From positions 3,745,501 to 3,809,500 of the forward strand of contig NZ_CP020370.1 of assembly GCF_002813775.1 (NCBI RefSeq): a stretch of 64,000 nt of DNA, in the 5' to 3' direction. This document shows positions 1 to 64,000 of the stretch, in pieces; position 1 is the first letter of the stretch; the number at the start of each line of letters is the position of its first letter. The position numbers were made by a program, and so were the translations under genes. Under the pieces are notes generated by a model. The model did no database searches. It was not told the origin of the DNA and was given only the letters and a program-made list of their open reading frames with translations. The stretch is from Candidatus Thiodictyon syntrophicum (GTDB lineage: Bacteria > Pseudomonadota > Gammaproteobacteria > Chromatiales > Chromatiaceae).

Positions 1-655
1 CTCATAAGCCAGCGTCGGCGCACCGCCGGTCTTTGACGGCACCTTCTCGGCTACCGCGCCAATGGGGATGTCGACCGCGTTCAGGATATGAAACGCAAGA
101 TTGACCCCCTCGCTGGCCGTCGCCACGGGGACCGCCGAGTAGGCGAGCGCGACGGCTTTCAGGAACCGGCTGGGCGGGGTGTAATCGCCGGGCAGCCCGA
201 GCAGGCCCGTGCCTTGACCGAGCGGCGGGACTTCCACTGTCCCAAGTTTGAGCCCATCGACGTTGATATTCGTCAGGTTGATATGCGCGCGCAGATTCGT
301 CAGGTGCCAGTCGAACGGTGGGGCATTGGTCATGACGCCGATCGGATTGTCATGGACGCTCAGCTTGCCGCCGACGTACTCGACCACGATCGCGCCCCCC
401 TGCGCATCGGCGATGGCCCAGTGCAGGGCCTGCGGGCCGAGCGGCGGCAGGGTGAGATCGTAGACCACGATGCGGGAGAGCGCCGCGCGCACCTCCTCCA
501 CCGTAGCGAACTGGCTGAGCGCCCAGTTCGAGAAGTCCAGGTTCGAAACCGCGTGCTTCCCGTCGGCCGGAAACGGCTGGTACCCCGCGAATCCGGGGAA
601 GTAGAGCGTGCCCACCGACAGCCCCGCCTCACTCATCCCATCGGTCGAGAGGTCC
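1..655 (-). pseudogene. Linear amide C-N hydrolase gene A, distal part (IS-interrupted, runs off the window)
   Basis: This is the downstream part of a choloylglycine hydrolase/penicillin V acylase-like Ntn hydrolase, read leftward. It begins with DGMSEAGLSVGTLYFPGF and later shows the family signature VMTNAPPFDWHLTNL, which lines the substrate pocket. The N-terminal part, with the nucleophile cysteine, lies at 2379-2663 beyond an IS element. Deleting the IS and one copy of the 7-bp target duplication joins KDL to STDGMSEAG in frame. The C-terminus continues past base 1. A homologue with the same layout is at 4644-5641. Family enzymes cleave linear amide bonds such as bile salts, penicillin V or acyl-homoserine lactones; the substrate cannot be told here. 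Split in this way it is presumably non-functional. Confidence 0.85.
649..655. repeat. Target-site duplication, left copy
   Basis: GAGGTCC directly abuts the left inverted repeat of the element at 656-2378. The same 7 bases follow the right end at 2379-2385. If the terminal repeat is taken one base longer, the duplication shrinks to 5 bases (AGGTC). Confidence 0.8.
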
Positions 656-2378
656 TCGACTTTGGCCATTTTAGGCGCATCCGCTCATCGTGCCAGCCGC
701 GACCGGCAATCGCGGGGCCAGGGTCCGCACGGCGGACCCTGGGGGACCACGGAGCCAACCCGTCAGGCCCGCTCCGCGGCGGCGCGGCGGCGCGGCACGC
801 CGCGCGACGCGGCTCAGGCGGTCGCGGCCAGTTGCGCGAGCACGCGCTCCCAGGCGGGGCGGGAAATTACCACCTGATCCTGATCCGCAAGCGAGTTGAC
901 GTAATTCCCCTCGGCCCAGATGGTGCGGCGCACCAGCGCCAGGCAATCGGAAAAGGTGGCCTGCGGCTTGAAGTACCAAGCGGTCGAGCGCGGCAAGGAC
1001 GCCCAGTGCTCACGCAGCCGATGCACCATCAAGCAGACGATGGAAAACAGCGCCAGCAATGCCGGCGTGGTGCGGGCGATGGCCTTGGCGGCCCATTGGC
1101 GCTGGGTCTCGACGCCCAGGTGGCGACGGACCTCGGCGAAGGTGACTTCGATCGACCAGCGCAAGACGAACCATTCGATGACGCGTACCGACGGCACGGT
1201 CAGGTCAGTGGTGAAGAACGCCTCGGCGGCCAGCGGGTCGGCCGGATCGACGACCAATACCCAGCGGATCGGCAGGGGCGGCCACCCCGGGGTATGCCAG
1301 AGACAGACCCCGCTGAGCAGACGCAGCGTCTTGGTCTCGCCGCGATACCACTGAACCGTGGTCTCGGTGCCGTGCGTACGCGCCTCCTCCAGGCGTGTGG
1401 CCAACTTGGCCAGGGGTGGGCCTTTCTTCGGCTTGGGGCCACGCCGTCCCGGCGGCACCGGTGCGGGCGGCCCGAACAAGCGTGCATCCAGGCGCAGGCG
1501 CGAAATCAGGGCCGCCTGCGCGCTGAGGCACTCCCAGCCCAGGCGCACACAGGAGTAGCTGCCGTCCCCAACGAGGACCCAGCGGCGGCGCGTGAGCCCG
1601 CGCGCCACCAGCCGGACCATGACGAGGGTCCAGTCGATCACGGTCCGATGGGCCTTGCCAGCCGCGACGTTGGCCCGTTGCGAGGGCGCCAGCAACGTCA
1701 GGAACGGCAATGCCCAGGGCCGCCGACTCCACGGCAAGGGGACGATCAACGCCATGCAGATCCATTGCAGGCCCAGACAGGTCACCACGCGACTTTTGCT
1801 CGAGCGCACGGCATCGCGGTACATCCCCTTGGCAGCAATGCGCGCGCCCTTGCGCCGCTCCAGGGTCTCGTCCACGACGATCAGCAACGGCCAGCCGGGC
1901 GGCAGCAGCGCGATCAGCAGCCCCAGCAGGATCTGCGACCCCTGCACCCCCGACCAGCGCCCGCGACTCAGCACCCGGTGGTAACGCTCGAACCGGGGCG
2001 CGTGCCCCAGCCCCATGACCCGCAGGGCCGCGGCCACCGTGCGCGGGCCTTGGGCCAGCAACGTGCCGGTCAACAAGACCTGCACATGGCGCCAGGTCGG
2101 CGCGGTGAACAGCGGCGCAAAGGGCAGCAAAGTCGGTACAATCGAGGCGGGCAGGTGGGGCATCAGGAGGTACGTCCGGTGTCTTGGTCGACCTCGGAAC
2201 ATACACTGTTGGTGCCCCGCCTGCCTTCCCCCTGCGTGTCCCCGCGTGCCACGGCCACGGGCGGATGCTGGCTGGCCGCGACGATCGGCCGCCGCAGCCC
2301 CCGCTCAGCACACGCTTCGCCACCACCGCGGCGTCACGCGCGGGGCCGTCGCCCAACTGCAAAAATGGCCAAAGTCGA
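656..2378 (-). mobile_element. Complete insertion sequence with DDE transposase, inside hydrolase gene A
   Basis: The element is about 1.72 kb and bounded by perfect 17-bp terminal inverted repeats: TCGACTTTGGCCATTTT at 656-672 and its complement ending at 2378. It carries one long leftward transposase ORF. Flanking GAGGTCC duplications and the clean in-frame repair of the host gene show a simple, probably recent insertion. A GTCCGC-type palindrome lies just inside the left end near 719-740. The family is uncertain; IS701-like or another IS4-superfamily group fits best. Confidence 0.85.
814..2202 (-). CDS. DDE transposase (IS701/IS4-superfamily-like)
   Basis: This 462-residue transposase occupies most of the element at 656-2378. 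A DDE triad is visible as D111 (IVVDETLE), D213 (VGDGSYS) and E352 (RWSIEVTFAE), the last in the W-S-I-E context usual for these enzymes. The middle carries a basic proline-rich loop (RRGPKPKK near 253-260). The start at 2202 gives the longest frame; an ATG at 2163 is an alternative and neither has a strong ribosome-binding site. It catalyses cut-and-paste movement of its own element. The frame is intact and the terminal repeats are perfect, so the copy may be active. The family assignment is by general pattern only. Confidence 0.8.
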   Translation of the reverse strand: MFRGRPRHRTYLLMPHLPASIVPTLLPFAPLFTAPTWRHVQVLLTGTLLAQGPRTVAAALRVMGLGHAPRFERYHRVLSRGRWSGVQGSQILLGLLIALLPPGWPLLIVVDETLERRKGARIAAKGMYRDAVRSSKSRVVTCLGLQWICMALIVPLPWSRRPWALPFLTLLAPSQRANVAAGKAHRTVIDWTLVMVRLVARGLTRRRWVLVGDGSYSCVRLGWECLSAQAALISRLRLDARLFGPPAPVPPGRRGPKPKKGPPLAKLATRLEEARTHGTETTVQWYRGETKTLRLLSGVCLWHTPGWPPLPIRWVLVVDPADPLAAEAFFTTDLTVPSVRVIEWFVLRWSIEVTFAEVRRHLGVETQRQWAAKAIARTTPALLALFSIVCLMVHRLREHWASLPRSTAWYFKPQATFSDCLALVRRTIWAEGNYVNSLADQDQVVISRPAWERVLAQLAATA

Positions 2379-2385
2379 GAGGTCC
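2379..2385. repeat. Target-site duplication, right copy
   Basis: GAGGTCC is identical to 649-655 and immediately follows the right inverted repeat of the IS element. Confidence 0.8.
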
Positions 2386-2663
2386 TTACCCAGTGCATTG
2401 ATGCCGGCGAAGCCGTGCTTCACGGTCCAGTCCATGCCGGGCTTGAGATCCGGGCGCGTCGAGGTAAGTCGGTAGCCGCGCGGGACCAGCATCACCTGGC
2501 TGTCGAGCGACATCCCGAATTCCATCGAGCGGCCGATGAGCCAGGCCCCATCCTGCGACTGGATGCGGAAGGTCGTGCAGGCCGGCGCGGGCGCGCAAAC
2601 CAAGCCGAGGGCACCGGCAGCGAACACGGCAAGCGCGGCGCGGCCGATCAACTGAAAGGTCAT
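2379..2663 (-). pseudogene. Linear amide C-N hydrolase gene A, N-terminal part
   Basis: These 95 codons hold a signal peptide (MTFQLIGRAALAVFAAGALG and onward) cut at APA just before C29. Exposed Cys29 (CTTFRI) would be the N-terminal nucleophile of the Ntn hydrolase. GRSMEFG is the conserved arginine motif of the family. The frame runs into the IS after KDLST and picks up a short foreign tail ending near 2334. It continues in gene A at base 648. The gene lies downstream of the paralogous hydrolase gene on the same strand, so the two probably arose as a tandem pair of exported hydrolases. Confidence 0.85.
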
Positions 2664-2774
2664 AAGGGTTTCTCCGGATTAAAGGGTAAACGTTTGGCGG
2701 TCGCCCGGCATCGCTTGCGCAACACCCGGGATCAGACCGGCGACCAATCGTAAGGGATGCAGCAGGGTCCGGGT

Positions 2775-2957
2775 TCAGAACCAGCCGGAGCCGTCCGCTG
2801 CCGTCCCGTCGAGCTTCTGCATAGGGATGGACTTGACTTCCTTCACCCGCGCCAGCCGCTGCAGATCGAACGTGGTGTAATTCATCGCACCCTGTGGGCG
2901 GATAGAGAAACGGCCGCGGTTGAGGTCGCTCAATGAGGTCCATTTGGTAGACTCGCT
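2775..2957 (-). pseudogene. C-terminal tail of linear amide C-N hydrolase gene C, cut off by IS1380
   Basis: This short frame encodes ESTKWTSLSDLNRGRFSIRP and ends at a stop after GSGWF. It is the conserved C-terminal beta-strand region of choloylglycine hydrolase-like proteins. It has no start of its own. The IS1380 element at 2958-4643 separates it from the rest of its gene at 4644-5641. Both junctions carry TCGCT (2953-2957 and 4644-4648). Removing the IS and one TCGCT joins ...DAPVFTS to ESTKWTSL in frame, giving an uninterrupted 391-residue protein. Confidence 0.85.
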
Positions 2958-4643
2958 CCTCGGCCAGTGATCTAAATGAGCCGCGGAATCGTTGATCTGT
3001 TGGAATTTCAGCGAGATAGAGTTAAAATGGCGCATTCTTGAGACTCACTCCGCAGGTGACATGGTGCGACGGCTCATCATTGCGAAATCCGAGGCTGATT
3101 TTACTTCCCACGCGGGATTGGGACTGATCGGGATGGCGATTAGTCAGCACACCGACCTAGCGAAAGATGCGACCGCAGCGGCGCCGGCCCGGAGCGATGC
3201 CATACCGCATGTGAAGATCCTGACTAGCTACATCGGGCTGCTGTGTTTGGGCAAGAGCGACTTTGAAGCGATCACGGCGTTCCGGCAGGACCCGTATTTC
3301 GCTGAGGCGTTGGGTGTCGACCAGGTTCCCTCGGCCGTCACGTTGCGCCAGCGCCTTGATGCCCACGCGGCGGTGTTCATGGCGCCGATACTCGATGCAT
3401 CCATCGCGTTTCTGCAGCGTATCGCGGCACCGATTACGCCGCTGGCCAATGGGCTGGTCGCGCTGGATGCGGATGTCACCCCGCTGAACAACGCCAAGAC
3501 CAAGAAAGAGGGTGTCTCGCGCACCTACAAGGGTGACGACGGGTTCGCCCCAATGGCGGCCTATCTTGGCCAAGAGGGGTACTGTTTGGAGTGGGAGTTG
3601 CGGGCGGGTAGCCAGCACTGCCAGAAGGACACCCCCGCGTTGCTGGAGCGGGTGCTGACGCGGGCCCGCCGACTGACCGCGCTGCCGTTGCTGCTGCGCC
3701 TGGACAGCGGCAATGACGCGCTCGACAACATCGCCACGGTCATTGCGCACAATGAGGCGCACCCGGACGCCGCCCCGGTGCACTACCTGATCAAGTGGAA
3801 CCCGCGCCAAGAAAGTCCAACGCAGTGGCTGACTTACGCCGAGGAGTACGGCGACTGGAGCACGCCGCGCCCGGGTAAGCGCGTGGCCCTGTTCGAGGTG
3901 CGCGACACCCGCTTTTTGGACGGGTACGAGTACCCTCTGCGCCGCGTCATGCGCGTTATCGAGCGCACCATCGACAAGCATGGTCAGCACCTCCTGATTC
4001 CCGACATTGAAATCGAAGGCTGGTGGAGCAGCCTGGAATTCGATGAAGAAACCATCATTGCGCTCTATGCCGACCATGCCACCTCCGAACAATTCCACAG
4101 CGAATTTAAGACCGACCTGGACATTGAGCGACTCCCCTCAGGAAAGTTTGTGACCAACGCACTGGTATTGGCCTGTGCCGCATTCGCCTACAACGTCCTG
4201 CGCTGGATCGGCCAGACCGGTCTCTTTGGGCCGGATGCCCCGCCCCGCCACCCGGCGAAGCGGCGACGCCTGCGCACCGTGATGCAGGAACTGATGTACG
4301 TTGCCGCCCGCCTGATCGTCACCGGCCGCCGCCTCAAACTGGCCTTCGGCTATGGTTGCCGGATCGTCCCTGTCTTCCGTCGCTTGTACGCCCAATTGGC
4401 CGGTCCCTGATCCCTGCGACGAATGCAGTGCGGTCCGCTCGCCGCCGTGCTATGCGCACGGTGGACCCACCCTATTGGCTGGCGTATGCGGTCGGCCCCT
4501 GACATGCGTCTCCCCAGCTCAAAATTGCCGCACCGGCGACCTTGTCGCGACCGCTAGCGCAGTTCTGCGCCACAAATCTCGACTCCAACCCCTTTGATAG
4601 CCGTGTGCCTGAGTACGGCACCGTATTAGTTCACGGATTCAGG
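2958..4643 (+). mobile_element. IS1380-family insertion sequence inside hydrolase gene C
   Basis: The element is 1,686 bp with imperfect ends: CCTCGGCCAGTGATCTAA at 2958 and, on the other strand from 4643, CCTGAATCCGTGAACTAA. They agree at CCT, C, GTGA and CTAA. A 5-bp target duplication TCGCT flanks it, as known for IS1380 elements. It carries one rightward transposase and about 230 bp of non-coding sequence after it. The host gene is restored in frame when the element is excised in silico. Confidence 0.85.
3061..4410 (+). CDS. IS1380-family transposase
   Basis: The 449-residue transposase starts at ATG 3061; a longer in-frame start at 2992 would lie close to the IS end and is less likely. 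The acidic triad is visible as D136/D138 (ALDADVTPLNN), D215 (LRLDSGNDALDN) and E343 (HATSEQFHSEFKTDLDIERLPSG), the last motif being highly typical of IS1380 transposases. The C-terminal helix-rich region (LVLACAAFAYNVLRW) also matches the family. The frame is intact, so the element may be mobile. It acts on its own ends and duplicates 4-5 bp of target. Confidence 0.93.
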   Translation: MVRRLIIAKSEADFTSHAGLGLIGMAISQHTDLAKDATAAAPARSDAIPHVKILTSYIGLLCLGKSDFEAITAFRQDPYFAEALGVDQVPSAVTLRQRLDAHAAVFMAPILDASIAFLQRIAAPITPLANGLVALDADVTPLNNAKTKKEGVSRTYKGDDGFAPMAAYLGQEGYCLEWELRAGSQHCQKDTPALLERVLTRARRLTALPLLLRLDSGNDALDNIATVIAHNEAHPDAAPVHYLIKWNPRQESPTQWLTYAEEYGDWSTPRPGKRVALFEVRDTRFLDGYEYPLRRVMRVIERTIDKHGQHLLIPDIEIEGWWSSLEFDEETIIALYADHATSEQFHSEFKTDLDIERLPSGKFVTNALVLACAAFAYNVLRWIGQTGLFGPDAPPRHPAKRRRLRTVMQELMYVAARLIVTGRRLKLAFGYGCRIVPVFRRLYAQLAGP

Positions 4644-5641
4644 TCGCTGGTAAAGACCGGCGCATCCTTGCCGGTGGTGCGCATCGCCCCGGCAACCCCC
4701 TCGTTAGCCAGGGGCGAAGTGGACGCATCAATGGTAATCGCGACGGGCCGGTCGAAGTTATTCATCACATGCGCCAAGGTACGGACGGCGGCATCCGGGT
4801 CCGCCACCCTTTCCGCAAATTGCGAATAATAGGCGGCGCGCACGAAGCGGGCCACCGAGGTATTGGCCGCGGGCAATCCGGCCGTGGCGATCCCGCTGTC
4901 GGCCGGGATTGCCTTGAAGTGGCCGAATGTTCCCTGCGAGTTGTCCACATTGGTGAGGAAGCTGTAGTTGCCCAGGTTGGTCAGGTGCCAGGGGAAGCGC
5001 GGGCCGTTGGTCATGACGTTGACGGGATTGTCATAGATGGTCTGCTTTGCGTCCGCGTATTCAATCACGATCCCCGCCCCGGTCCGGTCATGCAGGACAT
5101 AGTGAAGGGGGGTCCGGGCATTACCCAGCGTCGACAGCGGCGTGAGGATCACCGGCTGCGATTCCAGGGCCGTCTTCACCTCGGCGACGGTGGCAAATTG
5201 GCCCAAGGCCCAAGCGCCGAGGTCGACGGCGGCAAGCGCCTTGCGCAGGCCCTCCGCGTCGCCCTCCGGGCCGACGGCCGGGAAGGCCAGTGCGCTGAAG
5301 GTCAGTCCCTCCGCATTCAAACCGTCTACGACCTTGAGATCGGTCCGGGAGGCCAAAGGCATGGTCACCGCCATCATCCGGTACTTGGTCCGGTAGGCAA
5401 GCCCCGGCGTGCCGTCGGCGAGTTTGGAGGTGTATTCCCGTCCCGCCGGAAAGTAGGTGACCTGCCAGGGGAGGTCGAGCGCAAACTCCATGGTGCGGCC
5501 CAAGTAGACGCCGCCGTTGGTGTCGGTGATCGTCAGCGTCGTGCAGGCGTCTGCCGCCGTGCCCCAGAGCAGGGCGCCCGCCAAGGCGGCGGCCAATAGG
5601 ATAGGCAGCGGGGCTGCCGACGATCTCATCTTCTCGAACAT
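4644..5641 (-). pseudogene. Linear amide C-N hydrolase gene C, main part (C-terminus displaced by IS1380)
   Basis: Exported Ntn hydrolase related to choloylglycine hydrolase and penicillin V acylase. The start at 5641 is chosen because GGAGA lies just upstream and a signal peptide begins directly (MRSSAAPLPILLAAALAG). Cleavage after ADA would expose nucleophile Cys33 (CTTLTI). GRTMEF and VMTNGPRFPWHLTNL are conserved pocket motifs. The reading frame now runs a few codons into the IS1380 element and stops at 4631 after DLNP, losing about 58 residues of tail that sit at 2775-2952. It follows the 906-residue secreted protein gene on the same strand by about 140 bp. The truncated protein could still be made, but the missing tail belongs to the core fold. 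Confidence 0.88.
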
Positions 5642-5779
5642 ACCAGTCTCCAATAAGAACGCGTCCACCGCCTTGGCGGTGAGTGGGAGGCCAAGAATCC
5701 CGGCAGCGCCACTATGCGCTGCCTGGTCCGGCAATTCAAGCTCCGGCCTTCGCCTCGTTACCCTTCCATTATCGCCGAC

Positions 5780-8500
5780 CTAATCGCACTGGGCATTGGG
5801 ATAGGCCGCGCGGGCACCGACCAGGACGCCGCCGAGCAGGCTGGAGCCGTTGGTGGGGTCGGGGGCCGCGGGCCCGCCGAGGTAGGACGGTATGCACACG
5901 CAGCCCAGGTCGAAGGTCGCGCCGCTGCCGTCGGCAGCCGGTTGGGTCATGAGCGCGGCCACCACCCCGCCAGTCGCCTGCGGGTCGCCGACGCACAGTC
6001 CATAGGGCAGGGTCGGCTGGCCCTGGCAGGAGAGAAAACCCTGCGCCTGGGTCGCGTTGTCGCCGATGGGATAGACCGACAGCAGGACCGCGGTGCCGGT
6101 CGGGCACGCGGTGGTATTCAGCGTCTGGGTCCCATTCTGAAATGAATAGAAGGTAGCGGCGTGCAGGTAGCCGTTGACCGTCAAGAGCCCGGTGGACGCG
6201 TCATAGCCGACTTGCGCGGCGTCCTGAACATTCGGCGCGCCGATCTGGTAGGTGTTGCCCCCGGGCATCGGCACGACGACGGTCAATGGGGGCGGGGTGG
6301 ACGCTGCCGTGTAGCTGCCATCGCTGCCGACGGGAAAGCTCGGCTGGCAGGACAGGCTGCCGGCGCTGGTCCCGGGGTTGACCGAAAGCTCAACCGAGGC
6401 GTCCGCTACACATTCGGTCAAGTCGATCGTTTGGGTCCCGTTGGAGAACGGATAAACACCGCTCAAAATGGAGCCACCCTCCCCATCAATAAAGCAAGAG
6501 GAAAAGAGGTCATATTGCGTAGCGGTCAGGACCCCGGTGGTACTGTCATAACTGACGCCGGCGATCGAGCAGGAGTTTCCGTTCTCCGGCGACGGGATGA
6601 AGTTACAGTATATGTACGGCAAGTTGGTGGGCGGCGAGGTCGGCCCTTGCCCGGTTGGGTCGCCGGTTGCCGTAGTGCCATAACTCACCAGCGACAGCAG
6701 GCCCGAGTTGTTATTGAAGGTGACATTGACGCTATTAGTGATCGAGGTCGTCTGCCCGGTGTTGTTCACCAGTTGCACCGGCGGCGAGAATGCGGCGCTG
6801 GCCGGATTGGCCACTTGCAGCCAGCCATTGGTGGCGGTGATGTCCGCCCCGGTCAGGATCGCGTCCCAGATGCTCAATTGCGTCGTGCTGACCGAGTTGG
6901 GATAGGTACTCAACACGTTGATATAGCCCTGGGTGCCGCTCTGACTCCCACAGTTGCCGGCGCTCAGCAGGTTGCTGGTCAGCGTGATGCCGCTGCACAA
7001 CCCGTCGCTGCTGATGGCATAGTTCGACCACAGCGGTGATACGCTGGGTGTCCGCCCCATGGTATTGTCGATCTGGGCCTGCACGAAGCTGTTGGCGAGC
7101 AACATGCCGAGCAGATTGGATGACGAGTAGGTGGCGTTGATGACCGGCGGGGCGGTCGCCGCCACCGGCGGCGGCTGGCTCACCGTGCTGGTGAAATCGG
7201 CGTCGATGGCAGAGGTGGCCATCGGCATCAAGGCACCGTCGGCGTCGGTGGCGGCGCCCGTGGCGGCGGCGACGCCGACCTGGAGCGCGACCGAGGCCTC
7301 GGGCCCGGCAACGAAGGCGATCCCGGCGACCAGTGCGTCGGTAGTGACCTGGAGCAGACTGGAAAAGATCTTGCCCCAGATCGAGGTCTTGGTGATGGGC
7401 GTATCGGCGGCGGTGTCGAGCGTCTGGATGGTCGTCGCGGCCTGCCCCGGGGAGGCCAGCAGCCATTGCAGATAGTCGTTGCTGGGCGAGGCATTCGTGA
7501 ACACGGCCTGGTCGCTTTGGCCGCCGGCCACCAGATAATCCGCCATGTCGTTCAGACCGTTCGTGTCCAAGCTGCTGTTCTGCAGGGCCTGGCCGGGGGC
7601 GATGATCAGATACCAGAGCGTTTTCGCGGCATAACTGCTGACGAGGAACGGGTCACCGACGGCGAGCGTGAAATGGCCGCCCCACAGGGGGGCGGCGGTC
7701 TTGCCGATGGAGTCCGCGACCGGGTTCTCGACATAGGCCGCCAGATTGAGCGGATACATCGCGGCATTGACCGCATTGGCGGCGAAAGCATTGGGATTGT
7801 TCACGCCGCTCCACAGGCCGCCGACGGTGCCGTTCGCCTGGTTGAAGTTCATCGTGCCGGGGGTGAAGCCCATCCCGTTGGGATTGGTGGTGCTTGCTGC
7901 ATAACCGGGCGATGGGGGATTGAGGCTCGCATTGTAGAAAGAGCCGTTCCACGAATTGCTGTAGGGGTAGGTACTGCTGTTGCCCGACTCCAGCAGATTG
8001 GACGCCGAGGCGACGTTGGCGATCACGATGGCACTGCCATCAGGGAGGCTGGTGCCCGTGGCGCCGGTGCAGGTCAGGGTCCAACTGTCGGCGATGGCGG
8101 GCGGATTCTCGCTGGAGCCGAATGAACTGCTGAACTCCACGGTCGTCGCCGCTTCCCCGGTATCGAGGGCGGATACCGCCGGCGAGGCACTGGTTACCGG
8201 GTCCTCCTGGTCCCAGAAGATATAGTAATCCAAAGTATCACTGTGGCTGCCCCCAAGCGCCGAGTTGAAAAAGCCCACCCAGCCCGCGCCCGCATTCCAG
8301 CCGTCGGTCTGTCCCAGATAGCCGTTCAGGGCCGCCGGGTTGGCCGCGCTGCCATAGGGCACGAACGAACAGTTGGTGTAGGGGCTGAGGTTGAAGAAGG
8401 TATAGGACAGGGCGCCGGTGTTGGCGTTGTAGACATAGTCGCCGGCCGCGCCCGCCGCATAGCCCGCGAGCCCCAGTGCGAAGAGCAGATTTCTGGTCAT
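5780..8500 (-). CDS. Large secreted protein of unknown function with C-terminal internal repeats
   Basis: I do not recognise this 906-residue protein as a whole. It starts with a short signal peptide (MTRNLLFALGLAGYAAGAAG). The body is rich in Asn, Ser, Thr and Gly, as in extracellular proteins, with a small-residue hydrophobic stretch near 395-430. Near residues 660-850 two copies of a repeat occur: Y-D-x-S/T-T-G-x-L-T, then F-x-N-G-T-Q-T, a conserved Cys, L-S-V-x-P and L-S-C-Q. The spacing of Cys and the L-T-A/L-S-C-Q pattern recalls cyanovirin-N (CVNH) lectin domains, but this is weak. Its ATG is one base after the stop of the upstream 372-residue gene, so the two are probably translationally coupled, and the hydrolase gene follows. 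Confidence 0.7.
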   Translation of the reverse strand: MTRNLLFALGLAGYAAGAAGDYVYNANTGALSYTFFNLSPYTNCSFVPYGSAANPAALNGYLGQTDGWNAGAGWVGFFNSALGGSHSDTLDYYIFWDQEDPVTSASPAVSALDTGEAATTVEFSSSFGSSENPPAIADSWTLTCTGATGTSLPDGSAIVIANVASASNLLESGNSSTYPYSNSWNGSFYNASLNPPSPGYAASTTNPNGMGFTPGTMNFNQANGTVGGLWSGVNNPNAFAANAVNAAMYPLNLAAYVENPVADSIGKTAAPLWGGHFTLAVGDPFLVSSYAAKTLWYLIIAPGQALQNSSLDTNGLNDMADYLVAGGQSDQAVFTNASPSNDYLQWLLASPGQAATTIQTLDTAADTPITKTSIWGKIFSSLLQVTTDALVAGIAFVAGPEASVALQVGVAAATGAATDADGALMPMATSAIDADFTSTVSQPPPVAATAPPVINATYSSSNLLGMLLANSFVQAQIDNTMGRTPSVSPLWSNYAISSDGLCSGITLTSNLLSAGNCGSQSGTQGYINVLSTYPNSVSTTQLSIWDAILTGADITATNGWLQVANPASAAFSPPVQLVNNTGQTTSITNSVNVTFNNNSGLLSLVSYGTTATGDPTGQGPTSPPTNLPYIYCNFIPSPENGNSCSIAGVSYDSTTGVLTATQYDLFSSCFIDGEGGSILSGVYPFSNGTQTIDLTECVADASVELSVNPGTSAGSLSCQPSFPVGSDGSYTAASTPPPLTVVVPMPGGNTYQIGAPNVQDAAQVGYDASTGLLTVNGYLHAATFYSFQNGTQTLNTTACPTGTAVLLSVYPIGDNATQAQGFLSCQGQPTLPYGLCVGDPQATGGVVAALMTQPAADGSGATFDLGCVCIPSYLGGPAAPDPTNGSSLLGGVLVGARAAYPNAQCD

Positions 8501-8501
8501 G

Positions 8502-9620
8502 TCAATTCCCCTTCAGGTTGAACTGGACGGCGCCGACGATGAACGGGCTGTTGATCGTGACGGCGGCCACCGCGGTCTTGGCGGCGAGGTTGTGCAGGCC
8601 GTAATAGGACCCGGCATTGACCCGGAAGCGGGTCAGTCGGCTGGCGGCGTCGAACACACAATTGGTCATCAGGTTGTGCCGCGGCAGGCCGCCGACGGCG
8701 AGCGAGACGCCGCAGGAGGCGCTCGCGTTCATCGTCACCGGGATGATGAAGTGAAAGTGCGGGGCACCGGAGAGCACCAGCGCGTCGGGGGCGCTCGCAC
8801 TGGGGTTCTGGATGCCCTGATAGGCGCGGAACCTGGACAGGAAGCCGACCTGACTCACGTCCTGGCGCAGCGGGCCGATATTGGTGAGCGAGACCGCCCC
8901 GCTCGCGCGCCGATAGCTGTTGACGGCGGCCAGGGTCTGCTCGGTGACGGTGCCGGGGCGCAGGGTCACGCCCTGTCCGGCCATCAGGTTAAAGGTCACG
9001 ACCCGGCTCACGAAGCGGCTGGGTTCACAGCGCGGGGCGGCGTTCTCACGGGTGGGGACCAGGGTGACCTGGTAATTGTCCGGCAGATAGGCCATGACGC
9101 CGGTGTTGCCGATCTCGGCGTTGCAGCCGGCGGCCCCGACGGTGTTGCGGGCCTGGAAGTGTTGCAGTTTGTTGTAGCTGCCGGCCGTGTCCTGGAACTT
9201 GATGGCGGCGGTCTTGAGGGTGGTGATCTGGCCGGCGGTGACGGTGAAGGGGCGCTCGTGGCGGCTGTCGAGCCCGGTATTGCGGTAGAGCAGGTAGTTG
9301 CCGGGCGGCAGTTCCAGGCGGGTGTTGAGGGTCACGGGGTATGGGGTCCCGAGCGCGATGTTGCCGGGGACGACCTGGGCGGCGATGAAGTTGCCGGTCG
9401 CCAGGGGCCTGGTGCTCGCGAGCAGGCACAGGCCAGCCGGGACTGCCGGGCCGCCGCAGTCGGCCGGGAGGCTGGCGTAGAAGGGATCGGCGGTCACGGT
9501 CCTGGTGTCGGCGGCGCCGACGGCCGGGGCGGCCAGGGCGGCGGCGAGTCCGACGCAGCAGACGAGCCGGGCCGGCAGATGACGGGACTGGTGCGTAGTG
9601 ATGGGGTTGTGCATGGTCAT
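8502..9620 (-). CDS. Secreted hypothetical protein, coupled to the 906-residue gene
   Basis: This 372-residue protein has an N-terminal extension, then a signal peptide (ARLVCCVGLAAALAAPAVGAA). The mature part begins DTRTVTADPFYASLP and contains four or more cysteines that could form disulfides. Around residues 100-145 a stretch (LELPPGNYLLYRN, then PFTVTAGQITTLKT) resembles small beta-sandwich carbohydrate or PEGA-like modules. No catalytic motif is visible. The stop TGA is separated by one base from the ATG of the 906-residue gene. I infer both act outside the cell in one pathway or complex, possibly with the two amide hydrolases downstream. No database family could be assigned by eye. Confidence 0.7.
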   Translation of the reverse strand: MTMHNPITTHQSRHLPARLVCCVGLAAALAAPAVGAADTRTVTADPFYASLPADCGGPAVPAGLCLLASTRPLATGNFIAAQVVPGNIALGTPYPVTLNTRLELPPGNYLLYRNTGLDSRHERPFTVTAGQITTLKTAAIKFQDTAGSYNKLQHFQARNTVGAAGCNAEIGNTGVMAYLPDNYQVTLVPTRENAAPRCEPSRFVSRVVTFNLMAGQGVTLRPGTVTEQTLAAVNSYRRASGAVSLTNIGPLRQDVSQVGFLSRFRAYQGIQNPSASAPDALVLSGAPHFHFIIPVTMNASASCGVSLAVGGLPRHNLMTNCVFDAASRLTRFRVNAGSYYGLHNLAAKTAVAAVTINSPFIVGAVQFNLKGN

Positions 9621-9765
9621 GGGGTTGCTCCGGGTAATGGATGCCGTGGGTGGTCGGGCCTTGATGTCTATTCCTCGCGGCCGCGTTGCCGTCTTGCTCG
9701 TGATACCGCTCCGGAGACTGGTCCGGTATTCGGTGCCAAGCCAATCCGCGATCGATTTCCAGGCT

Positions 9766-9848
9766 GGGTAGAGCGCGGCGCAGCGCGGTATTCAACGCTT
9801 GACCTGAGCGAAGAGGATGGGTTTCGCTGCGCTCTACCCATCCTACGG
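9766..9848. repeat. Intergenic inverted repeat (GGGTAGAGCG...CGCTCTACCC)
   Basis: GGGTAGAGCG near 9766 is repeated in inverted form as CGCTCTACCC ending at 9839. The right arm also folds by itself (GATGGGT...ACCCATC). It lies between the PEP-CTERM gene and the two-gene secreted operon. Repeats of this wording are common in gammaproteobacterial genomes; it may also act as a terminator for the gene at 9879-10487. Confidence 0.5.
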
Positions 9849-9878
9849 GGCTAAGAACGCGGGTCCCGCACGGGTGAT

Positions 9879-10487
9879 TCAGCGGCGGCGTCGATGGCTG
9901 CCGGCCCAGCCGATCAGGCCGGCTGCCAGGAGCAGTGCCGTGGTCGGCTCTGGGATGTCGCCGTCGTGCACCGCCCAGGCGAGGAACTGGACATCCTTGG
10001 CGTAGGGGAGTTGGCTGCCGTCGAAGTAGTCGAAGGTCCAGGCATAGTCCTGGTCCTCGGCCAGCACCGCGTTGGTCCAATAGCCGGCGTCGGCGATGTT
10101 GGTGAACAGGGTGAAGTTGGCGTTGTGCGACTCGGTAATCGGTGTCCCCGCCATCCCGCCCAGGCCGAGGGCGAGGTCGCCGTAGAACAGGTGACCCAAC
10201 TCGGCGCCGGTGCAGTCGGAGCCGTCGGGGGAGGGGCAGCCAGGGTCCGGTGTGGGCAGGCGCCACCCGTCGTGTCCGGCGTAGACCAGGCTGGCCGCCC
10301 AGGCATTGGCGCCGGCCCAGTCCATCGCGCCGCCGGTATAATTTGAATCCATTAGCCAGGTGAGGTCCTGGGCGCTGTCGTAGACCAGGCCGCCGGGGCG
10401 ACTGATGAGGGCCGCGTCGGCGGGCAGCACGCACAGCGCCCCGGCCAGGATCGACAGCAGTTGCAGGCGGGTAGCGGGTGCTTTCAT
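9879..10487 (-). CDS. PEP-CTERM exported protein with DUF1566 (Lcl)-like domain
   Basis: The 202-residue protein has a signal peptide (QLLSILAGALCVLPADAA). Its body matches the DUF1566/Lcl C-terminal pattern: LVYDSAQDLTWL, a tryptophan-rich middle (DWAGANAWAASL) and GWRLPT. It ends in a PEP-CTERM sorting tag: IPEP, a hydrophobic helix (LLLAAGLIGWAG) and a terminal RRRR. Known PEP-CTERM proteins are processed by exosortase and are linked to exopolysaccharide and floc formation. No exosortase gene is in the window. The gene stands between a response regulator and the secreted operon, all on one strand. Its exact function is unknown. Confidence 0.85.
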   Translation of the reverse strand: MKAPATRLQLLSILAGALCVLPADAALISRPGGLVYDSAQDLTWLMDSNYTGGAMDWAGANAWAASLVYAGHDGWRLPTPDPGCPSPDGSDCTGAELGHLFYGDLALGLGGMAGTPITESHNANFTLFTNIADAGYWTNAVLAEDQDYAWTFDYFDGSQLPYAKDVQFLAWAVHDGDIPEPTTALLLAAGLIGWAGSHRRRR

Positions 10488-10645
10488 GGGGATGGTCTCG
10501 TGGTGGGGATGCGTTGCGGGCGCTCAGTCGTCAGTCAGGCGTCCGCGCTGGCCGATCGACCCCCGGCTGAGGCGGCGCACCGACGGGGGTCGTCGCCGTC
10601 CCGAATAACGGTAGGAGTGGCCTGGTCCGTTGTCCACAAACGGAT

Positions 10646-11431
10646 TCAAACCAATTCTGACGAATTCTTACCTGGCTCAGGGCCGACCCGCGGCGGCTGC
10701 GCAGCGGCCGGGCGTTGGACCCAGACATAGCCGGTGCCGTAGACGCTGGTGAAAGGCGCGGGCTGGTCGGCGACGGCGGCGATCTTGTGACGCAGACGTG
10801 AGATCGCGGTGTCCAGGCGGGCCCGGGTGTACAGATTCTCCGGGCGGCCGAGGGTGCGGATGATGGCATCGCGAGCGACCGTCGCCGGGGCCTCGTCATG
10901 CAGTAAGGTCAGGAACCGCAACTCGATATCGCTCAGGGGGATACGCAGTGTGCCGTCGAGCTTCAGGCAACGCTCGTGCGTCAAGACCTGCCAGCGCTCG
11001 GCCGTCCGCTCGGCCTGGGGGGCGGCGAGCCGCGCCTCCATGAGTCGGCGCCGCCGCAGGACCGCCGCCAGCAGGGCCTCGAGTTCCAGCGGCTCGAACG
11101 GCTTGGGCAGATAGTGGTCGAAGCCGGCCTTCAGTCCCTCGACGCGGGCGCTGAGCTCGCACCGGCCGGTGGTACAGATGGTCGGCAGACACGGGTCTTG
11201 CAGATGCAGGGCATCCAGCACCCCATAGCCATCGCCATCGGTCAGGGTGAGGTCGATGATCACGCCCTGGAACGACTGGCGGGCAAGCTGCTCCAACGCC
11301 GCCGCCTGGCCGCCGACCAGGGTGACCTGATAGCCGAAGCTGCGCAGGAAGCGCGCTAACTGGCGGCCGCCGATGGGGTCGTCCTCCACCACCAGGATGT
11401 GATCGGCAGGGGTCATCGGCTCGTCGTTCAT
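10646..11431 (-). CDS. OmpR-type response regulator
   Basis: The 261-residue protein starts at ATG 11431 (MNDEPMTPADHILVVEDDP), eight bases after the kinase gene ends. The receiver domain spans about 10-125, with acidic pair D17/D18, phospho-acceptor D60 (VIIDLTLTDGDG) and K110 (YLPKPFEPLE). A winged-helix DNA-binding domain follows at about 145-245: LSDIELRFLTLL, then a recognition helix rich in Arg and YGTGYVWV at the wing. The longer frame upstream overlaps the kinase and is rejected. Its partner is clearly the kinase at 11440-13389. The target genes are unknown; the neighbouring exported-protein genes are candidates. Confidence 0.92.
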   Translation of the reverse strand: MNDEPMTPADHILVVEDDPIGGRQLARFLRSFGYQVTLVGGQAAALEQLARQSFQGVIIDLTLTDGDGYGVLDALHLQDPCLPTICTTGRCELSARVEGLKAGFDHYLPKPFEPLELEALLAAVLRRRRLMEARLAAPQAERTAERWQVLTHERCLKLDGTLRIPLSDIELRFLTLLHDEAPATVARDAIIRTLGRPENLYTRARLDTAISRLRHKIAAVADQPAPFTSVYGTGYVWVQRPAAAQPPRVGPEPGKNSSELV

Positions 11432-11439
11432 GGCTGGTC

Positions 11440-13389
11440 TCAAGGCGCGGTCGGAGGCAGCGTGGGGCGGCGCTCCACGCTGATATGGAAGCCGGCCCCG
11501 GCGGGGGATTGGGGACGGTAGACGATGGTCCCGCCGAGCGATTCGACGGCATTGCGGCAGGCCCAGAGGCCGAGGCCCCAGCCGGTGATGTGACGGGAGC
11601 GGGCGCCGCGCCAGAACTGCTCGAAGACCGCCGCCTCCTCGCCCGCCGCGAGCCCGGGGCCCTGATCCGTGCAGTCGATGCGAAAGCATCCGGGGGTGCT
11701 GATCAGCGCCAGCCGGACGCGGCCCGGCCCGCCGTACTTGAAGGCGTTGTCCAGGAGGTTGCCTAAGATCAGCACCAGGCGCGGGGCATCGATGAGGTGG
11801 CACCCGGGGTCGGGTGCGGCGGCGATGGCCAGGTCCAGACGGGCAAGGTCCAGGTGTCCGCCCAGGGCGCCCTGCACCTGTTCGACCTTGGCGTGCAGGT
11901 CGTAGTGGAAGTCTGCCGCGTGGCCCGTCGCGAAGGCGGCGCGTTGGGCCTGGAGACTCTGGACGATGTCGACGAGGTGGTTGGAGAGGTGGGTCAGGTC
12001 GTCGGCCGCCTCGGTGTTGGAGAGCAGACCGCGGCGCAGATTGCCGGCGAGCAGGCGCAGGGAGGACGCGGGGTTGCGGACCTCGTGGGACACCACCTGC
12101 AGCAGGCCGCTGAACTTGTCGGCGACGGCCGCCAGTCTGACGCGCTCGTGTTCCGCCTGCTGCATGCGGCGGGTCTGCTCCGGGACCTCACGCAGGATGC
12201 GCCCGCCCACGATCAGGACCGCGACCAGCATGAGCGACTGGAGCAGCAGGTTGAATTGCCAGAACCAGGCCACCGCGAGGCTCGCCAACTGCGGCAGCCA
12301 GGGGCGGGCCACGATCGGGATCGCACTCAGGCAGGTCGTGATCAGATAGGCCAGGGCGATGCGTCCCAGGGTGGAGGTGCGGCGCCACTGCCAGGGTCCA
12401 TAGACCAGCAGAAAGGCAATAAACCCAAGCTGGACGGCGCGGTTGATCGGCGCGAGCCAGGGATGAATGTCGAGCAGACCGGTCGGTGCGAGCAGCAGCA
12501 GCAGCCAGGCCGCTCCGCGCCAGAAGCGGCGGATGCGGCGGTGCGCCGGAGGCGGGCGCACGATCAGATCGAAGGCGAAGATGCTCGCGGCGGTCAGGAT
12601 GTAGTTGAGCACGCTGGCCGCCCGGCCGAGGACCCCGGGGTCGACAAAGGGCAGGAAATAGGGCAGTTGCCCGGTGACGGCGAGCCCCATCAGATTGAAG
12701 GGCACGCTGAGCAGGACGAAGGCGAGGAAGCGGACCTCCCGGCTGGCGGCCCAGGCCGCCAGCATGATCAGGCTGAACAGGGTCGCCAGGGCCAGCAGCA
12801 TCCCGCCGGTGAGGAAGGCGCGCGCCTGCTCGGTCGCGAAGGCGGTGGCGTCCAGCAGCCGGGGGACCAGGCTGAGGTTGCCGGTGGTGGTCACGCGCAG
12901 CAGCAGGGCATGGTCGGTGATGAGGCGGGGATCGAGGCGAAACGCCTGCATGGTGGTCCCCAGGTCGCGCTCGGACAGGGGCAGAGTGTCGCCGGTGCGT
13001 TGACGCGGTGCCGCCAGGATGCCGTCCGCGGCCAGATAGACCAGTTCGACCAGGTCCAGATTGGCCGCGGTGAGCTTCAGGATCGGGCCCTGCCCGGCCA
13101 TGGGTGCCGGGCGGTCCGGTTCGGGACGGCCGGGCGGCGGGGCGGCGAAATAGCGCGGTTGGGGTTGGAAGCCCAGGTGGATGTCGTTCTGGGCCGGCGG
13201 CAGGCCGCCGCCGCGCCAGCGGCGGGCGGCCTCCTCCCAGGAGTGGACCGGTGCCGGCAGCGTCTGCAAGGCCAGGGGCAGGACGGCCGGGGTGTCTGCC
13301 CCCGACCGGGCCGGGACCAGCAGCAGAGCGCCGATGATGAGGTACAAGAACGCGGGCAAGGGCGCGATGATCCGGCGGATGCGTGGCAC
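11440..13389 (-). CDS. 7TM-type membrane sensor histidine kinase
   Basis: The 649-residue kinase has a signal anchor at 11-30, a periplasmic sensor region at about 35-185 resembling 7TMR-DISM extracellular domain 2, and then seven or so membrane helices between about 190 and 400 (7TM-DISM type). HisKA follows with phospho-acceptor H435 in VVSHEVRNP, and a HATPase_c domain with N-box NLLDNAFKYG (544-553), G1 box DQGPGL and G2 box GWGLGLW. DISM periplasmic domains in this class often bind carbohydrates or small ligands. The response regulator gene follows after eight bases, so they form one operon. The signal is not known. Confidence 0.92.
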   Translation of the reverse strand: MPRIRRIIAPLPAFLYLIIGALLLVPARSGADTPAVLPLALQTLPAPVHSWEEAARRWRGGGLPPAQNDIHLGFQPQPRYFAAPPPGRPEPDRPAPMAGQGPILKLTAANLDLVELVYLAADGILAAPRQRTGDTLPLSERDLGTTMQAFRLDPRLITDHALLLRVTTTGNLSLVPRLLDATAFATEQARAFLTGGMLLALATLFSLIMLAAWAASREVRFLAFVLLSVPFNLMGLAVTGQLPYFLPFVDPGVLGRAASVLNYILTAASIFAFDLIVRPPPAHRRIRRFWRGAAWLLLLLAPTGLLDIHPWLAPINRAVQLGFIAFLLVYGPWQWRRTSTLGRIALAYLITTCLSAIPIVARPWLPQLASLAVAWFWQFNLLLQSLMLVAVLIVGGRILREVPEQTRRMQQAEHERVRLAAVADKFSGLLQVVSHEVRNPASSLRLLAGNLRRGLLSNTEAADDLTHLSNHLVDIVQSLQAQRAAFATGHAADFHYDLHAKVEQVQGALGGHLDLARLDLAIAAAPDPGCHLIDAPRLVLILGNLLDNAFKYGGPGRVRLALISTPGCFRIDCTDQGPGLAAGEEAAVFEQFWRGARSRHITGWGLGLWACRNAVESLGGTIVYRPQSPAGAGFHISVERRPTLPPTAP

Positions 13390-13400
13390 TAGGGGATGCT

Positions 13401-13555
13401 TGTCGCGTCGTTGTCGTTGTCGTTGTCGTAATCGAGGTTATCGTAGCACCCCCTGATTCTCTCGCACCCCAAGTTGCATCGCCTCTTCGATTACGATCAC
13501 GACAACGACAACGACAACGATGGTGTTGTGTTTAACGTGTTCTTGACTCGTTGCC
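13401..13555 (-). repeat. (GTTGTC)n-armed intergenic element, copy 1
   Basis: An about 110-bp core is bounded by inverted arms made of the six-base unit GTTGTC repeated three to four times: 13409-13432 and 13500-13520. On the minus strand the interior reads GCGATGCAACTTGGGGTGCG and continues, closely matching copy 2 at 52979-53074 in the same order. Similarity extends outside the arm to AACGAGTCAAGAACA (near 13530-13555), which copy 2 also has. It lies in the 300-bp gap between the kinase and a truncated gene. No coding frame is evident. Confidence 0.8.
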
Positions 13556-13693
13556 TAGCCCCACCCCGCACTATCTTCGCCGCCGGGGCCGCTCCCGCCC
13601 GCCGGCGGGTCCATCGACCGACCGGGGCCGCTCGGGTTACCCTAGGCCCAGGCCCGGAGCACTCGCAAGACCACACCTACGGCAGTCAACCCC

Positions 13694-13949
13694 ATGCAGC
13701 GCCGCCCCCCGTCCATCCCCTGCCCTCCCAGACTGCCGCTATGCCTGTTCCTGGTCTGGGCGCTGGCGGGGACCCTTGAGGTCCGGGCGGCTGACCCGGA
13801 AGTGCCCGCGCGCGACCTGCCGAGCCCCGCGCCGCGCACGGTCATCGCCGCCCTCGGCCGCGTGGAGCCGCTCTCGGAGGAGATCCGCATCGCCGCGGCC
13901 ATGACCGGGCGGCTGGCGGAGGTGCTGCTGGACGAGGGGCAGCCGGTCA
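13694..13949 (+). pseudogene. N-terminal remnant of a membrane-fusion (HlyD/DevB-type) protein
   Basis: The frame opens with a signal anchor (LPLCLFLVWALAGTLEVRAA) and continues VIAALGRVEPLSEEIRIAAA, then GRLAEVLLDEGQPV. That is the start of a periplasmic adaptor of ABC or RND exporters, where this segment forms the first beta-barrel strands and leads to the biotinyl-lipoyl domain. After QPVT the sequence changes to meaningless RSRSGCRW. The break coincides with the stop codon of the small oppositely oriented gene at 13947-14116, so it looks like a deletion junction. The remaining 250 or so residues of the adaptor are absent. Confidence 0.65.
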
Positions 13950-14116
13950 CTCGATCCCGTAGCGGCTGCCGGTGGTCAGGCACTGCTGTTCCATGAAGGC
14001 GTTCAACAGCGGCAGGTTCTTGCGCAGGTATTGGGCTTGACGGTGTAGAAGGCGCGGATCACGACCCGATAGATCGAATACAGGACAAGGCCAGACAGGA
14101 AGGCGGTGAGCAACAT
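13947..14116 (-). pseudogene. Small membrane protein gene with a frameshift
   Basis: From ATG 14116, with GGAGTG upstream, the frame reads MLLTAFLSGLVLYSIYRVVI, one transmembrane helix, then degenerates and stops at 14003. A shift of one base near 14040 instead yields QAQYLRKNLPLLNAFMEQQC and then LTTGSRYGIE before a stop at 13947-13949. The second half looks protein-like, so I read this as a roughly 55-residue membrane protein broken by a single-base indel. A sequencing error is possible. I do not recognise the family. Confidence 0.45.
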
Positions 14117-14230
14117 GGGGCACTCCGATCGCGTTAGGGCAGCGCCCGGGCGGGACTCAAGGCCCGCGCCCGGGCACTTGGGGGTGGCGCACTGACCATA
14201 GCACCAAGACGGCCATCCGGGGGCCGCCGG

Positions 14231-14256
14231 TCGACAGGGGTCGACAGGGGTCGACA
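14231..14256. repeat. Short tandem repeat of GTCGACAGGG
   Basis: GTCGACAGGG occurs twice in tandem and is followed by GTCGAC. It sits in the 525-bp gene-free stretch between the small membrane gene and the vWA gene, and no function is evident. Confidence 0.6.
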
Positions 14257-14282
14257 AATCCTGGTGCGGGTGGGCGACGTTT

Positions 14283-14377
14283 GGTCCGCACAGCGGACCC
14301 TACGGGCTGGCTCGGTGCCCGTCGGGTCCGCTGCACGGACCGAACACCGCGCCGCCATCCCTGGCCGGCGCCGACCC
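14283..14377. repeat. GTCCGC palindrome with extended flank, copy upstream of the vWA gene
   Basis: GGTCCGCACAGCGGACCCTA is followed after a short spacer by an inverted, slightly diverged arm ending at 14341. Bases 14311-14377 then match 16321-16383 in direct orientation, including CGAAC-CCGCGCCGCCATCC. The rest of 14117-14641 contains no gene that I can support. Confidence 0.75.
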
Positions 14378-14641
14378 TGGCGCCCCGCCACGCCCATATC
14401 ATATCCGACAAACGGCAACCCGGATGTCGGTGCAGGTTCTCGTTCCCGCGGGCAGCGCCCCCCGGGAAAGGCGGCGCCCGCGGGCGCCGCCGCTCAGGAG
14501 CGGACCATCCTCGCAGGACGTTGCGCTGCCGTTCGGAGGCCGCCACCGGTGCATGGCGGTCAAAGGATGCTTGGTTCGCACACCCGGGGCGCGCTGGGGC
14601 CGGATACAATGGCCGATCCCCCAGCCGTGGAGACCCGGTTC

Positions 14642-16132
14642 ATGTCCTTGTGTCCCTCGATCCGGCGGCGGCCTGCACTCGCCGCCGTCATCGCCCTCGC
14701 CCTCGCCCTCGCCCTGTCGCTACTGGCCCCGGTCCTGATGCCCGTTGCGTCCTGGGCTGCGGCCGGCGATGCAGGCCGCCTGCTCTTCATCCTCGACGCC
14801 TCCGCGAGCATGGCCACGAAGGCCCAGGGCAAGCCCCGGATGGAGATCGCCAGGACGGTGCTCAGCGACCTCATCGCGGACCTCCCGGCCGGGATCGAGG
14901 TCGGACTGCTGGCCTATGGGCACCGGAAAAAAGACGATTGCCGCGACGTGGAGCAACTGGTAGCCCTGGGTCCGCTCGACCGCAAAGCCTTGACTGAAAA
15001 GCTCTCGAACCTGACCCCAAGGGGCAAGGCGCCGCTTGCGGGGGCCCTGCGGGCGGCCGCCGAGGGGCTGCGCGAGCACGCCGGTGAAACCACGATCGTC
15101 CTGGTGAGCGACAGTGCCGAGCGCTGCGGCGGCGATCCCTGTGCCCTGGTCAAGGAACTGAAGGCCTCGGGCCTCCGGTTCACGCTGCAGGTCGTCGGTT
15201 TCGGTGTCGCGGCGAAGGAGCGCACCCGGCTCGAATGCATCGCGGCGGCCGGCGGTGGGGCCTACTTCCCCGCCAAGAACGCCGCGGACCTTGCGGGCGC
15301 CATCAGGAAGGCCGTCGCGCCCACCGCCGAGGCCGTCGGCCGACTCACCGTCAGGGCGCTGCGCGATGGCCAACCGCTCGGGGCCTGGTACGACCTCTAC
15401 GCGGGGGAGACCCCGCGCGGCCCGGGGCAGCCGCCACTGGCGTCGCATCCGATCGCCGATCAGGGCGAGGTCATCAGGCTCGTGCCCGGGACCTATGACC
15501 TGGTGGTCAGGGAACGGGAGGAGACCGCGACCCCGACCCTGACCTTCACGGGACTGCGGGTCGCGGCCGGCGAGACCATCGAGCAGGTTGCCGACTTCTC
15601 CGGCGGTGACCTCATGGTCAAGGCCCTGCGCAACCGCCGGCCCTTCAATGCCTGGTACCAGGTCTTGCGGGCCGGCGAGGCGACCGCTGGGACGGACGAA
15701 CCGGTAGCCAGCGGTCCGATCGGGATCGAGGGCGCGACCATCGAGCTCCTGCCCGGGACCTACGACCTGGTGATCCAGAACCAGGAGGACCTCGGCGAGG
15801 CGGTGCGCCGATTCACGGACATCCCGATCGAGGCCGGAAAGAGCGTGCAGAAGACCGGCGAATTTGCGGGCGGCACCCTCAGGGTCATCGCCCGCAAGGG
15901 CGGACTGCCGGTCAAGGCCCGGTTCGAGATCTCAAGCCCCGGTGCCGCGGGTGCAGAGCCGCAACGCATCGGCGCCGACTCGATCGCAGATGCGGGCGAA
16001 CGCATCGGGCTCCCGCCCGGCACCTATGACCTTCGCATCCGCAATATGGAAGACCCCGGCGATGCGGTCATCGACTTCCCGGGGGTCGTCGTCGAGGCGG
16101 CCAGGACGGTCGAGCGGCGCGCAGATTTCTAG
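14642..16132 (+). CDS. Secreted von Willebrand factor A protein with three C-terminal repeats
   Basis: The protein has 496 residues from ATG 14642; the frame upstream is not coding. A long signal peptide (AAVIALALALALSLLAPVLM) precedes a vWA domain at about 45-225. The MIDAS start LDASASM is present, but the usual Thr in G-K-T-P-L is Ala (GKAPLAGAL), and the second Asp lies in LVSDSAERCGGDPC. Three repeats of about 88 residues follow, each with a central PGTYDL motif (LVPGTYDLVV, LLPGTYDLVI, LPPGTYDLRI), probably beta-sandwich modules. The role is unknown; such proteins often mediate extracellular adhesion or complex assembly. Direct copies of a GTCCGC-type repeat lie on both sides of the gene. 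Confidence 0.8.
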   Translation: MSLCPSIRRRPALAAVIALALALALSLLAPVLMPVASWAAAGDAGRLLFILDASASMATKAQGKPRMEIARTVLSDLIADLPAGIEVGLLAYGHRKKDDCRDVEQLVALGPLDRKALTEKLSNLTPRGKAPLAGALRAAAEGLREHAGETTIVLVSDSAERCGGDPCALVKELKASGLRFTLQVVGFGVAAKERTRLECIAAAGGGAYFPAKNAADLAGAIRKAVAPTAEAVGRLTVRALRDGQPLGAWYDLYAGETPRGPGQPPLASHPIADQGEVIRLVPGTYDLVVREREETATPTLTFTGLRVAAGETIEQVADFSGGDLMVKALRNRRPFNAWYQVLRAGEATAGTDEPVASGPIGIEGATIELLPGTYDLVIQNQEDLGEAVRRFTDIPIEAGKSVQKTGEFAGGTLRVIARKGGLPVKARFEISSPGAAGAEPQRIGADSIADAGERIGLPPGTYDLRIRNMEDPGDAVIDFPGVVVEAARTVERRADF

Positions 16133-16320
16133 CCCGCCCGGCGGTGGTCGGAAACCGCTTGCGCCGAGGCCCCGGCGTTGACCCCCTCCAGGTCCAGCCA
16201 GACATTGACCCCGGGCGGGAAACCGACGCTGCCGACGTTATTGGCGGCGTTTTCACCATAGTTGGTTCCCAATGGCCCCGTCGGCGACCATCCGGGCTCA
16301 TCGACATGCTGTCGGGATGG

Positions 16321-16383
16321 CTCGTTGCCCGTAGGGTCCGCTGTGCGGACCGAACGCCGCGCCGCCATCCCCCTGGCCCGCGC
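16321..16383. repeat. GTCCGC repeat, copy downstream of the vWA gene
   Basis: GCCCGTAGGGTCCGCTGTGC and the following GGACCGAAC-CCGCGCCGCCATCC match 14311-14377 in direct orientation with few differences. It fills most of the 273-bp gap before minE. Confidence 0.75.
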
Positions 16384-16405
16384 CGTCCCGGTCGCGCCGC
16401 CGCGC

Positions 16406-16675
16406 TCACATCATATTGCGGACCGTATCGGGCAAGATGATGTTGAGCTCCAGGACCTCGTGGGACTCCTCTTGCTCGTAGTTGACGGACACGGAGTTCA
16501 TGTCGACGTCCACGTACTTGCGGATCACGTCCAGGATCTCGCGCTGGAGCTTGGGCAGATAGGAGGGGCGATGGCGCTCGGCCCGGTCATGGGCGACCAG
16601 GATCTGCAGCCGCTCCTTGGCCACGTTCGCCGTCCCCTTGGGCTGGGAGTTGCGGAAGTAGTCGAGTAGGCCCAT
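16406..16675 (-). CDS. minE: Cell division topological specificity factor MinE
   Basis: The 89-residue protein starts MGLLDYFRNSQPKGTANVAK, with the amphipathic membrane-binding N-terminus and the MinD-stimulating segment typical of MinE. The C-terminal topological specificity part runs to VLELNIILPD. It drives MinD off the membrane and so sets up pole-to-pole oscillation. It follows minD by three bases and is the last gene of minC-minD-minE. Length matches the family. Confidence 0.97.
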   Translation of the reverse strand: MGLLDYFRNSQPKGTANVAKERLQILVAHDRAERHRPSYLPKLQREILDVIRKYVDVDMNSVSVNYEQEESHEVLELNIILPDTVRNMM

Positions 16676-16678
16676 GGC

Positions 16679-17488
16679 TTATCCTCCGAACAGGCGGTTG
16701 AAGAAGCCCTTTTTCTCCACCTGGATGAAACGGTGCGGCAGGTCTTCGCCCAGGAACCGGCACACCGCATCGGCGTAGGCCTGGCCGGCGTCACTCTCCC
16801 GGTCGAGGATCACCGGCACCCCGGAATTGGATGCGGTGAGCACCGCCTTGGACTCAGGGATCACCCCCAGCAGGTTGAGCGACAGGATGTCCTGCACGTC
16901 CTTCACACTCAGCATCTCCCCGGTCTCTACCCGCAGCGGGTCATAGCGGGTCAGGAGCAGGAATTCCCGGATCGGCTCGGCATTGGTCTCGGCGCGGCGC
17001 GACTTGCTGGCGAGGATGCCGAGCATACGGTCGGAGTCCCGCACCGAGGACACCTCCGGATTGGTCACGACCACCGCGTCGTCCGCGAAGTACATGGCCA
17101 TGGTGGCGCCGTGCTCGATGCCCGCCGGGGAGTCGCAGACGATGAAGTCGTAGCCCTGGGACAGTTCCTCCAGCACCCGTCCGACGCCCTCTTTGGTCAG
17201 GGCCTCCTTGTCGCGGGTTTGGGAGGCGGGCAGCACGTAGAGGTTGTCGCAGCGCTTGTCGCGGATCAGGGCCTGGTTGAGGTTGGCCTCGTGGTTGATG
17301 ACATTGACGAAGTCATACACCACGCGCCGCTCGCAGCCCATGATCAGGTCAAGGTTGCGCAGTCCCACGTCGAAGTCGATGACGACGGTCCGGTGGCCCC
17401 GCTGCGCGAGCCCCATGGACAGGGCGGCGGACGTGGTGGTCTTGCCGACACCACCCTTGCCCGACGTGATTACGATGATTCTCGCCAA
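16679..17488 (-). CDS. minD: Septum-site determining ATPase MinD
   Basis: This 269-residue ParA-type ATPase has a deviant Walker A, GKGGVGKTTT, near residues 10-19, a switch II-containing CDSPAGIE segment and a C-terminal amphipathic membrane-targeting helix (FIQVEKKGFFNRLFGG). The start is chosen as TTG at 17488, because AGGAGGG lies seven bases upstream and the product then begins LARIIVITSGKGG like its homologues. The longer ATG frame has no such site. MinD recruits MinC to the membrane to block FtsZ rings at the poles. It lies between minC (63-bp gap) and minE. Confidence 0.97.
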   Translation of the reverse strand: MARIIVITSGKGGVGKTTTSAALSMGLAQRGHRTVVIDFDVGLRNLDLIMGCERRVVYDFVNVINHEANLNQALIRDKRCDNLYVLPASQTRDKEALTKEGVGRVLEELSQGYDFIVCDSPAGIEHGATMAMYFADDAVVVTNPEVSSVRDSDRMLGILASKSRRAETNAEPIREFLLLTRYDPLRVETGEMLSVKDVQDILSLNLLGVIPESKAVLTASNSGVPVILDRESDAGQAYADAVCRFLGEDLPHRFIQVEKKGFFNRLFGG

Positions 17489-17551
17489 GTTACGACCCTC
17501 CTCTTGGGTATGCCGGCATCGGCGGGACACGCTGGACCCGCCGCTAATGCA

Positions 17552-18295
17552 TCAAATTTTCTCGATCCGCAGGATCTTCTGGTCCAGATAGACCTGCACC
17601 GGCACCCCCCGCAGGTCTGCCGGGATGTTCTCGGCGACCCGGTAGTGCCCGGCTACCGAGACCAGTTCGGCCTGCAGGTCTTGACAGAAGATGCGCGCCT
17701 CGACGTTACCCCGATGGCCCGCTTGGGCGCGTCCGCGCAGGACGCCGTAGACGTGGATGTTGCCGTCGGCCTTGAGCTCCGCACCGGAACTCACGGGCGC
17801 GATCACCGACAGGTCACCGCCCGCCGCGTAGATCGATTGTCCGGAGCGCACCGGCCGGGTCACCAGGGTAAAGGTCGGCGCCGCGCCGTGGCCCGCCTCG
17901 GGCGCCGCCGCGCCGGCCGACGCCGCGGCCGGTGCGGCCTTGGCGGAACGCGAATAGGCCTCCCCCAGGACGGCCAGGTCCATCGCCTCCGCCGCGGCGT
18001 GCTGCGACTTGCTCCCGCCGCGCACGCCGAAGGGGATCATCCCGTAGCCGCGCAGCAGGCCCACCAGCAGCGGGAACTCGACCTCCCCCGCCCACTCCGG
18101 GAAGGCCCCGAGGTCGATCACCACCGGGGTGTTGTGAAAAAAGTCCGGCGCCTGCTCCACCTTGGCCCCGATCTGCTCGGCTACGGCCTCCATGTCACCG
18201 TTCAACAGGCGGATGACGGGCAGGGTGAAACCGGCCGCCTTGAGCTCGAATGCGGGGGGCGCCTCGCCCGCCGGGGGTCTGGAATTCACTGCCAT
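17552..18295 (-). CDS. minC: Septum-site determining protein MinC
   Basis: The 247-residue FtsZ-ring inhibitor has an N-terminal domain at 1-105 (ELKAAGFTLPVIRL; TPVVIDLGAF), an Ala-rich linker at about 120-145, and a C-terminal beta-helix at 150-245 with VRSGQSIYAAGGDLSVIAPV and GNIHVYGVLRGRA, which dimerises and binds MinD. The start MAVNSRPP at 18295 gives the normal length; the 85 codons upstream in frame look random. No strong ribosome-binding site is visible, so a nearby alternative is possible. First gene of the min operon. Confidence 0.96.
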   Translation of the reverse strand: MAVNSRPPAGEAPPAFELKAAGFTLPVIRLLNGDMEAVAEQIGAKVEQAPDFFHNTPVVIDLGAFPEWAGEVEFPLLVGLLRGYGMIPFGVRGGSKSQHAAAEAMDLAVLGEAYSRSAKAAPAAASAGAAAPEAGHGAAPTFTLVTRPVRSGQSIYAAGGDLSVIAPVSSGAELKADGNIHVYGVLRGRAQAGHRGNVEARIFCQDLQAELVSVAGHYRVAENIPADLRGVPVQVYLDQKILRIEKI

Positions 18296-18667
18296 TGGTC
18301 TTGGCGCGGGGGTCGGCGACCCCCTGGCCCTCCTGTCTGGTTGGCTGCTGTCAGGTCCCGCGTCCGGCACTGCCGAACTCGCGACCGCGGGTCCGGTGCG
18401 ACGCCGCGGCCCACCGGTGCGATTCGATGCCCGGCGCCGGCGTGGGTCATAGGTGTCCCCAGCGGCCGTTGCGGCAGTGGCGCCCCTGCCCGCTCGGCGC
18501 CCGGGCGCACCACCCAACCGGATCGACCGGATGCCAATGCTACCCGTTGCCACCCGGGCGGCATAGTCCCGCGGGCCTTGATCATGATTCCGCCCTACGA
18601 CGCGGTGTGGCCGGAACCATGACCCCGGCCGTGCCGCGACCCGCGTCGGCGATGGGCGGCACCACGG

Positions 18668-19012
18668 TCAGCCCGGCGGCCACGTGAAGGGCCGTCCGCC
18701 CAGGACGTGCAGGTGCAGGTGAAACACGACCTGCCCTCCGCCCGCGTTGCAATTCAACACCGCGCGATAGCCGCTCTCGGCGATCCCGGCCGCCCGCGCC
18801 ACCTTGGCCGCGGCCAGCAGCAGCCGACCGAGCAATTGCGCGTCCTCGGGCTGGGCGTCATCGAGCGTCGGGATGGGCTTGCGCGGGATCACCAGCAGGT
18901 GGACCGGCGCCTGGGGGCTCAAGTCACGGAAGGCGACCACGTCCTCGTCCTCGTAGACCAGGTCCGCCGGGATCTCGCCGCGGGCAATCTTGCCGAAAAT
19001 GGTATCAGTCAT
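18668..19012 (-). CDS. hinT: HIT-family nucleoside phosphoramidase (HinT-like)
   Basis: The 114-residue protein starts MTDTIFGKIARGEIPADLVY and ends with the histidine triad HLHLHVLGGRPF, where the middle His is the nucleophile. HinT proteins hydrolyse AMP-lysine and other nucleoside phosphoramidates in the cytoplasm. Length and ends match bacterial HinT. It is followed downstream by the min operon and preceded by recR, all on the minus strand, but spacing of about 60 bp or more suggests separate control. Confidence 0.93.
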   Translation of the reverse strand: MTDTIFGKIARGEIPADLVYEDEDVVAFRDLSPQAPVHLLVIPRKPIPTLDDAQPEDAQLLGRLLLAAAKVARAAGIAESGYRAVLNCNAGGGQVVFHLHLHVLGGRPFTWPPG

Positions 19013-19069
19013 GGGCTGGTCGTCAGTGGTCGGTCATTAGTGGATAGCATCGAAAAGCGTGCCTGCTGG

Positions 19070-19666
19070 TCACAGTGCGCGCCGGCCGGTGAAGGCCAGG
19101 GCCAGGGTGCCGCCGTCGACGTATTCCAGTTCGCCGCCCAAGGGGACGCCGTGGGCGATGCGGGTCACCTTGACGTTGCCCTGCGCGGCGCACTCGGCAA
19201 TGTATTGCGCCGTGACGCTGCCCTCCACAGTCGGGCTGATGGCGAGGATCACCTCACTGACCAGACCCTCGCGCAGGCGCTCTTCCAGGAGCCCCAGCCC
19301 CAGGTCCTCGGGACCGATGCCGTCCAGGGGGGAGAGCCGCCCACCGAGGACGAAATACTGCCCGCGGTAGTCGGTGGCCTGCTCGATGGCCACGATCTCC
19401 GAGGGCTGCTCCACGACGCACAGCAGGCCGGGGTCGCGGTTGGGATTGGCGCAGAGTCCGCACAGCTCATGCTCACTCAGGGTCCGGCAGCGGCGACAGC
19501 GACCGATGCGGGTCATGGCCTCGGCCATCACCCGCGCCAACCGACTGCCGCCCTCGCGGTCCCGCTCCAGCAGGTGGAAGGCGATGCGCTGCGCGGACTT
19601 GGGGCCCACCCCCGGCAGACAGCGCAGGGCCTCGATCAACTGATTGAGCAGGGTGCGCTGGGCCAT
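19070..19666 (-). CDS. recR: Recombination mediator protein RecR
   Basis: The 198-residue protein has an N-terminal helix-hairpin-helix ([17 protein letters not shown]), a four-cysteine zinc finger ([16 protein letters not shown], residues about 57-72) and a Toprim domain ([15 protein letters not shown], ending [15 protein letters not shown]). With RecF and RecO it loads RecA on gapped DNA. Its gene follows ybaB by under 30 bp, in the conserved dnaX-ybaB-recR order. The last bases overlap a 25-bp sequence repeated at 29550-29574. Confidence 0.97.
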
Positions 19667-19693
19667 GGGTGACGCCGATCCGCAAACCGTCAG

Positions 19694-20017
19694 TTAAAAA
19701 GGGAGCTTGAAGCCGGGGGGCAAGGGCAGACCCGCGGTCAGCTCGGCCATGTTTTCCTTCGCCTTCTCGGCTACGCGCTGGCTCGCGCCATTGAAGGCGG
19801 CGGCCAGCAGGTCCTCCAGCATGTCCTTGTCGTCCCCCAGGAGGGTGGGGTCGATCTCTACCCGCTTGACCAGGTGCTGGCCGTTCATGGTGATCTTCAC
19901 CATGCCACCGCCGGACTCACCCACGACCTCCTCCTGGGCGAGCCGCTCCTGGGCGTTCTTCATCTCCTCCTGCATCCGCTGCGCCTTCTTCAACAGATCG
20001 CCGATTCCGCCTTTCAC
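19694..20017 (-). CDS. ybaB: YbaB/EbfC nucleoid-associated protein
   Basis: The 107-residue protein starts with GTG at 20017 ([20 protein letters not shown]), preceded by GGAGG nine bases upstream; the longer ATG frame overlaps dnaX and is rejected. The helical N-terminus, the [11 protein letters not shown] strand and the [12 protein letters not shown] tail are typical. The protein forms tweezer-like dimers that bind DNA. It lies between dnaX and recR in the usual operon. Confidence 0.96.
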
Positions 20018-20087
20018 AATACACTGCCTCCAGGTAGGCCACGGCGGCCGCACGGCCGCGTCGCCGGGTTGACGAGATAGGGCACGG

Positions 20088-21788
20088 TCAGTCCAGGGGC
20101 TCGATACTGCCCGGGACCCACTGGCCGTCGAATTGATCACGCAGGCGCCGGGCCACCGGGTCGGCCGCCAGGGTGTCCTGCGCGGCCTGAGCGCGGGCGT
20201 CCTGCTCCCGGGTGCGCCGTTGCGCCGGGGTCTCCTGCTGCGGGCGGGCGATGCGGATCTCCAGGCGCAGGGGGCCGCCCAGGGCACCCTCCAGGGCGGC
20301 GCGCAGGCGCTCCTCGGTCCCCGCGGAGCGCAACTGCTCCGCCCCCGGGTCCAGGCTCAGGGTCAAGCGACCCTCGCCAAGCGCGATGAAGCCGCAGTGG
20401 TGGGCGAGTTGGCTGGCGATTCCGCCGACCCCCAGCCGGTCCACCAACCGATGCCAGTCGGCCGTGTCGGTCAAGGGTGCCGGTGCAGGGGACCGATCCA
20501 ACGGCGGGGGCGGCTCGGATCGGTCCGGCCCCCGCGTCTCGGCCGGGACCGGCCCTGCACCCGACTCGCTGCCCCCGCCGGCCGCAGCAGCGGCAGCGGC
20601 CAGGGCGGCAGCGGCCGGGTGCGCGCCCCTGGCTGGCGCCCCCGGCGTCTCGCCCGTGCGGGGCCCCCCGGCCGCTGCAGGCCTCCCCGCACCCACGAGG
20701 CCCTCCCCGGGCCGAAAGGCCAGGGCGCGCAGCAGGACCATCTCCAGCCCGGCGCGCGGGTCCGGGGCCAGGGCCAGATCCGCCTGGCCGGTGAGTGCGA
20801 TCTGGTAATAGAGTTGGAGGTCCGCCGCGCCGATCCGCCCGGCCAGGGCCGTGAGGCGCGCGTGCTCCGGGTCGTCGGCCGCGAGCGTCTCGGGGACCTG
20901 CTGAAACAGGGCCAGGCGGTGCAGCAGGCCGATCAGCTCGCGCAGCAGTTCGCCGAAGTCGGGGGTGAAGGCGCCGGCCCGCTCGACCTCGGCCAGCAGC
21001 CGTGTGCCGTCGGCGTCGGCCAGGGCCTCCACCAGGTTGAAGGTCAGGTCCGCGCCCACGGTGCCGAGCATGGCCCGCACCTCGGACTCGACCACCTGGC
21101 CGGCGCCGTAGGCGATTGCCTGATCGAGCAGACTGAGCCCATCGCGCATACTCCCGTCCGCCGCCCGGGCGAGCAGGGCCAGGGCGGCGGGCTCAGCCGG
21201 CAGGCCCTCCGTCTCCAGCACGAAGCGCAGGCGTTCGCGGATCTCCTCGGGCAGCAGGCGCCGCAGGTTGAACTGGAGGCAGCGCGACAGGACTGTCACC
21301 GGCACCTTCTGCGGGTCAGTCGTGGCGAGCAGGAACTTCACATGCGGCGGCGGCTCCTCCAGGGTCTTCAGCAACGCATTAAAGCTGTTGTTGGAGAACA
21401 TGTGCACCTCGTCGATGAGATACACCTTGAAGCGACCGCAGGCGGGGGCATAGGGGACGTTGTCCAACAGTTCCCGGGTCTGATCGACCTTGGTGCGGGA
21501 GGCCGCGTCCACCTCCAACAGGTCGACGAAACGCCCGGCATCGATCTCCCGGCAGGCGGAACAGACCCCGCAGGGGGTGGAACTCACGCCCTGCTCGCAG
21601 TTCAGGGCCTTGGACAGGATGCGCGCCAGCGTCGTCTTACCGACCCCGCGGGTACCGGTGAAGAGATAGGCGTGATGCAGTTGATCCCGGTCCAGTGCAT
21701 TGCTGAGCGCGCGCACCACATGCTGCTGTCCCACCATGTCGGCGAACGACTTGGGGCGCCATTTGCGGGCGAGCACCTGATAGGTCAT
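20088..21788 (-). CDS. dnaX: DNA polymerase III subunits gamma/tau
   Basis: The 566-residue clamp-loader ATPase starts at ATG 21788 ([20 protein letters not shown]); the extra upstream frame overlaps the 4.5S RNA and is not coding. Walker A is GTRGVGKTT, followed by the zinc module (CEQG...CGVCSAC) and DEVHMFS as Walker B. Domains I-III occupy about 1-365. A long Ala/Pro/Gly-rich linker at 375-450 leads to a C-terminal polymerase-binding region. I see no obvious A-rich frameshift site in the linker, so gamma may be made another way or not at all. First protein gene of dnaX-ybaB-recR. Confidence 0.96.
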
Positions 21789-21972
21789 GCGCGGGGATGC
21801 CAGGCTAGGGGTGGGGCCGCGGTGCGGCGCGATGGTGGCGCGCAGTGTAACCGATGCGGGCCCGGCAGGTATCGCGCGGGCCGCGAGCCGACGCGATTGG
21901 AGGCCACGGGGACCTGAACTTACGAGATGGACGGGTAGGGCGTATGGATAGGCGCCGCCGCCCGTCAAAGGG

Positions 21973-22087
21973 GGTGGCGGCCTGCGCCAGCCACACCCCG
22001 GCGCCCGCTTCCACCGCTGCGGCTGCTCCCTTCCGGGCCTGACCGGGTTCACGGCTTTGCGTCGCGGGGGGACCGACGCCGACCACC
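21973..22087 (-). ncRNA. ffs: 4.5S RNA (bacterial small signal recognition particle RNA)
   Basis: On the minus strand the sequence contains GGTCAGGCCCGGAAGGGAGC followed by AGCC, the conserved symmetric loop and GGAA tetraloop region bound by Ffh. Outer segments GGTGG at the 5' end and CCACC at the 3' end can pair and close the long hairpin; CCCCC and TTT follow. The ends are estimated from this pairing and the size (about 115 nt) fits gammaproteobacterial 4.5S RNA. It sits just upstream of dnaX, a common location. The protein partner Ffh is encoded at 59541-60941. Confidence 0.93.
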
Positions 22088-22440
22088 ATTGAGATCGGGC
22101 CAACGGCATCGACTTGTTGGGTCAGGGCCGCAACCCGACGTGCAGAGTAACAAAATGGACCCATCATGACAAACCCCGAGGCCCCGGTGCGATCAGAACT
22201 GATTGTGGTGACGGAGATCCCGGGTACGCTCGATCCGTGAGAACTGCCCGCCGTTGTCAAGACATTTCGGGCCGGATGAACGCGACGGGGTCCCGCGGGG
22301 CGCGGAACAATCGCCCCCGCGACTTGCAGCCGGCCCCCCGCGGCCTGACATTCTCCCGACTGCACCGGGGGCACAGCAGCGCCCCTGCCACTCACGACCA
22401 TGACACCCCCTCAGCAACCCGGGGGCCGGAGCAAACACAG
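22088..22440. other. Gene-free stretch between ffs and glcB
   Basis: About 350 bp separate the divergent ffs and malate synthase genes and must hold both promoters. The open frame running through it into glcB looks random. I see no convincing promoter boxes, repeats or small gene. Confidence 0.5.
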
Positions 22441-24612
22441 ATGACCGAGCGCGTGGATGTCGGCGGACTCAAAATCGCCAAGCCCCTGTATGACCTGGTA
22501 AACAATGAGATCGCCCCGGGTACGGGGATCGACCCCGACGGCCTCTGGCGGTCCTTCGCCGCCATGCTGGCCGAACTGGCCCCGCGTAATCGAGCACTGC
22601 TCGCGCGCCGTGACGCCATCCAGTCTCAGATCGACGACTGGTATCGGGCGCGCCAGGGTCACGCCATCGACCCGGGCGCCTACCGCGCCTTCCTCGCCGA
22701 CATCGGCTATCTGGTGCCGGAGGGCCCGGACTTCGCCGTGACCACCGCCAACCTGGATCCGGAGATCACCCGCATCGCCGGCCCCCAACTGGTGGTCCCG
22801 GTCAGCATCCCGCGCTATGCCCTGAACGCCGCCAATGCCCGCTGGGGCAGCCTCTACGACGCACTCTACGGCACCGATGTGATCCCCGACGAGGGCAGTC
22901 TGGCGCGCGGCAAGGGCTACAACCCGGCGCGCGGGGCCGAGGTCATCACCCGGGCGGCCGCCTTCCTGGATCAGGCCGCACCGCTCGCGCAGGGCTCCCA
23001 CCAGGATGCGCGCGGCTATCGGGTGGAGCAGGGCCGGTTGGTCATCGACCTGGCGGACAACGGCCGTACCGCATTGAAGGATGAGGCCCGCTTCGCCGGT
23101 TACCGCGGCGACGCGGCCGCCCCCACCGCCATCCTGCTGGTCAATCACGGCCTGCACCTGGAACTGAAACTCGACCGCGCGCACCCGGTCGGCCAGGCGA
23201 GCCCGGCCGGGGTCGCCGATGTCCTGGTCGAGTCCGCCGTCACCACCATCCAGGACTGCGAGGACTCGGTCGCCGCCGTGGACGCCGCGGACAAGGTCGG
23301 TGTCTACCGCAACTGGCTGGGCCTGATGAAGGGCACCCTGACCGCCCGCTTTGACAAGGGCGGCCGGCAGTTGGAGCGCGCCCTGGAGCCCGACCGGACC
23401 TACACCACCCCGACCGGCGGCACCCTCACCCTGCCCGGGCGCTCGCTCATGCTGGTGCGCAACGTCGGCCACCTGATGACCAATGACGCCGTCCTGCTGC
23501 CGGACGGTTCCGAGGTCCCGGAGGGGGTGCTCGATTGTCTGATGACGTCCCTGTGCGCCGTCCATGATCTCAAGGGCACGGGAACGCTGCGCAACTCCCG
23601 CGCCGGGAGCATCTATATCGTCAAGCCCAAGATGCACGGACCCGAGGAGGTCCAGTTCACCGTCGACCTCTTCGCCCGGGTGGAGGACGCCTTGGGGCTG
23701 CCCCGCAATACGATCAAGATCGGCATCATGGACGAGGAGCGGCGCACCACCGTCAACCTCAAGGAGTGTATCCGGATCGCCCGCGAGCGCCTCATCTTCA
23801 TCAACACCGGCTTCCTGGACCGCACCGGCGACGAGATCCACACCGCGATGGAGGCCGGCCCGGTCCTGCGCAAGGGCGACATGAAGAGCGCCCCCTGGCT
23901 CCTGGCCTACGAGGACTGGAACGTCGACACCGGGCTCGCCTGCGGTCTGCCCGGCCACGCCCAGATCGGCAAGGGCATGTGGACCATGCCCGACGAGATG
24001 CGCGCCATGGTCGAGACCAAGGCCGTCCACCCGCGCGCCGGCGCCAACTGCGCCTGGGTCCCCTCCCCCACCGCCGCCACCCTGCACGCCCTGCACTACC
24101 ACCAGGTCGACGTCGCCGCCCGCCAGGCGGAGATCGCCGCCGGCGGCCGCCGCGCCAGCCTCGACACCATCCTGCAGATCCCGCTCGACCCGCACCGCGC
24201 CTGGATGCCGGACGAAATCCAGCAGGAGTGTGACCTCAACTGCCAGGCGATCCTGGGCTATGTGGTGCGCTGGATCGACCAGGGCGTGGGCTGCTCCAAG
24301 GTCCCGGATCTCAACAACGTCGGCCTGATGGAGGACCGCGCCACCCTGCGCATCGCCAGCCAGATCATGGCCAACTGGCTGCACCACGGCGTCGTCAGCC
24401 GCGAGCAGCTGATGGCGACGATGAAGCGGATGGCGGTCGTCGTGGACGGCCAGAATGCCGGTGACCCGCTCTACCGGCCGCTGGCCCCCGCCTTCGACGG
24501 CACCGCCTTCGAGGCCGCCTGCGAGCTGATCTTCAAGGGCCGCGAGGTCCCCAACGGCTACACCGAGCCCACCCTGCACGCCATGCGCAAGCGGCTCAAG
24601 GCCGCCGCCTGA
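22441..24612 (+). CDS. glcB: Malate synthase G
   Basis: The 723-residue enzyme condenses glyoxylate and acetyl-CoA to malate in the glyoxylate bypass. It begins [20 protein letters not shown] at ATG 22441, with GGAG nine bases upstream; length is standard for the G isoform. Diagnostic segments include [37 protein letters not shown], the catalytic-barrel motif [16 protein letters not shown] and [14 protein letters not shown]. The next genes are unrelated, so it is probably monocistronic. No isocitrate lyase is in the window. Confidence 0.97.
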
Positions 24613-24670
24613 GCGGACCGGGGGCGTCGACTGACGGGTCGGCGCGCCCCGGACCAGATCAGATGTCCGT

Positions 24671-24724
24671 GGTCCGCACAGCGGACCCTACGGCCCCGCG
24701 CCCGTAGGGTCCGCTGTGCGGACC
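24671..24724. repeat. Perfect 23-bp GTCCGC palindrome
   Basis: A perfect inverted repeat has arms 24671-24693 and 24702-24724 and an 8-base loop. The arm opens GGTCCGCACAGCGGACCCTA. The same arm occurs at 14283 and 16330 and, diverged, near 719 and 30810. It follows glcB directly and could end its transcript, though no T-run follows. Confidence 0.85.
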
Positions 24725-24744
24725 AACGGCTCCCGTCCAGCAGC

Positions 24745-24963
24745 GTGGCCGTAGTTATGCTCAAGGCCAACAGGTCGAGCGGTCGTATGCGGGACGAAGA
24801 CGAGAAATTGGCGGTGCTGCGGTCCGCGGTGGCGGTCGGTGACGAGCAACTGGAGCGCGGCGAGGGCGCGGCCTACACCCCGGAGCTATTGAATCAGATC
24901 ACTCAAAAGGCACTCGCGAACGCGCGCAATGGCAAGACAGTGAGTGCTGATGTCACGTCTTGA
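24745..24963 (+). CDS. Putative ParD-type antitoxin fragment
   Basis: The 72-residue frame contains RMRDEDEKLAVLRSAVAVGD, which resembles the toxin-binding C-terminal half of ParD-like antitoxins. The ribbon-helix-helix DNA-binding half expected at the N-terminus is missing; the frame begins next to the GTCCGC palindrome. Its end overlaps the toxin-like gene by 14 bases, as in type II toxin-antitoxin operons. It is probably a decayed antitoxin or one with a start I cannot identify. Confidence 0.5.
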   Translation: MAVVMLKANRSSGRMRDEDEKLAVLRSAVAVGDEQLERGEGAAYTPELLNQITQKALANARNGKTVSADVTS

Positions 24964-25243
24964 GCGATTGCTGATCCTCTCCCCCAAGGCGGCGGACGAC
25001 TTTGCCGACATCGTCCAGTACAGCCTGGAAACTTGGGGCGAAGCGCAGGCCGAGGCTTATCGCGACATCCTCGACAAGGCGCCGTTGGCCATCCAAGACA
25101 ACCCGCAGATCGGTCGCGGCCGCCCGGAATTGTCCGCCCAGCATCTGATATTCCCCGGAGAGCCCGTCCTGACCGGCGGGATCGACCTCGTCGGCGAGTA
25201 CCGTTTCTGTTCGTTGACGGTCAAGGTGCGGACCAACCCTTGA
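24950..25243 (+). CDS. ParE/RelE-superfamily toxin-like protein, C-terminus atypical
   Basis: The 97-residue product starts MSRLERLLILSPKAADDFAD and continues IVQYSLETWGEAQAEAYRDI, a clear ParE helical hairpin; ParE toxins poison DNA gyrase. After the PQIGRGRPELSAQHLIF region the expected closing strands, Y-R-V and L-H-x-R-M-D, are absent and replaced by unrelated sequence. With the truncated antitoxin upstream this suggests a decaying toxin-antitoxin pair. The start ATG lies inside the antitoxin frame. Confidence 0.65.
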   Translation: MSRLERLLILSPKAADDFADIVQYSLETWGEAQAEAYRDILDKAPLAIQDNPQIGRGRPELSAQHLIFPGEPVLTGGIDLVGEYRFCSLTVKVRTNP

Positions 25244-25454
25244 GGCCGATCCGGCAGCTGGGAATCAGGGCCGGAGCGCGATTCAGCGGATGGCGACGCC
25301 GCCGGGGTCTGGGTGCCGCAGCGGCGGCTCGGGGCTAATGGGCATGGCAGCTTGCCCGGTCGCGTCGCGGCCCAAGCCGCTCCCACGGGGGCCTGTACCC
25401 TGGATGGGCGTGGCGGATGCCGCCGCGTCAGGGGATGACGCGGCGGCCTGGCGG

Positions 25455-26345
25455 CTACTGCGGGGCCGTGCCGTCCTGGTTGCGGAAGAAGCGGAAGAAC
25501 TCGGAGTCGGGCTGCAGGACCATCATGTCGCCGCCGGGGCCGAAGGCGCCGCGGTAGGCGTTGAGGCTGCGGTAGAAGGCGTAGAAGTCCGGGTTGGCGC
25601 TGAAGGCGGCGGCATAGATGTCGGTCGCCTTGGCGTCGCCCTCGCCGCGGGCCTCCTCGGACTCCTTGTAGGCCTCGGCCAGGATGACGGTGCGCTGGCG
25701 ATCGGCATCGGCGCGGATGCGCTCCCCCGCCTCCTTGCCCTTGGCGCGCAGGTCGCTCGCGACCCGCTCACGCTCGGCGCGCATCCGCATGTAGACCGAT
25801 TCGCTGACCTCCGGCGGCAGGTCGATCTTCTTGACCCGCACGTCGATCACCTCCACCCCCAGGGTATTGGCCTGGAGGTCGGCCTTCTTGGTCAACTCCG
25901 CCATCAGCTCAGTACGCTCCTCGGACACGACCTCCTGGATGGTCCGTCGGCCGAATTCCTCGCGCAGACTGCCGCCGATGCGCTCGCCCAAGAGCTTGGC
26001 GGTGCGGCTGGAACTGCCGCTGGTGGAGCGGAAGAACTGCGCGGGGTTGCTGATCCGCCACTTGACGTAGTAGTCGACGATAACCGCCTTCTGCTCCACC
26101 GTGAGATAGCGCTGGGGGGACGAGTCCAGGGTCTGGATGCGGCGATCGAAGAGCTTGATCTCGTTCAGCAACGGCACCTTGAAGTGCAGTCCGGGCGTAT
26201 AGTCGCTGCCGGTGATCTCACCCAGGCGCAGCTTGATGGCGGTCTGCCATTCGTTGACGATGAAGGTCGATGACCAGATCAACAGCAGCAGACCGACCAG
26301 GACGGCCGGCAGGAAGTTCTTGTATTTGCTTATCATATCCATCAA
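25455..26345 (-). CDS. hflC: FtsH protease modulator HflC
   Basis: The 296-residue SPFH/band-7 protein has an N-terminal membrane anchor (FLPAVLVGLLLLIW), a band-7 domain (ITGSDYTPGLHFKVPLLNEI; QRYLTVEQKAVIVDYYVKWR) and a long C-terminal coiled coil with AKGKEAGERIRADADR. With HflK it forms the periplasmic-face cage around FtsH. Its start overlaps the hflK stop (TGATG), so they are translationally coupled. Last gene of the hfq-hflX-hflK-hflC cluster. Confidence 0.96.
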   Translation of the reverse strand: MMDMISKYKNFLPAVLVGLLLLIWSSTFIVNEWQTAIKLRLGEITGSDYTPGLHFKVPLLNEIKLFDRRIQTLDSSPQRYLTVEQKAVIVDYYVKWRISNPAQFFRSTSGSSSRTAKLLGERIGGSLREEFGRRTIQEVVSEERTELMAELTKKADLQANTLGVEVIDVRVKKIDLPPEVSESVYMRMRAERERVASDLRAKGKEAGERIRADADRQRTVILAEAYKESEEARGEGDAKATDIYAAAFSANPDFYAFYRSLNAYRGAFGPGGDMMVLQPDSEFFRFFRNQDGTAPQ

Positions 26346-27508
26346 CGCGCCCTCCGGTCACGATCAACGGGGCGGGCGACCGCCGGGCGGGGCTCGGCTT
26401 CCGCCGGCACTGCGGGCGGCGGGGGCGCCGTCACGCCGGTCGTCTGACGGTGCCGCATCAGTTGATCGAGCGGCAGGTACAGATTGCTGGCGCCCTCCTT
26501 CACGTCGAGCACCACCTTGTTGGTCGCACTCAAGACCTCCTGCATGGTGTCGAGGTACAGCCGCTCGCGCGTCACCTCGGGCGCCTTGAGATAGGCGGCC
26601 AGCACCGAGGTGAAGCGCGACGCCTCACCCTCGGATTCCGCGACCACCTTGTCCCGATAGGCCTTGGCATCGGCGATGATACGGGCGGCCTCGCCGCGCG
26701 CCTGGGGCAGGACCTGGTTGGAGTAGGCTTCGGCCTGGTTCTCCGAGCGCTGCTTGTCCTCACGCGCCTTGATGGCGTCGTCGAAGGCCTCCTTGACCTG
26801 CTCCGGCGGTTTGGCTGGCTGCATGTTGACGGAGGTGACCTTCAGACCGGTCTTGTAGAGGTCCATGAGCTCCTGCACGCGCTCCCTGATGATCGTCTCG
26901 ATGGCCTCGCGGCCATCGGTCAGGATGAAGTCCAGCTTGCTGCCGCCGATGGTCTTGCGCACCACGGTCTCGGTCGCGTCCTTGATGGAGCGCTCCGGGT
27001 TCTGGTCCTGGAACAGGAACTGGGCGGGGTCCTGCACCAGTGATTGGACCGTCAACTCCACGTCGACAATGTTCTCGTCCTTGGTCAGCATGGCCGCCTG
27101 GTGGCTGAACGTCGATACCTCGTCCACGTTGACCTTCTCGACCGTCTCGAAGGGATAGGGGATCAGCCAGTGCGGCCCCGGGTCCGTGGTGTCCAGATAC
27201 TTGCCGAAACGCATCACCACGCCGCGCTCCGCCGGCGCCACGATGTAGAGACCGGTGGCGAGCCACACCAGGACCAAGACGCCGATGATGATGGCGACGG
27301 TACGCGCCGCCAGGGCCCCACCGGGCAGATTGAATCCCCCGCCGCCACCGGCGCCGCCGTTACCGCCGGGTTTGTTCCCGCCGAACAGTCCGCCGAGCTT
27401 TTCCTGGAGCTTGCGCACGACCTCGTCGAGGTCCGGCGGCCCTTGGTCGCCGCCGCTCTTGCCGCTCCAGGGGTCTTTGTTGCCGCCACCTGGCTCATTC
27501 CAGGCCAT
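26342..27508 (-). CDS. hflK: FtsH protease modulator HflK
   Basis: The 388-residue SPFH protein starts MAWNEPGGGNKDPWSGKSGG, the usual glycine-rich cytoplasmic head. One transmembrane helix (TVAIIIGVLVLVWLATGLYI, about 69-88) is followed by the band-7 domain, including GVVMRFGKYLDTTDPGPHWL, and a coiled coil. The C-terminus is proline/alanine-rich. It assembles with HflC to regulate FtsH. The gene follows hflX by about 230 bp and overlaps hflC. Confidence 0.96.
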   Translation of the reverse strand: MAWNEPGGGNKDPWSGKSGGDQGPPDLDEVVRKLQEKLGGLFGGNKPGGNGGAGGGGGFNLPGGALAARTVAIIIGVLVLVWLATGLYIVAPAERGVVMRFGKYLDTTDPGPHWLIPYPFETVEKVNVDEVSTFSHQAAMLTKDENIVDVELTVQSLVQDPAQFLFQDQNPERSIKDATETVVRKTIGGSKLDFILTDGREAIETIIRERVQELMDLYKTGLKVTSVNMQPAKPPEQVKEAFDDAIKAREDKQRSENQAEAYSNQVLPQARGEAARIIADAKAYRDKVVAESEGEASRFTSVLAAYLKAPEVTRERLYLDTMQEVLSATNKVVLDVKEGASNLYLPLDQLMRHRQTTGVTAPPPPAVPAEAEPRPAVARPVDRDRRAR

Positions 27509-27736
27509 AGAAACTCCGTCTGTCGTAAGTCAGCATCAGTGATTGGGGAGGCCCCGAGCGACGCGCGCGCCGGACTGAGGCCGTTGGACAATACCGCGAT
27601 CGGGATCGCCGAGCGCCAGTCAGCAAGATGCCGACGATAGCGGCCGAATCAAGCATCGGGCACCGGGCCGCACCGCGACACCGGACCGCCGATTGTAGGC
27701 AGCGGACCGCCGCGGCGCAAACCCGGCACGCGTGAG

Positions 27737-29062
27737 TCACTCCGGAGTCTCAGGTTCTTCGTCGCCCCCGCCCTCCTGGTCCAGCCCGAGTTGGTCTGCC
27801 AGACCCGGCGCCTGCGCCGCCAGGCGCCGCAAGTCGCCCGGGGCGATCAGGATCTCCAGGCGCGAACCCCCAAGATCGTCGGGCTCATCGGCCAGAACGG
27901 CGGCATGGGCAAAGATCCAGGCACGCAGACGGGCGTCCTGCGGGCCCAGGCGCAGGACGCGGGGCGCGCGGGCGCCGTCGATCAGTTCCGCCACGGCCGC
28001 CAACAGCAGGTCGATCCCGGCCCCGGTGGCGGCGGACAGCCAGACCCGCACCGGCGTCCCGGCCGCATCGCGCTCCAGCCGCGGGGGTTCGTCGTCCAGC
28101 AGATCGATCTTGTTCCAGACCTCCAGACGCGGTAGTTCCAGACTCCCGATCTCCGCCAGGACCGTCTCCACATCGGCGATCAGACGCGCCCGATGGGCAG
28201 CCGAGGCATCCACCACATGCAGCAGCAGGGCGGCGTTGCGGGTCTCCTCCAGCGTGGCGCGGAAGGCCGCCACCAACTCATGGGGCAGTTCGCTCACGAA
28301 TCCCACGGTATCCGCCAGCAGCGCCCGCCCCCCGTCCGGCAGGGCGAGCCGCCGCAGCGTGGGGTCCAGGGTGGCGAAGAGTTGATCGGCCTCGTACACG
28401 CCCGCCTCGGTCAGGCGATTGAACAGGGTCGACTTGCCGGCGTTGGTGTAGCCGACGAGCGAGATCACCGCGAGTTCAGCCTTGTCGCGGGCGCGCCGCC
28501 CTTGGGCGCGTTGCGTCTGGATCTGGTCGAGCCGTTGATTGAGTAGCGCGATGCGCTTGGCGAGCAGCCGCCGGTCGGTCTCGAGCTGGGTCTCGCCGGG
28601 ACCGCGCAGGCCGATGCCGCCCTTCTGCCGCTCCAGGTGGGTCCAGCCGCGCACCAGGCGGGTCGAGAGGTGGCGCAACTGGGCCAGTTCCACCTGGAGC
28701 TTGCCCTCGAAGGAGCGCGCCCGCTGGGCGAAGATATCCAGGATCAGACCGGTGCGGTCCACCACCCGGCACTCGAGCAGACGCTCCAGGTTGCGCTCCT
28801 GGGCCGGGGAGAGCGGGTGGGCGAAGACCGCGAGCTCGGCCCCGGTCGCAGCCACCAGGTCCTTCAACTCCACGGCCTTACCGCTGCCGATGAAGAGCCG
28901 CGCGTCGGGCACCTTGCGGCTGCCCCCCAGGGCGCCGACCACCAGGGCGCCGGCGGAGCTGGCCAGCAGCGCGAATTCCTCACGCTCGTCGGCTTCGGCC
29001 GTGCCGCCCAGGTCCAGGTGGACCAGGATGGCGCGCTCGCCGGAACTCGGCCGGTCGATCAC
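27737..29062 (-). CDS. hflX: Ribosome-rescue GTPase HflX
   Basis: The 441-residue GTPase has an N-terminal HflX domain (FIGSGKAVELKDLV; VVDRTGLILDIFAQRA) and the signature GIGLRGPGETQLETDRR. The G domain follows, with G1 GYTNAGKST, G3 DTVGF and G4 NKID. HflX splits stalled 70S ribosomes, notably under heat stress. The C-terminus is acidic. It directly follows hfq (gap about 15 bp) in the conserved cluster order. Confidence 0.96.
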   Translation of the reverse strand: MIDRPSSGERAILVHLDLGGTAEADEREEFALLASSAGALVVGALGGSRKVPDARLFIGSGKAVELKDLVAATGAELAVFAHPLSPAQERNLERLLECRVVDRTGLILDIFAQRARSFEGKLQVELAQLRHLSTRLVRGWTHLERQKGGIGLRGPGETQLETDRRLLAKRIALLNQRLDQIQTQRAQGRRARDKAELAVISLVGYTNAGKSTLFNRLTEAGVYEADQLFATLDPTLRRLALPDGGRALLADTVGFVSELPHELVAAFRATLEETRNAALLLHVVDASAAHRARLIADVETVLAEIGSLELPRLEVWNKIDLLDDEPPRLERDAAGTPVRVWLSAATGAGIDLLLAAVAELIDGARAPRVLRLGPQDARLRAWIFAHAAVLADEPDDLGGSRLEILIAPGDLRRLAAQAPGLADQLGLDQEGGGDEEPETPE

Positions 29063-29077
29063 GACAGACCTGGTGCC

Positions 29078-29329
29078 CTAGGCATTCCCGGTCTCGTCGA
29101 GTTCATCCCCGGTCGGCGGCAGCTTGACGTTGCGGGCCGGCACCACGGTGGAGATCGCGTGCTTGTAGATCATCTGGCTGACGTTGTTCTTGAGCAGCAC
29201 GACGAACTGGTCGAAGGACTCGATCTGACCCTGGAGCTTGATCCCGTTGACCAGAAAGATCGAGACCGGGATGCGCTCCTTGCGCAGGGCGTTGAGGAAG
29301 GGGTCTTGCAGGCTTTGGCCCTTGGACAT
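29078..29329 (-). CDS. hfq: RNA chaperone Hfq
   Basis: The 83-residue Sm-like protein starts [20 protein letters not shown]. Sm1 ([20 protein letters not shown]) and Sm2 ([12 protein letters not shown]) are intact, as is the short variable tail. It forms a hexamer that pairs small RNAs with mRNAs. The order miaA, hfq, hflX, hflK, hflC is the standard proteobacterial one, but here about 470 bp of repeat-bearing sequence separates miaA and hfq, so hfq probably has its own promoter. Confidence 0.97.
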
Positions 29330-29549
29330 GGCTTTGGCTCCTTGTTGTAGTCGTTACCGAGAAGATTTGCCCGGCTTGAATGCCTGACCGGCCGCGACTG
29401 GCGCGGGCGTCGGCGTGCGTGGTCTGCAGCCGGGACATGCCGAGCCACGCAATCGATGAGTCTTAAGTGTATCGCCTTTACGGTCTCTCGGGGCGCCCGA
29501 TCATCCTCACGATGCTTCGCCGCAAACCGACGAGTCGGAGGCCGCACAC

Positions 29550-29574
29550 AGCATCGAAAACCGCGCCTGCTGGT
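29550..29574. repeat. 25-bp dispersed repeat (second copy at 19046-19070)
   Basis: AGCATCGAAAA-CG-GCCTGCTGGT occurs here and at 19046-19070, beside recR, in the same orientation with two differences. It borders the CAGGATT repeat array. Confidence 0.6.
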
Positions 29575-29578
29575 GATA

Positions 29579-29694
29579 AATAGACAGGATTAAAAGGATT
29601 TTTCAGGATTTACAGGATTTCCGGAAGTGCCGATGACTGACGTCACGGTGTTCTTGATCCTGTTAATCCTGCAGAATCCTGTTAATCCTGTCCA
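29579..29694. repeat. CAGGATT repeat array between hfq and miaA
   Basis: On the left, CAGGATT-type units (ACAGGATT, TCAGGATT, ACAGGATT) occur within 40 bp; on the right, near 29656-29694, their complements (AATCCTGTTAATCCTG units) occur. The halves face each other around about 45 bp and can form a long imperfect hairpin. The unit is AT-rich compared with the surroundings. The rest of 29330-29797 shows no gene. Confidence 0.75.
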
Positions 29695-29797
29695 TATATT
29701 CTCTGGTTGCTTCCGGCCTCGCGGCGTGATTCGCGGGGTTGCCGGCTTCCAGGTCCGCTAGAAACGCGGCTCTAGCGCGCGAGCGTTCAAACGACCC

Positions 29798-30760
29798 TCA
29801 AGGCCGGTCGCGCCGGGCCGCGATCAACGCAAGTGCCCGCGCCAGCGGCTCTCCCTCGTCGGCCAGCCAATGACAATCGGCCTCGGCACGCAACCAGGTG
29901 AACTGGCGTTTTGCCAGTTGTCGGGTCGCGATGATGCCGCGGTGCAGCATTTCGTCGAAACTGTACTCCCCTAAGAGAAATTTCAAGACCTGCCGATAGC
30001 CCACGCAGCGCATGGACGGCAGTTCCGTCGTCAGGTCGCCGCGCGCCCAGAGGCCCTGCACCTCCGCGACCAGGCCCTGCTCCAGCATCGCACGGAAGCG
30101 CCGCTCGATGCGCCCGTGCAGGGTCTGGCGGTCCGTCGGCGACCGCACCAGCTTGAGCAACCGATAGGGCAAGTCGCCGCCCTCCGCGTTACCGCGCCCG
30201 ATCAGGGTGCTCATGGGCTCGCCGGTGACCGCGTAGACTTCCAGGGCACGCTGGATGCGCTGGGGGTCGTTGGGGTGGACCAGGGCGGCCGTGGGCGGGT
30301 CAACCAGGGACAGCCGCCGGTGCAGCGCCGCCCACCCGAGCCGCTCGCCCTCCGCGAGCAGGGCCGCACGGATCGGCGCGTCCGCGTCCGGCAACCGCGC
30401 CAACCCCTGCTGGAGTCCGCGAAAATAGAGCATGGTGCCGCCCACCAGCAAGGGGATACCGCCTCCGGCGCTGATCTCGCCCATCGCCGCCAGGGCCTCG
30501 GTGCGGAAGCGTGCGGTGGAATAGGACTCGCACGGGTCCAGGATATCGATCAACCGGTGGGGCGCCGCCGCCAGTACCGCCGGCCCCGGCTTGGCGGTCC
30601 CGATGTCCAGGCCCCGGTAGATCATGGCCGAGTCCACGCTGACGATCGCGCACGGCAGGCGCCGTACCAACTCCACCGCCAGTTCGGTCTTGCCGGCGGC
30701 GGTGGGGCCCATCAGCAGGATAGCGAGCGGGCGGGGGTCCGGGGCTGGTGAAGAGTCCAT
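29798..30760 (-). CDS. miaA: tRNA dimethylallyltransferase MiaA
   Basis: The 320-residue enzyme transfers a dimethylallyl group to A37 of tRNAs that read codons starting with U. P-loop [27 protein letters not shown], the substrate motif [13 protein letters not shown] and [13 protein letters not shown] are all present. The start MDSSPAPDP at 30760 is preferred to the longer frame because the extra 26 residues look random. It heads the hfq-hfl cluster but lies 470 bp upstream of hfq. Confidence 0.96.
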
Positions 30761-31023
30761 GGGCTGGTCGGGTGAGGTGAGCGGGGAAGCGGCGGGCCGT
30801 CGCGGTTGCGGTCCGCTGACCGCGCTGCACGGACCCACAGGTTAGCGCAACCGGACCAACGCCGCGAACCGCTGCGCGACCCTGTTAACCCAAAGTAGTA
30901 GTGTCCCCTCCGTGCAATGTGGAGATGCCCCCTTTGGGCGACCTTGGGGGGCGCGATGCCGGAGAAGGCAATCGGGGTGACCACTTGGCATCCGCTTAGT
31001 AAAAATGATATGTCAGAATGCCC

Positions 31024-31941
31024 TTAGCCCCTAAAGAAAAGCTTTTCTTCCAAGGTCTTGCCGTGGCTTAACTGCCGATATTGCCAGTGCTGACTATTGA
31101 TACACTGCATCAGTTGCAGATCCATATGCGGTTGCAGGTCAGGGTCATAGGCCACGATAAACTCATTCTTCTGCGGGTTGGTGATCTGCAGCACACCTTC
31201 TAAAGCCTGGAGTTGCGCTATCACTTCCCGCGCCGGGCCTGTTTCCATTTGCAGAGTAATATAGCGAATGGCGGCCTGTTCTTCGTTCAGGCCACTGGTC
31301 TGCGGCTGTAACATCCCGTTCTCCAGCAGCAAAATGTGCTTGCACAACCGGTCAAGTTCAGCCAAATTGTGGGAACTGATGATAAAGGTTGTCGCCGGCG
31401 ACCGTTCGGCAATGATCGAACGCACCGTTCGGACATTGACAGGATCGAGCCCCGCGGTCGGTTCATCCAGTAAGATCAGCGCCGGTTTACCGATCAGCGC
31501 CTGGGCAATCGCCACCCGCTTGGCCATGCCATGGCTGAGCGCCGGCGGTTTTTCATGGGTCGCCTCTGTCAGTGATACCTCTTCCAACACCCGGCCTGCT
31601 TCCAGGGCTGCTTGTTGCGTTGTTAATCCCTGTAGCCGGGCATAAAAGACCAGTTGTTCGATGATGGTAAAGCCGGGGTCCAGTCTTGCAACCTGGGGCA
31701 GCGCTGAGACCTTGCCGATGAGTTGGGTTGCACCCGGCGGCTGACCAAACAACCTGACGGCGCCCGACGTGGGACGCAAGAAACCGGACAGGATACTGAG
31801 CAAGGTGGTCTTACCGGCCCCATTGGGACCGACCAGGCCGACCGGTTCACCCGCGTCCAGTTCAAAGCTGACATTGGAGAGGGCGACTTTGCCGGAATAG
31901 ACGTGGGTCAGCTCTTGACAGAGAATAAGCGGTGATTTCAT
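31024..31941 (-). CDS. ABC-2 type exporter, ATP-binding subunit (NosF-like)
   Basis: The 305-residue ATPase has Walker A GPNGAGKTT, Q-loop LPQVARLDPG, Walker B LILLDEPTAGLD and switch His (SSHNLAEL). The signature motif is LSHGMAKR, a divergent form of LSGGQ. A C-terminal accessory domain of about 85 residues follows, as in NosF/CcmA-type ATPases. It overlaps the stop of the permease gene by four bases (ATGA). Codon use is more AT-rich than in the flanking genes, which suggests later acquisition. The substrate is unknown. Confidence 0.9.
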   Translation of the reverse strand: MKSPLILCQELTHVYSGKVALSNVSFELDAGEPVGLVGPNGAGKTTLLSILSGFLRPTSGAVRLFGQPPGATQLIGKVSALPQVARLDPGFTIIEQLVFYARLQGLTTQQAALEAGRVLEEVSLTEATHEKPPALSHGMAKRVAIAQALIGKPALILLDEPTAGLDPVNVRTVRSIIAERSPATTFIISSHNLAELDRLCKHILLLENGMLQPQTSGLNEEQAAIRYITLQMETGPAREVIAQLQALEGVLQITNPQKNEFIVAYDPDLQPHMDLQLMQCINSQHWQYRQLSHGKTLEEKLFFRG

Positions 31942-32759
31942 AGCGTTTGCCTTGCCATTATCCAGCGCCCCACAGCCAATAAAACAAGGCTTTGCAACAG
32001 GGGAACATACGCCAATTGCAGCGTGTGCCAGCCTGACAGTTCCGCCAGGTTGGATAATTGATAGCCGGGGACCAGCAATGTCAGAAAAGCAAGTGTCGGC
32101 AGATAGTAAGCAAGACCGCCGATAATGGCGGCCAGAAATGTCCAGATCAAAATCGCCCAGACAGTTGCCTGCCGCGCCGATTTAACCTTGGCGGATAACG
32201 CCGCCATCATGGCGGTGAAGGGAAGAACGGCCAAAATTACATTGACGGTGACGACGAGCAGGGCAGGCAATGCAGAAGAAAAGAGCGCGGCATCACGATA
32301 CAGCACCAACGCCAGGGTGCTTAATGCGGCGGCACCGATCAACAGCACCTGAATCACCATAATGCCGGCAAAGCGGCCGAAGAATACACGGTCGCGGCTG
32401 CTACGCACGACGATAAACCGCAAGGTACCGCGATCACGATCAGAACAGGTTTGATCGGCGGCAAGCATAATGCTCAACAGCGGGAAGATAACCAGCGCAA
32501 AATGCCAAAACAGGCCGAATTCAGGAACGAGCCATTGCTGTAGCGAACCAAAACCAATGACGTCAAAAAAGCTGAAGCCTTGCATCAAGCCCTTTTCCTG
32601 CACCAACAGTTCGGCAGCAAGGCGCAGCGGATAAAGCAGAATCACACACCACACCACGGCAAAGGTCACTATCGACAGCAGACCACTGCGGGTTACAAAA
32701 CTCCTCTTGAGTTCAAACTTGCCGATGAGCAAGAGGTGATTAAAAAAACCAGGATGCAT
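31938..32759 (-). CDS. ABC-2 type exporter, membrane subunit (NosY-like)
   Basis: The 273-residue permease starts MHPGFFNHLLLIGKFELKRS at 32759; the longer frame upstream is not protein-like. About six transmembrane helices are visible, among them LLSIVTFAVVWCVILLYPLR and FALVIFPLLSIMLAA. The segment CSDRDRGTLRFIVVRSSRDR is the cytoplasmic coupling region typical of ABC-2/NosY permeases. It forms a two-gene operon with the ATPase at 31024-31941. Substrate unknown; NosY relatives act in copper-site maturation, but no nos genes are nearby. Confidence 0.85.
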   Translation of the reverse strand: MHPGFFNHLLLIGKFELKRSFVTRSGLLSIVTFAVVWCVILLYPLRLAAELLVQEKGLMQGFSFFDVIGFGSLQQWLVPEFGLFWHFALVIFPLLSIMLAADQTCSDRDRGTLRFIVVRSSRDRVFFGRFAGIMVIQVLLIGAAALSTLALVLYRDAALFSSALPALLVVTVNVILAVLPFTAMMAALSAKVKSARQATVWAILIWTFLAAIIGGLAYYLPTLAFLTLLVPGYQLSNLAELSGWHTLQLAYVPLLQSLVLLAVGRWIMARQTL

Positions 32760-33174
32760 TGGCGTTACCTTTTCCTGTGTTATACAGCGTCGCCGAGCAA
32801 TCCGGCGATGAAATTCCAAAACCCAATCCTGCGCGGGCATTCGCCGGACATTGACGCGCCCGCGCAAGATCGGAATCGGGCCGCGCATCCCCCCGCGCCC
32901 CGCGAAGCTTTGACAGAATGACGCGGTTCGCGGCTGCCACGAAGGGTGTGTACCAAAAGATGCGCTGGCTCTGAAATGGACAGACGCGCCTGCTATCCCC
33001 GCAAGGCCCATAAGAGTTCGGCGCGCCGCGTTGCGGGATTGGCACCAGGAGGCCGCTATCCCTGGCCCATTGTGTCCCGGATGTTCGGCATAGGCAAGGT
33101 GATGAATGCCGGCGGCGCGGGTTGGGTCAAGTGGCTTGATTTCCGCAACGGACGGCGCTTTTTCCTGCCAAAGG
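32760..33174. other. Gene-free stretch upstream of the exporter operon
   Basis: About 415 bp lie between the exporter operon and the CPBP protease. Open frames across it show no protein character. It must carry the exporter promoter, but I could not identify boxes or repeats with confidence. Confidence 0.4.
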
Positions 33175-33996
33175 TCAGTCCTTGGAGTCTGAAGGCCGGG
33201 CCGCCCAGGCACGACGGTTCGGCCAGGCCAACAGCCCGATCGCCAGCAGCACGAGCAGGCCCAACACCAGGGCGAACTGCCGAGAACCGCCAGCCGCCAG
33301 CAGCCCGGGCACGACCCAGGCCCACCAGTTCACCGCGGTGTGCAGTACCAGCGCCGGCAGCACACTGCCGCGGCTGCGGTTGTACAGCCATGCGAACACG
33401 ACCGACAGGGCGACGGTGGACAGCAGGAATGGCAGGAGCGGAATCCGGCCCTGCAGCGTGTCGGCAGTGAAGAACAACGGCAGGTGCCACAGTCCCCACA
33501 CCGCGCCCAGGATCAGGCTCGCGACGCGCCAGCCGTGCCGCGTTTGCAGCGTGGGCAAGGCGTAGCCCCGCCAGCCGAACTCTTCGCCCAGCGGGCCGCC
33601 CAGCAGCAGAATCAGCACCAGGTTCGCCGCCGCGAGCGGCAGGTGTCCGGCGACCGGCGAGGCCCCCAGCGCGCCGCCCAGCGCGGTGTGCATGAGTGCT
33701 GCCGACGCCATCAATGCCAGGGGCAGGAAGAAGGCCAGCGCGAACCACTGCCAACCGATGCGCCATTGCAGACAGCGCCCGAGCCATGCGCGCAACGCCG
33801 CGCGACCGCCTCCGTATCCGACCATGGCCACCGCCGCGACGCCGGGTCCGAAGCCGCCGAGACCGGACAGCACTCCGGCCGCCAGGGCAGACCGGGCCTT
33901 GATGGCGGGCGCCAGAAGCCAGCATGTCCAGGACCACGCGAAGGCCAAGGCGAAGAATGCCGGAAGACGGGACCGGTCCCCGTCATTGGCGTCCAT
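33175..33996 (-). CDS. CPBP-family intramembrane metalloprotease (CAAX/Abi type)
   Basis: The 273-residue membrane protein starts MDANDGDRSRLPAFFALAFA at 33996. Several helices are followed by the three family motifs: GEEFGWRGYALP (glutamate pair and Arg), WGLWHLPLFF (catalytic His) and LVLHTAVNWW (second His with Asn). Bacterial members are linked to prenyl-protein processing or bacteriocin self-immunity; the role here is unknown. The start was chosen to begin just before the first helix; 71 further in-frame codons upstream look non-coding. Confidence 0.88.
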   Translation of the reverse strand: MDANDGDRSRLPAFFALAFAWSWTCWLLAPAIKARSALAAGVLSGLGGFGPGVAAVAMVGYGGGRAALRAWLGRCLQWRIGWQWFALAFFLPLALMASAALMHTALGGALGASPVAGHLPLAAANLVLILLLGGPLGEEFGWRGYALPTLQTRHGWRVASLILGAVWGLWHLPLFFTADTLQGRIPLLPFLLSTVALSVVFAWLYNRSRGSVLPALVLHTAVNWWAWVVPGLLAAGGSRQFALVLGLLVLLAIGLLAWPNRRAWAARPSDSKD

Positions 33997-34084
33997 CGGG
34001 TGGCTACAGTTCAGTTCCGCTATGACATCTTGCGGGGGTTGCGAATCAGTCTTCACGGTCACTGTTCCGGTGTGTTGAGGGGTG

Positions 34085-34309
34085 CGACGTTGTTCCTGAT
34101 ACATTTTCCCATTGCGCTGCTGATCAAATTCCGGCTTCGCCCGCTGGGGTGGCACACAACCGGCCTTACACCTGGGCGGTCTGATCGTCGCCTGGATCGG
34201 CTGCAACATTGCCGGTATGGCCTTCTACCACCTGGTCGAACATCCAGTGCGCGCCTGGCCGGAGCGCATCGCTCAGCCGCTCTCGCGTTCCCCTGCGCCG
34301 AGATGGTGA
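34085..34309 (+). pseudogene. C-terminal remnant of an acyltransferase 3 family protein
   Basis: The plus strand reads TLFLIHFPIALLIKFRLRPL in one frame. After a shift near 34160 it reads LHLGGLIVAWIGCNIAGMAF, then YHLVEHPVRAW, ending in a stop at 34307-34309. These are the last two transmembrane helices and closing (V/I)E-x-P motif of OafA/YrhL-type acyltransferases. The rest of the gene is missing and the remaining piece is frameshifted. It lies head to head against the start of the CPBP gene. Confidence 0.55.
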
Positions 34310-34625
34310 AAGACGGCCTTGATCATATCTCCAGCCAGGTACTCTTGCCGCAACGGATACGAGCCTCGAGGTGGCCGGGTTGGAACACCGGGACATTTGG
34401 CTGCTTCTGCGGTAACCTCAAGGCTTGATCGTGCCGGCGGGCGCACTATCGACGAACAAGCCCGGGATGTTGACGGGTCCCCGTGGGGGGCACGGGGAGT
34501 AAGGCCGCCGGGCGCCGCGCTGAATTCGGTGCCCCTACCAACCGGGGACAAGAGACGCACCCACTGCCGTCGCTCGCGGGGTGGGCGGCAGCCCCTTCTC
34601 CCCCCACTCCGCGGCAGACACCCTC

Positions 34626-36874
<2,249 letters not shown>

Positions 36875-36878
<4 letters not shown>

Positions 36879-37666
36879 GCGGCCCGCCCGTGCCGGGACC
36901 ACCGGGCCATCCCCCCAGTCCGCGGGAGTATCCCGACTGGGCACGCGAGTGGGCGCTCTTTCTGGATATCGACGGGACCCTACTCGAGCTGGCGCCCGAA
37001 CCCCAGGCGGTGCGGGTGCCGCCCGGGCTGGCGGCCCGGATCGCGACCCTGGCCCAGGGTCTGGGCGGGGCCCTGGCCCTGGTGAGCGGCCGACCCTTGA
37101 GCGACATCGACCGGTTCTTTCCCGGCCGCTTCGATGCGGCCGGGACCCACGGCGCGCAGTGGCGCCTGGGCGGGACCGAGACCGCGCCAGCGCCGCCGGT
37201 CGATGAGGCCCTGGCCGGGATTGTCGCGCTCCTGCGGGAAGGGACGAACCGCCTGCCCGGTGTCATCCTGGAGCCTAAGCCCCATGCGCTTGCGATGCAC
37301 TACCGGCTGGCCCCGCAGTGGGAGGCGCAGGTCCGGTCCCTGGCGGGACGCGCGGCCGAGCGACTGGGCCCGGCCTTTCGCCTCCAGGCCGGCAAGCTGG
37401 TCGTCGAGCTGCTGCCGGCCGCGGCCGGCAAGGGTGCGGCCATCCGGCGTTTCATGGGGCAGCCCCCCTATGCCGGGCGCACCCCGGTCTTCGTCGGCGA
37501 CGACCTGACCGACGAGGACGGCTTCGCCGTGGTCAACGCGCTCGGCGGCCTCTCCATCCGCGTCGGGGAACGGGAACCGACCCTGGCGCAGTCGCGGCTG
37601 CCATCACCGGCCGCCGTGCGCGACTGGCTTGAAGGCCTGGCGGCGCATTCAATGAGACAGACATGA
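36875..37666 (+). CDS. otsB: Trehalose-6-phosphate phosphatase
   Basis: This 263-residue HAD-type phosphatase has motif I LFLDIDGTLLEL (nucleophile Asp near residue 30), the LVSGRPLSDID segment, and the closing motif VFVGDDLTDEDGF that binds Mg2+. GTHGAQWR and the VELLPAAAGKGAAI stretch with catalytic Lys are typical of OtsB. It releases trehalose from the otsA product. The gene overlaps otsA upstream and the GH15 gene downstream by four bases each, which implies tight coupling. Confidence 0.95.
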
Positions 37667-39483
37667 TGAGACAAGAGACCAGCGACCTGGACCTCGGGGT
37701 CATCGGCAACGGGACCCTGGCCGCCCTGATCGACCGTTACGCCACCGTGGTCTGGTGCGGCTACCCGCGCCTGGACGGCGACCCGGTGTTTTGCAGCCTG
37801 CTCAACGGCCCCCGGTCCTATCGGCCGGAGGAGCCCGACAATGGCGGCTATTTCGCCTGCGAGCTGGTCGGGCCCCTGGCCGAGACCCGGCAGTGGTACC
37901 AGATCAATTCGGCGGTCCTGGTCACCCGGCTCGAGGACCAGGCGGGTAACGCCATCGAGGTCACCGATTTCGTCCCCCGTTTCGTGCAGTTCGAGCGGAT
38001 GTTCCGTCCCCCGACCCTGATCCGGCGGCTGGTGGCCGTGAAGGGCCGACCGCACCTGCGGGTGCGGGTGCGTCCGCGCTTCGCCTACGGCGAGGTATCG
38101 CCGCAGATCACGCTCGGCTCCAACCATGTCCGCTACCAGAGTCAGGCCGGTACCCTGCGTCTCACCACCGATGCGCCGCTGTCCTATGTGGTCGAGGAGA
38201 CGCCCTTCCTGCTCGAGGGCCCGCTCACCTTCATCCTGGGCGGCGACGAATCGCTGACCGCGGGCATCGCCGACACCGCCCGGCGCTTCCTGGAGCGCAC
38301 CCTCGACCACTGGCATAACTGGGTCCGCGCCCTGTCCATCCCCTTCGAGTGGCAGGAGGCGGTGATCCGCGCGGCCATCACCCTGAAGCTGTGCAATTTC
38401 GAGGAAACCGGGGCCATCGTCGCGGCCCTGACCACCTCGATCCCGGAGGCCCCCGGCAGCCAACGCAATTGGGACTACCGTTTCTGCTGGCTGCGCGATG
38501 CCTACTTCGTGGTCAGCGCGCTCAACCGCCTGGGCACCACGCGCGCCATGGAGGCCTATCTCGGCTATATCGCCAATATCGTCGCCGAGAGCGAGGACCG
38601 GATGCTCAAACCCTGCTATGGGATCACCCGCCGGGTCGACCTCGATGAGCGCATCGCCCCGGCCCTGCCGGGATACCGCGGGATGGGGCCGGTGCGGATC
38701 GGCAACCAGGCCCATCTCCAGGTTCAGAACGATGTCTACGGCAGTGTCATCCTGGCCGCGACCCACGCCTTCTTCGACCGCCGCCTGCCGCTCGCCGGTC
38801 ACCCGGCCCTGTTCGAGCGGCTGGAGCATTTGGGTCAGTTGGCCATTGCCGTCTTCGACCAGCCGGACGCCGGCCCCTGGGAACTGCGCAACCGCCCGGC
38901 CGTTCACACCTTCTCCGCCGTGATGTGCTGGGCCGGCTGCGACCGCCTGGCGCGGATTGCGAGCGTGCTAGAGCTGCCCGAGCGCACCGCGCAGTGGCGG
39001 CAGGCGGCCGATCGCCTGCACGCCGAGATCGCCGCGCGGGCCTGGAACCCGACGTTGGGCAGCTTTGTTGCCACCTTCGATGGCGACACCCTGGATGCGA
39101 GCCTGCTGCTCCTGCACGAACTGGATTTCGTCGCTGCCGAGGACCCCCGCTTCATCGGCACCGTCGAGGCGATCGGGCGGACCCTGAGACGCGGCGATCT
39201 ACTCTTGCGCTACGGGGTGGAGGACGACTTCGGCCGGCCCGAGACCGCCTTCACCATCTGCACCTTCTGGTACATCGACGCCCTGGCCGCCCTGGGCCGA
39301 CGCGCGGAGGCGCGCCGGCTGTTCGAGTCCATCCTCGACCGGCGCAATGCACTGGGGCTGCTCTCCGAGGATATCCATCCCGAGACCGGCGAACTCTGGG
39401 GCAACTACCCCCAGACCTATTCCATGGTGGGGCTCATACACTGTGCCGCGCGGCTCTCGCGCAGTTGGGAGGAGGCGCTGTGA
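37663..39483 (+). CDS. GH15-family glucoamylase/trehalase-like glycoside hydrolase
   Basis: The 606-residue cytoplasmic protein has an N-terminal beta-sandwich (DLGVIGNGTLAALIDRYATV; GDPVFCSLLNG) and an (alpha/alpha)6 barrel containing the family motif QRNWDYRFCWLRDAYF. Near the C-terminus LLSEDIHPETGELWGNYPQT carries the conserved glutamate region. Relatives hydrolyse trehalose or alpha-glucans. It overlaps otsB by four bases, so one operon encodes both trehalose formation and its likely turnover, or removal of competing glucans. Confidence 0.9.
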   Translation: MMRQETSDLDLGVIGNGTLAALIDRYATVVWCGYPRLDGDPVFCSLLNGPRSYRPEEPDNGGYFACELVGPLAETRQWYQINSAVLVTRLEDQAGNAIEVTDFVPRFVQFERMFRPPTLIRRLVAVKGRPHLRVRVRPRFAYGEVSPQITLGSNHVRYQSQAGTLRLTTDAPLSYVVEETPFLLEGPLTFILGGDESLTAGIADTARRFLERTLDHWHNWVRALSIPFEWQEAVIRAAITLKLCNFEETGAIVAALTTSIPEAPGSQRNWDYRFCWLRDAYFVVSALNRLGTTRAMEAYLGYIANIVAESEDRMLKPCYGITRRVDLDERIAPALPGYRGMGPVRIGNQAHLQVQNDVYGSVILAATHAFFDRRLPLAGHPALFERLEHLGQLAIAVFDQPDAGPWELRNRPAVHTFSAVMCWAGCDRLARIASVLELPERTAQWRQAADRLHAEIAARAWNPTLGSFVATFDGDTLDASLLLLHELDFVAAEDPRFIGTVEAIGRTLRRGDLLLRYGVEDDFGRPETAFTICTFWYIDALAALGRRAEARRLFESILDRRNALGLLSEDIHPETGELWGNYPQTYSMVGLIHCAARLSRSWEEAL

Positions 39484-39590
39484 CATCCCCTGCGCCGCGT
39501 TCAGTCGGCGGGTGAGAGACCTGAAGTGGGCTATACTGCCGCCGATCCTCGTACCGTCGCGGTTGCTCAGTCGGAGAGAATACGAAGCCT

Positions 39591-41198
39591 ATGTATCCAA
39601 ATGTTGTCGGCCTACTCGTCGGGACTCTGTTCTTCGCCTTTTCTCTGACCCCCTCGCTGCTGCCAAGGCCGTTTTTAATTCAGGGCATTCTTTCCGGCCT
39701 GTCATTTTCGGCCGGCTATGGCCTTGGCGTCGCGACGCTAGCCCTGTGGGACTATCTGCAGTTGCCGGTATGGCGCCGGCGCACCGCGATCGTCATCAAG
39801 TCCGGCGCGGCGCTGCTCTGCCTGGTGGTCGCGGTCAGTTTTCTGTGGCAGGCGACCCATTGGCAAAACGCGCTCCGCGAGCTGATGGGCATGGAGGAGT
39901 CAACCGGCCTGCAACCGTTGCTGCTCGGCCCGATCGCCGTGTTGGTGTTCGTCGTCGTGCTGGCGCTGGCCCGCGCGTTCCGCTGGGTGTTTCGGGTTCT
40001 TTCGGTCCAACTGCGGCGTTTCGTGCCGCCGAGAATTTCACATCTCCTCGGTATCGTTGCCGCGGTCGCGCTGTTCTGGTCCGTGATCGACGGGGTTTTG
40101 CTGAGCGGCCTGCTGCATGTCGCCGATCGTTCGTTTCAGCAACTCGATGCGCTGATTCAGCCCGATTTGCCGCAGCCGACCCATTCCGACCAGACCGGCA
40201 GCCTGGCGTCCCTGATCAATTGGGAAGACCTCGGCCGCCAGGGCCGCAGTTTCGTGGCGGGCGGACCCGACGCCAAAGCCCTGAGCGATTTTTTTTCGGC
40301 CCCGCTGCCGGCGCCGATCCGCGTCTATGTCGGCTTGAATTCAGCCGACAGTCCCGAACGCAGAGCGCGTCTGGCACTGGAAGAATTAAAGCGCGTGGGC
40401 GGCTTCAAACGCTCGGTACTGCTGCTGGTGACACCGACCGGCACCGGCTGGATCGATGCAGCGTCGCAGGACCCGGTCGAGTACCTGCATCGTGGCGACA
40501 TTGCCACGGTGGCGGCCCAGTATTCGTATCTGAACAGCCCGCTCGCACTGCTGACCGAGGGCGCGTATGGCGCCGAAATGGCCCGCGTCCTGTTCTCGGA
40601 GGTCTATGGCTACTGGCGCAGCCTGCCCCGCGACGCGCGGCCGAGGCTTTACCTCAACGGATTGAGCCTGGGTTCATTGAACTCCGATCGCTCGTTCGAT
40701 CTTTATGACATCATCGATGACCCGTTCAACGGCGCACTCTGGAGCGGCCCACCCTTCCGCAACGACACCTGGCGGCGCATGACCGATCAGCGCGATCCCG
40801 GATCGCCCGCCTGGCTGCCCCGCTTTCGCGGCGGGTCGGTGGTGCGATTCATGAACCAGGACGGCGGACTGGACCGCGGCGACCAACCCTGGGGGGCCTT
40901 TCGGATCGCCTTCCTCCAGTACGCGAGCGACCCGATCACCTTCTTCAGTCCACAGTCGGCGTGGCGAGAGCCGCAATGGCTGCAGGCACCCCGCGGCCCC
41001 GACGTGTCGCCCGACCTGCGCTGGTTTCCGCTCGTGACAATGCTGCAACTGGCTGCCGACATGGTGGTCGGCGAGACCCCGAAGGGCTTCGGACACGAAT
41101 TCGCGTCGGCACACTACATCGACGCATGGCTGGCGCTGACCGAACCGCAAGGCTGGAGCGACGCCGAGGTGGCGCGGCTAAAGGCGATCTTCAAATGA
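39591..41198 (+). CDS. Membrane-associated alpha/beta-hydrolase (Abhydrolase_9 type)
   Basis: The 535-residue protein has an N-terminal membrane domain of about 200 residues with several helices (LLVGTLFFAFSLTPSLLPRP; IVIKSGAALLCLVVAVSFLW) and a soluble hydrolase domain after about 230. The nucleophile elbow is RLYLNGLSLGSLNSD near residue 355, and GGSVVRFMNQDGGLD follows further on. The N-terminal SLTPSLLPR motif is typical of this poorly characterised family. The start at 39591 follows an AGAGAATACGAAGCCT stretch without a strong ribosome-binding site. Substrate unknown. It is about 100 bp after the trehalose operon. Confidence 0.87.
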   Translation: MYPNVVGLLVGTLFFAFSLTPSLLPRPFLIQGILSGLSFSAGYGLGVATLALWDYLQLPVWRRRTAIVIKSGAALLCLVVAVSFLWQATHWQNALRELMGMEESTGLQPLLLGPIAVLVFVVVLALARAFRWVFRVLSVQLRRFVPPRISHLLGIVAAVALFWSVIDGVLLSGLLHVADRSFQQLDALIQPDLPQPTHSDQTGSLASLINWEDLGRQGRSFVAGGPDAKALSDFFSAPLPAPIRVYVGLNSADSPERRARLALEELKRVGGFKRSVLLLVTPTGTGWIDAASQDPVEYLHRGDIATVAAQYSYLNSPLALLTEGAYGAEMARVLFSEVYGYWRSLPRDARPRLYLNGLSLGSLNSDRSFDLYDIIDDPFNGALWSGPPFRNDTWRRMTDQRDPGSPAWLPRFRGGSVVRFMNQDGGLDRGDQPWGAFRIAFLQYASDPITFFSPQSAWREPQWLQAPRGPDVSPDLRWFPLVTMLQLAADMVVGETPKGFGHEFASAHYIDAWLALTEPQGWSDAEVARLKAIFK

Positions 41199-41312
41199 TC
41201 GGCGAACCACGCACAAGAGCTGCCGCCGCGCGCTCGCCTTGGCCGACCACGCGGCGGGCGAGCGGGAATTGCTGAGTCCTGCCCGGATTCCTTGCGCCCT
41301 TCCATCGCCCTG

Positions 41313-42224
41313 ATGTCACGTTTCAGTTGTTTCGGCAGACCCCCAGGGCCCCGCCCCGACGCGGACCCGGGCAGCACGGCCCGGGTCGGCCCGCGGGACG
41401 CGGCTGGCCGTCCGGTGACCGCGGGGGCGCCCCTGTCCGTCGTCAACGGCAACAGCACGCCCGCCATCAGCCTCGCCCAGGCGGGGAGCGGGAGCAGCGG
41501 CTTCCTGTCCGCCGCCGACTGGGCCAGTTTCAACGCCAAGGGCAACGGAACCGTGACCCAGGTCTCGGGCCTGGGTGCAATCTCGGTCGCCAACGGCACC
41601 AGCACCCCGGTGGTCAGCCTGGGCCTGGTCCCGGTCGCGAACGGGGGCACCGGGGCCACGACCCTGTCCGGGTTCCTGGTGGGCAACGGCACCGGCGCCG
41701 TGACCGGTCAGGCGTCGATCCCGACCACGGCACTCTCGGGCACACTCAACGCGGCCCGGCTGCCGGCCCTGGGGGGCGACATCAGCTCGACGGCGGGGAG
41801 TGCGAGCGCCACCGTGATCCGGCTCCAGGGCCGCGCGGTCGCGGCCACGGCCCCGTCCGAGGGCCAGGTGTTGACCTACAGCACCGCCACCTCGTCTTGG
41901 GCACCCGCGACACCGAGCACGGGGGGCGGCGGACGCAATATTCTGATCAGCCGGTTCGTCGTGCTCCCCGGCACCAGCTTGCCGTCCTATACGACCGTAT
42001 TCGGACCCCAGGCGCTCAGCACCACCGAGTCGTTCGTCCAGCAGGTGATGCCGGTCGCCTGCACCGCCGGCAGTATGATCGGAAGGGTACCGTCGGGGTC
42101 CCTGTCCATCACCGCCACCCTGTTCCGGAACGGGGCCGCTACCGGTGTCAGTTGCAATCTCGCGGGCGGGTCCCAATGCACGGGATCGGGAACGGCGGCC
42201 ATCGCGGGCCGAGCTCGTCGGTGA
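41313..42224 (+). pseudogene. Tail-fibre/surface-protein-like fragment
   Basis: The frame carries motifs frequent in phage tail fibres and related surface proteins: GAPLSVVNGNSTPAISLAQA, SGFLSAADWASFNAKGNGTV and VANGGTGATTLSGFLVGNGT. The N-terminus looks foreign before about residue 40, with no ribosome-binding site, and the C-terminus ends abruptly in GRARR. A shift near 42200 would continue as GPSSSVTSC. I judge it to be truncated at both ends. No other phage genes are nearby. Confidence 0.5.
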
Positions 42225-42653
42225 CCTCCTGTCATTGCGAGATGGTCGTCGTCGATCTGCTCGGCGAGAAGCGCAAGCCGACCTGCAAACCGAGTGGGAT
42301 GGAAGAGGAGACGGCGCCCGAGGCGCCGCCGCCAGAGGACGGGAAGACGGGCGCCGACGGCGCGCGGTCCCGCGAAACGCCCCGGCTTGAACAAGCGTAG
42401 CAAGACCCACCAGTTGACGATCCACCAAGAGATTCCGGTTCCCCCAGTATAGCTTCTGCCGGCGGGATCACGCATAAAGGGCTATTCGGCGCTCCGGCGG
42501 CACCGGGCCGCGACGACCCGCCGGGCAGGGTCGCCAAGGGCCGGTCGGACCCGGCCGGACCCGGGCGACGCAGGGCCAGGCTTGGAATAGGGGCAGCAGG
42601 GGCCCACTCTCTGCCCCACGCACCTTCGTGCCCAACGACAGAGGACCTCAGCC
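42225..42653. other. Gene-free stretch upstream of the SDR gene
   Basis: No supportable gene is present between the tail-fibre-like fragment and the SDR. The first 180 bp may contain a shifted continuation of the fragment. Confidence 0.4.
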
Positions 42654-43367
42654 ATGCCCCCTCCCCTGACCGCCGTCATCACCGGCGCCTATCGCGGCCT
42701 CGGCCTGGAGACCGCCCGCCAGCTCGCAGAGCGCGGCTACCGGGTGATCCTGACTGCCCGGCGCGAGGCCGAGGGCCGGACTGCGGTCGCGGAACTGGCG
42801 GCGGACGGACACGACGTGCTTTTTGTGTCACTGGATGTGACGGCGCCGGCCTCCGCGCTGGCCCTGCGCGATGAGCTGGCGGCGCGGTTCGGACGCATCG
42901 ACGTGCTGGTCAACAACGCCGGCATCTTCCCAGACCCGGGCCCCGGCAGCCCCGCCGCCGGCATCTTCGAGGCCGAGCTCGACACCATCCGCCTGGCCCT
43001 GGAGACCAACACCCTGGCTGCGCTTCGCCTATGCCAATTGTTGATCCCGCTGATGCAGGGCCGGGGGCGCGTGGTCAACGTCTCCTCCGGCATGGGCCAG
43101 CTCAGCGAGATGAACGGCGGCTGTCCCGCCTACCGGCTCTCCAAGGTGGCGCTCAACGCCGTCACCCGCATCTTCGCCGACGAACTGCGCGACACCGGGG
43201 TCAAGGTGAACTCGGTCTGCCCCGGCTGGGTGCGCACCCAGATGGGCGGGCCGGACGCGCCCCTGACCCTGGCCGAGGGCGCCGCGGGCATCATCTGGGC
43301 CGCGACCCTGCCGGACGACGGCCCGAGCGGCGGCTTCTTCCGGCACGGGAAGGCGATCGCATGGTAG
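42654..43367 (+). CDS. Short-chain dehydrogenase/reductase
   Basis: The 237-residue Rossmann oxidoreductase has the cofactor motif TGAYRGLG, the NNAG motif (VLVNNAGIFPDP) and active-site residues Ser (NVSSGMGQL) and Tyr/Lys (YRLSK). The PGWVRTQMGG segment closes the active site. R39/R40 after the second strand (LTARREAEG) favours NADP(H). AGAGGACCTCAGCC lies just upstream of the ATG. The substrate cannot be told; the closest general resemblance is to carbonyl reductase-like SDRs. It stands alone, just before the REP-like cluster. Confidence 0.88.
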   Translation: MPPPLTAVITGAYRGLGLETARQLAERGYRVILTARREAEGRTAVAELAADGHDVLFVSLDVTAPASALALRDELAARFGRIDVLVNNAGIFPDPGPGSPAAGIFEAELDTIRLALETNTLAALRLCQLLIPLMQGRGRVVNVSSGMGQLSEMNGGCPAYRLSKVALNAVTRIFADELRDTGVKVNSVCPGWVRTQMGGPDAPLTLAEGAAGIIWAATLPDDGPSGGFFRHGKAIAW

Positions 43368-43402
43368 ACGCGGGGGATGTAAGCGGATGGGGTCAAGCGG
43401 AT

Positions 43403-43568
43403 GGGGTCAGGTCTTGACTTATGCCTTTCTGAGGAGTGAACGGATGAATGGATGGGGTCAGGTCTTGAGTTCTCCCTGTGGCACAAGTCAAGACCTGATC
43501 CTGCCGTTTCTTGACCCTGCGATTTCTGCACCGCCGTCACGGCGAGGCATAAGTCAAGACCTGACCCC
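43403..43568. repeat. REP-like inverted repeat (GGTCAGGTCTTGACTTATGC)
   Basis: A perfect 24-bp inverted repeat has arms 43403-43426 and 43545-43568. The arm contains GGGGTCAGGTCTTGACTTAT. A second nested pair lies inside (GGGGTCAGGTCTTGAGTT near 43456 and CAAGTCAAGACCTGAT near 43487). Related GGTCTTG wording precedes the RAYT gene at 48642-48660, so this is probably its REP-type substrate family. Confidence 0.8.
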
Positions 43569-43634
43569 ATCCTCACTTGACCCCATCCTCACTCATCCTC
43601 ACTAGACTTGATCCCATCCTCACTCAACCCAACA

Positions 43635-43976
43635 CAACAACCGAGGTACCTGTGCAGTCATCATCCCTAATCTTTACCGCAACACTTTGTGTCCAATTAT
43701 TTCTCGCACCTCAAGCCATGTCCGAGGACACTCCACCTATTAACTGCAAGTCTCCAAAGGCCACAACAGAGGTCAACTATTGCGCTGAAAAGGCCAATGA
43801 AAAAGCCGATCTTGAGCTTAATGCGTTATACAAAAGGCTTCGCGATAAGCTGAACCAAAATGACAAAGACGCGCTCGCCCAAACAGAGCGAAAGTGGGTC
43901 GCTTTACGTGACGAGATTTGTGATTTTGAAACTCAGCCCGCGGAAAACGGCACAGGGTGGTCAGGCTTTAATTCAG
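43635..43976 (+). repeat. 342-bp direct repeat, copy A
   Basis: Bases 43635-43976 recur at 49532-49873, offset by exactly 5,897 bases, with roughly eight substitutions and no gap seen. The repeat covers the start and first 108 codons of the LprI-like gene. Copy A retains the complete gene. Confidence 0.93.
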
Positions 43977-44044
43977 ATTGTCTAACGCGCCTAACAAAGA
44001 ACCGGCTTATTGATTTGAAAAGCGCCCTTGATTTTAGACAATGA
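43652..44044 (+). CDS. LprI-like (DUF1311) secreted protein
   Basis: The 130-residue product starts at GTG 43652 with GAGG five bases upstream; a longer ATG frame from 43577 exists but begins in repeat sequence. It has a signal peptide (FTATLCVQLFLAPQAM) and a lysozyme-inhibitor LprI-type domain: INCKSPKATTEVNYCAEKAN, KADLELNALYKRL, RKWVALRDEICDFE, C-L-T-R-L at the end. The conserved cysteines should form disulfides. LprI proteins inhibit lysozyme in some bacteria; that role is an inference here. The gene is strikingly AT-richer than its neighbours and duplicated in part at 49532. Confidence 0.82.
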   Translation: MQSSSLIFTATLCVQLFLAPQAMSEDTPPINCKSPKATTEVNYCAEKANEKADLELNALYKRLRDKLNQNDKDALAQTERKWVALRDEICDFETQPAENGTGWSGFNSDCLTRLTKNRLIDLKSALDFRQ

Positions 44045-44492
44045 TCACGGAAAAGGCACGGAAAGAAAATCGGGGATGGGGTCACGGGGATGGAGGATTA
44101 CGGTGACAGTTTACTAAATGCACTAAATATGTCAGTCTCTTGGCATGGGAAAAGGCGCCACGCTCAATTATGAATTCAAGAAACGCCTCCGGCGTAGGGA
44201 CTCCGGTTGCCCGGAGCCCCCGCCAGAGACCCGGACGTGCAGTTTTCCCGCATCCGGTTCCTCGGTTGTACGCGCTCATCAAGCAAGCGCGAGGTTTCAC
44301 GCAAACACCAGTTCGTGTTGCAGGCAGCGCGACTCGGTGATACGGGGTTTGGCGACAGTCAGCCGTATTCTTGATTCTCTACTGGTCACCAGAGGATCTA
44401 TGAAATTATTCATCCGCCGAAATCTGGTCAGGCGGCACAAAGTTACTCCCTGTCTAGGGTGTTCAATATTTCACCTATATCGCAAATTAAAT
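44045..44492. other. Gene-free stretch with repeat and intron-like remnants
   Basis: GATGGGGTCACGGGGATGG (44064 onward) and CGGTGACAGTTTACTAAATG (44101 onward) resemble RAYT-associated repeat wording. Around 44228-44260 the minus strand contains GAACCGGATGCGGGAAAACT and GCACGTCCGGG, a stem pattern found in group II introns near their reverse-transcriptase gene. No reverse transcriptase is present. The transposase at 44493-46211 probably ends its element somewhere here. Confidence 0.35.
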
Positions 44493-46211
44493 TCATGCAG
44501 TTTTCGTGTTTGACACAAAATCAATGAGAGCACGCCGACGCCGGGCCAGCATCGACGCACCGAGGTGCGTTGTCGCCCACTGCTCGACATCAATAGTACG
44601 CACCGATTCCATCGCCTCCTGAATCAACGGAGTCGCCAGGTCGGCGATGAAGGCAGGAATCGCAAGCACCAGCTTACCGATCTCCTTGAGCGGCCCCCTG
44701 GTGGTGAAGCATTTGTATTTCCCGAAGACCGATTCGATGATATCGGAGGAGGCCAGCCAGACACTATCAGTCGGGATCTTGGCGGATTCCAATGCGACCT
44801 TCGCGAGAATCTGTTGGGTAAAGGCCGCCGCCCGTGGGGTGAGCGTTGACGGCGGTGGCAGCGTGGCCTGGAGTGATTCTTGGGAGCCCTGCTGAAGACC
44901 CGTGGATTTGAGATGCGACTGAATCAGCTTGGATTGCGCCATCATTTGCGCGTAATCCACCAGGTCATCCCGGTAGGACAGTAGCCAGGCAAAGCCGTCA
45001 AGGAAGCGACTGTACCCGGCGTCCGCTTGCTGCCAGAACACATCGTCGAGCGTATCACTCTCGAGGTCTGAGTGTGTCTGCAGTGCCTGGCAAAAAGCCG
45101 CCCGGTCGGGATAGCGAATGCCGACGATGGCCCGCAATGGGTGCGCCCGGGCGGCGCCGAACCGCGCGCACAGGTGCTCCCATGCCGGCCACTTCAGGAC
45201 GTATTGCGCGCGGATCGCGCTGAAGTCGCCGCGATCATGGTAGGCGAGGACGCGTTGTGCCCACCGCACATGGACATCCAGATTCATAAAACGCGCCTTG
45301 ATGCGCTGCCGAGGCGGCAGCAAGAAGGCGAGATCGGTCTGCTGCAAGGACGACCACGCGCGGCGACAGTGCGCCAGCAAGGACTCCCAGCGCGCATCTC
45401 GGCCCATCTCGGCCTTGAGCCGCGTCGCAATAAGATGCGATATATCATAAGTATAGACGCAGGCAGTGGCGTGCTCCTGAAACAAGGCGATGCCCTTGTG
45501 CAGGTCGCTGCCGTGGTCGGCAACGATCTGGACTGGTGGACCGGTGCGTTGCGCAACGCGCCTGAGCACTTGTGCGACCCACGCTCCCGTGCTGTGTGTT
45601 GTGATCTCCACGGCCAGCACCTGCATGGCGCCGTGACACGGGCTGTAACCGCTCTGGGCCAGTGCACTCACCGGAATACCCAGGATGACGAGGCACTTGG
45701 ACGCCCCCAAGGCGATCGTATGGTCGGCGACGTAGATCCAATCCGTGCGCCATTGCGGTTGGCGATTGAGAATCGCGAGACCGCAGCGATAGACCCAGTT
45801 GAGCACGGTGGTGTGGGCTGGCGCCGCCACCGGGAGTGACGCGCCGAACAGATTCAATACCCGCGCCACCCCGCGGCTGCCGAGCCCCGCGTGCAGATAC
45901 AGCCGCATGGTTAACTGCATGACCATGACCGAATAGTGATGGCCGACCGGCGGGGACAGCGCAAGGTGTGGTGGCTCATCCGCTGGTTCGTCATCCGCCG
46001 GCGCCGCGGCCTCTTCGGCTCCCGTTCGCGCACGCTCCGCCTTTAGCGCACGCGCCTTCCACTGCGCGCGGCTGTGCTCCAGATCCCGAATCTTGACCTC
46101 CGCGGCCCGCAGGCGCTGCTGCCGCTCCAACGCTTTCGCCTTCCAGGCATCACGTGATCGCTGGAACAGGTTGGCCAGACGGCTCGCTGGGCTCTTGAAT
46201 GCATTCATCAC
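44493..46211 (-). CDS. Transposase of an unclassified DDE family
   Basis: The 572-residue protein begins with a basic coiled coil (AWKAKALERQQRLRAAEVKI, about 20-65). A catalytic core follows, with plausible acids D163 (YVADHTIALG), a second D (QIVADHGSDLHKG) and a late E (SDIIESVFGKYK). QLTMRLYLHAGLGSRGVARV looks like a helix-turn-helix. The general layout is that of large ISNCY-type transposases, but I cannot name the family. No clear terminal repeats were found. Base composition is close to the chromosome average and the frame is intact. Confidence 0.7.
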   Translation of the reverse strand: MMNAFKSPASRLANLFQRSRDAWKAKALERQQRLRAAEVKIRDLEHSRAQWKARALKAERARTGAEEAAAPADDEPADEPPHLALSPPVGHHYSVMVMQLTMRLYLHAGLGSRGVARVLNLFGASLPVAAPAHTTVLNWVYRCGLAILNRQPQWRTDWIYVADHTIALGASKCLVILGIPVSALAQSGYSPCHGAMQVLAVEITTHSTGAWVAQVLRRVAQRTGPPVQIVADHGSDLHKGIALFQEHATACVYTYDISHLIATRLKAEMGRDARWESLLAHCRRAWSSLQQTDLAFLLPPRQRIKARFMNLDVHVRWAQRVLAYHDRGDFSAIRAQYVLKWPAWEHLCARFGAARAHPLRAIVGIRYPDRAAFCQALQTHSDLESDTLDDVFWQQADAGYSRFLDGFAWLLSYRDDLVDYAQMMAQSKLIQSHLKSTGLQQGSQESLQATLPPPSTLTPRAAAFTQQILAKVALESAKIPTDSVWLASSDIIESVFGKYKCFTTRGPLKEIGKLVLAIPAFIADLATPLIQEAMESVRTIDVEQWATTHLGASMLARRRRALIDFVSNTKTA

Positions 46212-46423
46212 GTCGTGCGTGCTCCGGCAAGGCGGTCAGATCACCGCGCCAGTAGACTGATCAAGCGTTCGTCGTTTGTCAACGGCTTGGCATGAGAAAG
46301 TGGCGCACGCGTCATCGTACTCCCCCAAGCACAGAACCGACCGCCGGGCCTTCCAGGCAACACGCTTCTTGCATCGACTTTTCGGCGCCTTTTTAGGTCA
46401 GATTGAACACCCTACTCCCTGTC

Positions 46424-46954
46424 ATGCGGTATCGCGAAGCCAAACCGGAAGAACTTGAGCGGGTGCTCCAGGTGCATGCGCTCGCCTTCAGCCGCCAAGA
46501 CGAGTCCCTTCTCGTCGCCAAGCTCCTGCAAGACGAGACCGCGCTGCCGGTGCTCTCTTGCGTCGCCGAAGAAGACGGTGCCGTTATAGGTCATGCGCTG
46601 TTCACGGCACTGGGCCTGGTCGGCACCAAGGTCCCCGTTGAGTGCGCTATCCTGGCTCCGTTGGCGGTACTGCCAGGGCGCCGGAACGCAGGTGTCGGGC
46701 GCAATCTCATCGAGTACGGGTGCCGGGAGCTACGCCGGAGAAGAACCAGGCTCTTGTTCGTGCTCGGCGACCCGGGTTACTACACCCGTTGCGGGTTTCA
46801 ACCCGCTATCCCGCACGGGCTCCGTGCCCCGTACACGATCACGCCGGAGGAGGCCTGGATGGTTCGGCCCCTGGGTCCGCACATTCTGGGTACCGTCGAA
46901 GGCACCGTGGTCTGCGCCCGGTCGCTTCAGCCCGAGCCGTACTGGAGAGAATAG
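46424..46954 (+). CDS. GNAT-family N-acetyltransferase (YhbS-like)
   Basis: The 176-residue protein starts MRYREAKPEELERVLQVHAL at 46424. Motif B/D strands (VIGHALFTALGLVG; CAILAPLAVLP) precede the acetyl-CoA loop GRRNAGVGRNLIEYG, and FVLGDPGYYTRCGFQPAIPH closes the fold as in YhbS-type acetyltransferases. The acceptor is unknown. It lies between two mobile elements and may be cargo. Confidence 0.85.
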   Translation: MRYREAKPEELERVLQVHALAFSRQDESLLVAKLLQDETALPVLSCVAEEDGAVIGHALFTALGLVGTKVPVECAILAPLAVLPGRRNAGVGRNLIEYGCRELRRRRTRLLFVLGDPGYYTRCGFQPAIPHGLRAPYTITPEEAWMVRPLGPHILGTVEGTVVCARSLQPEPYWRE

Positions 46955-47540
46955 TCGGCGAAAACGGGTAACACAGTGGTAAAGTGGGGTAAAGAACGGA
47001 TGGGGTCACCATTTAGCTGACCCCGGTGCGGGCACGACCCAACTCCTCGTGCCCGGACACGTTTTTGATCATACCGCGAAGCGCCGCATTGTCACCGCAA
47101 ACGCGCCGTCAGTTCTCATTGCGCAAGTGACGGATAAACTCCGATCCGCACCAGTCACCCTTCTGGATCAAGGCGATGGGGCTGCTCCTCTGGGGAGTAG
47201 ACACCCGGCCCCTGGTTCTTACGAACCCCAGAAAATCGTCGGTGCCCTCCCCGGGTCCAAGTGGGCCGCGCAGGCCGGGGTGGGGGCGGGCCGGGTGCGC
47301 GGACCCCAAAAAGTCCGGCGCATCCGGCCCGCCCCCACCCCGGCCCAACCGCGGGTTCACAGAACTGTGGCTCGGCACCCGACAGGCGCCGTCCAACCTC
47401 TTCGTGGCTCGCGGGCAGGGGCGTTTCGGTCACAGGCAGTCCTCCGTGGCGTTGGCGGGGAGGCGTCGGTGTCCAATCAGATCTGGCGGCTTATGGCCAA
47501 CCCCGTGTCCTGGATCGCCGACGACTCCCTACGCATAAGT
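46955..47540. other. Non-coding region downstream of the IS110 transposase
   Basis: Nearly 590 bp lack a supportable gene. It begins with a REP-like motif (GGATGGGGTCACCATTTAGC near 46998), then small hairpins (CTGGTTC...GAACCCAG near 47211) and the large hairpin at 47273-47344. The strand antisense to the IS110 gene is open but not protein-like. It may contain the IS110 non-coding end and its guide RNA. Confidence 0.45.
47273..47344. repeat. Large near-perfect hairpin
   Basis: Arms of about 33 bases (47273-47304 and 47312-47344), rich in G and C, pair almost perfectly around the loop CCCAAAAA. The arm begins GGCCGGGGTGGGGGCGGGCC. It lies about 200 bp beyond the stop codon of the IS110 transposase. 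It could be a terminator or a structured part of an element-encoded RNA. Confidence 0.8.
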
Positions 47541-48557
47541 TTAGCCAAAGGCGCGACTGACCGCGAAGTCGGTGCCGTCGCGCAGGATGTAATAGCAGGC
47601 TCGCGCCAGCTTGTGCGCGACCGTCTTGATCGCGACGACGCCGTTGGTCTTGGCCCGCTTGCGCTGGTAGTAGCGCTTGACCGTGGCGTTGTAGCGCACC
47701 GCGAAGTTGGCCGCTTCCAGATAGGCCCATGCGAGGTACTTGTTGCCGCTCTTGGTATTGCCGTGACCCTTGCGCTTGCCGTTGGACAGGTGTTCGCTGC
47801 CGACGCAGCGGCAGTAGGAAGCGTAGTGGCCAACTTGGCTGAAGCGCGCCACCGGCCCGGTTTCCAGCATGATGGTCAACCCCAGCACGGTGCCGATCCC
47901 GTTGACAGTGAGCAGGTGCCGGTAGGCTGGACGCAGTTTGACCTGCGCCAGCGCCTCGCGCTCCAGCAGATCGATGGCCACGTCTTGAGCCCGCATCACC
48001 AGCAGGTTGCTCTGCACCGCCAGGGCTTGGTTGGGGTCAGGCAGCAAGCCACTCACCGCCTCCGGCGTGAGGCGCCTGACCTCATTGGCGCTCAGTGATT
48101 TGCCACGATTGCGCGCAAACAGGTTCTGCACCGCCAGCAGGTTCGCCGTATGCTGTTGCACCAGGCGCATGCGTCGCCGCAGCAGGTCGCGGACCGCGCG
48201 ATCTTCCTTGGGATAGATGTAGCCCTCGGGCAACAGTCCCAGGCGCAGCAACTTCGCCAGCCAGCGGGCGTCCGAATCGTCGTCGCTGTACTTGAGCCCA
48301 CTGTACTGCACGATGGCGGCCGTGTTGGCCAGGTGGACCCGGTAGCCGGCTTCCATCAGGGCATCGACAAGCCAGTACCAGTTGTAGGTGGACTCCACCA
48401 CCAGGCCTACGATGGCCTCACGGTAGGGCGCCAGGGCCGCCAAAACGCCCGCCGCCTCGTTGGCCAGGCGGGCGCGCAGCACCACCCGGTCTTCTTCGTC
48501 CAACAGGGCCACGACGTTGTTGTTTGAGTGCAGGTCGATTCCGCCGTAAAGTTTCAT
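47541..48557 (-). CDS. IS110-family transposase
   Basis: The 338-residue recombinase starts MKLYGGIDLHSNNNVVALLD at 48557, with a GGAGG-like stretch upstream (TCAGGAGGAGTCGACC). The RuvC-like DEDD domain is visible: D8 (GIDLHS), E in VVESTYNWYWLVDAL, and the acidic YSDDDSDARWLAKLL. The C-terminal Transposase_20 domain shows LTVNGIGTVLGLTIMLETG and GHGNTKSGNKYLAWAYLEAA, the latter including the serine region. These elements use a bridge RNA to choose targets and have no classical inverted repeats. The frame is intact. Confidence 0.93.
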   Translation of the reverse strand: MKLYGGIDLHSNNNVVALLDEEDRVVLRARLANEAAGVLAALAPYREAIVGLVVESTYNWYWLVDALMEAGYRVHLANTAAIVQYSGLKYSDDDSDARWLAKLLRLGLLPEGYIYPKEDRAVRDLLRRRMRLVQQHTANLLAVQNLFARNRGKSLSANEVRRLTPEAVSGLLPDPNQALAVQSNLLVMRAQDVAIDLLEREALAQVKLRPAYRHLLTVNGIGTVLGLTIMLETGPVARFSQVGHYASYCRCVGSEHLSNGKRKGHGNTKSGNKYLAWAYLEAANFAVRYNATVKRYYQRKRAKTNGVVAIKTVAHKLARACYYILRDGTDFAVSRAFG

Positions 48558-48641
48558 GGTCGACTCCTCCTGTCCGGTCTTCAGTTCGGGTTGATCCCTA
48601 CCTAAACTGTAGGCCAACGGGCGGGGTCGGCTAGATGATCA

Positions 48642-48660
48642 TCAGGTCTTGCAATCAAGC
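48642..48660 (+). repeat. REP-like motif upstream of the RAYT gene
   Basis: TCAGGTCTTGCAATCAAGC lies about 25-40 bases before the RAYT start and shares TCAGGTCTTG with the inverted repeats at 43403-43568. Confidence 0.6.
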
Positions 48661-48683
48661 AGTTCTGAGCTATGCCTGGGACC

Positions 48684-49640
48684 ATGTCCAGACCTCTGCG
48701 CATCGAGCTTGCCGCTGGACTCTACCACGTCACCTCACGCGGTGACCGGCGGGAGGCAATTTATAGCGACGATCAGGAGCACACCGATTGGCTCGGGGTG
48801 CTGGGCGAGGTGTGCAGTCGGTTCAACTGGCGCTGCCACGCCTGGTGCCAAATGACCAACCACTATCACATCGTCGTGGAGACTCCCGAGACGAATCTCT
48901 CCAAAGTGATGCGACAACTCAACGGCGTCTACACGCAGGCGAGCAATCACCGCCACGGGCTGGTGGGACACCTTTTTCAGGGGCGCTTCAAGGCCATTCT
49001 GGTCGAACGCGACGCCTACCTCGTGGAACTGGCGCGCTATGTGGTGCTCAACCCCGTGCGCGCCGCGATGGTTGCCCAGGCGGGCGACTGGCCGTGGAGC
49101 AGCTATCGGGCGATGGTTGGCGCGGAACCCGCGCCGGTGTGGCTGGAGATCGACTGGGTGCTCGGGCAGTTTGGCGAAAAGCGTGTTCAAGCCCAGGCCG
49201 GTTACGCTGCTTTCGTTGGCCAGGGAATCGGGCAGCCCGGCGTCTGGGACGGCCTGCGTCATCAGGTCTTTCTTCGCAGCGAGCGGTTTGTGGAACAACA
49301 CTGTGGTGCTGCGACGCCGGAGCGCCTGCGCGAAGTGCCACGCGCCCAGCGTCGGCCGCTGGCCAAGCCCCTGGCAGACTTCATGCACCGCTACCCCGAC
49401 CGGGGCGAGGCCATGGCTCGGGCCTTTCAGACCGGCGTCTTCTCTAGTTTCTCCGTCGCGCGCGTGGCGTCGCGCACCAACTCGGGCTCAGTGCCGCGCG
49501 CACGCCGGATAAACGCTTTTTCGTTAGAGCGCAACAACCGAGGTACCTGTGCAGTCATCATCCCTGATCTTTACCGCAACACTTTGTGTCCAATTGTTTC
49601 TCGCACCTCAAGCCATGTCCGAGGACACTCCGCCTATTAA
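48684..49640 (+). CDS. REP-associated tyrosine transposase (RAYT), C-terminus chimeric
   Basis: This Y1-type HUH single-strand transposase starts MSRPLRIELAAGLYHVTSRG. It has the metal-binding NHYHIVVETP motif and the catalytic-helix region HLFQGRFKAILVERDAYLVE. RAYTs process REP hairpins. The body to about residue 270 (ending near MARAFQTGVF) is normal, but the last 36 or so residues are encoded by the 342-bp LprI repeat in another frame (49532 onward), so the native C-terminus has been replaced. An ATG at 48672 is an alternative start. Confidence 0.88.
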   Translation: MSRPLRIELAAGLYHVTSRGDRREAIYSDDQEHTDWLGVLGEVCSRFNWRCHAWCQMTNHYHIVVETPETNLSKVMRQLNGVYTQASNHRHGLVGHLFQGRFKAILVERDAYLVELARYVVLNPVRAAMVAQAGDWPWSSYRAMVGAEPAPVWLEIDWVLGQFGEKRVQAQAGYAAFVGQGIGQPGVWDGLRHQVFLRSERFVEQHCGAATPERLREVPRAQRRPLAKPLADFMHRYPDRGEAMARAFQTGVFSSFSVARVASRTNSGSVPRARRINAFSLERNNRGTCAVIIPDLYRNTLCPIVSRTSSHVRGHSAY

Positions 49641-49873
49641 CTGCAAGTCTCAAAAGGCCACAACAGAGGTCAACTATTGCGCTGAAAAGGCCAATGAAAA
49701 AGCCGATCTTGAGCTTAATGCCTTATACAAAAAGCTTCGCGATAAGCTGAACCAAAATGACAGAGACGCGCTCGCCCAAATAGAGCGAAAGTGGGTCGCT
49801 TTACGTGACGAGATTTGTGATTTTGAAACTCAGCCCGCGGAAAACGGCACAGGGTGGTCAGGCTTTAATTCAG
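49532..49873 (+). repeat. 342-bp direct repeat, copy B
   Basis: This is the second copy of 43635-43976, about 98 percent identical by eye. It begins within the RAYT reading frame and ends exactly where the remaining toxin codons start (49874). Confidence 0.93.
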
Positions 49874-49878
49874 GATGA
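49549..49878 (+). pseudogene. Truncated second copy of the LprI-like gene
   Basis: The frame repeats the first 108 codons of the gene at 43652, including the GTG start and signal peptide, then ends after GWSGFNSG because the copied block stops. It lacks the C-terminal cysteine segment (DCLTRLTKNRL) of the full copy. It may still be expressed, but the fold is incomplete. A third product is created on the same DNA, since the RAYT frame reads through it. Confidence 0.85.
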
Positions 49879-49906
49879 CTTCTGGGCCGACGTTGACCGC
49901 TTCTGA
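49874..49906 (+). pseudogene. Last codons of a TumE-like toxin gene
   Basis: The ten codons after the repeat read DDFWADVDRF and a stop, followed by GGAG and the antitoxin ATG. This closing sequence is as expected for the toxin that normally precedes TumA-type antitoxins (DUF6516/TumE). Everything upstream has been replaced by the 342-bp repeat. The identification rests mainly on the neighbouring antitoxin. Confidence 0.45.
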
Positions 49907-49916
49907 GGAGACCGCC

Positions 49917-50264
49917 ATGACCACGCTGACCATTGATGTTGCTGACGTTAACACCGTGAAGGCGAGCATGAAGGCCGCGTTCCGCGGCGTGCCGCAGGGC
50001 TGCTCCTTCTCCTTCCCCAACGAAGCACAACTGCTGGCGACTCTGAACGCGAACCGCTGGGCTATCCTCAAGGCCTTGACCGGTGCCGGGCCGCTAGGCG
50101 TGCGCGAACTGGCGCGGCGCGTCGGCCGCGACGTGAAGGGCGTGCACACGGACGCCCAGGCGCTGGTCAACTGCGGGCTGATCGACAAGACCAACACGGG
50201 CAAGTTGAGCCTGCCGTATGACGAGGTGCGCCTGGAACTGATCGTCCGCGCGGCGGCGGCGTAG
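49917..50264 (+). CDS. TumA-like antitoxin with winged helix-turn-helix (toxin lost)
   Basis: The 115-residue protein starts MTTLTIDVADVNTVKASMKA with GGAG seven bases upstream. The C-terminal half is a MarR/ArsR-like winged helix: NRWAILKALTGAGPLGVREL, ARRVGRDVKGVHTDAQALVN, CGLIDK. This matches the HVO_A0114/TumA antitoxin type that represses its own operon and neutralises TumE. Only ten toxin codons remain upstream, so this is an orphan antitoxin. The promoter must now lie within the inserted repeat or further upstream. Confidence 0.72.
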   Translation: MTTLTIDVADVNTVKASMKAAFRGVPQGCSFSFPNEAQLLATLNANRWAILKALTGAGPLGVRELARRVGRDVKGVHTDAQALVNCGLIDKTNTGKLSLPYDEVRLELIVRAAAA

Positions 50265-50280
50265 GCTGCGGTTCATAGGC

Positions 50281-50775
50281 ATGAAACACTCTTGGCGAAG
50301 AATCGCCCGACTGCTCGCCCTCGGCCTGTTCGCCTTGGCAACCGCTGCTTGGGCCTACATGCTCCATGCCTCAAGTTGTGCAGGGGACATTAAAGGGGGG
50401 CACTGGGGCGACCCGGTATTGGCCCTGGAGATGGAATCGCAGGCCTTCGCATTTGGAATTGTGGCCTCCTGCATGCTGGGCGCGGTGCTTGCCCTGTCCC
50501 CGAAGCCACGCTCGGCTATCAGCCGCTCCCTGAGCTTCCTGGCAGCTACGGTCCTTTGCTTTATCGCCATTGTGGTTTCGGGGTTCTTCATCGATGGTCA
50601 AAGCGTTGCGTCATGCTCTCCATCCACATCTCGCAACGGAGACCCGCTGGTTAAAGTGGTGAATTCCGGGGACGGTGAATTCCGGGGACAGTATACTCAA
50701 CTCCCCAAGATACCAGGAAGCGATGCGGTCTCTTCATCCCCGAGAGCTGCGGTATCCAGGACCCAGGGTCGGTAG
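50281..50775 (+). CDS. Small membrane protein of unknown function, C-terminus in repeat sequence
   Basis: The 164-residue product has two or three hydrophobic segments (LLALGLFALATAAWAYMLHA; FAFGIVASCMLGAVLALSPK; FLAATVLCFIAIVVSGFFID). The last 40 or so residues are encoded by REP-like DNA (GGTGAATTCCGGGGACAGTA) and look random, so the gene is probably shortened. It begins 16 bp after the antitoxin gene. I do not recognise a family. Confidence 0.5.
   Translation: MKHSWRRIARLLALGLFALATAAWAYMLHASSCAGDIKGGHWGDPVLALEMESQAFAFGIVASCMLGAVLALSPKPRSAISRSLSFLAATVLCFIAIVVSGFFIDGQSVASCSPSTSRNGDPLVKVVNSGDGEFRGQYTQLPKIPGSDAVSSSPRAAVSRTQGR
50661..50700. repeat. REP-like repeat (GGTGAATTCCGGGGAC, tandem)
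   Basis: GTGAATTCCGGGGAC occurs twice in a row, the second copy continuing AGTATACTCAACTCCCC. Wording of this type accompanies RAYT genes elsewhere. It marks the right edge of the accessory patchwork. Confidence 0.6.
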
Positions 50776-50983
50776 TCCAGCAGCGCGGTCGCTTGAGTGG
50801 AAGCGGCATTTTCCGGGATGTTTGCTCGCTCCGGCCTGGTCCGCAACGGCTTTTCGCTCTTTTCGCCGCATCGCAACCGATTGTTTCTGCGATGCTTGCG
50901 GCTTAAGTCAGTGCTATTCGAGCCTGGCCCCTTGTCTGGACCCCTTATCTGGTCGGCAGACCATCCACCGAGAGGAAACGACG

Positions 50984-51409
50984 ATGAACTGGAAAGAACA
51001 ACTCGACAAAGCGGTTGCGGCTGTCAAAGAGGCCGCCACCAGCGAAAACGCACGGGAGATCGCCGGCAAGGCGCAAACGGCGGCCCTGGGTCTGATCGAG
51101 AAGGTCAAGACCGGAGCGCTCGACGCGGCGGATGCGTTCGTCGAGGCCAATCGCGATGCCTCGTCGCTGTCGGTACGCTTCCTGAACGCGGATCTCACCA
51201 TCCTTTCGCCGGCGGCGGGCATCTCGGTGACCAGGCCGGATGCGGCGACGCTCGTGGTCGACGACGGGTCGGGCAATGGTCTGGTCATCAACGCCGGGGC
51301 CGATCCCGCCTTTGTTGCCGAGACGATCGGCACGGTCGCCAAACTCAGCCACAACACCTTCGATCTGGGTCAGGAAGACGGCGTGAACGTCGTCGTCATC
51401 AAACTCTGA
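50984..51409 (+). CDS. Hypothetical protein with helical N-terminus
   Basis: The 141-residue protein starts MNWKEQLDKAVAAVKEAATS at 50984, behind GAGAGGAAACGACG. An amphipathic Ala/Lys-rich helix (about 1-60) is followed by a small beta-rich domain (VRFLNADLTILSPAAGISVT; LVVDDGSGNGLVINA) ending VNVVVIKL. No signal peptide is present. The family is unknown to me. Longer frames upstream are not protein-like. Confidence 0.6.
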   Translation: MNWKEQLDKAVAAVKEAATSENAREIAGKAQTAALGLIEKVKTGALDAADAFVEANRDASSLSVRFLNADLTILSPAAGISVTRPDAATLVVDDGSGNGLVINAGADPAFVAETIGTVAKLSHNTFDLGQEDGVNVVVIKL

Positions 51410-51536
51410 CCGGTGCGGGTCACGAGGCGCCTCGGCGCCTCGCTATCATGCGCGGCGTCGGGCTTGGTCTGCGACCGCCGTTCGGTTATGGTGCCGCGTC
51501 CCTTCCGCCCCGCCATCCGTCCCGGAGTATCCGCAT

Positions 51537-52943
51537 ATGCCCAAGGTGCCAAGCGCCTGGCTCGGCGCATTCGCCCTGCTGTCACTGTCACCCGCGACGG
51601 CACTGGCCGGCGACGCCGCACCGGCCCTCGATCTCACCGCCCACCCGGTCGGACTGGCGGCACTCCTGATCTTTATCCTGGCCTATGTGGCGGTGATGGC
51701 GGAGGAGTTCCTGCACCTGCGCAAGTCCAAGCCGGTGGTGCTCGCCGCCGGTCTGATCTGGGCCATGCTCGCCTATGTCTCAGCCCAACAGGGGGCGCCC
51801 CTGGCGGCGGAGCAGGCGGTGCGCCACGCCTTGCTGGACGTCGCCGGCCTGATCCTGTTCCTGCTGGTGGCGATGACCTATATCAACGCCCTGGCTGAGC
51901 GGCAGGTCTTCGAGGCCCTGCGCGCCTGGCTGATCCGCTTGGGCGTAGGCTTTCGCGCCCTGTTCTGGATGACCGGGGCCTTGGCCTTCATCATCTCCCC
52001 GATCGCCGACAATCTCACGACCGCGCTCCTGATGTGCGCCGTGGTAATGGCGGTGGGCGCCGGGAACCGCGCCTTCGTCATCTTGGCCTGTATCAATATC
52101 GTGGTGGCGGCCAATGCCGGCGGCGCCTTCAGCCCCTTCGGCGACATCACCACCCTGATGGTCTGGCAGAAGGGGATCATCGACTTCTTCGGGTTCTTCG
52201 TCCTGTTCGTGCCGGCCTTGGTGAACTGGCTCATTCCCGCGGCCCTGATGCACTTTGCGGTGCCCGATCTCAAGCCCGCGGCCGAGTCCGTCGCGGTACC
52301 GATGAAGCGCGGCGCCCGCCGCATCCTCGCCCTGTTCCTGCTCACCATCGCCACCGCCGTGGGCTTCCATCAGTTTCTGCACCTGCCGCCCGTCATCGGC
52401 ATGCTGACCGGCCTGGGTTATCTCCAGTTTTTCGGTTACTACCTGCGTATGACCCATGGCCGTTGGCAACATCGCAATGGCGACCGCGCCACCGTAGTCG
52501 GCGACATGACGCCCTTCGATGTCTTCAATCCGGTGGCGCGCGCCGAGTGGGATACCCTGCTGTTCTTCTATGGTGTGGTGATGTGTGTGGCCGGATTGGG
52601 CTATGTCGGCTATCTGTCACTGGCCTCGGAGGTCATGTATCTGCAATGGGGGCCAACCGCGGCCAATATCGGGGTCGGGCTGGTCTCGGCCGTGGTGGAC
52701 AACATCCCGGTGATGTTCGCGGTGCTCTCCATGAACCCGCAGATGGATCAGACCCAGTGGCTGCTGGTGACCCTGACCGCGGGGGTCGGCGGCTCACTCC
52801 TGTCCATCGGTTCCGCGGCCGGCGTCGGCCTGATGGGTCAGGCGCGCGGCATCTACACCTTTTTCGGGCACCTGAAGTGGACCCCGGCGATTGCGCTCGG
52901 ATATTTCGCCAGTATCTGGGTGCATCTGTTGATCAATGGCTAA
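51537..52943 (+). CDS. nhaD: Na+/H+ antiporter NhaD
   Basis: The 468-residue inner-membrane antiporter has a cleavable-looking leader (ALLSLSPATALAGDAA) and about 12 helices. Family motifs include VAVMAEEFLHLRKSKPVVLA, ISPIADNLTTALLMCAVVMA, NIVVAANAGGAFSPFGDITT and GLVSAVVDNIPVMFAVLSMN, where the buried Asp/Asn-Pro residues form the ion path. It exports Na+ or Li+ in exchange for protons at alkaline pH. It is a single gene; the (GTTGTC)n element copy 2 follows within a few bases of its stop. Confidence 0.94.
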   Translation: MPKVPSAWLGAFALLSLSPATALAGDAAPALDLTAHPVGLAALLIFILAYVAVMAEEFLHLRKSKPVVLAAGLIWAMLAYVSAQQGAPLAAEQAVRHALLDVAGLILFLLVAMTYINALAERQVFEALRAWLIRLGVGFRALFWMTGALAFIISPIADNLTTALLMCAVVMAVGAGNRAFVILACINIVVAANAGGAFSPFGDITTLMVWQKGIIDFFGFFVLFVPALVNWLIPAALMHFAVPDLKPAAESVAVPMKRGARRILALFLLTIATAVGFHQFLHLPPVIGMLTGLGYLQFFGYYLRMTHGRWQHRNGDRATVVGDMTPFDVFNPVARAEWDTLLFFYGVVMCVAGLGYVGYLSLASEVMYLQWGPTAANIGVGLVSAVVDNIPVMFAVLSMNPQMDQTQWLLVTLTAGVGGSLLSIGSAAGVGLMGQARGIYTFFGHLKWTPAIALGYFASIWVHLLING

Positions 52944-52947
52944 TAAC

Positions 52948-53074
52948 GAGTCAAGAACAAGCTAGACACAAACACAATCGTTGTCGTTGTCGTTGTCGTA
53001 ATCGGAGAAGCGATGCGATTTGAAGTGCGAGAAAATCCGGGGCGCCACGATAGCCTCGACAACGACAACGACAA
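52948..53074 (+). repeat. (GTTGTC)n-armed intergenic element, copy 2
   Basis: It begins with AACGAGTCAAGAACA just after nhaD, then four GTTGTC-type units (52979-53002), an interior starting GCGATGCGATTTGAAGTGCG, and the opposite arm of GACAAC units (53056-53074). The order and much of the sequence agree with copy 1 on the minus strand at 13401-13555. Confidence 0.82.
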
Positions 53075-53227
53075 GGCAATGACGCTGACGGCATTCTCCA
53101 ATGGACCTGTTTAACGTAGTCAGTGAGCCGTTCCTTAACGGCCGCGTTTCTATGGAAATGTCGGCAGGCTATGTCACAACGGTCACGGGATGGCAGTCTC
53201 CACCATATCTTCACTATTCAACGAACA

Positions 53228-53836
53228 ATGACATTTCACGACCTATTGCACCACGAGTGCGGAACCGGCTGGCAGCGCTGGAGTCTGTGGTGCGTCTGCA
53301 TCATGGCGCTGACGGTCTTGGGAGTCATCCAGACCGTCACGGAAGCGAATTTCGCCTTGGCCTCAGCCGCGCTGCTGCCGGTGCTCACGATTGCCTGGTT
53401 CTGCGAGCGCGAGGCGCAACGGTCGCGGCGCCACCGGCATTCCATGGCCGTCATTTTTCTCGATCTGGACCACTTCAAACAGCTCAACGACACCCAGGGA
53501 CACGGCACCGGCGACCTCGCCCTGCAGGAAACCGCCAAGGTGTTGCTGAGTCATTTGCGTTCGATCGACTGCGTCGCACGACTTGGCCGTGATGAATTCG
53601 CGATCCTGCTGCCCGCCGTCGGCTGGGATGTCGCATTGCAGACTGCATTCCAGGTCGCCGCCGTACTCAGGACGCGGCTCGCCCGGTTTCCACCCGTTAC
53701 CGCAAGCCTTGGTCAGGCGTGGTTCTCCGAAGCGGATCGCCCTTTTCCCGCCATGCTCAGGGCCGCGGAAGAATTGCTGTATCAAGCGAAGAAAACCGGC
53801 AGCGATACGGTACGTTCTCAACGCTTCGATACATGA
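53228..53836 (+). CDS. Membrane protein with degenerate GGDEF domain
   Basis: The 202-residue protein starts MTFHDLLHHECGTGWQRWSL. Two hydrophobic stretches (LWCVCIMALTVLGVIQTV; ASAALLPVLTIAWFCE) precede a GGDEF-like domain at about 75-195: AVIFLDLDHFKQLNDTQGHG is intact, but the active loop reads ARLGRDEFAI, with Arg for the second Gly. The closing ELLYQAKKTGSDTV is typical. Change at that Gly usually lowers or abolishes cyclic di-GMP synthesis, so this may be a GTP or effector sensor, or inactive. Confidence 0.82.
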   Translation: MTFHDLLHHECGTGWQRWSLWCVCIMALTVLGVIQTVTEANFALASAALLPVLTIAWFCEREAQRSRRHRHSMAVIFLDLDHFKQLNDTQGHGTGDLALQETAKVLLSHLRSIDCVARLGRDEFAILLPAVGWDVALQTAFQVAAVLRTRLARFPPVTASLGQAWFSEADRPFPAMLRAAEELLYQAKKTGSDTVRSQRFDT

Positions 53837-54060
53837 ATAGTCCTTGCGGGAGTGGCCTCCGTCCGCGATGCGGCGCCGCGGTAACCTGCGACCTTGGAGC
53901 GCGGCGGTGCTCGGGCTCGCTGACCTCAGGACGGCCGACCCCGGTCAGGGGTGCGCGCCCCAGAGGGCCGGCGCCGAGCGTTGGGCCGACGAGGCCCGGC
54001 CGCTCGGCGCGCCGCCCGCTACCCCCGGAGTCGCGACGCCCCCGTCATGACCCCCGGACC

Positions 54061-54753
54061 TCAGGCCGCGACCGCCGCGCGCCGACGCCGCAACCCCGCC
54101 ATGGCCAGCAGGCCGGGGATCGCGAGCGCGGCGGTGGCCGGGACCGGGGCGGCGGCCGGCTGGCCGTTCACGTCGGCCAGCAGCCCCGGTACTGGCTCGG
54201 GATCGCCCCCGTTGAGGCTGTACTGGGCGGTCACGCTGAAGGGGGTGATGTAGTTGATCTGGAAGTTGCCGGTGGTCCCCGTCATGCTGACCCGCCCGGT
54301 CGGGATATTGGCCAGTGAGACGTCCACCGACATGCCATCGACCGTGCCTGAGAAGCTCGCCATCTGCAGAATCATGTCGAAAGTCCCCCCGGCGGACGGG
54401 TCGGTACGGTCCGTGAACTGGACAACGAAGTTGTTGGTGCCGGTCAGGTTTGCGGTGCGCACGACAGGTCCGCCGCTAGTGTCGGACAGATAAGACAGGA
54501 AAGAGGCGCTGTAGCGGTAGACATCGTCAGTCGGAGTGGGGCCGGTGAAACCGCTGATCTGGAAACTTTGAGTGTAACCGAGGCCGGGCAGTGCCAACCA
54601 GGTACCGGGCGGAGTGGCCTGCAGGTCGACGATCTGACCCAGGAACGGGTCGGGGACGGGGCTGGGGAAGGCGTAGGCACCGGTCGAGACGGTGGCGAGT
54701 GCGAGCGCGGCGAGCGCGGCGCGGGCCGGGGTGGACAGGTAGGGGGTCAGCAT
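54061..54753 (-). CDS. Exported protein with PEP-CTERM-like anchor
   Basis: The product of about 230 residues has a signal peptide (AALAALALATVSTGAYAF), a beta-rich body (PGTWLALPGLGYTQSFQISG; TFDMILQMASFSGTVDGMSV) and a C-terminal tag with VPATAALAIPGLLAMAG, then RRRR. The tag resembles PEP-CTERM, but the motif is P-V-P-A-T and not V-P-E-P. Such proteins are sorted by exosortase. The gene has a strong sigma-54 type promoter about 210 bp upstream (54965-54979), in line with sigma-54 control known for many PEP-CTERM genes. Confidence 0.72.
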   Translation of the reverse strand: MLTPYLSTPARAALAALALATVSTGAYAFPSPVPDPFLGQIVDLQATPPGTWLALPGLGYTQSFQISGFTGPTPTDDVYRYSASFLSYLSDTSGGPVVRTANLTGTNNFVVQFTDRTDPSAGGTFDMILQMASFSGTVDGMSVDVSLANIPTGRVSMTGTTGNFQINYITPFSVTAQYSLNGGDPEPVPGLLADVNGQPAAAPVPATAALAIPGLLAMAGLRRRRAAVAA

Positions 54754-54964
54754 CAATATCTCCGCGTGCGTGTGTGACTGTCGGGGTTAACTTTACGTCT
54801 GGAACCTGTGGTCGTTCCCGCCGGGGCGGGTACCGCTGCTGATCCGCTCCGTGCGGGGCGCCGTAACGAGCGGGCGCCGGGGCCACGAGGGGACGCGATG
54901 CGGCAGTCCCCGGTGGCGGAACTTTGCAGTCTCGCTCCGTGACGGCAGCGCCACCAAGATAAAA

Positions 54965-54979
54965 GCAAAGTTCATGCCA
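54965..54979 (-). promoter_or_regulatory. Sigma-54 (RpoN) promoter
   Basis: On the minus strand TGGCATGAACTTTGC matches the -24/-12 consensus (TGGCAC-N5-TTGC type), with GG and GC separated by 10 bases as required. It points at the exported-protein gene at 54061-54753, leaving a leader of about 200 nt. The remaining sequence in 54757-55214 shows no gene. Confidence 0.65.
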
Positions 54980-55214
54980 AATATATTCAATCAGGAGTTC
55001 TACCCTTTTTTCACAGATAGTTAAGTGGTTCCTGACCGGTCGGCCGCGGTCCCCGGGCCGTCCTGCGGAGCACCGAAAACGCGAAAGTGTAAAAATTACT
55101 GACAAATGTAGCCATTTATCCGACGGTCGGGCGGGCGCCTCCCTGTGTCGGTGACCCGGTGTCGGTGATTCGGCCGGTCCGGGGGCGCATCGCCGACGCC
55201 CCCGGCCGCCGCCC

Positions 55215-58034
55215 TCAGGGCCTGGTCTGGAGCCGCGTCAGCAGGGCCGCCGCGGCGTCACGCTCGGGGAAGTCCTCCCCGGCCAATGCCTTGAGCAGGC
55301 CCTGGGCGCGCTCCCGGGCCCCGGTGGCGGCCAGGGCCGCGGCCAGGTGATAGGCGAGGCCCGGATCGGTGCTGCCGCTGGCCGCCGCCCGCTCCAGTAT
55401 CGGCAAGGCGCGCGCCGGCTCCTTCAGGGCGAGCAGCACGGCCCCCAGGGTATCGGACACGTCCGCCCGGTCCGGGAACGCGGCATAGGCCGCCTCGGCC
55501 AGGGGCAAGGCGGCCTTGGGGTCCGTGGGCAGCAGCAGCATGGCGAGGTTGTTCTGGGCCAGCGGGTTTTTTGGCTGGTCCTTGAGGATGGTCCGGTATT
55601 GCTCGATCGCGGCCGCGGTATCGCCCTGGCCGAGCGCGACCTGGGCCAGCACGGCGCGGGTCTCCAGATCACGCGGGTGGGCGGCGATCCATTCGTCGGC
55701 CGAGGCGCGCGCCGCCGCCGCCTCGCCGGCACCGTACAGGGCCTGGATCAGGGCGCGCCGATAGACAGGGTCGGCGGGCGCCTGCGCGGCCGCGGCCCGC
55801 GCAAACTCCAGCACCGCCTGTCGATCCCCCCGCGCGGCGGCCAGCCGGGCCTGTTCGAGGGCGAGCGCGGGCGCCTGGGGGGCGACCTTGGTAAGGCGTG
55901 AGGCGAGCGACGTGCGCGCCGCGTCGTGCGGCTGGCCGGCAAAGGCGGCGCGGATGGCCTGTGCGCTCAGGGGATGCGCCGGGTCGAGGGACAGGGCCTG
56001 GGAGAGGGCCTCGGCCATGGCGTCCGGCGCATCGGGTCCGCCCCGCACGCCCCTGGCCAGGACCATCAGATAGAGCGGCTCGGCGGACTTCGGCAACAGT
56101 GTCGTCAGTTGTGCGAAGGTCTCCAGGGCCGCTGCGGGCCGCTGGGCGGCCAGTTCCACGAGTCCGCGGGCGCGCAGCAGCGGGGCGCCCGCCGCCTGAT
56201 CCTCCGGCGCCGCGGCCAGGACGGCCAGGGCCTCGGCGGGGTCCTGGCGCTCGACCAGCAGGCGGATCAGGGCCAGGCGCAGTTGCAGGTCTTGGGGTGC
56301 GGCGGCCAGCCCCTGACGCAGCCGCGTGGTGGCGGCCTCGGGTTTGCCGTCCTGGACGTCCAGGGCCGCCAGGAGGACCAGGGCGGTGCTCTCCGTGGCG
56401 TTGGCGCGCAGCAGGGTCTCCAGGGGCGCGCGGGCGGCCTTGAGGTCCCCGGCCTGCAGCGCGAGCCGGGCCAGGGTCAGGGCCGCGCCGGCGGCACTTG
56501 GGTCATCGGCCAGGGCGCGCTCGGCGGCGGCGCGGGCCCCCGGGAGATCGCCGGTGGCGGCCAGTGCGTTCGCCAGGAGTGTCTGGACCCGGGCGTCGCG
56601 CGGCTGGGCCTGCGCCAGGGCCTGGGCCCGGGTCAGGGCCGCCGCGCCCGCGCCCTCCAGCAGATCCAACTGCGCCAGGGTCAGCCCCGCCTCCAGGTTC
56701 CCGGGGGCGGCCGCCAGCAGCCGTTCCAGTTGCGCCCGCGCGCCGGCCCGGTCCCCGCCGCCGGCCAGGTCACGGGCCAGGGTCAGCGCGGCGGCGGGCT
56801 GCTCCGGCGTCTGCTGCGCCAGTTGCGCCAGCACCTCCCCGGCCTCCGCCTGGCGGCCCTGGGCGACCAGTGCGCGGTAGATGAGCTGGTCCAGCGCGGG
56901 CGGGTGCGCCGTCGCGGTGAACGGCAGCAGGGCCTCCTCCGCCTCCCGCGCCCGGCCCTGCGCGAGCAGGATCTCGGCCTGGAGTATGGCGACCTCGGCG
57001 GTCGTCTCCTTGGCTTCCAGCAGGGGTCTCAGGTGGCGCAGGGCCTCCGCGTGGCGCCCGGTCTGGGCCAGGGCCAGGCTCGCGAGATAGATCCCCTGCG
57101 GATTGCTGGGGGCGGATTTCAGGAATGCCTCCAGGTGGGGAACGGCCGCCTGCGGGTCACCGCGGCGCAGGGCGAGCATCCCCTCCGCCAGGTCCAGCCC
57201 CAGGAAATCGGGGACTTGCGCGCGCGCCTCGCGCAGATCGGCGGCGGCTCCCGGGAACGCGTTCAGATCGATGCGCACCATGGCGCGCTTGTAGTACAGG
57301 GTCCCGGGGTTGGGCCGGTGCGTGATCGCCTGACCGAACGCCTCTTCGGCGGTCTCGCGCTCCCCGGCGAGAAAGGCGAGATCCCCTTTCAATTCGAGGC
57401 CCTTGGGGTCCGTGGGGGTCGCCGCCAGGGCTTGCTCCACCAGGGCCGCGGCCCCCGCCCGGTCCTTGTCCGTCAGGGCGAGCCGCGCGAGGCCATAGAG
57501 GGCGCGGGTGTTCTCCGGGTCCAGGGTCCGGGCCTCGGCGAGCCGCACCCGGGCGGCCTTGAGCTCGCCCAGATTCAGGTGCGCCTCGCCCACCAGGGCG
57601 CTCAATTCGGCCCGCGGTCGCGTGTCCTTCCCCTTTGCCGCCCCCGGATCGATGGACCCGATCAGGCGCAGGAACTGACCTTGCAGGAGCAGGGCCTGCC
57701 CCAGGTCCGCCAGGTCCGCGGGCGCAAGCACCGGTGCGGCCCCCGCGGCGGCACCGGGACCGCGCAGGGGCTCGAGGGCCTGCTCCGCCGCGGGCCCTTG
57801 GCCCAGGTCCAGGTAGGTGCGCACCAGCAGGCGCCGCGCCCCCTGGTCCCCGGGTTCTTCCCGGAGTCGCCCCTGGAGCAGGTCCAGGGCCCGGGGGTGT
57901 TCCCGCCGCTCCAAGGCCGCACGCGCCGCGGTAACGGCGGGGGCCTCCTCCGGCGGGGGCGCGTCGGCGGCCCCGGCCGGGGTCAGCAGGTTCAATGCCA
58001 GGACGAGGGCGGCGTAGGCGGCGGGGCGGCGCAT
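55215..58034 (-). CDS. Large TPR-repeat exported protein (PEP-CTERM system PrsT-like)
   Basis: The 939-residue protein has a signal peptide (AAYAALVLALNLLTPAGAAD) and then about 20 or more tetratricopeptide repeats over nearly its whole length, recognisable by recurring A-L-x-L-x-P and Y-x-L-A-x-x-A. The size and architecture match TPR lipoproteins found with exosortase/PEP-CTERM loci (PrsT). It lacks an obvious lipobox Cys after the leader, so it may be soluble or held differently. It lies 460 bp from the sigma-54 driven exported protein gene, on the same strand. It probably scaffolds export or polysaccharide assembly. Confidence 0.7.
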   Translation of the reverse strand: MRRPAAYAALVLALNLLTPAGAADAPPPEEAPAVTAARAALERREHPRALDLLQGRLREEPGDQGARRLLVRTYLDLGQGPAAEQALEPLRGPGAAAGAAPVLAPADLADLGQALLLQGQFLRLIGSIDPGAAKGKDTRPRAELSALVGEAHLNLGELKAARVRLAEARTLDPENTRALYGLARLALTDKDRAGAAALVEQALAATPTDPKGLELKGDLAFLAGERETAEEAFGQAITHRPNPGTLYYKRAMVRIDLNAFPGAAADLREARAQVPDFLGLDLAEGMLALRRGDPQAAVPHLEAFLKSAPSNPQGIYLASLALAQTGRHAEALRHLRPLLEAKETTAEVAILQAEILLAQGRAREAEEALLPFTATAHPPALDQLIYRALVAQGRQAEAGEVLAQLAQQTPEQPAAALTLARDLAGGGDRAGARAQLERLLAAAPGNLEAGLTLAQLDLLEGAGAAALTRAQALAQAQPRDARVQTLLANALAATGDLPGARAAAERALADDPSAAGAALTLARLALQAGDLKAARAPLETLLRANATESTALVLLAALDVQDGKPEAATTRLRQGLAAAPQDLQLRLALIRLLVERQDPAEALAVLAAAPEDQAAGAPLLRARGLVELAAQRPAAALETFAQLTTLLPKSAEPLYLMVLARGVRGGPDAPDAMAEALSQALSLDPAHPLSAQAIRAAFAGQPHDAARTSLASRLTKVAPQAPALALEQARLAAARGDRQAVLEFARAAAAQAPADPVYRRALIQALYGAGEAAAARASADEWIAAHPRDLETRAVLAQVALGQGDTAAAIEQYRTILKDQPKNPLAQNNLAMLLLPTDPKAALPLAEAAYAAFPDRADVSDTLGAVLLALKEPARALPILERAAASGSTDPGLAYHLAAALAATGARERAQGLLKALAGEDFPERDAAAALLTRLQTRP

Positions 58035-58161
58035 GGAATGGCTCCGGTGGTGGCTGGGCTAAGGTGTCGGGGGAGGACCGGGGGGAGCGCCGTGCGCGAC
58101 GGTGCCGCGGCCGGCAAAGGGATCTGATGATAGCCGCGCGCGGCGGCGCGGTGGGAGTGGG

Positions 58162-58223
58162 TCGTTGTCGTTGTCGTTGTCGTAATCGTGGTCGGATTAT
58201 TCGATTACGACAACGACAACGAC
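58162..58223. repeat. (GTTGTC)n-armed intergenic element, copy 3 (short form)
   Basis: An arm of four units ending CGTAATCG (58162-58188) is separated by about 12 bases from a near-perfect complementary arm (58202-58223). The interior of copies 1 and 2 is missing, leaving a tight hairpin between the TPR gene and lgt. Confidence 0.82.
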
Positions 58224-58308
58224 GCCCGGTCCGTAGGAACGTCCGGTCGCTGTCGCTGCAGGGTACGCATCGCGGCAGGCGCGGGCGTCCGTGCTACCAT
58301 TTGCCCCT

Positions 58309-59130
58309 ATGCTGACCTATCCCGACCTCGACCCCATCGCCGTTGCCATCGGACCACTGCGGGTCCACTGGTACGGGCTCATGTATCTCGCCGGTTTCGC
58401 CTGCTCCTGGGGACTGGGGCGCTGGCGCGCCGCGCGCCCGGGCTCGGGCTGGACGGCCGACATGGTGGACGACCTGATCTTTTACTGCATCATCGGCGTC
58501 ATCGCCGGCGGCCGGCTGGGCTACATGCTCTTCTACGGGTTCGACCAGATCCTGGCCAATCCGCTGAACCTGTTCAAGGTCTGGGAGGGGGGCATGTCCT
58601 TCCACGGGGGCCTGATCGGGGTCATCGCGGCGATGGCCCTGTTCGCGCGCCGGCAGGGGCTGCACTTCTTCCAGGTGGCCGACTTCATAGTCCCGCTGGT
58701 TCCCACGGGGCTGCTGTTCGGGCGCATCGGCAACTTCATCAACGGGGAGCTCTGGGGGCACCGCACGGACCTGCCCTGGGGGGTGCAACTGCCCTGTGCC
58801 GTGTTCCCGGGTCAGTGCGCGGACCAGGGCCCGGACGCACTCCTGAGCCCGGCGGTGCACCCGTCCCAGCTCTACGAGGCGGGGCTGGAGGGCTTGGTCC
58901 TGTTCCTGATCCTGTGGACCTACTCCAGCCGCCCGCGGCCGATGATGGCGGTATCCGGGCTCTTCCTGCTGTTGTATGGGTGTTTTCGGTTCCTGATCGA
59001 GTTTGTCCGCACCCCGGACGCCCAGTTGGGCTATCTCGCCTTTGGGTGGCTCACGATGGGGCAGATCCTCTCCATCCCCATGATCGCGTTCGGCGGCCTG
59101 TTTCTGGTTATCGCTTACCGCCGCCGTTAA
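58309..59130 (+). CDS. lgt: Prolipoprotein diacylglyceryl transferase Lgt
   Basis: The 273-residue inner-membrane enzyme transfers diacylglyceryl from phosphatidylglycerol to the lipobox Cys of prolipoproteins. [23 protein letters not shown] and the signature [13 protein letters not shown] are present, as is [14 protein letters not shown]. Seven helices fit the family. The start [15 protein letters not shown] at 58309 gives the normal length. It ends against a strong bidirectional terminator. Confidence 0.97.
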
Positions 59131-59197
59131 AGGAGCAGGGGCGTCCCGCCCCGGTAACCAAAGAACTCGGGGCGGGACGCCCCGGCTCCTTTTTTTA
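59131..59197. terminator. Bidirectional rho-independent terminator between lgt and the facing gene
   Basis: AGGAGC-GGGGCGTCCCGCCC pairs with GGGCGGGACGCCCC-GCTCCT around a 15-base loop and is followed by TTTTTTT on the plus strand. It begins one base after the lgt stop. The T-run includes the stop codon of the convergent gene at 59195. Confidence 0.92.
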
Positions 59198-59530
59198 CCA
59201 GGGGCGGTAGACCATCCCCGGGATCAGTTGCGAATCGAACAGCGCGGGCATCTTGGCGACGAAGGCGCGCAGTTGCTCCAGGTTCATGTAGGTCCCGTAG
59301 GAGGCCTTGGCCGCCTCCACCGGCAGTTCGACCCAGTAGCGGTCGGCCTCGCGTTCGCACAGGATCTGGAGCGTGTGCTCCGCCGGGTCCATGATCCCGA
59401 GGAAGTCGTCCTCCGACTGGAGGCGCGGCAGCAACTGTTCGCAGATCGTGCGCGCGCTCATCTCCACGGCACTGGCCGAGGAGATGGACTCACCGAAGCG
59501 GGAGAAGAGGTAGTAGACGCGATAGTGCAT
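59195..59530 (-). CDS. Conserved hypothetical protein of 111 residues
   Basis: The product starts MHYRVYYLFSRFGESISSAS at 59530; the frame upstream runs into ffh. It has no signal peptide or membrane helix and looks like a compact alpha/beta protein (LQILCEREADRYWVELPVEA; FVAKMPALFDSQLIPGMVYR). It follows ffh by about 10 bp on the same strand and so is probably co-transcribed with it. I do not recognise the family. Confidence 0.7.
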   Translation of the reverse strand: MHYRVYYLFSRFGESISSASAVEMSARTICEQLLPRLQSEDDFLGIMDPAEHTLQILCEREADRYWVELPVEAAKASYGTYMNLEQLRAFVAKMPALFDSQLIPGMVYRPW

Positions 59531-59540
59531 GATCGGCGCC

Positions 59541-60941
59541 CTAGAGTCCGAACCCACCCGGGGGCATACCACCACCCGGGAAGCCGCCGGGGAAGCCCCC
59601 GGGCATCCGCGAGCCCAGGGCCCGCATCATCTTCGCCATGCCGCCGCCCTTCATTTTTTTCATGACCTTCTGCATCTGGGTGAATTGTTTGAGCAGCTTG
59701 TTCACGTCCTGCACCTGGGTCCCCGAGCCCAAGGCGATGCGCCGTCGGCGCGACCCCTTGATGATGGCGGGGAACTGCCGCTCCTGGCGCGTCATGGAGT
59801 CGATGATCGCGGCCAGCTTGCCCATCTCCTTGTCGTTGACCTGACTCTTCATGTGCTCGGGCACCTGGCTCATGCCCGGGAGCTTGTCCATCAGGCTCGC
59901 CATGCCGCCCATCTTGGTCATCTGGACCAACTGCTCCCGGAAGTCCGCCAGATCGAAGTCCTTGCCCTTCTTGAGCTTCTTGACCAGGCGCTCGGCCTGC
60001 TCGCGGTCGACCTTGGACTGGACCTCCTCCACCAGGGAGAGCACGTCGCCCATCCCCAGGATGCGCGAGGCGACCCGCTCCGGGTGGAAGGGCTCCAGGG
60101 CCGTGACCTTCTCACCGGTACCCAAGAATTTGATCGGCTTGCCGGTGATCTGACGGATCGACAGGGCGGCCCCGCCGCGGGCGTCGCCGTCGGTCTTGGT
60201 GAGGATGATGCCGGTCAGCGGCAGGGCCTCGTCGAAGGCGCGGGCGGTGTTGGCCGCGTCCTGGCCGGTCATGGCGTCGACCACGAACAGGGTCTCGACC
60301 GGGCGGATGGCGGCGTGGATGGCCTTGATCTCATCCATCATGGCCGCGTCCACGTGCAGTCGGCCGGCGGTATCCACGATCAGCACGTCCTTGAACTGCT
60401 TGCGCGCGGTGTCGAGCGCGTTGCGGGCGATGTCGACCGGGTTCTGGTCGCTGCTGCTCGGGATGAACCCGGCGCCCACCTCCGCCGCCACGGTGCGCAA
60501 CTGCTCGATGGCAGCCGGACGGTAGACGTCGCAGCTCACCACCAGCACCGTCTTCTTCTGCTTCTCCTGGAGCCAACGGGCGAGCTTCGCCACGCTGGTG
60601 GTCTTGCCCGAGCCCTGGAGCCCCGCCATCAACACCACCGCGGGGGGTTGGGCCGAGAGGTCCAGGCGCTCATTGGCCGCCCCCATCAGGGCCACCAGTT
60701 CGTCGTTGACGATCTTGATCAGCACCTGGCCGGGTGTGAGGCTCTTCATCACCTCCTCGCCCAGGGCCTTCTCGCGCACCTGGTCGACGAAGGCCCGCAC
60801 CACCGGCAGGGCCACGTCCGCCTCCAGCAGCGCCATGCGCACCTCGCGCATCGTGTCCTTGATGTTGTCCTCGGTCAGGCGTCCCTGACCACGCAGGTCT
60901 TTGAGGACGCGCCCGAAACGCTCCTGGAGATTCTCAAACAT
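59541..60941 (-). CDS. ffh: Signal recognition particle protein Ffh
   Basis: The 466-residue SRP GTPase starts MFENLQERFGRVLKDLRGQG at 60941; the preceding in-frame codons are not coding. The N domain is followed by the G domain (GLQGSGKTTSVAKLA; DTAGR; TKTDGDARGG) and a methionine-rich M domain (MTKMGGMASLMDKLPGMSQV; MQKVMKKMKGGGMAKMMRAL) ending in a Gly/Pro/Met tail. It binds signal sequences and 4.5S RNA, encoded at 21973-22087. It is divergent from the cytochrome assembly gene, a usual gammaproteobacterial arrangement. Confidence 0.97.
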   Translation of the reverse strand: MFENLQERFGRVLKDLRGQGRLTEDNIKDTMREVRMALLEADVALPVVRAFVDQVREKALGEEVMKSLTPGQVLIKIVNDELVALMGAANERLDLSAQPPAVVLMAGLQGSGKTTSVAKLARWLQEKQKKTVLVVSCDVYRPAAIEQLRTVAAEVGAGFIPSSSDQNPVDIARNALDTARKQFKDVLIVDTAGRLHVDAAMMDEIKAIHAAIRPVETLFVVDAMTGQDAANTARAFDEALPLTGIILTKTDGDARGGAALSIRQITGKPIKFLGTGEKVTALEPFHPERVASRILGMGDVLSLVEEVQSKVDREQAERLVKKLKKGKDFDLADFREQLVQMTKMGGMASLMDKLPGMSQVPEHMKSQVNDKEMGKLAAIIDSMTRQERQFPAIIKGSRRRRIALGSGTQVQDVNKLLKQFTQMQKVMKKMKGGGMAKMMRALGSRMPGGFPGGFPGGGMPPGGFGL

Positions 60942-61113
60942 ACTTGCCCCCTGATGATCGCCCCGGTGATCGCCGCCCGGCACGCGGGCCGCACCCGCCC
61001 TGCGGCGACCGCCACCCGCGGCCCGGCCGGCGGCCCGGCCCGGCACCGAATCCGTGAGTATAACGCCGCCGCGGCGTTTTCCCGATCGGCCGTTTATGAG
61101 ATTATGCCTGACT

Positions 61114-61932
61114 ATGAAACACACCCTGCTCGCCGTCGCCGCCATCCTCTTCTACCTGTCCGCCACCGGCGCGATCGGGTTGCGCCTGTTCCGCCGGGGG
61201 GAGTCCTGGGCGCCGAACCGGGATCTGGGGCTCTCGCTCGGTTTTGCCGGGCTGATCCTGCACACCTGGCTCCTGTGGGACAGCATTTTCAGCCACACCG
61301 GCCTGAACCTGGCCTTTTTCAACGCCCTGGCGCTGACCTCCTGGACCGTGATCACCCTGCTGCTAGTCTCCAGCCTGACCAAGCCGGTGGAGAACCTGGG
61401 CCTGATCCTGCTCCCGGTGGCCGCCCTCACCGTGGGGCTGGAGGCGCGCTTCGGTGAGATCGCCTTCATGAGCCCGGCGGCCGGCTGGCCGCTCAAGGTC
61501 CATGTCCTGCTGTCCATGCTCGCCTACAGCCTGCTCACCCTGGGCGCGGTCCAGGCCGTGCTGCTGGCGATCCAGGACCACCACCTGCGCAGCCGCCAGC
61601 CGGGCGGGTTCGTCCGGGGTCTGCCGCCGCTCCAGACCATGGAGAGCCTCCTGTTCGAGATGATCGCGGCCGGCTTCGTGCTGCTGACCCTGGCCCTGGC
61701 CTCCGGATTCGCCTTCTTCGAGGACATGTTCGCCCAGCACCTGGTGCACAAGACCGTGCTGTCGGTGCTCGCCTGGTTGGTCTTCGGCGGTCTCCTGCTC
61801 GGGCGCTTCCGCTACGGCTGGCGCGGCCGGACCGCCATCATCTGGACCCTGAGCGGTTTTGTGATCCTGATCCTCGCCTACTTCGGCAGCAAGGCGGTGC
61901 TGGAACTCATGCTGCACCGCACCGCGGGCTGA
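61114..61932 (+). CDS. CcsA/YpjD-type cytochrome c assembly family membrane protein
   Basis: The 272-residue protein starts MKHTLLAVAAILFYLSATGA and has about eight transmembrane helices. VHVLLSMLAYSLLTLGAVQA and HLVHKTVLSVLAWLVFGGLL carry the conserved His residues of the CcsA/CcmC-like heme-handling fold. The gene next to ffh in gammaproteobacteria is usually this YpjD-type protein; its relatives have been tied to heme or to metal-ion transport. The exact function is unsettled. Confidence 0.88.
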   Translation: MKHTLLAVAAILFYLSATGAIGLRLFRRGESWAPNRDLGLSLGFAGLILHTWLLWDSIFSHTGLNLAFFNALALTSWTVITLLLVSSLTKPVENLGLILLPVAALTVGLEARFGEIAFMSPAAGWPLKVHVLLSMLAYSLLTLGAVQAVLLAIQDHHLRSRQPGGFVRGLPPLQTMESLLFEMIAAGFVLLTLALASGFAFFEDMFAQHLVHKTVLSVLAWLVFGGLLLGRFRYGWRGRTAIIWTLSGFVILILAYFGSKAVLELMLHRTAG

Positions 61933-62054
61933 AACCCACTGTGGGGCTTGCCTGGAACCCGGTAAATAGTGCAAAATTCGCGTTCCGCTGACGGGGCTCA
62001 ACACCGCGTCGGCAGGACCCCCGCTCAACCGGGGTCCCATCCGGGCATCGTTCC

Positions 62055-62130
<76 letters not shown>

Positions 62131-62138
62131 ATCAATGA

Positions 62139-62168
62139 ACCCCAACCGATTTTGGTTGGGGTTTTTTT
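62139..62168 (+). terminator. Rho-independent terminator after tRNA-Ala
   Basis: ACCCCAACC pairs with GGTTGGGGT around GATTTT and is followed by a run of seven or so T residues. Confidence 0.9.
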
Positions 62169-62184
62169 GTGCTCGATGTGAGCC

Positions 62185-62568
62185 ATGATCGGCAAACGTG
62201 ACCAACTCATCCAGCACATTGCGGCGAGCCCGTCGCCGGTGAGAACGACCGACGCCGCTCTTGCAGTTGGTTTGCCCCCCTCCCCCGAGACCTTTGCCGC
62301 CTTGGACCTGTTGCTCGCCCTGTCACCGGAAGTGAGCGCATTCTCGGATGGCTGGGTGGCATCTGCGGACACCAGTGACCGGCGCATCCTCGGCGCACTG
62401 CGGGCCTATGCTCAAGCCCACCCTGAAAGGCAGATTTTCCGCGTTGCCGCGGCACTCGGGCACCTGTCGGCGCAGGACCAGATGACCGAGCAACAGCTCC
62501 GCGAATTGTTGTCCCGGACCAGTGAGTTCCAGCTCCTGGCGAACGCAATGATCAAACGAGGATCCTAG
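62185..62568 (+). CDS. Hypothetical protein, first gene of a broken pair
   Basis: The 127-residue product starts [20 protein letters not shown]. It is mostly helical and soluble, with [20 protein letters not shown] in the middle. No known motif is seen. Its TAG stop overlaps by one base the GTG start of the next gene (62568), so the two are translationally coupled. It lies directly after the tRNA terminator, a place where acquired DNA often begins. Confidence 0.6.
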
Positions 62569-62727
62569 TGGCAAAGAAGCTCAACGGATATGACCGCACC
62601 GCGGCCCTGCAAGCGGCCAGGAGTCACCTCTCGACGGCGCTCGGCTATGTCGATATCGGACCGATCCGGATCACCGATCAAGACTGCATCGTCGCGATGG
62701 CAAATGATAGACCGGTCATCCTGGTCT
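62568..62727 (+). pseudogene. Hypothetical gene truncated by the ISAs1-family element
   Basis: From GTG 62568 the frame reads MAKKLNGYDRTAALQAARSH and continues DIGPIRITDQDCIVAMANDR, then PVILV, where CAGGGTCCCGTCAAAG of the IS begins at 62728. The remaining codons to 62756 belong to the IS. The original C-terminus lies outside the window. Family unknown. Confidence 0.6.
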
Positions 62728-64000
62728 CAGGGTCCCGTCAAAGTCCGGGGGCTTGACGTAGCGGCGGGGGCCTCGGGCGATGCGAAGCGCGCGGGTGACG
62801 GTCGGGCGGTAGATCTGGCGAAGACGATCGCGGGGTTGGGCGAGGCGCGCGAAGGGGAAGTGCGCGGGCGCAGGCGAGCGCCAGCCTCCGCCGGAGCGGC
62901 CGTGCGTCAGCGTCAGCGGCGTCGGGTGTCAGACGCCGATGGCGGCCAGGGCCCGGCGCGGTTGGTGAGCGAAGGCGCGCAGGGCGCTGGCGATATTGGT
63001 AAAGCCGTGCAGACGAGCCAAGGCGATGGCGAAGTTGCGCAGGCTGGCCATGATGGCCGGTCCGTGGCCGACGCGCACGCGCGAGCGATCCTCGTCGAAG
63101 GTGACGTCGCGGACATAATGGGAGCGGTTCTCGATGCCCCAGTGGCCGCGGTTGAGTTGCAGGAGTCGCGGCGGGTCGGCCAACTGCGGTGGCAGGCTGG
63201 TCACGGCGAACACCGTCTCGTCGCGTTGCTTGCCCGACGTGAGTTCGGTGACGGCGCGTTCGATGCGACAGACCTGGGCGACGTGGGGGAAGTTGACGTA
63301 GTCGTTGAGGGCCGTGGAGGCCATCAAGCGGCGCTGCTCCAGGCGCCCATGGCCCTTATCGAGGGTCGTGGTGCAGAGGGGGGAAATGCGCCTCGGTCAG
63401 GGCGCTGAGGTCGGCATAGAGGGTGGGCTGATTTTCTTTGACCGTGAAAAAATAGTGGGCCTGTTTCTCCTCGACCAGGAAGCGCGCGGTCTCGCGTTGG
63501 GTATGCAGCGCATCGGCGGTGACCACCCGTCCCGTGAGGTCCAAGGGTGCGAGCAGCGGTTTGAGCTCCGGGATCTCGTTGGTCTTGGCCGGGATCTCGC
63601 GCTGCGCCACGGTCACGCCCTGATCTTGGAGGAACGCGCTGAGCAGATGCACCTGGGTGCCGTCGGGGCGCACCGCCCCGCGCAGGGCCTTACCATCGAC
63701 GGCCACGGCATCGTCGGCAGCGACGAGGCCGAGCAGCCAGTCACTCAAGGTGGCATCAATGGCGGCAACGTCGCTGGCTTGCAGGACGCGGCGCAAGGTC
63801 GGCTCGGAGGGTGGCTCGAAGCGCTCGGTGCGGGGATTGTAGCGGGCGTGTAGACGCTTGAGTTGGGCCTGGGTCAGGCGCGCTGCCCACTCGGCGAGCG
63901 CGGTATAGCCGCGGTTGCCGGCGAGTACGGCGGCGAGGCCGATGCTCAACACCGTGGCCTGGGGATGGCGTTTACCGCGCGGACGGCGCCGATCGGGCAG
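62728..64000 (-). mobile_element. ISAs1-family element, truncated by the window end
   Basis: The left end appears to be CAGGGTCCCGTCAAAGTCC at 62728, in keeping with the CAGGG ends of this family. The transposase reads leftward from beyond base 64000. About 200 bp of non-coding DNA lies between the end and the transposase stop. The right end and target duplication are outside the window. Confidence 0.8.
62929..64000 (-). pseudogene. ISAs1-family transposase, frameshifted
   Basis: The first frame (63356 to beyond 64000) includes NRGYTALAEWAARLTQAQLK, AVAVDGKALRGAVRPDGTQV, VVTADALHTQRETA and YFFTVKENQPTL, the DDE region of ISAs1 transposases. The second frame (62929 to about 63380) continues DKGHGRLEQRRLMAST and NRGHWGIENRSHYVRDVTFD. 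The two are joined by a one-base shift at a run of six G (63378-63383). The N-terminus is off the window. It is probably inactive unless the run is a programmed slip site. Confidence 0.85.

Follow-up and report, generated by a model that had tools for sequence, protein, structure and literature searches.

Hexamer-armed intergenic palindromes in Candidatus Thiodictyon syntrophicum: two probable MITE-like families, one traced by alignment to an element with an S23p gene

Results

Palindromic elements in the window

We analysed a window of 64,000 nucleotides from Candidatus Thiodictyon syntrophicum (contig NZ_CP020370.1, positions 3,745,501 to 3,809,500), in which three palindromes with (GTTGTC)n arms had been predicted. 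All three lie where the original prediction placed them (13401-13555, 52948-53074, and 58162-58223), and their arms are inverted repeats, 27-29 nt long and 93-96% complementary in copy 1, 18 nt and 100% in copy 2, and 22 nt and 100% in copy 3. With ≤1 mismatch allowed, the motif GTTGTCGTTGTC matches 11 times in the window, where 0.31 matches would be expected; a count of 11 is reached in 0/100 shuffles. Alignment confirmed that copies 1 and 2 have an interior of about 52 nt and an outer flank in common. The three copies had been taken for a single family; copies 1 and 2 belong to what we call class A (core of ~52 nt, flanks LA and RA), whereas copy 3 belongs to class B, which has another core (7-13 nt) and other ends (flanks LB and RB). 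The features are as follows.

13389-13553, minus strand: copy 1, class A, with RA (the right-hand end) cut near 13389
13521-13553, minus strand: copy 1, LA (the left terminal region, AACGAGTCAAGAACACGTTAAAC...)
13488-13520, minus strand: copy 1, 5' hexamer arm
13436-13487, minus strand: copy 1, core of about 52-53 nt, in which an ORF start is joined to the ORF end, a relic with the frame lost
13407-13435, minus strand: copy 1, 3' hexamer arm
22186-22245, plus strand: remnant of class B flanks, in which RB-like sequence comes immediately after LB, without arms or core (recognised by eye)
52940-52943, plus strand: copy 2, CTAA, left half of a proposed 3-4 bp target duplication (based on the empty site in the related genome G006), containing the stop codon of the upstream gene
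52944-53134, plus strand: copy 2, class A, complete
52978-53003, plus strand: copy 2, 5' hexamer arm, (GTTGTC)3 GTAATC
53004-53055, plus strand: copy 2, core (from alignment)
53013-53114, plus strand: copy 2, predicted reading frame of 33 codons, a putative leftover of the S23p ORF (MRFEVRENPGRHDSLDNDND...)
53056-53076, plus strand: copy 2, 3' hexamer arm
53135-53138, plus strand: copy 2, TTAA, right half of the proposed target duplication (same basis)
58161-58272, plus strand: copy 3, class B, truncated, with arms, an inverted core, and a partial right flank RB (about 58224-58272), and with no left flank
58161-58188, plus strand: copy 3, left hexamer arm
58202-58223, plus strand: copy 3, right hexamer arm

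Copy 2 had thus been located correctly and measured too short, the full element spanning 52944-53134. A position next to gene ends, proposed for all copies, holds for copy 2, which starts directly after a stop codon, whereas copies 1 and 3 sit between divergent gene starts. Copy 3 had been explained by a deletion between the arms, an account that gives way to that of a truncated class B element whose core is inverted and whose left flank is missing. The joined class B flanks at 22186-22245 possibly originated by excision of a hairpin.

Abundance and distribution

The genome (7.74 Mb in 3 contigs, two of them of 416,864 and 484,824 bases) contains many further copies, as a genome-wide search proposed with the original prediction revealed: the arm 19-mer GTTGTCGTTGTCGTAATCG has 404 exact matches on both strands (208 + 196) and the reversed pattern 0. 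Among 55 genomes searched as relatives, the 19-mer occurs in 8, comprising 7 of the same genus (the source genome included, and thus 6 of the 7 other genomes of the genus), with 3 to 620 matches per genome, and 1 from another genus of the family; among 369 genomes across the class, it occurs in the source genome only. Sampling of 2.40 Mb of the source genome, part of it picked for listed matches, yielded 133 arm-pair elements. A contiguous, unselected 809.5 kb of the chromosome holds 32 elements (17 class A and 15 class B), a density that would correspond to roughly 270 over the whole chromosome. According to a crude gene caller, 129/133 elements lie mostly outside called genes, and the gaps that hold them are tandem, divergent, and convergent in 84, 27, and 22 cases, against 608, 194, and 168 for all gaps of at least 100 bp.

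When 84,980 species were scanned for the palindrome with a short core, 91 stretches matched, 80 of which were retrieved as loci. They come from Chromatiaceae and also from Desulfobacteraceae, Planctomycetota, Deltaproteobacteria, Opitutales, and Anaerolineae metagenome-assembled genomes (MAGs), with flanks that vary by lineage (40/80 loci inspected). Three Desulfobacteraceae MAG contigs (L194, L228, and L214) contain, alongside the TCGTNN palindromes, others whose arms are of a different hexamer type, ATCGNN/CGATNN. Copy 2 had no match in plasmid and phage collections, nor did viral contigs match the palindrome pattern or the protein alignment. In the open-licence literature we found no description of these repeats, and the view of a repeated, undescribed-looking intergenic element with arms of six-base period stands. 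Other repeats are nested in some copies in the source genome: one (CCTTGATCATAACTCCGGCC ... GGCCGGAGTTATGATCAAGG) in the class A core at C1:931083 and C1:1996566, and a third (ATCCACAGATGAACACAGAT...) in LA at 1989893.

Ends, target duplications, and empty sites

Both families have sharp ends. Those of class A read ...CTNAG-T-AACGAGTC and YTNAG-GAACGG, with imperfect terminal repeats, whereas class B ends in GGGTGCGATCAGAACTGATGTG on both sides, a 22-bp terminal inverted repeat. Among 21 class B end pairs (11 from the source genome and 10 from other loci), 5 have a perfect (9/9) target duplication of 9 bp; the mean match at this length is 5.81 against 3.33 in mispaired-flank controls, and other lengths are near the control. 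For class A, the 5-bp match of 2.81 against 2.34 in controls is a weak excess (21 pairs, 20 distinct, one locus having been counted twice), so that the main grounds for the proposed duplication are copy 2 and the consensus of the ends. G006 has an empty site where the source genome carries copy 2: in this relative, whose flanking gene is 98% identical in its final 206 bp, the sequence is atgg-TTGA-CGGCCG, whereas the source genome reads atgg-CTAA-[element]-TTAA-CGGCCG, which fits a duplication of 3-4 bp. The class A ends and the proposed YTNA duplication of 3-4 bp resemble those of the IS5 group. The difference in duplication length, 3-4 bp for class A and 9 bp for class B, points to different enzymes.

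The empty site, a check proposed with the original prediction, was thus found for copy 2. Arms are present in 0/5 other genomes of the genus with a locus matching the copy 2 site and in 0/7 with one matching the copy 3 site (420 bp viewed in each case). At the copy 3 locus, G006 differs across the whole upstream stretch viewed, so that it offers no clean empty site.

Variation of the arms and cores

The numbers of left and right hexamers show no positive correlation (Spearman -0.21, n = 133; 29 elements have equal numbers), a pattern to be expected of arms that slip independently. The core is inverted relative to the flanks in 5/63 scorable class A elements, 2 of which have a flank score of 15.8, below the 99% null score of 20.8, and in 8/35 scorable class B elements, copy 3 included. 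The inverted class B element at 287982 still has a target duplication of 7/9, and its core was therefore probably inverted within the element. Two elements, at 840409 and 1192297, are chimeras of class A and class B flanks, and synteny between the source genome and G006 is lost at the element at 2273099.

A full-length element and the class A deletion

A link to a protein came from 1/80 palindrome loci (Anaerolineae), which has an ORF for a four-helix-bundle protein between two hexamer palindromes. A search of 12 arm-bearing genomes for PF05635 gave matches in 11 and yielded locus L323 of Thiocystis minor, where a class A element is complete: it has both ends (LA and RA), hexamer arms, and one interior ORF. 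This ORF, of 148 codons, encodes a four-helix-bundle protein that starts MQFAHEQLDVY and ends ...VRENCGCYDQIDDDNDNDNDSDNDNGAKGIR, its tail being the right arm. G006 holds a second full-length class A element, with the right flank cut short (L333), and an intermediate in which the ORF is partly deleted (L355). The terminal regions of the full-length elements, CTNAG-TAACGAGTC... and ...GAACCGTTC-C-TNAG, are the same as those of class A, as are the inverted hexamer arms; the ORF begins just inside the left arm and continues through the right arm, which encodes an (Asp-Asn)n tail. The 6-nt unit equals two codons, so that growth of the arm adds codons without changing the frame.

When aligned with this ORF, the Thiodictyon core AAGCGATGCAATTTGGGGTGCGAGAGAATCCGGGGCGCTACGATAACCTCGATTAC corresponds to its first and last parts, MQFG|VRENPGRYDNLDYDNDN, and the junction of the deletion falls between ATGCAATTTGGG and GTGCGAGAGAATCC. 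The stretch from the start codon to GTGCG measures 351 nt in both L323 and L333, compared with 12 nt in class A. The deletion of 339 bp keeps the frame, joins codon 4 to the last codons, and leaves the 52-nt core. Judged by this alignment, class A is an internal-deletion derivative of the full-length element with the four-helix ORF. The deletion that did occur is, on the same grounds, one that removed the gene inside the class A core, not sequence between the arms of copy 3. A length of exactly 52 nt is found in 52/86 cores of class A, and 63/86 keep this length modulo 3. Third codon positions vary more than the others (0.135 vs 0.072, p = 0.048) among copies that are related, and for that reason we make no claim of a selected peptide.

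In class B, no remnant of a four-helix ORF is visible, and no parent element was found; its arms may therefore be acquired. At locus L338, a four-helix gene is accompanied by a right end, GCTGCACTAG, that resembles the ends of palindromes in Thiocapsa and Thiobaca ("class D", with ends on CTAG). The sequences suggest that the class D palindromes, too, may descend from elements with a four-helix gene.

The S23p protein

The ORF belongs to the S23p family (TIGR02436/PF05635), and we label its subfamily HExLDVY. Six proteins (P0001-P0006) exceed the TIGR02436 cut-off, and a PDB relative is 2gsc (E 1.2e-8); a single-protein structure prediction was poor (pLDDT 52) and was set aside. The family is known from intervening sequences of 23S rRNA; according to excerpts of PMC4990558, S23p proteins form a pentamer of solved structure and have no known function, and past mobility of the intervening sequences is still a hypothesis. 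The family search matched 21/146 genomes at E 1e-10, with 10 matches in 8 genomes below 1e-40. No HExLDVY-type protein was found in the source genome among the candidates scored (19/19, and 28/226 in a second search), tblastn detected no trace in the sampled 2.40 Mb, and its 3 PF05635 matches are all of the other type. The copies in the source genome may hence be orphans or rely on something else.

Repeat-unit length and protein subfamily

The flanks of PF05635 genes (200 bp on each side; 61/63 loci testable) were scored for inverted repeats and for the tandem period that fits best. In 12/31 and 11/30 loci (rank-test p 9e-9 and 3e-8), the inverted-repeat score lies above the 99th percentile of 183 control windows; a strong period, reaching the control 99th percentile in one or both flanks, is seen in only 7 and 6 of them. 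The period follows the subfamily, being 6 in 15/15 HExLDVY-type loci and 7 in 33/34 loci of other subfamilies, as counted in the 49 loci whose best period is 6 or 7 with a score of at least 21/30 (12/61 dropped). Merging of loci at least 80% identical left 53 testable, 21 of them above the inverted-repeat limit, and gave period 6 in 10/10 and period 7 in 30/31 (Fisher p 1e-8), with 12 dropped, including 2 of HExLDVY type and several others with period 9; L336 and L353, kept separate here, look like one insertion in two species. These counts are to be read with the facts that the first genomes were picked for hexamer palindromes, that loci within a genome are not independent, that the 21/30 limit was chosen after the scores had been seen, and that some control windows may contain arms.

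A second sample comprised 13 plasmid loci (11 of the 25 listed among 39 records, and 2 of 4), all of which lack the HExLDVY motif. The best period is 7 in 8 of them, 8 in 3, and 9 in 1; the remaining locus has no clear period, and period 6 does not occur. Only 20/30 is scored by 3/12; the L323 protein itself had no match among plasmids. The 3 PF05635 genes of the source genome are without TCGTNN arms, and arms in their subfamily are 7-nt. An Asp-X tail, recognised by eye, is present in 11/14 distinct proteins of the 6-nt type with a readable C-terminus, indicating that the right arm is usually coding. Four PF05635 loci (L311, L319, L324, and L325) depart from the 6/7 rule, the best period in their flanks being 9 nt. 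On cyanobacterial plasmids, S23p-type genes with 7-/8-nt arrays at L362 and L373 lie between cas genes (cas6/cas4; cas10/Cmr3-family).

Discussion

Origin and movement of the elements

Copies 1 and 2 are very probably non-autonomous, MITE-like derivatives of a small mobile element with an S23p gene, and copy 3 a member of a second MITE-like family, class B. In the mechanism that we envisage, a cut-and-join transposase would act in trans on the element ends to bring about insertion, and the four-helix protein would serve as an arm-binding accessory or maintenance factor. Arms would lengthen and shorten through replication slippage, and pairing and recombination between arms would invert cores and join flanks from different copies. 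For end pairs 0.6-3.2 kb apart in the sampled 2.40 Mb of the source genome, the longest ORF was inspected by eye over its first 60 residues; no transposase was seen, and such pairs look like chance. An IS1 transposase was considered for class B and rejected, no IS1 family protein having been found.

A rival account, to which we give somewhat less than an even chance, holds that the four-helix protein is a passenger, that an ordinary DDE transposase moved class A and another one class B, and that the arms arose as a side effect of slippage within a palindrome. It draws strength from the same arms occurring with duplications of 9 bp and of 3-4 bp, which imply different transposases, and from the many copies in a genome where no HExLDVY protein was found, yet it leaves unexplained both the location of S23p genes between tandem-repeat arms in several phyla and the tracking of protein subfamily by unit length.

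That the palindromes are functional intergenic hairpins (terminators, attenuators, or regulatory RNAs) is improbable. Predicted folds are indeed strong, with z scores for copies 2, 1, and 3 of -3.5, -6.8, and -6.8 as RNA and -3.7, -7.2, and -9.4 as DNA, but the elements are not enriched in convergent or divergent gaps, their gap types matching the background, the copies have no Rfam match, and arms are absent from the 420 bp viewed in 5 relatives at the copy 2 site and in 7 at that of copy 3. Still less credible are REP/BIME-type repeats moved by a RAYT (Y1) transposase. The elements are palindromic, intergenic, and of high copy number, and the genome has 11 Y1_Tnp matches, but the ~3.3-kb loci around these hold 0 exact arms and 0 class A or B ends or cores (≤4 mismatches), and class B has target duplications. 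One of the 11 matches, a gene for a Y1 (REP-associated tyrosine) transposase-like protein, lies in the window at 48684-49640; GTCC-type palindromes occur at 4/11 of the Y1 loci and hexamer arms at 0/11. Independent origin of simple hexamer repeats, which the low complexity and variable length of the arms might suggest and which had been named as the outcome that would overturn the original prediction, can be practically dismissed, and is refuted for class A, by cores and ends that the copies have in common beyond the hexamers and by the apparent descent of class A from one ORF.

Relation to known systems

The reading of MITE-like derivatives of an S23p element invites comparison with the intervening sequences of 23S rRNA in Coxiella and Leptospira, which likewise have a single S23p-family ORF between complementary, stem-forming ends and, as in the class A parent, short tandem repeats beside the ORF. 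In Coxiella, according to excerpts of PMC4990558, GACAGAT heptamers lie beside the ORF in numbers that vary by strain, and one strain has a 176-bp deletion in the ORF. These heptamers, located before an S23p ORF, fit the period-7 pattern, and are the only tandem arms around S23p genes that we found described in the open-licence literature. In contrast to the intervening sequences, the elements described here are intergenic and of high copy number, have transposon-like outer ends and a target duplication (proposed in the case of class A), and have 6-nt arms, the right one being part of the coding sequence. They do not lie inside rRNA genes: the window has no rRNA match, and 129/133 elements are mostly outside called genes.

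As in MITEs, the elements are short and gene-less, with terminal repeats, target duplications in class B (proposed in class A), many intergenic copies, and, in class A, an origin by internal deletion. They differ from MITEs in their variable hexamer-array arms, in cores that invert, and in a parent whose only gene is not for a transposase; we call them MITE-like rather than MITEs because that only ORF encodes a four-helix-bundle protein. The GTAG and CGTC REP families, as presented in excerpts of PMC3733652, are also palindromic and intergenic, whereas the present elements are much longer, have target duplications in class B and proposed ones in class A, and showed no link to RAYT. PF05635 is said, in excerpts of PMC10053308, to resemble Avd, the accessory protein of diversity-generating retroelements; unlike those, L323 has one ORF only, with no reverse transcriptase or template repeat between its ends, where there is room for the four-helix ORF only.

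Implications

A broader view, which we put forward tentatively and regard as rather less likely true than false, is that S23p genes are the core of widespread mobile elements that lack their own transposase and whose four-helix protein may recognise the arms and set the unit length (6 nt for HExLDVY, mostly 7 and sometimes 8 for the others). The rRNA intervening sequences might then be members that landed in rRNA genes, and the gene-less palindromes their non-autonomous offspring. With full-length, part-deleted, and fully deleted copies in close relatives, together with an empty site, the function of S23p proteins and the mobility of intervening sequences become testable, and the link between subfamily and unit length provides a concrete and unexpected prediction of what S23p proteins bind.
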